From contig DBRO01000048.1 of assembly GCA_002306005.1 (NCBI GenBank), positions 1,792 through 9,234 on the forward strand: a stretch of DNA of 7,443 nt, written 5' to 3'. Shown here in pieces: positions 1 through 7,443 of this stretch; position 1 is the stretch's first letter, and every line of letters starts with the position of its first letter. The notes beneath the pieces are model-generated. The model searched no databases, was not told the origin of the DNA, and worked only from the letters and a program-made list of their open reading frames with translations. Source of the DNA: Ruminococcus sp. UBA1366. Lineage in GTDB: Bacteria; Bacillota; Clostridia; Oscillospirales; Ruminococcaceae. A program made the translations under genes and the position numbers.

Positions 1-1103
1 ATATCCTTGGGGTCAATGGGCAGATACGGTACGGTCCAATGCTCCGGTGCTTTTTCGTCACGCCACTTCATTCCCTTGGCAATGGCATCCTGATGCGAAC
101 CGGAGAACGCCGCAAACACCAACCTGCCGGAATACGGTGTTCTTTCGTAAACGTGCATTCTCGTCACACGCTCGTAAACCTCCACCAGTTCGGGGAGATT
201 CTCCAGATTCAAATTCGGCTCTACCCCTTGGGAGTACATATTCAGCGCCAACGTAACGATATCCACGTTGCCCGTGCGCTCGCCGTTGCCAAACAACGTA
301 CCTTCAATCCGATCCGCACCGGCAAGCAAGCCCAGCTCGCTGTCGGCAATCGCACAGCCGCGGTCGTTATGCGGGTGGAGCGAAACAATCAGATTCTCCC
401 GATTGTTCAGATGATCGCACATATATTCAATCTGGCTGGCGTACACATGGGACATCGAAACCTGCACCGTTACGGGCAGATTAATGATTACCTTGTTATC
501 CGGCGTAGGCTGCCAAATATCAATCACCTTGTTGCAAATTTCCAGTGCGAATTCCATTTCCGTACCGGTAAAGCTTTCGGGCGAATACTCAAACCGGAAA
601 TTTCCCGGTGTTTTTGCCTTGTACTCGTTGAGCAATTTTGCACCGGCAACCGCAATCTCAATGATTTCCTCTTTGGATTTGCGGAACACCTGCTCGCGCT
701 GTGCCACGCTGGTGGAATTATACAAATGCACCACCGCGTTCTTCGCGCCCTGCAAAGCCTCAAAGGTTTTTTTAATAATATGCTCACGGGACTGCGTCAG
801 CACCTGAATGGAAACATCATCGGGAATCAAATTATCCTCAATCAGCTTGCGGCAGAATTCATACTCAGTTTCTGATGCGGCAGGAAATCCAATTTCGATT
901 TCCTTAAAACCGACCTTGACCAAATACTGAAAAAACTCCAGCTTTTCTTCCAGACTCATCGGGATAATCAACGCCTGATTGCCGTCGCGCAAATCCACAG
1001 AACACCACATCGGCGCTTTATCGATATACTCTTTCTTCGCCCATTTCAGCGATTCTACGGGCGGCATAAAATAACCTCTCGAATACTTTTCTGCGTTTTT
1101 CAT
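1..1103 (-). CDS. leuA: 2-isopropylmalate synthase, fungal/actinobacterial type (3' end beyond window)
   Basis: Condenses acetyl-CoA with 2-oxoisovalerate to give 2-isopropylmalate, the committed step of leucine synthesis, in the cytoplasm. About 367 N-terminal residues are present and cover the TIM-barrel catalytic domain; the linker and C-terminal leucine-binding (LeuA dimer) domain lie outside. Visible motifs are DLRDGNQAL at residues 37-45 (metal and catalytic Arg/Asp), HPHNDRG from 243 (metal-binding His pair) and GNGERTGN at 272-279. The N-terminal wording (PPVESLKWAKKEY, then WCSVDLRDGNQAL) is that of the long, roughly 550-residue class found in fungi and actinobacteria, rather than the short TLRDGEQ class. 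The start is ambiguous: ATG at 1103 has AAGGA 11 bases upstream, while an in-frame ATG at 1115 has GAGG 5 bases upstream and would add four residues. A leucine T-box leader lies directly upstream, which supports the assignment. Confidence 0.95.
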   Translation of the reverse strand, partial: MKNAEKYSRGYFMPPVESLKWAKKEYIDKAPMWCSVDLRDGNQALIIPMSLEEKLEFFQYLVKVGFKEIEIGFPAASETEYEFCRKLIEDNLIPDDVSIQVLTQSREHIIKKTFEALQGAKNAVVHLYNSTSVAQREQVFRKSKEEIIEIAVAGAKLLNEYKAKTPGNFRFEYSPESFTGTEMEFALEICNKVIDIWQPTPDNKVIINLPVTVQVSMSHVYASQIEYMCDHLNNRENLIVSLHPHNDRGCAIADSELGLLAGADRIEGTLFGNGERTGNVDIVTLALNMYSQGVEPNLNLENLPELVEVYERVTRMHVYERTPYSGRLVFAAFSGSHQDAIAKGMKWRDEKAPEHWTVPYLPIDPKD

Positions 1104-1202
1104 CACAAATCCCATCCTTTCCTCTCTATATCGCACAACATTATGAATCGGAAAAATCGTTCCCCCGGGCAAGTATTCTACAAAACGCGTTTTTGCAAAA
1201 TC

Positions 1203-1240
1203 AAAATAAAAAGCACCCGTCTCTGTTAAGAGACGAGTGC
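1203..1240 (-). terminator. Intrinsic terminator of the leuA T-box leader
   Basis: On the minus strand, GCACTCGTCTCT and AGAGACGGGTGC form a 12-bp stem with a single G-U pair and a 4-base loop (TAAC). It is followed by TTTTTATTTT. This is the alternative to the T-box antiterminator, so it should be conditional rather than a constitutive end of transcription. Confidence 0.93.
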
Positions 1241-1473
1241 AGTAACTGCATACCCGTGGTACCACTCTTGTTCGCCGCGAAAACTCCGCAGCCTTACCCA
1301 CATCAAGCAATGTGTTCCTCTGTAACGGGAGAACCGTCTGTGCCTACTGTTGTTCAGCACATCTGCTCAAGGACGAGTTATTTCTTCTTCCCAGCACTGC
1401 CTTCCACCAGCCGGCAGTTCTCTTTGCCTGTTCCGAAGATTTTTTTCCTATCATCGCATTTTATTGATATAGT
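1203..1473 (-). ncRNA. T-box leader (leucine-responsive) of leuA
   Basis: This is an untranslated leader that reads tRNA charging and controls transcription into leuA. Seen on the minus strand: a Stem I apical hairpin with arms AACTGCC/GGCAGT around a GGCTGGTGGAA loop (about 1425-1396); a specifier region AACTCGTCCTTGAG in which CTC at 1377-1375 is a leucine codon; the conserved T-box block GAGTGGTACCACGGG (about 1267-1253); and a terminator hairpin. The UGGU of the T-box bulge can pair with a tRNA 3' end ACCA, which fits the A discriminator of tRNA-Leu. Known for the class: uncharged tRNA stabilises the antiterminator and allows read-through. The 5' end is inferred from the promoter -10 box. 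The Leu assignment rests on the specifier, the bulge base and the downstream gene together. Confidence 0.93.
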
Positions 1474-1479
1474 ACTAAC

Positions 1480-1508
1480 AGTATATCCGTTTTCGCGAAA
1501 TTTGTCAA
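1480..1508 (-). promoter_or_regulatory. Sigma-A promoter of the leuA leader
   Basis: The -35 is TTGACA (1508-1503) and the -10 is TATACT (1485-1480), separated by exactly 17 bases. The -35 is consensus and the -10 has one mismatch. AT-rich sequence (CATTATATTTACAAATA) lies upstream of the -35 and could act as an UP-like element. Transcription should start near 1473, just ahead of T-box Stem I. The spacer contains the palindrome TTTCGCGAAA. Confidence 0.9.
1491..1500. repeat. Perfect 10-base palindrome TTTCGCGAAA inside the leuA promoter spacer
   Basis: TTTCGCGAAA reads identically on both strands and sits between the -35 and -10 boxes of the leuA promoter. A protein bound there would block RNA polymerase, so it could be an operator. 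No second copy was noticed in the window, and ten bases can occur by chance, so the regulatory reading is only a possibility. Confidence 0.4.
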
Positions 1509-1538
1509 GCGCCTATTTGTAAATATAATGAGAATTCG

Positions 1539-2510
1539 TTATATCTTAAAATAGAAAACCATAATTGCAAGGGTAAACATCAGCATCAACGAAACCGAAA
1601 GCACCAGCCCCATCATGGAAGTTCCGCCGCGTGCAATCAGCGCCATGCGCTTTTGCACCGGATTATCCGTATGTGCCTGCACATCTTTAATTTCCGTCTT
1701 GGTACGATCGTAATACCATTTGTTAAACCGCAGCGCGCAAAGCACCGACATCACGGACGAAAGCAAGGACGAAACCAAATTGATGCCATAGAACAAATCC
1801 GTATTCAAAAAAGCAAAGCTCTTAGCCTGCATATCCATACCGAATAGCGACTGTAAGGTATCTGGGTCTGACAGCATGGAAAGAATCTGCGGCACCAGTG
1901 CAAACGCACTAATTAAGAACACCAGAATGCCCAATGCGTGCTGTTTGCGATAAAACAGATAAAATTGCGGAAAAAACAGTGCTGGGATATTCAATGTAAC
2001 ACGCGCCCCGTACTTGCCGATGGCAAGGAACTGCCGGATAAAATAAAACTCGCTTGAGCCAACATAATCAGCGTAATCCCGAACTTTAATTCCTTCAATT
2101 TCCGTGTTTTCATCCACGCGCATCGCATTCTGAACCGTTTCAAACATCCCGGGGCCGGCGTTCTGGTGCAGATCAGAGCCATCCTCCAACGGACTGTTAT
2201 TCGGCGACTCATTAAACGGACGTGCCTCGTCCTGCCGCAAAGGCATCCCACAGGAGTTGCAAAAAATCCCTGTATCCGGATTTTCCGCCCCGCATCGCGG
2301 ACACTTCACCGTGTTGCCGTCCTCGGCAGCATGGCTATGTGCGCTGTTCCACGACAGCCCGCTTTCATGCAGCTCGTGATTCACGCATTCGCCCGATTTT
2401 TCATAGCACGCACGATGATAGGGTGTTCCGCACACCGGACACACCACAATATCATCGCTGTCCTTGAATTTTTCGCTGCACACCATGCAGCGTTCGCCAG
2501 TATAATTCAT
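1539..2510 (-). CDS. Membrane protein with prokaryotic RING-type finger, zinc ribbon and DUF2628-like domain
   Basis: A 323-residue protein with three parts. Residues 8-45 hold eight candidate zinc ligands in a RING/treble-clef spacing: C8, C11, C24, C27, H32, C35, C42 and H45. This resembles the prokaryotic RING family 1. Residues 70-87 (C70, C73, C84, C87) form a zinc ribbon. Residues 88-135 are polar and low in complexity, probably a linker. From about 143 on it resembles DUF2628-type membrane domains, with hydrophobic stretches near 173-187, 192-214, 238-262 and 296-321 and the pattern LFYRKQ followed by a long hydrophobic stretch. The finger region is therefore probably cytoplasmic. It follows proA by 51 bases. 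Its own Shine-Dalgarno is weak, but its ATG overlaps the stop of an 8-codon mini-ORF. The function is unknown; ubiquitin-like ligase activity should not be assumed. Confidence 0.9.
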   Translation of the reverse strand: MNYTGERCMVCSEKFKDSDDIVVCPVCGTPYHRACYEKSGECVNHELHESGLSWNSAHSHAAEDGNTVKCPRCGAENPDTGIFCNSCGMPLRQDEARPFNESPNNSPLEDGSDLHQNAGPGMFETVQNAMRVDENTEIEGIKVRDYADYVGSSEFYFIRQFLAIGKYGARVTLNIPALFFPQFYLFYRKQHALGILVFLISAFALVPQILSMLSDPDTLQSLFGMDMQAKSFAFLNTDLFYGINLVSSLLSSVMSVLCALRFNKWYYDRTKTEIKDVQAHTDNPVQKRMALIARGGTSMMGLVLSVSLMLMFTLAIMVFYFKI

Positions 2511-2533
2511 ATTCTGCGATACCGCTCAGTCAT
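2507..2533 (-). CDS. Possible 8-codon leader mini-ORF coupled to the RING-type gene
   Basis: ATG at 2533 encodes MTERYRRI and then TGA. The stop overlaps the ATG of the RING-type gene as ATGA, a classic translational-coupling arrangement. AAGGA at 2547-2543 lies 9 bases upstream of the mini-ORF start, a good Shine-Dalgarno. The larger gene has only a weak one (GAGCGG, 11 bases away). The peptide itself shows no recognisable function. It may simply deliver ribosomes to the next start, or be chance. Confidence 0.4.
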   Translation of the reverse strand: MTERYRRI

Positions 2534-2540
2534 GCTGAGC
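2524..2540 (-). repeat. Hairpin enclosing the mini-ORF start codon
   Basis: GCTCAG and CTGAGC form a perfect 6-bp stem around a 5-base loop, CATGA on the transcript, which contains the ATG of the mini-ORF. It lies between the AAGGA Shine-Dalgarno and the coding codons. No T-run follows, so it is not an intrinsic terminator. It could modulate initiation or be an mRNA processing or stability element. Confidence 0.5.
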
Positions 2541-2561
2541 TGTCCTTCCGTAAAACTTTTA

Positions 2562-3815
2562 TTAATTCCGGATCTGCCCGTTCCCGTTAATCAAGTACTT
2601 CACGGTGGTCAGTTCCTTTAAGCCCATCGGACCGCGCGCATGGAGTTTCTGCGTGGAAATGCCAATCTCCGCACCCAACCCAAACTGTTCGCCATCCGTA
2701 AACCGCGTGGAGCAATTCACATACACCGCCGCGGAATCGATCGTTTTTTGGAATTCCTCCGCACTGAACAAGCTTTCCGTGACAATGCATTCAGAATGTC
2801 CCGTGGAATATTTCTGGATATGCTCAATCGCCGCGGCAAGGTCATCCACAACCTTCACTGCAAGGATATAATCCAGAAATTCCTTTGCGTAATCTTCTTC
2901 CGTTGCGGGAACAACGCTTTCGCCCAAGATCATCTGCGTAATCGGACAGCCGCGAAGTTCGACCTTGTGCTGATCCAATCTGCGCTTCATCATTGGCAAG
3001 AAGTCATCCGCAACCGATCGATGCACCAAACAGGTTTCCACTGCATTGCACACGCTGGGGCGCTGGGTTTTTCCGTTATCAACAATATCCACCGCCATAT
3101 ACAAATCGGCGCTGGCATCCACATAAACATGGCAATTGCCCGTTCCCGTTTCTATCACCGGAACGGTTGCCGATTCCACAACCGCTTGAATCAGTCCTGC
3201 ACCGCCCCGCGGAATCAGCACATCAATCCACCCGCTCGCCTGCATCATTTCCAGTGCAACGCCACGGGAAGTATCCTCCACCAGCTGGATAATATCCGGG
3301 TGAAAGCCAGCTTTTTTCACTGCCTCGCGCATAATTTCTGTAAGGCAGATATTTGAATAGATGGCTTCCTTTCCGCCGCGCAGAATCACAGCGTTGCCGC
3401 TTTTTAAGCAAAGTGCCGCCGCATCCACTGTAACATTCGGGCGGGATTCATAAATAATACCAACCACGCCCATTGGCACACGGACTTTTGTAATCCGCAT
3501 TCCGTTGGGACGCACGCCGCCGCCTTCAATCTGCCCGACGGGATCTTCCAGCTTGGTGAGATTCATACAAGCATTCGCCATGCCTTGAATTCGCTGTTCG
3601 TTGAGCAACAGTCTGTCCAGCATCGCCTGTGACATTCCCTTTGCTTTTGCTTCGGAAATATCCCGCTCGTTCTGCTCCATAATCCGGTACATATCGCGCG
3701 TGAGCAAATCTGAGATATACTCCAACGCATTGTTTTTCTGCTCCGTCTGCGCATTTGCCAAATCGTATTTTGCCGCGCGTGCGTTTTCGCCCAATCTCTG
3801 GATATAGTTCATCAT
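2562..3815 (-). CDS. proA: Glutamate-5-semialdehyde dehydrogenase (gamma-glutamyl phosphate reductase)
   Basis: Reduces gamma-glutamyl phosphate with NADPH to glutamate-5-semialdehyde, which cyclises to pyrroline-5-carboxylate in proline synthesis. The 417 residues match the usual ProA length. Visible motifs are IYESRPNVTVDAAALCLKSG at 121-140, PRGGAGLI at 202-209, GTGNCHVYVD at 224-233, the active-site cysteine C256 in QRPSVCNAVETC, and ARGPMGLKELTT near the C-terminus. It lies 39 bases downstream of proB, as expected for enzymes that hand over a labile phosphate. The start is odd: the only clear Shine-Dalgarno (GGGGAGG) is about 24 bases before the ATG, with a short GCGC/GCGC hairpin and an A-run between. 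Two adjacent ATG codons (3815 and 3812) are possible starts; no alternative start lies closer to the Shine-Dalgarno. Confidence 0.97.
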   Translation of the reverse strand: MMNYIQRLGENARAAKYDLANAQTEQKNNALEYISDLLTRDMYRIMEQNERDISEAKAKGMSQAMLDRLLLNEQRIQGMANACMNLTKLEDPVGQIEGGGVRPNGMRITKVRVPMGVVGIIYESRPNVTVDAAALCLKSGNAVILRGGKEAIYSNICLTEIMREAVKKAGFHPDIIQLVEDTSRGVALEMMQASGWIDVLIPRGGAGLIQAVVESATVPVIETGTGNCHVYVDASADLYMAVDIVDNGKTQRPSVCNAVETCLVHRSVADDFLPMMKRRLDQHKVELRGCPITQMILGESVVPATEEDYAKEFLDYILAVKVVDDLAAAIEHIQKYSTGHSECIVTESLFSAEEFQKTIDSAAVYVNCSTRFTDGEQFGLGAEIGISTQKLHARGPMGLKELTTVKYLINGNGQIRN

Positions 3816-3854
3816 TTTTTTTCGCGCCGGTTGCGCTTTCCTCCCCTCGGTGTC

Positions 3855-4646
3855 TTATTTTCTCGTGGTAAACAACGTTCCCACGGGTTTGTTTTCAAAC
3901 AAATCATACAGCTTTTTCGGTTTGTCGCCATTCATAATCACCATATCGACGCCGCTTTCCACCGCAATCTCCGCCGCACGAATTTTCGTTGCCATACCGC
4001 CCGTTCCCAGTGCTGTGCCCGCGCCGCCCGCGCAATCACGGATTTCCCCGTTGATATTTTCCACCAGCGGAATTAAGCAGGCATTTTCGAACTTCCGCGG
4101 GTCTTTATCGTAAAGCCCGTCAATATCCGTCATAATAATCAACAAATCCGCTTTCGCAATTCCCGCAACCATTGCCGCCAGCGAATCGTTCTCGCCCACT
4201 TCCAGCTCCAGCTCGTCAATTGCCACCGTGTCGTTTTCATTTACAATTGGAATCACGTTGTATTCCAGCAGACGTTCCAGCGCGTTTTCCACGTTTTTAC
4301 GCCTGTCTTCAATTAAAATATATTTCGTCAATAATACCTGTGCCACCGTCAGGCTGTAATCCGCAAACAGCTTGTCGTACAGATACATCAGCTCGCACTG
4401 TCCGACTGCCGCGCAGGCCTGTTTCATCGGGGTATCTTTCGGACGTGTTGTCAGTCCGATTTTGGACATTCCCAGCCCAATCGCCCCGCTGGAAACCAAA
4501 ACAATCTGCTTTCCGGCATTCTGCAAATCCGCCAGTGTTTTCACCAGCTGTTCCACGCGCCGGATATTGAGCTTTCCCGTTTTATGCGTCAGCGTGGAGG
4601 TGCCGACTTTTACAACCACACGCTTTTTTTGTTTAAAATCAATCAC
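3855..4646 (-). CDS. proB: Glutamate 5-kinase, short form without PUA domain
   Basis: Phosphorylates the gamma-carboxylate of glutamate with ATP, the first and usually proline-inhibited step of proline synthesis. The 263 residues contain only the amino-acid kinase fold: VVKVGTSTL at 11-19 (phosphate loop), SSGAIGLG at 52-59, VNENDTV at 135-141, GENDSLAA at 151-158, TDIDGLYDKDP at 173-183 and GTGGMATKIRAA at 215-226. The roughly 100-residue C-terminal PUA domain of E. coli-type enzymes is absent. The protein ends normally at TAA after the kinase domain, so this is the short form and not a truncation. The start codon is GTG with AGAGG 7 bases upstream. It begins 21 bases after the stop of the dehydrogenase gene and precedes proA, indicating a shared transcript. 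Confidence 0.97.
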   Translation of the reverse strand: MIDFKQKKRVVVKVGTSTLTHKTGKLNIRRVEQLVKTLADLQNAGKQIVLVSSGAIGLGMSKIGLTTRPKDTPMKQACAAVGQCELMYLYDKLFADYSLTVAQVLLTKYILIEDRRKNVENALERLLEYNVIPIVNENDTVAIDELELEVGENDSLAAMVAGIAKADLLIIMTDIDGLYDKDPRKFENACLIPLVENINGEIRDCAGGAGTALGTGGMATKIRAAEIAVESGVDMVIMNGDKPKKLYDLFENKPVGTLFTTRK

Positions 4647-4667
4647 AAAAGCGCCTCTTTCTTCCGG

Positions 4668-5633
4668 TCATTCAACGATAGCACCATTCACCACATGAAT
4701 CGGCTTCCCACTTGCCCAGCACCGGAGATTTTTTGCTACCATGGAAACTAATCTACGGCGGGTTTGTTCCGGCGCCCACGCGATATGGGGTGTTATCGTA
4801 CAATTTTTTGCCGTTTGCAGTACGCAATCCGGCTGCATGGGTTCTTTTTTCAAAACATCCAAACAAGCGCCGCCAATCACGCCGGTGTTCAGCGCTTTGG
4901 CAAGGGCATCTTCATCGATCAATCCGCCGCGCGCGGTATTCATCAGCACCGCTGTACGTTTCATTTTTGCAAGCGAATTCTCATTCATAAGATTATGCGT
5001 TTCCGGATTCAACGGTAAATGCAAAGTAACTACATCCGCGCGCTGTAAAAGCTCCTCAAACTGCACATAAGTAAAACCTGCCTCTGTGACCTTCTCCGAG
5101 GTGCGGTTCCACACCAGTACATTCATCCGGAACGCCTCGCCCAGTTCCGCAACCCGCCTGCCGATATTACCAAAGCCTACAACGCCCAATGTCAGCCCAC
5201 GGATTTCATAAGTTGGCTTTCCAAAATACGAAAACCGCTGTGCGTGAATCCAGTCGCCCTGCTTCACGCTCTCGGCATATTCCGCCGCACGGCTAAACTG
5301 GTTCAGCATCAGCGCAAAGGTATGCTGAGCCACTGCATCGGTGGAATAATCCGGCACATTGCACACAACCGCACCCGCGCGGGTTGCCGCCTCGATGTCC
5401 ACGTTATTATATCCCGTTGCGAACAATCCGATATATTTTAAATTTGGGCAGCGCGCAAACACCTCGGCAGTAATTTTTGTTTTATTGCAAATCGCAGCGT
5501 CCGCATCGCCGACAAGCGCGGCAACATCTTCCGCATCGTCCGCATAAAATTCTGTTTCGCCCAGTTCGGAAATCTCCCACAATTCGTTGAGATTCGCCGT
5601 GATTGTTTCATAATCAAGAATACAGATTTTCAG
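4668..5633 (-). CDS. D-2-hydroxyacid dehydrogenase (glycerate/hydroxypyruvate reductase-like)
   Basis: NAD(P)-dependent interconversion of 2-oxoacids and D-2-hydroxyacids. Numbered from the CTG start proposed here (321 residues): Rossmann motif GFGNIG at 153-158, VWNR at 174-177 after the second beta strand, catalytic Arg in NTARGG (R235), Glu in KKEP (E264) and His in TPHIAWAPEQTR (H283). The Arg after the second strand in place of an acidic residue leaves NADP use open. The substrate could be hydroxypyruvate, glyoxylate or another 2-oxoacid and cannot be fixed from sequence. The start is problematic. A TTG at 5582 has no Shine-Dalgarno and would remove the first beta strand, because the in-frame upstream sequence KICILDYETITANLNEL looks like the family N-terminus. 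In frame only CTG (5633) is available. Removing one A from the AAAA run would join a proper ATG at 5640 to this frame. It follows the membrane-protein gene closely. Confidence 0.88.
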   Translation of the reverse strand: MKICILDYETITANLNELWEISELGETEFYADDAEDVAALVGDADAAICNKTKITAEVFARCPNLKYIGLFATGYNNVDIEAATRAGAVVCNVPDYSTDAVAQHTFALMLNQFSRAAEYAESVKQGDWIHAQRFSYFGKPTYEIRGLTLGVVGFGNIGRRVAELGEAFRMNVLVWNRTSEKVTEAGFTYVQFEELLQRADVVTLHLPLNPETHNLMNENSLAKMKRTAVLMNTARGGLIDEDALAKALNTGVIGGACLDVLKKEPMQPDCVLQTAKNCTITPHIAWAPEQTRRRLVSMVAKNLRCWASGKPIHVVNGAIVE

Positions 5634-5647
5634 TTTTCATCACCCAA

Positions 5648-6100
5648 TCAATCTTCCGGATATTCATCGTCCCGAAAAGCCTCATCGATAAATTCATCCT
5701 GTAAATGCTTTTGTTCCGTCTGTTCTGCTTGTTCTTGCACCTTGCGGCGTTCTTCTTCCTCATGGACTTCCGCAGCCTCACGCGCTTTTTGCTTGCGCGC
5801 ATCCAGCCGCGACAGCACAAACGCGCCGATGAGCAGCAACGCCTCGGCAATGCCCAGCACGGTAATCACCGTTTCGCTGGAGGTGTATTGCGTAATCATC
5901 GTCAGGTCTATGGCAACCAAAATCACTAGATAGTATGGCTTTCTTTTTCTGCCAAACTGCACGGCATACAGGAATGTCGCCAGCATACAGAAAATGAAGT
6001 GCGTGGTAAACGGCAACGGTGTATAAACGTTCTGCACCGTGTTTTGTACGGCATATCCCAACGTTGCCGGAACGAAATTGGACAGCAGTCCTGTTATCAT
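5648..6100 (-). CDS. Small membrane protein with charged coiled-coil C-terminus, function unknown
   Basis: A 150-residue protein I do not recognise. Hydrophobic segments lie near residues 31-49, 55-72 and 77-97, and probably span the membrane three times. Basic residues (GRKRK, 50-54) follow the first segment. The tail from about 98 to 135 is rich in Glu, Lys, Arg and Gln and is likely helical or coiled-coil, and the last 15 residues are strongly acidic. The ATG start has AAGGA about 9 bases upstream (AAGGAAG immediately before a short spacer), downstream of a convincing promoter. It is the first gene of the run leading to the dehydrogenase and proBA, with only 14 bases between its stop and the proposed CTG start of the dehydrogenase. 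No link to proline synthesis can be read from the sequence. Confidence 0.82.
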   Translation of the reverse strand: MITGLLSNFVPATLGYAVQNTVQNVYTPLPFTTHFIFCMLATFLYAVQFGRKRKPYYLVILVAIDLTMITQYTSSETVITVLGIAEALLLIGAFVLSRLDARKQKAREAAEVHEEEERRKVQEQAEQTEQKHLQDEFIDEAFRDDEYPED

Positions 6101-6120
6101 GTGGTATCTTCCTTATTTTA

Positions 6121-6136
6121 CGGGCATGAATGCCCG
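6121..6136. repeat. Perfect inverted repeat CGGGCAT-TC-ATGCCCG in the 5' leader
   Basis: Two 7-base arms (CGGGCAT and ATGCCCG) flank a 2-base centre, 12 bases downstream of the -10 box and just before the Shine-Dalgarno of the membrane-protein gene. The 2-base loop is too tight for a full RNA stem, so a dimeric repressor site is at least as likely as an RNA hairpin (a 4-base-loop version with 6 bp could still form). No T-run follows, so it is not a terminator. Confidence 0.6.
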
Positions 6137-6148
6137 GATTATCTTATT

Positions 6149-6178
6149 ATTATACTACACTGTAATAAAAAAAGTCAA
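6149..6178 (-). promoter_or_regulatory. Sigma-A promoter of the membrane protein-dehydrogenase-proBA run
   Basis: The -35 is TTGACT (6178-6173) and the -10 is a consensus TATAAT (6154-6149), with an 18-base spacer. Initiation would be near 6142, giving a leader of about 40 bases that contains the inverted repeat and the Shine-Dalgarno. The rest of the 6101-6290 gap shows no convincing gene and no clear terminator for the preceding gene. Confidence 0.85.
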
Positions 6179-6290
6179 GAATTCGCGGGAAAGATCGGAC
6201 TTTTATTTTTCCGCCAAAAACATTTACGCTCCTTGGCAAAATCATTCCTATCCTTAGATGCTCTCCAATGGTTTTCATGGTATCCCAATA

Positions 6291-7001
6291 TTAATGCACC
6301 GCCACGTGCGGATCATGGAATTCTTTCAGCCTGCGCCGCAAGGCTTCCCGCACGTCTTCCTCAAATGCAATCTGCGGGTTTGCCTCGCCGGCACGGCGTA
6401 AAATCTCCAGCGTAAAATCCGGGTTCAATACTAAAATCGGACCCAGCAAATAGGTTGCAAAGAAGTTTTTCTGCACAAAACCCTCGTAAGGGCTTTGATC
6501 ATTGATGCCTTCCCCGCGCAAAACTTTCAGAAAATGTTCACACGGTGCCAATTCATATGCTTTTGTAAACTGCGCCCGAAACCCCGCGAACTCCTGCCCG
6601 TGGAAATCCCCCAAAACAAAACCGCTGTGCCGGTGCATCATGTCACGCTTAACATAAAAATCAAACAGTCCTAACGCCTTAATTTGTGAACCGTTCTCAT
6701 TTTCCAAATACCGCCCGGTAATTTCCATGGCGTTTCCGGTAAACAAAAACACCGTGCCTTGTGCAATCAATTCCCGTATCCGGTTTTTTAACGGCAGCAG
6801 CTTTGCAATGATTTTCTCCTGCATACGTTCCGTACAAGGCCCCATATAAATCAAATTCATATCCTGAGAAACAAAAGCAGGTTCGGTGCAAAAATTCGTT
6901 TCAAAATATTCGGCATCCGGCGCACAAAGCTTTAAATACCGGACATTGCCCACATCCCCGAAAAGATTACAGTATTCAGGAAAAAGAATTTCAACCCTCA
7001 T
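6291..7001 (-). CDS. gatD: GatD-like glutamine amidotransferase homologue lacking catalytic Cys and His
   Basis: GatD is the glutaminase subunit that, with MurT, amidates D-Glu of lipid II to D-isoglutamine. This 236-residue protein matches GatD over its length: NLFGDVGN near 12-19, then IYMG-x5-R-x-Q at 51-61, GLFDFY at 111-116, R124 (near the position of S. aureus Arg128), and KNFFATYLLGPIL at 178-190. The nucleophile elbow, ICGGYQ in S. aureus GatD, reads FTGNAME here, so Cys94 is replaced by T88. The catalytic His of YLHGP is replaced by L186. The ENHGGR stretch is also lost (RAQFTK). The gene is intact, in frame, has AAGGAG 9 bases before its ATG, and overlaps the MurT-like gene by 11 bases. 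It is therefore not a decaying pseudogene by appearance but a likely pseudoenzyme, or an enzyme using another ammonia source. The comparison uses the S. aureus sequence from memory. Confidence 0.88.
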   Translation of the reverse strand: MRVEILFPEYCNLFGDVGNVRYLKLCAPDAEYFETNFCTEPAFVSQDMNLIYMGPCTERMQEKIIAKLLPLKNRIRELIAQGTVFLFTGNAMEITGRYLENENGSQIKALGLFDFYVKRDMMHRHSGFVLGDFHGQEFAGFRAQFTKAYELAPCEHFLKVLRGEGINDQSPYEGFVQKNFFATYLLGPILVLNPDFTLEILRRAGEANPQIAFEEDVREALRRRLKEFHDPHVAVH

Positions 7002-7443
7002 TTACCGTTTCTCCTTGTGTACTCATTTCAATCCTATGCCGGATGGTTTGCCGAATCACATTCAGTGAATCAATATTGTATAAATCATACAGCACATAAA
7101 TGCTGTCCACGTCCTGCAAATTCACTGCATCCCCGGTTGCCTCTTTGGTATCACAGCAAATGATTTTTTCCTTTGGAATCCCCGCCGTTCGCAGCCGCAC
7201 CATATAGTCCTTATTTCGCGCCCCGCCGGCGACCACCTGTACAACGTCCTCTGTATTCAGAAATTCAAAATCCGTTTCATAAATCCATGCAATATTTTCC
7301 GTCGTCGTTTTCTCATCATAAAAATCGTCCAGTATCAGAATAACCGCCTTTTTTCCCGGCTGCCGCCGAACAAAATCACAAGCACGCGAACAAGCGATCG
7401 GATTCTGTCCCTTGGCAAGATTGGCAACTAATTTCTTTCCGCC
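6991..7443 (-). CDS. murT: MurT-like Mur ligase, C-terminal domain only (5' end beyond window)
   Basis: MurT is the ATP-using Mur ligase subunit of lipid II isoglutaminyl synthase. Only the last 150 residues are here, corresponding to the C-terminal domain (DUF1727/MurT_C). Seen: a GQNPIACSRACDFV stretch like the NP-x-G helix region, a beta strand AVILILDD, WIYETDFEFL (the counterpart of the SWIWDVDFE pattern), VAGGARNKDYMVRLRTAGIP (the counterpart of the SGxRxxDMxLRLKYAGV pattern) and YVLYDLYNIDSL. The loop after LDD is EKTTTENIAW instead of the usual ADGxDVSW, so it diverges from ordinary MurT. The adjoining overlapping gatD-like gene supports the identification and implies a complex. The ATP site and the zinc-ribbon insertion of MurT lie outside the window. 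Confidence 0.85.
   Translation of the reverse strand, partial: GGKKLVANLAKGQNPIACSRACDFVRRQPGKKAVILILDDFYDEKTTTENIAWIYETDFEFLNTEDVVQVVAGGARNKDYMVRLRTAGIPKEKIICCDTKEATGDAVNLQDVDSIYVLYDLYNIDSLNVIRQTIRHRIEMSTQGETVNEG

Follow-up and report, generated by a model that had tools for sequence, protein, structure and literature searches.

The MurT/GatD pair is regarded as a glutamine-dependent enzyme and, in Gram-positive pathogens, attracts interest as a drug target. In the structure of Staphylococcus aureus GatD, the nucleophile Cys94 sits where strand 4 passes into helix 4 and has a strained backbone (PMC5871853), and the third residue of the triad is GatD Asp32 in Streptococcus pneumoniae (PMC6085368) and has been proposed to be MurT Asp349 in S. 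aureus (PMC6113224). On the ligase side, replacing Lys59, Asn85, Asp112, or Glu113 abolished the activity of S. pneumoniae MurT, and the MurT loop carrying Glu143 was placed at the GatD interface on a possible ammonia path (PMC6085368). Two laboratory mutants of the S. aureus pair bear on the present study: (i) GatD C94G, in which glutamine-dependent amidation is lost and ammonia-dependent amidation of lipid II at pH 8.5 is unaffected (PMC3266927), and (ii) MurT D349N, in which lipid II amidation is abolished or severely reduced (PMC6113224). S. aureus MurT without GatD is inactive with any donor (PMC3266927; PMC6085368). In the open-access literature we found no described GatD that lacks the catalytic residues, and the accessible text of a MurT/GatD study with a 229-sequence tree makes no mention of a loss of the GatD cysteine (PMC11915815).

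Here we describe such a GatD in a window of 7,443 nucleotides (the whole stretch of DNA that was analyzed) from a contig of Ruminococcus sp. UBA1366. The gatD-like gene (6291..7001, minus strand) is a complete open reading frame of 236 codons, from the ATG at 6999-7001 to the stop at 6291-6293, preceded by a Shine-Dalgarno sequence AGGAG (7011-7015, minus strand) 9 nt before the ATG. Its start overlaps the stop of the upstream murT by 11 bases (6991..7001, minus strand), and the identical overlap was found in 9 of the 39 loci with a paired murT frame, the other 4 of the 43 loci obtained by scanning the genome_contigs collection having been left unpaired. The protein matches PF07685 (32.6 bits, cut-off 27) and the NCBIfam GatD equivalog NF045636 at 66.4 bits, short of the 400-bit cut-off. 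At an E value of up to 0.1, it matched four distinct PDB sequences, all of them GatDs (9sq9, 5n9m, 6gs2, and 6fqb; E 9e-14 to 2e-10), and its class I glutaminase-like fold, modeled by AlphaFold2 with a pLDDT of 95.8 (model numbering is one below protein numbering, as Met1 was omitted), is nearest to GatD. The first-pass annotation, which had described an intact frame, a Shine-Dalgarno sequence, an overlap with a MurT-like gene, and a GatD homologue with its fold retained, was right on these points. The PF07685 search of its own genome did not return the window GatD among its matches.

The active site differs from that of canonical GatDs. The window segment T-G-N-A-M-E matches S. aureus I-C-G-G-Y-Q without a gap, both by phmmer with S. 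aureus GatD and by MAFFT with 28 canonical GatDs, so that Cys94 corresponds to Gly89 (codon GGA, 6735..6737, minus strand), the oxyanion-hole Gly95 to Asn90 (6732..6734, minus strand), and Gln98, after the canonical CGG motif, to Glu93 (6723..6725, minus strand). The second catalytic residue, His189, corresponds to Leu186 (6444..6446, minus strand), and the glutamine-contacting Arg128 is retained as Arg124 (6630..6632, minus strand). The initial reading had rightly proposed that both catalytic residues are lost, His189 to Leu186, and that the arginine near residue 124 is kept. It had taken Thr88 as the replacement of Cys94, which the alignments correct: Thr88 corresponds to Ile93, and the predicted strand stops at Thr88 and the helix starts at Gly89, which puts Gly89 at the nucleophile elbow, in the same setting as Cys94 of S. 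aureus GatD. A glycine there would be readily tolerated in an enzyme that no longer needs a nucleophile. The possibility of another cysteine taking over the active site was also rejected; one MurT-GatD fusion (P0124) has a cysteine one place earlier and a glycine at the nucleophile position.

These changes are neither a peculiarity of the window nor a matter of chance. From 141 loci, 137 with a GatD frame of at least 100 aa were kept (all except L115, L158, L182, and L184), leaving 133 non-redundant GatDs after removal of repeats, the window included. Twenty-eight have the cysteine, the histidine, and the MurT aspartate, and 105, hereafter called glutaminase-less, have neither cysteine nor histidine (this number includes one row, L173, that aligns poorly, at 48 bits); none of the 133 has just one of the two. 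Position 94 is never Cys in the glutaminase-less GatDs (102 Gly, 2 Ala, and 1 Ser), position 189 is His in 28/28 canonical and 0/105 glutaminase-less GatDs, and position 98 is Gln in 28/28 of the former and Glu in 95/105 of the latter. The oxyanion glycines Gly95 and Gly60 are both replaced, Arg128 is retained in 100/105, and the residue equivalent to Asp32 is Asp in 74 and Glu in 27 of the 105. In all, nine fixed positions of GatD distinguish the two classes, including I93, C94, G95, G96, and Q98. Gly89, Glu58, Glu93, Asn90, and Thr88 rank among the 26 most conserved columns, and a new motif, KRDMMHRHNS, is present in 33 of the 105. Among the best 120 database relatives listed, the elbow reads TGN in 119 and TGS in 1, and none has the motif HGP; homologues with TGN, which the first-pass annotation had proposed to collect, are common, and the change is not sporadic.

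The MurTs beside glutaminase-less GatDs appear to be intact on the ligase side. In the window, only the 3' part of murT is seen (6991..7443, minus strand; the last 150 aa with the MurT_C domain, PF08353, 83.7 bits), because the contig ends with the window and cuts the gene, leaving the ATP site out of view. Across the 105 pairs (the MurT rows of the window and of L046 being incomplete), Lys59 is kept in 103, Asn85 in 100, Asp112 in 103, and Glu113 in 100, together with Glu110 (103) and Arg304 (101). The zinc ribbon keeps each of its four cysteines in 103 to 104, so that P-loop, Mg, and acceptor residues and the ribbon are all retained in 100 to 104 of the 105, in line with the earlier view that the MurT partner is preserved. 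Retention is lower for Asn270 (85/105), Arg387 (57), Pro323 (50), and Gly303 (46), and the loop residue Asp139 is replaced. The position of Asp349 is Asn in 44 pairs, Glu in 40, Asp in 12, and other residues in 9, hence replaced in 93/105; in the window it is an Asn codon (7294..7296, minus strand; ENIAW for GRDTSW). Four fixed positions of MurT distinguish the classes, one of them Glu143 in loop 135-143, which has become His in 91/105. With nine such positions in GatD and four in MurT, the changes are mostly on the donor side. The new loop histidine may, however, mean little, since removal of the side chain of Asp139 or Glu143 had minor effects in S. pneumoniae (PMC6085368).

Thus, the glutaminase-less pairs share with the MurT/GatD complexes of S. 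aureus (6gs2/6h5e), S. pneumoniae (6fqb), and Streptococcus pyogenes (9sq9) the fold, the gene order, the key ligase residues of MurT, the zinc ribbon, and GatD Arg128. They differ from them in lacking Cys94, His189, the oxyanion glycines, and Gln98, in having mostly Asn or Glu for MurT Asp349, and in the new loop histidine. The window naturally carries the substitutions of both S. aureus laboratory mutants (PMC3266927, PMC6113224), but whereas each mutant is a single change in a canonical pair, the window also lacks His189 and its pocket has been re-fixed.

Several lines of evidence argue for selection rather than decay, as initially proposed. Close pairs of glutaminase-less GatDs have dN/dS values of 0.06 to 0.26 (12 pairs), compared with 0.03 to 0.10 for canonical GatDs (3 pairs), which supports purifying selection on the former. 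In a MurT tree of 109 rows, built after leaving out near-copies and without using GatD, a single branch with an SH-aLRT value of 98 has all 87 glutaminase-less rows on the same side; its value was 99 in a tree of 82 chosen rows that also took in canonical MurTs of the wider phylum. The confidently predicted fold points the same way. Moreover, at least eight full-length MurT-GatD fusions of 717 to 744 aa were listed (L039:2561-4711, which is P0121, P0123 to P0127, P0132, and P0138), with Gly at position 94 in three, Ser in five, and His189 in none. The L039 fusion modeled as one chain reached a pLDDT of 90.3 and a pTM of 0.88, a prediction that carries no interface score. To judge from the natural fusions and this one confident model, MurT and GatD of the glutaminase-less type may bind each other.

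The two types did not occur together in any of the genomes sampled: a search of 394 genomes from the order of the window found MurT_C in 95, 28 canonical (one, G110, classed by MurT alone) and 67 glutaminase-less (two, G292 and G123, classed by MurT score, their GatD being on another, unread contig), and no genome holds both (hypergeometric P of 0.004, uncorrected for relatedness). Across the genomes sampled from this order, the glutaminase-less form is therefore commoner than the canonical one. At the level of the phylum, 132 of 398 sampled genomes match the GatD profile, and the best 30 readable GatD loci comprise 27 canonical (including L219 and L209, in which the text pattern missed the Cys motif and the His motif, respectively) and 3 glutaminase-less, the window included. 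The form seems to be concentrated in this order, and divergent members are possible among the unread matches of the phylum. Other glutaminase-less cases are labeled Lachnospiraceae, Erysipelotrichaceae, Clostridiaceae, and Peptoniphilaceae, and named isolates include Neglectibacter timonensis and Scatolibacter rhodanostii. Among 14 control genomes, 7 match NF045636, 1 of them above the 400-bit cut-off, which none of the 67 glutaminase-less genomes exceeds.

We propose a model in which GatD without glutaminase residues acts as a noncatalytic partner, and MurT amidates the peptidoglycan precursor with free ammonia, a reading to which we give slightly better than even chances on the strength of the sequence comparisons. 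Use of free ammonia was among the possibilities raised by the first-pass annotation. As the S. aureus C94G pair uses ammonia and MurT alone is inactive, a glutaminase-less GatD can still be needed by MurT, and it is by analogy with this mutant that free ammonia is the donor we favor for the natural pairs. The acceptor would be the alpha-carboxyl of D-Glu in lipid II, as in canonical MurT, given the MurT residues that are kept, and GatD would serve to keep MurT in its working shape. Nevertheless, ammonia was not used by the S. aureus pair at pH 7.5 (PMC3266927), and a gain of function would have to be assumed for the natural enzymes; near neutral pH, the changes of Gln98 to Glu and of Gly95 to Asn, together with the new histidine in MurT loop 135-143, could help to capture or deprotonate ammonium. 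Also weighing against the model are the loss or severe reduction of lipid II amidation in S. aureus MurT D349N and the MurT positions of lower retention named above. According to the record titles, several glutaminase-less sequences come from rumen or intestinal samples. Rumen and intestinal habitats are ammonia-rich. A fish study has reportedly described a CPS III adapted to ammonia. Precedents exist in carbamoyl phosphate synthetase 1 (CPS1), which retains a glutaminase domain with Ser in place of the catalytic Cys and takes ammonia as donor (PMC4655335), and in the type N NAD synthetase, an amidating ligase working on free ammonia, although the latter is a single-domain enzyme without a glutaminase part (PMC3376133), a part that is retained here. 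Orphan MurTs and archaeal MurT-like proteins are likewise MurT-type ligases without a working glutaminase beside them (PMC11915815), as are two orphan MurTs of our own set (L182 and L184), but no GatD partner was found for these two, which group with canonical MurTs in the MurT tree. If true, an ammonia-fed MurT with a glutaminase-dead GatD would be a new route in peptidoglycan building, making wall amidation depend on the ammonia of the surroundings instead of the supply of glutamine, and it would provide a natural test case for the structural role of GatD, hitherto inferred from a laboratory mutant. We found no muropeptide data for these genera in the literature searched, including a review of gut peptidoglycan, which in its accessible part leaves the chemistry blank for several genera from these families (PMC11382707).

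The conservation of the pocket and the KRDMMHRHNS motif exceed what a pure scaffold would need and would suit a bound ligand equally well. Hence, an alternative that we consider rather unlikely, yet worth keeping in mind, is that the remodeled pocket binds a small amine or amino acid in place of glutamine, which MurT would join to D-Glu at its carboxyl, or to some similar acceptor, much as ordinary Mur ligases do with free amino acids; peptidoglycan would then carry a novel group at the position read by host NOD receptors. The pocket is indeed re-fixed rather than relaxed, Arg128 persists, and the loop histidine recalls the active-site loop histidine that Mur ligases have and canonical MurT lacks (PMC6085368). 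Against this, no common neighboring gene suggests another donor. In addition, the new histidine stands at position 143 and not near 137, to which the Mur-ligase histidine would presumably correspond. Finally, S. aureus MurT/GatD accepted only glutamine and, at pH 8.5, ammonia (PMC3266927).

A bound ligand could also make GatD a sensor, holding glutamine or another metabolite unhydrolyzed and switching MurT on or off, with ammonia still the donor. The conserved Arg128 and other pocket residues would suit this role, and the persistence of a dead glutaminase domain in an allosteric enzyme has a precedent in CPS1, where, however, the activator binds in another domain (PMC4655335). Nothing points directly to regulation, and glutamine is itself an unlikely ligand for a pocket that has lost Gln98, both oxyanion glycines, and the catalytic pair; we thus hold the sensor role to be improbable.

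Still less can be said for the suggestion of the first-pass annotation that this GatD regulates a canonical MurT/GatD, or for a decoy role toward such a second pair within one cell, both of which we judge very improbable. Neither the source genome, a draft of 133 contigs that is 75% complete, nor the 66 other genomes of the glutaminase-less type show a canonical pair; since the former is incomplete, this result rests on the latter, among which 58 have a completeness of 90% or more. A search with NF045636 found a second GatD in 0/67 of these genomes, its 14 further matches (18 to 36 bits) being one 62-aa fragment and 13 frames of at least 496 aa that are probably CobQ-like. Two MurT_C genes do occur in 3 of 43 genomes, but the second is an orphan MurT in two of them and belongs to a second glutaminase-less pair in the third. 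Decay, misassembly, or misalignment, meaning a broken gene or a one-codon error in an incomplete draft, is hardly credible, as the change recurs in a further 104 non-redundant relatives, named isolates among them, dN/dS is low, and the fold is confident. In addition, G-x-C-x-G is present in 4 of the 5 other amidotransferase-like matches from this genome (none was seen in the fifth, L001, with the pattern used), which also indicates that glutamine use as such has not been lost in this genome.

The two orphan MurTs (L182:1477-2817, minus strand; L184:452-1792, plus strand) have the canonical Asp349 context, no GatD found beside them, and neighbors on either side that look GlmS-like and deaminase-like by eye; their genomes also hold a TAN-type pair. 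The two differing glutaminase-less pairs in one genome (L187 and L186) are from an Erysipelotrichaceae genome, G097. An origin of the window contig from a foreign genome is thought unlikely, ProA on the contig having its closest counterparts among 117 searched genomes, at 72% identity, in two members of the same family. These two genomes (G110 and G173) carry canonical MurTs, which suggests that the murT-gatD pair may have been exchanged between lineages, or else differently retained.

The gene neighborhood gave no functional lead across 46 loci. In 16 of them (the L011-L043 group), the genes downstream of gatD are, as we take them by eye, rlmN-, prpC-, and PASTA-kinase-like, which is possibly a cell-wall signaling neighborhood. 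In the window, gatD is directly followed by a gene for a 150-aa protein with a hydrophobic N-terminal half and a charged C terminus (5648-6100, minus strand; no Pfam match over cut-off). The same contig carries LeuA-like, ProA, ProB, and D-2-hydroxyacid dehydrogenase genes (3-1310 and 2562-5582, minus strand) and a gene (1539-2510, minus strand) whose product combines a zinc ribbon with a prokaryotic RING-like domain at the N terminus (PF14446, 91.6 bits) and has a C-terminal half that looks membrane-embedded by eye.
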